DNA of 10,155 nucleotides from positions 1 to 10,155 of the forward strand of contig SAAR01000112.1 of NCBI GenBank assembly GCA_009916335.1, given 5' to 3'. Positions 1 through 10,155 of this stretch are shown here, in pieces. The stretch comes from Erysipelotrichia bacterium (GTDB lineage: Bacteria > Bacillota_I > Bacilli_A > Erysipelotrichales > Erysipelotrichaceae). The notes below the pieces were generated by a model. That model saw nothing but the letters and a program-made list of their open reading frames with translations. It had not been told where the DNA came from and made no database searches. Both the position numbers and the translations under genes were made by a program. Within the stretch, counting starts at the first letter, position 1; the number at the start of each line of letters is the position of its first letter.

Positions 1-97
1 CTCTTTCTTGAAGCCACACGCGATTGACAACTTGTCCATCAGGGAGTACCTGATCCAGTGGCAATGAAGATGGTTTATTTTTAGTATTGTTTTGCAT
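1..97 (-). CDS. AbiEi-like antitoxin, N-terminal fragment (cut by window edge)
   Basis: Only the first 32 codons lie in the window, starting at the ATG at 97-95. The protein begins MQNNTKNKPSSLPLDQVLPD and continues with GQVVNRVWLQER. The pattern L-P-x-G-x-V-V-x-R-x-W-L-Q resembles, from memory, the N-terminal winged-helix domain of AbiEi-type antitoxins (type IV toxin-antitoxin systems), where it precedes a 'G(I/F)SR...Y..SG' helix. AbiEi proteins repress their own operon and counteract the nucleotidyltransferase toxin AbiEii, which would be expected further left, outside the window. No good ribosome site precedes the ATG. A CATACT box (109-104) lies about 6 bases upstream, so a leaderless or very short-leader transcript is possible. 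Another frame (ATG at 174) is also open to the edge but its residues look non-coding. The family call rests on a short match and is tentative. Confidence 0.5.
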   Translation of the reverse strand, partial: MQNNTKNKPSSLPLDQVLPDGQVVNRVWLQER

Positions 98-103
98 AGA
101 TAT

Positions 104-115
104 AGTATGCATACT
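104..115. promoter_or_regulatory. 12-bp palindrome upstream of the AbiEi-like start
   Basis: AGTATGCATACT is a perfect 12-bp palindrome 6 bases upstream of the minus-strand ATG at 97. It overlaps where a -10 element would lie. AbiEi-type antitoxins repress their own promoter through inverted repeats, so this could be an operator. The half-site GCATAC recurs at 297-302 in the leader of the divergent Fic gene, which may be chance. Confidence 0.35.
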
Positions 116-256
116 TTTTGTTTAATAAACCATAAAGAAGGAGGAAAATAGTTTAAAAAATTTGTATTTTGCATAGTAATTAGATGTAAAATTGCTTTTT
201 TGTAAACCATTGGGCTATTCTTGAACAATACAAAATAGTAATGGATTAATACATAT

Positions 257-328
257 AAAGTAGAGTAAATATACGATATAATACTAGAGTAATTACGCAT
301 ACAAAAGTTAGAGTAAATCAGCAAGAGG
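257..328 (+). repeat. Three direct repeats of TAGAGTAA with an exact 24-bp period
   Basis: TAGAGTAA occurs at 261-268, 285-292 and 309-316, spaced exactly 24 bp, each followed by (A/T)T. The first copy is upstream of the TATAAT box at 277-282, the second lies just downstream of it, and the third lies in the leader near the ribosome site. Tandem sites across a promoter are typical of an operator array. The likely ligand is the winged-helix region of the Fic fusion encoded just downstream, but that is inference. Confidence 0.6.
277..282 (+). promoter_or_regulatory. -10 box of the AbiEi-Fic fusion gene
   Basis: A perfect TATAAT lies 52 bases before the ATG at 335. No good -35 sits 17 bp upstream (the sequence there is TATAAA), which is common for sigma-70 promoters in Campylobacterota. 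Transcription would start near 289, inside the second TAGAGTAA repeat. The ribosome site AAGAGG at 323-328 is 6 bases from the ATG. Confidence 0.5.
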
Positions 329-334
329 CTAGAT

Positions 335-1858
335 ATGGCACCAAATACAAAATTAGCAAAATCCCTTGAATCATTAAAAATCATTCAAGATACTATTGGT
401 ACCGTATTTGAGAGTTCAGATCTTCCTGCTAACGATCGAAGAATACTAAGTTCTCAAGGTTTTATAGAACCTATCATTAAAGGTTGGTATTTTATATCCA
501 ATCCAGAGAAAAATTTACAGCAAGGTAATACCACATTGTGGTATTCAAATTTTTGGCTTTTTATCTCTAAATATTTAAAAAATAGATTTGGCGAAGATTA
601 TATAATCAACCCAGATGATTCACTTTTGTTACATACAGGAAGCACTATTATTCCACAACAACTTATTGTTGCTAGCAAAGCGAACGGGAATATGAATTTA
701 ACGCTACCGACCAATATTAAAGTCATCATCTATTCAGATAAAAATATCCCTGAAAATGCAACCCTTATCAATGAGCTTAGGACATACCCATTGGAACATG
801 CTCTTTGCAAAATAAGTTCTGCATTTTACAAAAGTAATCCCACAGAAACTGAAATAGCATTTGGTTTAATTGGGGAGCCTTCTAAGTTACTCAGTGTTCT
901 CCTCTCAGATGAGCGGATGGAAGCGTCTGCAGGGAGGATTATCGGCGCACTTCGTTTTTTAAAGAGAGACCAAGATGCGAACAGAATAAAATCAACCTTA
1001 ATGGCATCACTTTTTACTATTCGAGAGACAAATCCCTTTGAAATAAGCACTCCAACAATACAGTCTTCTAGAGAAAAAAGTCCCTATACCATGCGCATTA
1101 GATCTATGTGGAAAAAATATAGAGAAGATGTATTGTTAGCTTTTAAAGATGTAAGCTCTTTTTCTATCACCAAAGATAAATACTTAGCAAATATGCAAGA
1201 AATATATACTTCCGATGCTTACCATTCATTATCTATTGAAGGTTATAAAGTCACAAATGATCTCATCAATAGAGTTGCAAACCATGATTGGAATCCAGAA
1301 AAAACTGAAGAAGATATGCACAGTAGAAATGCCCTCGCTGCCAGAGGATATTACCAAGCATTTGAGGCCGTGAAAAAAACTGTTGAGAAAATTTTTGATA
1401 GCACTAACCCTGTCGATATACTAAAAAATGATTTTCACGAATGGTACACACAACTGTTTGCACCGAGTGTTACAGCAGGTATTATAAAACCCTATGCACT
1501 TGCTGGATACAGAAATCATCAGGTTATTATTCAAAATTCTGCACATTCCCCTTTGCCACATTATGCGATTAGTGATGCCATAGATGTTTTTTTCGAACTA
1601 ATGAGTGAAGAAACAAATGCTTGTGTTAAAGCTGTTTTAGGACATTTTATCTTTGCCTTCATTCATCCTTATCCTGATGGCAATGGTCGTATATCAAGAT
1701 TTATCATGAATACAATGCTGGCCTCTGGGCAACATCCCTGGACAGTTATTAAAGTCGAAGATCGAGATGAATATATGAAATCTTTGGAAAGAGCAAGTGT
1801 TCATGGGGATATTAAGCCATTTGCATTATTTATTGTACAAAGAGTTAACAATATATAA
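335..1858 (+). CDS. Fic family protein with AbiEi-like N-terminal winged-helix region
   Basis: This 507-residue protein has two parts. Residues about 1-250 look like an AbiEi-type antitoxin: a winged helix with LSSQGFIEPIIKGWYF at 38-53, then a region with LLHTGSTIIPQQ and a helical tail. Residues about 255-507 are a Fic domain with the complete active motif H444-P-Y-P-D448-G-N-G451-R452-x-x-R455. H444 is the expected catalytic base and D448 the Mg ligand. The motif S298-L-S-I-E302-G303 fits the class II Fic inhibitory helix ([S/T]xxxE[G/N]), in which Glu blocks the ATP gamma-phosphate site, so the protein should be self-inhibited. Fic enzymes usually transfer AMP to a hydroxyl of a target protein; the target here is unknown. 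The start is fixed by AAGAGG six bases upstream. The DNA-binding region and the promoter repeats suggest autoregulation. It is convergent with the partition-type pair. Confidence 0.85.
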   Translation: MAPNTKLAKSLESLKIIQDTIGTVFESSDLPANDRRILSSQGFIEPIIKGWYFISNPEKNLQQGNTTLWYSNFWLFISKYLKNRFGEDYIINPDDSLLLHTGSTIIPQQLIVASKANGNMNLTLPTNIKVIIYSDKNIPENATLINELRTYPLEHALCKISSAFYKSNPTETEIAFGLIGEPSKLLSVLLSDERMEASAGRIIGALRFLKRDQDANRIKSTLMASLFTIRETNPFEISTPTIQSSREKSPYTMRIRSMWKKYREDVLLAFKDVSSFSITKDKYLANMQEIYTSDAYHSLSIEGYKVTNDLINRVANHDWNPEKTEEDMHSRNALAARGYYQAFEAVKKTVEKIFDSTNPVDILKNDFHEWYTQLFAPSVTAGIIKPYALAGYRNHQVIIQNSAHSPLPHYAISDAIDVFFELMSEETNACVKAVLGHFIFAFIHPYPDGNGRISRFIMNTMLASGQHPWTVIKVEDRDEYMKSLERASVHGDIKPFALFIVQRVNNI

Positions 1859-1867
1859 AATATAATT

Positions 1868-1894
1868 AAAATAGTGTTATTAAACAGCTATTTT
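1868..1894. terminator. AT-rich hairpin terminator between convergent genes
   Basis: AAAATAG-TGTT, loop ATTA, then AACA-(G)-CTATTTT forms an 11-bp stem with one bulged G at 1887. On the plus strand it runs into TTTTTCTATTTT; on the minus strand it is followed by TTTTAATTATATTTT. It lies 9 bases after the Fic stop and overlaps the stop codon of the ribbon-helix-helix gene. It could therefore end both transcripts. The stem is AT-rich, so strength is uncertain. Confidence 0.5.
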
Positions 1895-2145
1895 TCTATT
1901 TTAGCCATTCGAAGTGTTGCCATTTTTATAAACTTTCCAATAGTCATCCCATAACTACTTGCAGTGGACTCAACTAAAGCTAATTCACTTGGACTAAAAT
2001 AGACGGCATATCGATTTTCTTTTGCGTGCTCTTCTTGAGGCTTTCTGGGACGTCCGCCTTTTTTACGCTCACTTTCTGCAAAAGTTGATATCACTGATGA
2101 CTTTGCTTTATTTAACATTGAATCAATTGGTTTTTTCTCTGCCAT
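1888..2145 (-). CDS. Ribbon-helix-helix DNA-binding protein, partition-type (ParG/CopG-like)
   Basis: This 85-residue protein has a basic, flexible N-terminal half (KKGGRPRKP at 28-36) followed by a ribbon-helix-helix pattern. Strand NRYAVYFS spans 44-51, helix A about 52-65, the turn is at YGMT, and helix B about 68-81. Small RHH proteins of this shape next to a small ParA act as centromere-binding and autorepressor partners (ParG-like), with the N-terminal tail stimulating the ATPase. It starts 2 bases after the parA-like stop, with AGGTGA as ribosome site inside the end of that gene, so the two are translationally coupled. The 36-bp palindrome upstream of the parA-like gene is its most likely DNA site. 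A role in regulating the island rather than segregation cannot be excluded. Confidence 0.75.
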   Translation of the reverse strand: MAEKKPIDSMLNKAKSSVISTFAESERKKGGRPRKPQEEHAKENRYAVYFSPSELALVESTASSYGMTIGKFIKMATLRMAKIEK

Positions 2146-2147
2146 GA

Positions 2148-2711
2148 CTATTCACCTGCCTTAAAAAGATCAAGAATGGTTTTATATTGCTGATAAACAG
2201 TTTTATAGGCACATTTTGAAAGTGGTGTTTCATTATAGAGTTCTGTTAGACTCAAACCAGTTTCAATAGAGTTTTTAAAAGCTTTGGATAATCGAAGTTC
2301 AAAAAATTGTAAATTGTCAAAATGTTGTGATAGTGCATTTTTTACTGTTTCAAAATCGCCTTCTTTTTCTGTCTTTGTCACAACAATCAAAAGATTTTCA
2401 TTTAATGGTTGGATTTCTTCAATAGTTTCAACCGTACGCAAAATAGAATTATAATCATTGGAAACGGGTATTAAAATTGCATCACTTGCTTTTAACACTG
2501 GTAAAACACCAGCTGAAACAAATCCACCAAAGTCATAGATGCAATTATCAATAATCTCAGGATTTAATGAGATCTTTGCCATATCTGGATAAATAGATTC
2601 TATCACTGAGTTATCATTTGATTGCAAATAATAACCTAGGTCTTTTGCAAGGGAAAATGAGATAGGCGTTTTACCTACACCACCTTTTTTGTTGATGACA
2701 GAAATAATCAT
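2148..2711 (-). CDS. Small ParA-family ATPase (deviant Walker A)
   Basis: This 187-residue protein opens with MIISVINKKGGVGKT, the deviant Walker A of ParA/MinD ATPases (K9-GGVGKT15, with signature lysine K9 and catalytic-loop K14). Walker B-like IYDFGG ends at 63 (D60), and the later DAILIPVSNDYNSI stretch matches the usual ParA strand-loop. It lacks an N-terminal DNA-binding domain, and its length fits the type Ib plasmid ParA group (about 190-215 residues). ParA proteins bind nucleoid DNA non-specifically when ATP-bound and move a partition complex. P16 follows the Walker A threonine where Thr or Ser is more usual. It is the first gene of a two-gene operon with the RHH protein. AAAGG lies 6 bases before the ATG, inside the palindrome. 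No replication initiator is in the window, so plasmid versus integrated element is open. Confidence 0.85.
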   Translation of the reverse strand: MIISVINKKGGVGKTPISFSLAKDLGYYLQSNDNSVIESIYPDMAKISLNPEIIDNCIYDFGGFVSAGVLPVLKASDAILIPVSNDYNSILRTVETIEEIQPLNENLLIVVTKTEKEGDFETVKNALSQHFDNLQFFELRLSKAFKNSIETGLSLTELYNETPLSKCAYKTVYQQYKTILDLFKAGE

Positions 2712-2747
2712 ATATAACCTTTAAATAACGTTATTTAAAGGTTATAT
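2712..2747. promoter_or_regulatory. Perfect 36-bp palindrome: operator or centromere of the par pair
   Basis: The left half ATATAACCTTTAAATAAC is followed by its exact reverse complement, with no spacer and no mismatch. The palindrome begins at the last two bases of the -10 box, contains the expected transcription start, and ends at the base before the ATG, covering the ribosome site. An RHH dimer-of-dimers bound here would shut the promoter. If transcription starts upstream of the palindrome, the RNA could fold and hide AAAGG. Confidence 0.75.
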
Positions 2748-2774
2748 TATAGTTAAATATATACTTTTTATCAA
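2746..2774 (-). promoter_or_regulatory. Sigma-70-type promoter of the parA-RHH operon
   Basis: On the minus strand, TTGATA (2774-2769) is separated by exactly 17 bases from a perfect TATAAT (2751-2746). The predicted start, near 2739, is inside the 36-bp palindrome, giving a leader of about 28 bases. It is the best-matched promoter in the window. A 15-bp inverted repeat, AATTTTG-C-CAAAATT, at 2780-2794 sits just upstream of the -35 and could be a second control site or an AT-rich UP-like element. Confidence 0.75.
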
Positions 2775-2854
2775 GCATTAATTTTGCCAAAATTTTACAA
2801 TTCTTATGTGAAATTATAAAATTATATTCTAAAATCAAAATACCATTTAAACTA

Positions 2855-5800
2855 TTAATTAATTTTTCCAGCCAATAATTCCAAATACATCTCCACCAAT
2901 GATTCATCCTTGAGTGCATTGGCAGCTATTTCTAACACTTCCCAGCCAAGTAACTTAGCTTTTGTGCGTTTGATTTTGTCTTTTTCTGCTTGAGCAGGAT
3001 TGCCATGGTAGCGTGTTGAAAGTCCATCGATGTATATCAAAACTTTTTTGTCAATGTATGCAAAATCAGCAATCGTTGTTTCGTTTCCTCGTAATTCAAT
3101 TTCATATTGTTGGGTAGGCTCAGGGAAATTATTTTTATGCAAAATATCTAAAAAAGCCTCTTCTGCTGGGCTGTCTGTTTTATTTTCAGATTTTTTAGGA
3201 ACGGCATTGTTTGGTATTGTCATTTTTTCTGTCGGGGCTTTTTTGTAGTTCTCCAAAAGATTGATAGCTTCAATGCGATTTAGAACATTGTGATACTGCT
3301 GATTACTGTAATTCAAAAGACACTTGTAGCACACATCCTCACAATCACAAGCGTTCAATTTGGCTATGGCTTTTTCAACGATGAGAGGTAAGTTATCTAA
3401 AAAGAGTGAGAGATATCCACTCCCCCCTGGCAAGGAATCGTAAAAGACCACATTGAATTGTCCATTGTCTTTTGATTCAACGACGCCATCGATATCAAAT
3501 TCTCTTACGTCCAATATCTCAATGGCACCCAGTTTTAGTGACTCTAAAAAATTAGCAGCAATACTTGCAGAGGCAAAGCCCTCAAAGATAATCAAATCAG
3601 ATTCTAAATCAGTGTGCAAAGCATTCCAAAAAAACTTCGTATCCCTAATAAAACAACGCCTTTTATGCTCTTCCATAAAGTTAACTATTTCTGCTTCACT
3701 GGCTTTTGGATGTCTTACCGACCCGCAGGATGGGCAAATTAAAAATCCCAACTCTTTTTGACCATACATCCCTAGGTTTATTAGTCTAACATTGCCATTT
3801 TTTAGGTATTTTATTTTTGTTTTACCAATTTCATAGAGTGTTCCACCAAAATGTTTATCTAAAATGAGTGAACCTGTTTTAAAACCAATTCTCACCCGTG
3901 ACTCTTTGAGGTCATCTATCTTTTGAACTTTGTTTAATACGATATCTACCATAGGGAATGAAAAAAAGTTTTGGTACTCTTTATCGCCACCGTCATAATC
4001 TCTGGTAAAGTTTTCCAAAATAGCGCCACTGCTTGTTTCTAAAATCATATCTTTGCGGATATCTTCACTGCTAAAATTGACCTCTTTTTCTTTGATTTTT
4101 GCAAAATTAAGTCGAGTGATTTCAAAAATATTTTTATTAGCGTAAACTTTATTAGCTGGTGTTAGCTCTCTGATAGCAATAGTGTTGGCTCTGGATATTT
4201 CAAATAGAGGTTCTACACACACTGCTCTAACACTCTCTCTGCCTAAGGCATAGCTTGGGAAAAAACCATCTTTGGCAAGGTAGCTAAGGGTATAGTTGTC
4301 TTGTTTGTCAGAAAGATAGCTGTTAAGCGCTCTATTGTACGCATTAAATTCTCTTTCTTCGGCTTTATTCATAACTTCTTTTTGGCGATAAGGTGCAAGA
4401 ACACTGCGATATGTTTTTATTTCCAGCATCAGTTCATCAAGATGCTTTTTTAAATCACTTGACACTTCTTTTGTGGCACTCTTTAAAAACTCTTCATTGA
4501 TGCTTTCTTTGTCTTCAAGTGTCCAGTGGTCGAAAAATATTTTTTTGATATCGCTGTAAATGGAATCAAAATTATTTTCTATGACTGTTGCTAGTGCTTT
4601 AAAGTCATCAATTTTGTCTTTAAATCCTGCATTTCCTATCTCATCGTTGTAGGAGATATAGCGGGATATATATGTTGGAAAAACTTCTTTTAAAAGCTCT
4701 TGGTCTTTTACATTGCTTCGAAGCCATGTAAGTATGGCAGAGTGCACATGTTTTCGCACTAAATTTTGGTTTGACATACTAAAGGTTGGTATGCGGATAT
4801 TGCCTGTTATCATCTCAGCAGGATTTTCAAAGAAATAGCTGTCGTGTGATGCGTTTTTACAGTAGGTAAATACCGTTGCAATGCGATGTTTACGACCTGC
4901 TCGTCCGACTCTTTGTGTATAGTTTGGTGTTGAAGGTGGCACATTTTTGAGTAATACCATTTCAAGTTTACCGATATCAACACCCATCTCTAGTGTTGGT
5001 GTTGCGACCAGCGCATTACATGTACCATTGATTTTTTTAAACTCTTTTTCTATCTCTTCGCGCTTCTCTTTTCCAACTTGAGCCGAGTGCTCTTCTGGCT
5101 TAATTGGAGAGTATTTAAGGCTTGTGTATTGAAATACATCATAATTCTCTTGATCAAGCGGTTTGTAAATGACTTTACCTTTGCAATTGTAGGTAGGACA
5201 CGCTAGCGTAGGTAAGGCATGCGTATAGAATTTTTTACATACTTGGCACTGATAACATCCTTTGGCGTGTTTAAAGCCTATTTTGTCTTTGTTGAGTTGA
5301 TAAATTTTTTGAGCACTAAAGAGTGACTTGGTTTCTCCGTTATAATCTTTCTTAACTAAGTCAACATTGACCAGTAAATTAGTGTCAATCGCAAAATCCC
5401 ACAATTTATCTAAAAATGTGTTAATGTGTTGGGTATGTATAACGGCTTTTTTGGTCATCTCTTGAGCAGAACTTCGCCCATTTTTCGATTTCATAGCATG
5501 AATATAATTAGGTGCTTTTTCATCACTATTGCATGCAAGAAAAACAGCGTGAGGGAATGTGTCTTTCATAAGCGGTATGATGCCATCTCGGACTTCTAAG
5601 TCTTTTACATTCCATTTGCGTTTTGCCAGTTCATCGCTGACCGCTCCGCGTTTTCTTATAAAGTCTAAGATGTTGTGGATAATGGTTTTAAGCTCATCCA
5701 TGGAATTAAGCCCAAGCAAATCAACATACTCTTCAAATTCACTCAATGTACTGTTTGAAATCCCATCGTATAAAACACTCACCATGCCTAATTGTTCTAA

Positions 5801-8032
5801 GCTTATACGCTGTCTGGATGAATAAAACTCATCGATTAAAAACCAGCGGATGCGTTTACTCAGTTCATCTTGTTTAAACCCGCCTCCTGGGTAAATCCTT
5901 CGAGCTTCGGACTCCATAGACAAACGAGAGACAAAGCCATCATAACTGAGTGCTTCATCGTACGGACTCTCAAAACTTTCTATGATTTTATGCGCAACAA
6001 ATCTTAGATAAAAGCGTTTAGAGCGTTCACTCATCCAACTGGCGGTAAACGCAGCATCTTGTCTGCCATCGGCAAATATGAGTATCTTTTTGAGCTCTTC
6101 TTCATTCATGGAGCTAAGCATCGTTTGCGCCAATATCATCACATCCAGCACTTCCGTTGTTCGAATCTGCATTATCGGCAAATAATCACCTTTACTGGTC
6201 ATGCCACATGCTTGACATTTTTCAGCCCCTGCTTCGCCTACTTCAATGGCATGTACCTCGATAAGAGTATCGGTATTTCTACATTTAGAGTTTTGGCATC
6301 CTTGGGTATTTTTCTTATGCAATGCACCACAATGTTTACACAGATACATCAACTCCATTTTATTGCCATCATACTCTTCGTTGTAAAGCTTATGGGTAAA
6401 AAGCCAAGCACTCTGAGCCATGGGGTCTATCTTTTGATAATCCCTGCGCGATTCGTTAAAGGCATACACACCCACGCCGTTTTCACTTACAGGGTCTCTA
6501 TCAAATAGTCCCTCATGGTAATGCTGACCGCATGTACGGCAAATCTTTACATCAAATTTCAAACTTTTTGTATCACTTTTTTTGGTAAAGTGAAGGGTTG
6601 GACTTTGCGCATCTTCATAGCTAAGCGTGGCTTCATTAAGCCCTTTGACAAAATAGTGAAGCTTAGGACGAATGACTGGCTCATTATCAAAGCGTACAAT
6701 GGCACCAAGGGTGAGATAAGAGAGTAACTCGGCTTCAAGTACTTTTTCACTAGCACTTTTGCGGTCGCCAATCGTTCGGATACGCTTAAATCCTTCACTT
6801 GGAATCTTGGGTGTTGAAAATTCATTTTCGATTTGGCGTATGTATTCGCTGTGTGCCAATATATAGCCACACTTATCGATATTTTTACCCATTGACGGAG
6901 GCTCTATACCTGTTAATTCTACTGCTAGACCCAGTAAAGTATCGCTGATTTCATCGACTTCTTCTTGGAGATGAAACGCTCTTGCTTCTTGCAATATCTC
7001 CTCAGCCAAATCAAGGGCTCGTGAGGGCAATTTAGAGGTGATAAATGCATCGATTTCGCGCTCTTTATACTCTTCTTCCACCACTTCAATACTTGCATCA
7101 GTGACACCAAAAAGTTTACTTGCAAACGTGCGGATTACTTTGCTGCTGTCTTTATTGGCAACGGTGGCTGAAGTGCCGATGCACTGAACGGTTGTAGGGA
7201 AAAGAGACTTTATGCGACGATTGAGACACGCGACTTCGCTTCCTAGAGCGCCGGTGTAAGTATGGACTTCATCGTAAACCATAAATTGTAACGTGGGTGT
7301 TTTAAACAATTCCAAGTCTTTATCGCGCAATAAAAGATACTCAAGTTGAGAATAGTTGGTTAAAAGAATTTGAGGTTTATTTTTTAAAATCTCTTCACGC
7401 GTAAAGCTCTCTTCAAACGGCAGAGGAATCTCTCCTGTTTTATTGAATGTATCCATCTCTTCTTGGGAATACTTACGGCTAATTTCAAGCTTTTGGCGGC
7501 TTGATGTGTTTTGATTGGTCTCACCTGTGTATCTTCCAAACGTCACACCCGTTCCTGCTAGCATAAAACGAAGTCGCTCTAACTGGTCATTGACCAGGGC
7601 ATTCATAGGATAAACGATGATAGCCACCATACCATTTTGAGCACGATGCTTTAAACAATAATCAACGATAGGCAACAAAAAGCTCTCCGTTTTACCACTA
7701 CCTGTACCCGTGGAAACGATAAGGTTTTTACCTGCATTGACCGCACGCAATGCCTTTTCTTGGTGTCTGTGTATGGCTTCAAAAGGGAAAACATCTTTGA
7801 GCACGGGGTGTAAGGCAAGCTCACTCTCCAAGTCTCGCATCTTGGCACCTTCAACAAAGGGCTTATTGAGGTAGATAAACGGACCTTTTGAAATGAGATT
7901 GGCATCGCCAGTTTGGAGTTTTTCATCAAACTGTTTTTTGATTCCTTCATCGACTAATGGAAAGTTTCCTTTGAGGTAGCGTCCGTATTGAGTGATGACA
8001 TCTTTGCCAAATTGTACTGGATTTAAGCCCAT
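2855..8032 (-). CDS. Giant DEAD/DEAH helicase with DUF1998/MZB-type Cys cluster and C-terminal Vsr/DUF559-like nuclease domain
   Basis: This 1725-residue protein is a complete superfamily 2 helicase: Walker A STGTGSGKT at 107-115, DEVH at 254-257, SAT at 288-290, then ATPTLEMGVDIG and motif VI QRVGRAGR at 1040-1047. Between the motor lobes are Cys pairs fit for zinc: C498/C501, C565/C568 with two more near 580-585, a CxxC near 605, C929/C932 and a pair near 945. C1562-x-C-x3-C1568-x2-C1571 matches the DUF1998/MZB (MrfA/YprA) cluster. Residues about 1628-1720 look like an EDxHD (Vsr/DUF559) nuclease: D1656, IYIDG with D1669, H1676, then D..KR...L.GWEVLEI. Related DUF1998 helicases occur in anti-phage systems (DISARM DrmA, Druantia DruE) and in repair (MrfA). 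DNA translocation coupled to cleavage is the likely activity; substrate unknown. AAAGGG precedes the ATG. It follows the Fic gene by 11 bases. Confidence 0.85.
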   Translation of the reverse strand: MGLNPVQFGKDVITQYGRYLKGNFPLVDEGIKKQFDEKLQTGDANLISKGPFIYLNKPFVEGAKMRDLESELALHPVLKDVFPFEAIHRHQEKALRAVNAGKNLIVSTGTGSGKTESFLLPIVDYCLKHRAQNGMVAIIVYPMNALVNDQLERLRFMLAGTGVTFGRYTGETNQNTSSRQKLEISRKYSQEEMDTFNKTGEIPLPFEESFTREEILKNKPQILLTNYSQLEYLLLRDKDLELFKTPTLQFMVYDEVHTYTGALGSEVACLNRRIKSLFPTTVQCIGTSATVANKDSSKVIRTFASKLFGVTDASIEVVEEEYKEREIDAFITSKLPSRALDLAEEILQEARAFHLQEEVDEISDTLLGLAVELTGIEPPSMGKNIDKCGYILAHSEYIRQIENEFSTPKIPSEGFKRIRTIGDRKSASEKVLEAELLSYLTLGAIVRFDNEPVIRPKLHYFVKGLNEATLSYEDAQSPTLHFTKKSDTKSLKFDVKICRTCGQHYHEGLFDRDPVSENGVGVYAFNESRRDYQKIDPMAQSAWLFTHKLYNEEYDGNKMELMYLCKHCGALHKKNTQGCQNSKCRNTDTLIEVHAIEVGEAGAEKCQACGMTSKGDYLPIMQIRTTEVLDVMILAQTMLSSMNEEELKKILIFADGRQDAAFTASWMSERSKRFYLRFVAHKIIESFESPYDEALSYDGFVSRLSMESEARRIYPGGGFKQDELSKRIRWFLIDEFYSSRQRISLEQLGMVSVLYDGISNSTLSEFEEYVDLLGLNSMDELKTIIHNILDFIRKRGAVSDELAKRKWNVKDLEVRDGIIPLMKDTFPHAVFLACNSDEKAPNYIHAMKSKNGRSSAQEMTKKAVIHTQHINTFLDKLWDFAIDTNLLVNVDLVKKDYNGETKSLFSAQKIYQLNKDKIGFKHAKGCYQCQVCKKFYTHALPTLACPTYNCKGKVIYKPLDQENYDVFQYTSLKYSPIKPEEHSAQVGKEKREEIEKEFKKINGTCNALVATPTLEMGVDIGKLEMVLLKNVPPSTPNYTQRVGRAGRKHRIATVFTYCKNASHDSYFFENPAEMITGNIRIPTFSMSNQNLVRKHVHSAILTWLRSNVKDQELLKEVFPTYISRYISYNDEIGNAGFKDKIDDFKALATVIENNFDSIYSDIKKIFFDHWTLEDKESINEEFLKSATKEVSSDLKKHLDELMLEIKTYRSVLAPYRQKEVMNKAEEREFNAYNRALNSYLSDKQDNYTLSYLAKDGFFPSYALGRESVRAVCVEPLFEISRANTIAIRELTPANKVYANKNIFEITRLNFAKIKEKEVNFSSEDIRKDMILETSSGAILENFTRDYDGGDKEYQNFFSFPMVDIVLNKVQKIDDLKESRVRIGFKTGSLILDKHFGGTLYEIGKTKIKYLKNGNVRLINLGMYGQKELGFLICPSCGSVRHPKASEAEIVNFMEEHKRRCFIRDTKFFWNALHTDLESDLIIFEGFASASIAANFLESLKLGAIEILDVREFDIDGVVESKDNGQFNVVFYDSLPGGSGYLSLFLDNLPLIVEKAIAKLNACDCEDVCYKCLLNYSNQQYHNVLNRIEAINLLENYKKAPTEKMTIPNNAVPKKSENKTDSPAEEAFLDILHKNNFPEPTQQYEIELRGNETTIADFAYIDKKVLIYIDGLSTRYHGNPAQAEKDKIKRTKAKLLGWEVLEIAANALKDESLVEMYLELLAGKIN

Positions 8033-8043
8033 GTGTGCCCTTT

Positions 8044-8622
8044 TTAGATTTCACTAAATATAAAATATTCAAGTGGCTTGTAATTTTTATTATCTGCTTC
8101 TTTTAGTGCTTCGATGTAGATAGTTCGAGCATTAGTCCCAAACGGTTGACCCCATACAGGAAGAGTATGCCCCATTTTTGTTAGCCATATTTCTGTTGCT
8201 AGTCGAGCCCACCTGCCATTTCCGTTTGGAAATGGATGAATATAGACTAGCTTATGATGCAGTCGTGTTGCCGTCTCTTTTATCTCCCACTGTTTTTCCC
8301 AATATTTAAGATCGTCGCACAACTGATAAAGAGAGGTTTGGATGTATGATGCATTTATGCCGATTGTAGTTTGAGTCGTTCGATATGTACCAGCCCAACT
8401 CCATACATCACCCAACATCACTTTATGAATCTCGCGCAAAAAAGGCTCGTCAAGTTGTTGCTTCTTGCGAGGTGAAAAATCAATCAAAAATTTCAAGTAT
8501 GCTTTTGCGATATTGATACTTTCGGCATCGTCTAGCTCTTTTTTTGTAGTAATAATTTTAAGCTTAAGTCCCGATATATCATCTAGCGGTGTTTCGCCGT
8601 ACTTATCAAAAGTTATTGCCAT
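8044..8622 (-). CDS. Fic protein, mobile mystery protein B type
   Basis: This 192-residue protein has the known layout of 'mobile mystery protein B': TPLDD near the start, TTKKELDDAE, then MLGDVWSWAGTYRTTQTTIGI at about 69-89, LxxLCDDLKYW at about 98-108, and the Fic motif H129-P-F-P-N133-G-N-G136-R137-x-x-R140 followed by a W-G element. The family belongs to the Fic/Doc superfamily and is often found with an HTH regulator on mobile DNA; its substrate is not known. N133 replaces the Asp/Glu that normally binds Mg in AMP-transferring Fic enzymes, so activity may differ from AMP transfer or be lost. No inhibitory [S/T]xxxE[G/N] helix is visible. Its ATG overlaps the last 10 bases of the HTH gene, a classic toxin-antitoxin-like arrangement. 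The helicase follows after 11 bases. Confidence 0.85.
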   Translation of the reverse strand: MAITFDKYGETPLDDISGLKLKIITTKKELDDAESINIAKAYLKFLIDFSPRKKQQLDEPFLREIHKVMLGDVWSWAGTYRTTQTTIGINASYIQTSLYQLCDDLKYWEKQWEIKETATRLHHKLVYIHPFPNGNGRWARLATEIWLTKMGHTLPVWGQPFGTNARTIYIEALKEADNKNYKPLEYFIFSEI

Positions 8623-8987
8623 ATTTTTGACCTAGGGAGTTTAGCCAATTGTGATTTGATTTGTTTGCGCAGGAGTGCTTGAGTTTTGCTTGATGGTTCT
8701 TGAAGCTCAAGCGCACTGGTATGAATCACTCTTGAGAGAATCATTTCAGTTTTATATTCGATTTGGGATGCAATCATTTTTGATGTGCTCATCTTTGGGC
8801 GCAAATTATCATCAAGTCCCAATGCCTCCATGATAGATTCAATTTTACCCACAGAGACATCACGAGCATCATATACACGCTTAACGGTTGCCACTCCAAC
8901 TCTAGCACGCTTAGCAATACCCTCGTAGGAGATTGCCAATTGCGTTTTACGAAGATTAAGTTTTTGGACGATTTTATCGCGCAACAT
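8613..8987 (-). CDS. HTH regulator paired with the Fic protein (probable antitoxin/repressor)
   Basis: This 124-residue protein has a helix-turn-helix at about 17-55 (EGIAKRARVGVATVKRVYDA, then the VGKIESIMEALGL helix), resembling Xre/LacI-type HTHs. Its C-terminal helical region holds TSALELQEPS and ends RSKIW, which resembles regulators found beside mobile mystery B Fic proteins. It probably represses its own promoter and may neutralise the downstream Fic protein, by analogy with other HTH-Fic pairs. AAGGAG lies 5 bases before the ATG, a strong ribosome site. The gene overlaps the Fic gene by 10 bases. The inverted repeat GTATCA-N4-TGATAC just upstream is its likely operator. The assignment to the classical mobile mystery A family is uncertain because the HTH is N-terminal here. 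Confidence 0.7.
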   Translation of the reverse strand: MLRDKIVQKLNLRKTQLAISYEGIAKRARVGVATVKRVYDARDVSVGKIESIMEALGLDDNLRPKMSTSKMIASQIEYKTEMILSRVIHTSALELQEPSSKTQALLRKQIKSQLAKLPRSKIWQ

Positions 8988-8999
8988 ATTGTCTCCTTG

Positions 9000-9015
9000 G
9001 TATCAGATTTGATAC
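9000..9015. promoter_or_regulatory. Inverted repeat GTATCA-N4-TGATAC, likely HTH operator
   Basis: A perfect 6-bp inverted repeat with a 4-base spacer lies between the -10 box (9025-9020) and the ribosome site of the HTH gene, over the expected transcription start. The half-site TTTGATAC (9008-9015) recurs at 9060-9067, on the far side of the -35. The position fits autorepression by the HTH protein. Confidence 0.6.
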
Positions 9016-9019
9016 TTTT

Positions 9020-9049
9020 ATTATAGCAAAAATCGCTGCATCAAAACAA
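9020..9049 (-). promoter_or_regulatory. Extended -10 promoter of the HTH-Fic cassette
   Basis: On the minus strand, TGCTATAAT gives an extended -10 with a perfect TATAAT at 9025-9020. TTGTTT at 9049-9044 is a fair -35 with an 18-base spacer. The cassette therefore has its own promoter and can also drive the helicase 11 bases beyond the Fic stop. Confidence 0.65.
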
Positions 9050-9155
9050 CTAGTTGCTTTTTGATACCTTCATCGACTAAAGGAGTGTTTCCCTTGAGAT
9101 AACGCCCGTATTGCGTGATGACATCTTTGCCAAATTGTACTGGATTTAAGCCCAT
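9021..9155 (-). pseudogene. Truncated second copy of the helicase 5' end
   Basis: The bases at 9061-9166 match 7938-8043 without gaps, with 10 mismatches in 106 bases, including the AAAGGG ribosome site and the start codon. A 43-base block around the start is identical (9115-9157 versus 7992-8034). Translation from the ATG at 9155 gives MGLNPVQFGKDVITQYGRYL and onward, the same as residues 1-34 of the complete helicase except F24 to T. After Q34 the frame turns into LVVLMQRFLL and stops (TAA at 9023-9021). It sits 49 bases after the membrane-protein stop, the spot where the helicase would begin if the HTH-Fic cassette were absent. It may still be translated as a 44-residue peptide but is best read as a gene remnant. 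Confidence 0.85.
9040..9065. repeat. Imperfect 26-bp palindrome at the cassette junction
   Basis: ATCAAAA-CAACTAGTTG-CT-TTTTGAT is centred on CTAG and has a two-base asymmetry. It lies exactly where similarity to the helicase gene ends and the cassette begins, and overlaps the -35 of the HTH promoter. It could be a regulator site or the scar of the recombination that placed the cassette. Confidence 0.45.
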
Positions 9156-9204
9156 GTATGCCCTTTATAAGGTTGTTTTATTTAATGTTTTATCTTTTAA
9201 GTTT

Positions 9205-9744
9205 TTATTTTTTTTCTTTTGGTGGTTCTGGCTTTTTAGTCTCGTTAGTATCTTGGTTAGATGAAACTATGCCATTAAAAGCTCTTTCTTTGTAAGAGCT
9301 TGATTTTGATTGTTCTTGCTTAGATTGATTTTCAGCCATAATGACTAACTCCTTTGGTTTTGATTGATATATTAAAGAGAGCGTAAATATTATACTCATA
9401 AGAATACCCATTGCAAAAGGTATATATTTTGTTTTATCCAAAATGCTTAGTTCTTTTATTTCTTCGCCTTTGCCACTTGTTTTTATAATCGACATCAACA
9501 ACTTCTTGTTATATATAAAAATTAAAAGTATTAGTAAAATAGTTATTGCAAACATGACAATGGCGATGATAGAAGTAATAAACATAACTTCAGATATTTC
9601 CTTATCACTTTGAAAAATAGCAATGTAAAATCCAAGTGCTGCAGTTGAAAGACCTAAAACCGTTTTATCATGCTCTAATTCATTTTGAAAAAATGCTTGA
9701 AGTGAAGCTTTATAAAGCTCTTCCTCTTTTTTTGATGGCTCCAT
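9205..9744 (-). CDS. Three-helix membrane protein of unknown function
   Basis: The ATG at 9744 gives 179 residues and is preceded by AAGGA five bases upstream. A TTG at 9762 extends the frame by six codons but overlaps the previous gene and has no ribosome site. The protein starts with a charged amphipathic helix (about 5-28), followed by hydrophobic segments at about 28-45, 53-78 and 107-127. A polar, low-complexity tail of about 50 residues rich in Ser, Gln, Lys and Pro follows, ending KPEPPKEKK. There is no signal peptide, and I do not recognise a family. It starts 8 bases after the previous stop, so it belongs to that operon, and was probably followed originally by the helicase. Small membrane proteins beside nucleic-acid sensors in defence loci often act as membrane effectors or anchors, but nothing here proves that role. 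Confidence 0.7.
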   Translation of the reverse strand: MEPSKKEEELYKASLQAFFQNELEHDKTVLGLSTAALGFYIAIFQSDKEISEVMFITSIIAIVMFAITILLILLIFIYNKKLLMSIIKTSGKGEEIKELSILDKTKYIPFAMGILMSIIFTLSLIYQSKPKELVIMAENQSKQEQSKSSSYKERAFNGIVSSNQDTNETKKPEPPKEKK

Positions 9745-9752
9745 AGATATCC

Positions 9753-10088
9753 TTATTCCCAAAACCTATGCATTAATTCTTGGTTACTTTCATCTTTTAT
9801 CAGTTTTTTATTGTCAAGAGTTTTTTCAACTTTTTGAATTAAGCCTTTATCGCGCCATATATCAAATAAATCGTGTCCACTTGCCTTGGTAACACTTGTG
9901 TTTAACTCTTTTAAAATCATATTATCAATTTTAAATGCAAAAATCTTTTTATTCTCTGGTCTATAAAAAAAGTGAAATTCATTTAAAGTACTACTTTTTG
10001 TGTATCGAATACAATAAAGCCCTTCACGAGTTGTGGAAAATTCAATCAAAGAAATTTTTGAGCCACTTGCAAATTCAATCCCCACCAA
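9753..10088 (-). CDS. Unrecognised protein, probably the 3' part of a disrupted gene
   Basis: The frame codes for up to 111 residues (…GIEFASGSKISLIEF…FHFFYRPENKKIFAFKID…LFDIWRDKGLIQKVEK…HRFWE). It looks like a mixed alpha-beta soluble protein. I recognise no family or motif. There is no ATG near the beginning: only TTG at 10088 or GTG at 10085, with no ribosome site and an in-frame TGA at 10103-10101. The adjacent frame upstream is open to the window edge and reads smoothly into this one if one G is added to the GGGG run at 10083-10080, giving …EKLATWWGIEFASGSK. A natural or sequencing frameshift is therefore likely, and the real gene extends right of the window. It is co-directional with the membrane protein, 8 bases apart. 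Confidence 0.55.
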   Translation of the reverse strand: MVGIEFASGSKISLIEFSTTREGLYCIRYTKSSTLNEFHFFYRPENKKIFAFKIDNMILKELNTSVTKASGHDLFDIWRDKGLIQKVEKTLDNKKLIKDESNQELMHRFWE

Positions 10089-10153
10089 GTAGCTAATTTT
10101 TCATTGTAGCTATTTTTTACTTTAAAAAAATCATTCTCATTTTGCTTTCGCGT
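10046..10153 (-). pseudogene. Upstream frame of the disrupted edge gene
   Basis: This minus-strand frame is open from the window edge and encodes TRKQNENDFFKVKNSYNEKL, then ATWWGLNLQVAQKFL, and stops at TGA 10048-10046. It overlaps the next gene by 43 bases. The residues before WW look like ordinary soluble protein; those after it probably do not, since the other frame continues better from there. It could instead be a separate gene that simply overlaps its neighbour. Confidence 0.4.
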
Positions 10154-10155
10154 TG

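What the first reader, a model, noticed from the sequence alone, without database searches (positions are those of the whole stretch)
8044..9166. HTH-Fic cassette bracketed by two copies of the helicase 5' end
The cassette lies between a truncated helicase start (9166 down to about 9057) and the complete start (8043 down). Both copies carry the same ribosome site and the first 34 codons. Deleting one repeat plus the cassette would leave a membrane-protein/helicase operon with the helicase start 49 bases after the membrane gene. This resembles elements that insert into a gene start and rebuild it with their own copy of the lost piece. The target stays intact and the cargo (a toxin-antitoxin-like pair) gains a place in a defence operon. 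No recombinase is present.
Basis: partly seen in the sequence, partly recalled or inferred. Interest (0 to 1): 0.75.

Follow-up and report, generated by a model that had tools for sequence, protein, structure and literature searches.

The report
Toxin-like gene pair between helicase starts
A small gene pair resembling a toxin and its regulator sits between a broken and a complete copy of the start of a defence-type helicase gene; the two starts look like two different versions of that gene brought together by recombination, an unusual but not unprecedented way for such genes to settle in.

Summary
A 115-nt direct repeat (90% identical) covers the leader and first 33 codons of a 1725-aa DruE-like helicase and brackets an HTH-Fic pair. 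The Fic passes the curated cut-off of NCBIfam 'mobile mystery protein B'; the HTH resembles partner 'A' only weakly. A Sulfurospirillaceae MAG (L001; helicase 95% aa) has the helicase with one start and no cassette, and the 37 nt before its start align with the leader of the truncated copy. That is an empty site for the cassette, but its upstream genes differ, so the proposed membrane/helicase operon is unsupported. The two starts do not look like a fresh duplicate: in 33 codons they differ by 8 synonymous sites and one amino-acid-changing codon, and each is about as far from L001 as from the other. Best reading: an HTH-Fic-helicase segment recombined into a locus holding another helicase allele, leaving 33 codons of the old one. 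Insertion with long target duplication, tandem alleles with a deletion, and integrase-type start rebuilding remain rivals. None of 23 other mobile-mystery loci in Campylobacteria showed a comparable flanking repeat. Moderately interesting.

The parts
2855..8032 (-). DruE-like helicase, 1725 aa (DEAD, Helicase_C, MZB), complete start at 8032
   Evidence: 95% aa identity to L001
7932..8046 (-). intact copy of the repeat: leader plus first codons of the helicase
   Evidence: alignment
8044..8622 (-). Fic protein, 192 aa, mobile mystery protein B; HPFPNGNGR motif intact; its stop lies 11 nt before the helicase ATG
   Evidence: TIGR02613 169.9 bits, cut-off 124.4; Fic PF02661; motif and spacing read in the sequence
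8613..8987 (-). HTH protein, 124 aa, probable partner and autoregulator (mobile mystery A-like)
   Evidence: TIGR02612 19.9 bits, far below cut-off 122.6; HTH_31 23.6 bits, below cut-off 27; 36-42% identical to HTHs directly upstream of the four closest Fics
9000..9015 (.). perfect palindrome GTATCA-N4-TGATAC, probable operator of the HTH; found, perfect or with one mismatch, twice before the HTH in each of the four closest cassettes
   Evidence: the only hit with at most one mismatch in the window, mean 0.3 in 20 plain shuffles
9055..9169 (-). truncated helicase start: leader and 33 codons, ending next to the cassette's promoter region
   Evidence: 89% identical to the start of the L001 helicase over 139 nt
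9156..9193 (-). leader of the truncated copy, aligned to the 37 nt before the L001 helicase ATG (exact 18-mer ATAAAACATTAAATAAAA); the intact copy matches L001 over 11 nt of leader only
9205..9744 (-). predicted membrane protein upstream of the truncated start
   Evidence: relatives in 4 of 397 class genomes, none with a helicase match

Best explanation
The arrangement is the scar of recombination between two alleles of the same helicase gene. One lineage carried HTH-Fic directly upstream of the helicase, with the Fic stop 11 nt before the helicase ATG so that the pair and the helicase can be transcribed together. DNA from that lineage entered a genome that already held another helicase allele. 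Homology inside the helicase anchored it, and the other end joined illegitimately at about codon 34 of the resident gene. The result is a 33-codon remnant of the resident gene with its native leader, then promoter-HTH-Fic, then a complete helicase. Shown: repeat, family of the Fic, one cassette-free relative, allele-like divergence. Inferred: donor and recipient, anchor, co-transcription, and that Fic and HTH form a toxin-antitoxin pair.
For: Truncated versus intact start: 8 synonymous and 2 nonsynonymous differences (one codon) in 99 nt; truncated versus L001 7+2; intact versus L001 8+0. Sites private to truncated, intact and L001 number 5, 4 and 3, interleaved, with one three-way site. 33-codon stretches of the whole helicase differ between window and L001 by a mean of 9.5 synonymous and 2.6 nonsynonymous sites, so the two starts in the window differ about as much as genes of two organisms. 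In a neutral simulation ten changes leave at most one changed residue with P 0.0001, five with P 0.02. The truncated copy carries the L001-type leader. Between window and L001, homology covers almost exactly the helicase gene (window 2839-8043), with no other blastn match in the flanks held. The helicase has a stretch where the window departs from two other alleles (27 of 39 informative residues; permutation p 0.017). P0121, 96% identical to the Fic, ends in the same tail SEI, as expected if the Fic/helicase junction is old.
Against: Only one cassette-free relative and no other occupied site with DNA were found. The numbers in 33 codons are small: for the five changes private to the truncated copy, counted by site and not by codon, the neutral model gives P 0.11, so an old duplication is not excluded. 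The mosaic test was made after a single change-point test had given p 0.14. The contig of P0121 (1186 nt) could not be read, so the shared tail is indirect. L001 is a MAG, which limits what its flanks prove.
Confidence: 0.5

Rival explanations
1. Insertion with long target duplication: the promoter-HTH-Fic unit entered the helicase start in this lineage and duplicated about 115 nt of it, as proposed for restriction-modification genes. The copies then diverged.
For: A 115-nt duplication flanks the unit; the pair resembles an addiction module; PMC4978471 discusses such an insertion in Helicobacter pylori (passages), which belongs to the same class (recalled). By site count the private changes of the truncated copy fit neutrality (P 0.11).
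Against: The copies should start identical. Here they are as far apart as either is from L001, and nine of ten changed codons-or-sites pattern is mostly synonymous: 8 synonymous sites, one changed residue.
Confidence: 0.2
2. Two helicase operons stood in tandem (one behind the membrane gene, one behind HTH-Fic), and a deletion removed the first helicase from codon 34 to just before the HTH.
For: Explains allele-level divergence and the native leader equally well; needs no special insertion.
Against: No locus with two full helicases was seen: the helicase was found in 1 of 397 class genomes, once in that genome (at most 2 candidates scored per genome).
Confidence: 0.15
3. A non-autonomous integrative unit moved by a trans-acting integrase inserts at the helicase 5' end and rebuilds it with its own start, as IMEs do at dusA and SXT at prfC.
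For: Layout: displaced native start on one side, rebuilt start on the other. A homologous HTH-Fic pair in L029 lies in a tmRNA island between repeats of the tmRNA end, with no integrase seen by eye in that bracket.
Against: No recombinase in the window; no long identical core at the inner edge; a rare accessory helicase is an odd integrase target (general knowledge).
Confidence: 0.1

Closest known systems
Mobile mystery protein A/B pair (TIGR02612/TIGR02613)
   Same: Fic over the curated cut-off, small HTH gene directly upstream, relatives in varied genomic places
   Different: HTH far below the A cut-off; bracketed by copies of a neighbour gene's start, for which none of 23 other loci shows a comparable repeat
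Insertion with long target duplication (Nobusato et al. 2000, seen only as a cited reference; passages of PMC3031569 and PMC4978471)
   Same: Addiction-type genes between long direct repeats of target sequence, without a recombinase
   Different: Copies 10% diverged at mostly synonymous sites, like two alleles
Homology-facilitated illegitimate recombination (abstract start of PMC3240628; passages of PMC5361080, where it is put forward for T6SS immunity gene arrays)
   Same: One homologous end, one illegitimate end, remnant of the resident gene left beside the newcomer
   Different: Donor and recipient are not known here
Integrative elements that rebuild a gene start: IMEVchUSA3 at dusA, SXT at prfC (passages of PMC8409611)
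   Same: New 5' end supplied by the incoming DNA; by layout the displaced native start stays on the far side
   Different: Those elements integrate by an integrase; here about 1 kb without one and no visible core

Membership tests
Mobile mystery protein B (TIGR02613) | score over the curated cut-off 124.4 bits | tested here: met
   169.9 bits
Mobile mystery protein A (TIGR02612) | score over the curated cut-off 122.6 bits | tested here: not met
   19.9 bits; only the place next to B fits
Insertion with long target duplication | long direct repeat of target sequence on both sides of the unit | tested here: met
   115 nt, 90%
Insertion with long target duplication | related genome with one copy and no insert | tested here: inconclusive
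   L001 has one start and no cassette, but its upstream genes differ
Insertion with long target duplication | copies closer to each other than to other alleles | tested here: not met
   10 differences between copies, 9 and 8 to L001, in 99 nt; one other allele only
5'-end-targeting integrative element | integrase gene in the element | tested here: not met
   none in 8 window proteins; action in trans not excluded
5'-end-targeting integrative element | identical core where the displaced start ends | tested here: not met
   identical runs there of 14 and 8 nt
Homology-facilitated illegitimate recombination | homology on one side, non-homologous joint on the other | tested here: met
   helicase alleles on one side, joint at about 9055 without clear homology; a shared 7-mer TTTGATG nearby may be chance. 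The DNA of the donor upstream of the HTH is not known
Homology-facilitated illegitimate recombination | known donor and recipient | not testable with these tools
   no second occupied locus with DNA was found
Druantia (DruE) | DruE with type-specific partner genes | tested here: inconclusive
   DruE1 406.7 bits, no other Dru protein among 8 window proteins; the window ends at 10155
Toxin-antitoxin system | toxicity relieved by the partner | not testable with these tools
   intact Fic motif and operator palindrome only

The most novel reading that the evidence does not exclude
HTH-Fic pairs of this kind travel as bare promoter-to-stop units that settle in the leader of other accessory genes: the last Fic codons are supplied by the target, and the target's start is kept by duplication or by a second allele. 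Fic, HTH and helicase then form one unit whose loss would be punished by the toxin.
Probability: 0.1. Interest if true: 0.65.

Novelty: new member of a known kind. Interest (0 to 1): 0.36.

Why it matters
It is a readable fossil of how a toxin-antitoxin-like pair gets in front of a defence-type helicase without a recombinase and without breaking it. If alleles with and without the pair circulate, the step can be dated and the claim that such pairs stabilise their neighbours can be tested on one locus.

Tried and rejected
Truncated start as a separate small gene: a search with its 44-aa reading found no candidate. The search needs shared 5-residue words and similar length, so full helicases were excluded by design and a rare small gene could be missed.

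Bracketing by duplicated starts as a general habit of mobile mystery pairs: of 23 Campylobacteria loci (up to 3 kb on each side, less in L036, L040 and L045, whose contigs are short; three best rows shown per locus), 5 had a flanking direct repeat with E below 1e-3: L029, L037, L047, L048, L050. The strongest, in L037, is 85 nt at 84%. I inspected four: L029 is repeats of a tmRNA 3' end, L037 a multi-copy intergenic repeat, L047 AT-rich, L048 a 36-nt intergenic repeat. L050 (52 nt, 77%) and the weaker matches were not inspected.

Led nowhere: helicase and Fic in viral contigs, window DNA in plasmids and cassette DNA in phages, membrane protein in plasmids (this query and that began two codons inside the gene), empty site for L048 (relatives too diverged), downstream acetyltransferase fragment of L032 (loci not analysed further), a single change-point test (p 0.14), promoter scan of 7900-9300 (4 found, 4.1 expected). 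Integron integrase: over the cut-off in 1 of 7 genomes searched (G368), below it in 2 more; its link to the L037 repeats was not tested. Assembly artefact was judged unlikely by reasoning only (the copies differ and the inner joint shares no long word).

Literature: 'mobile mystery protein' gave 4 papers, none opened; 'mobile mystery' with Fic and toxin gave none; Druantia with Fic gave 2, not opened; one search listed 5, not opened. In PMC3874152 I saw one reference only; passages of PMC2654758 were not used. Furuta 2010 is not held.

Full report
Observation. The window holds one outstanding direct repeat, 7932-8046 and 9055-9169, 115 nt at 90% identity; the next longest of the 20 families shown (of 47) are 32-44 nt at 70-72%. 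On the minus strand the copies are the leader and first codons of a 1725-aa helicase (ATG at 8032) and a truncated version (ATG at 9155). They share the AAAGGG ribosome site and 33 codons with one residue changed. Between them lie an HTH gene (8613-8987) and a Fic gene (8044-8622) that overlap by 10 nt.

Identities. The Fic is 'mobile mystery protein B' (TIGR02613, 169.9 bits, cut-off 124.4). The HTH matches 'mobile mystery protein A' only weakly (19.9 bits, cut-off 122.6). The helicase carries DEAD, Helicase_C and MZB domains; its best PADLOC match is DruE1 (406.7 bits). The Fic motif HPFPNGNGR is intact (read in the sequence; its name is recalled). No whole genome is held for the window.

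Cassette anatomy. The closest Fic loci with DNA are L028, L029, L032 and L048 (57-63% identity); each has an HTH gene of the same kind directly upstream. Before the HTH stands a palindrome GTATCA-N4-TGATAC: one copy in the window, two in each of the four relatives, with at most one mismatch. By eye a TATAAT lies at 9025-9020 with a poor -35 next to the end of the truncated helicase. The promoter scan did not list it and found no more sites than chance (4 against 4.1). Of 15 related Fic proteins fetched (of 120 listed, 740 found), 14 end in F[MI]F plus a short variable tail. The window's tail is SEI, and its stop lies 11 nt before the helicase ATG. The letters ATCTAA around that stop resemble the helicase leader of L001 (ATCTAAA), so the last codon may come from the helicase side; this is only suggestive.

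Empty site. L001, a Sulfurospirillaceae MAG, encodes the helicase at 95% aa identity with no cassette. The truncated copy aligns to its helicase start over 139 nt (89%), reaching 37 nt before the L001 ATG, with an exact 18-mer in the leader. The intact copy aligns with only 11 nt of leader. So the truncated copy keeps what looks like the native leader. Beyond that, blastn found no further match between the window and the L001 stretch held (21 kb). In L001 the upstream genes include a DrmMI-like methylase and a PD-Lambda-3 A-like protein. The genome of L001 has no Fic over the mobile-mystery cut-off (one weak match). The helicase was found in 1 of 397 class genomes (E to 1e-40, at most 2 candidates scored per genome) and 1 of 44 family genomes (E to 1e-60), both times that MAG. 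A relative of the membrane protein was found in 4 of 397, none with a helicase match. Of 227 plasmid records with a distant helicase match (20 listed) I read the annotation of 5: none lists a Fic or mobile-mystery gene, and 3 of the 5 have a DNA methylase gene upstream. The plasmid annotation is incomplete.

History of the two starts. In 33 codons, truncated versus intact differ by 8 synonymous and 2 nonsynonymous sites (one codon), truncated versus L001 by 7 and 2, intact versus L001 by 8 and 0. Private sites number 5, 4 and 3, with one site at which all differ. Three nearly equal branches mean that the two starts in this window are no closer to each other than to a gene in another organism. 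In a neutral simulation, ten changes leave at most one changed residue with P 0.0001, and at most two nonsynonymous sites with P 0.0005. For the five changes private to the truncated copy the two figures are 0.02 and 0.11. The second of these would not exclude a dead copy by itself; together with the equal branches I take a second helicase allele as the likelier source. The longest identical run is 43 nt at codons 1-14, not at the inner edge of the truncated copy, where the runs are 14 and 8 nt; this speaks against a recent site-specific exchange there.

Helicase mosaicism. Compared with P0001 and L001 at protein level, the window's helicase has a middle stretch in which it stands apart (27 of 39 informative residues; 41 of 86 in the whole protein; permutation p 0.017). 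A single change-point test made first gave p 0.14. This is a hint, not proof, of recombination inside the gene.

How it most likely arose. DNA with HTH-Fic-helicase entered a genome with another helicase allele, was anchored by homology inside the gene, and was joined illegitimately at about codon 34 of the resident gene. That process is described as homology-facilitated illegitimate recombination (abstract start of PMC3240628). It was put forward for immunity gene arrays with orphan remnants in Vibrio cholerae, in a paper that also calls it rare where measured (passages of PMC5361080). Insertion with long target duplication is the nearest rival (passages of PMC3031569 and PMC4978471; the founding paper seen only as a reference). 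Start-rebuilding integrative elements at dusA and prfC (passages of PMC8409611) share the layout but use an integrase.

How general. In 23 Campylobacteria loci over the family cut-off (23 of 397 genomes) a search for flanking direct repeats gave 5 loci with E below 1e-3, the strongest 85 nt at 84%; four were inspected and none is a copy of a neighbouring gene's start. One of them, L029, is informative: its HTH-Fic lies downstream of a tmRNA gene, between repeats of the tmRNA 3' end, with no integrase seen by eye among the ORFs between the repeats (no profile search was made there). Such pairs do seem to travel on mobile units, but by different routes.

What remains open. There is one cassette-free relative, no second occupied site with DNA, and no experiment. 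That Fic and HTH act as toxin and antitoxin, and that they are co-transcribed with the helicase, is inferred.

Noticed in passing
window 1888-2747: ParA-like gene (2148-2711; CbiA over its Pfam cut-off, ParA_partition below its own), an 85-aa gene next to it and a perfect 36-bp palindrome (2712-2747) right at the ParA start: looks like a partition module, so the window may be from a plasmid.
   Followed up: no
window 335-1858: A second Fic protein (507 aa; best PADLOC match SoFic, 81.8 bits) in the same window, close to the partition genes.
   Followed up: no
L029 (opposite orientation) about 2600-6673: Island at a tmRNA gene: 15-17 nt of the tmRNA 3' end recur at about 2958, 4122 and 6657; the last two bracket a membrane-like gene and an HTH-Fic pair, no integrase seen by eye between.
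   Followed up: partly
L068 9501-11104 compared with L029: Promoter and HTH (86%) and the downstream DNA (79%) match L029, but tblastn finds no Fic; about 1 kb with another ORF on the other strand (246 aa, DUF3800-like by eye) stands in its place.
   Followed up: partly
L068 7778-8386 and 9555-9950: A relative of the window's membrane protein and an orphan mobile-mystery-type HTH lie about 1.2 kb apart in another genome of the class.
   Followed up: no
L037 (opposite orientation) 5326-5464, 7294-7401, 8232-8315: 84-121 nt intergenic repeats around HTH-Fic and gene pairs that look like MNT/HEPN by eye; the genome (G368) has an integron integrase over the cut-off on another contig.
   Followed up: partly
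L032 6557-6739: A 61-aa piece that looks by eye like the C-terminal part of a GNAT acetyltransferase starts at the Fic stop codon; six other genomes of 80 have matches in longer frames, so this cassette may have cut that gene.
   Followed up: partly
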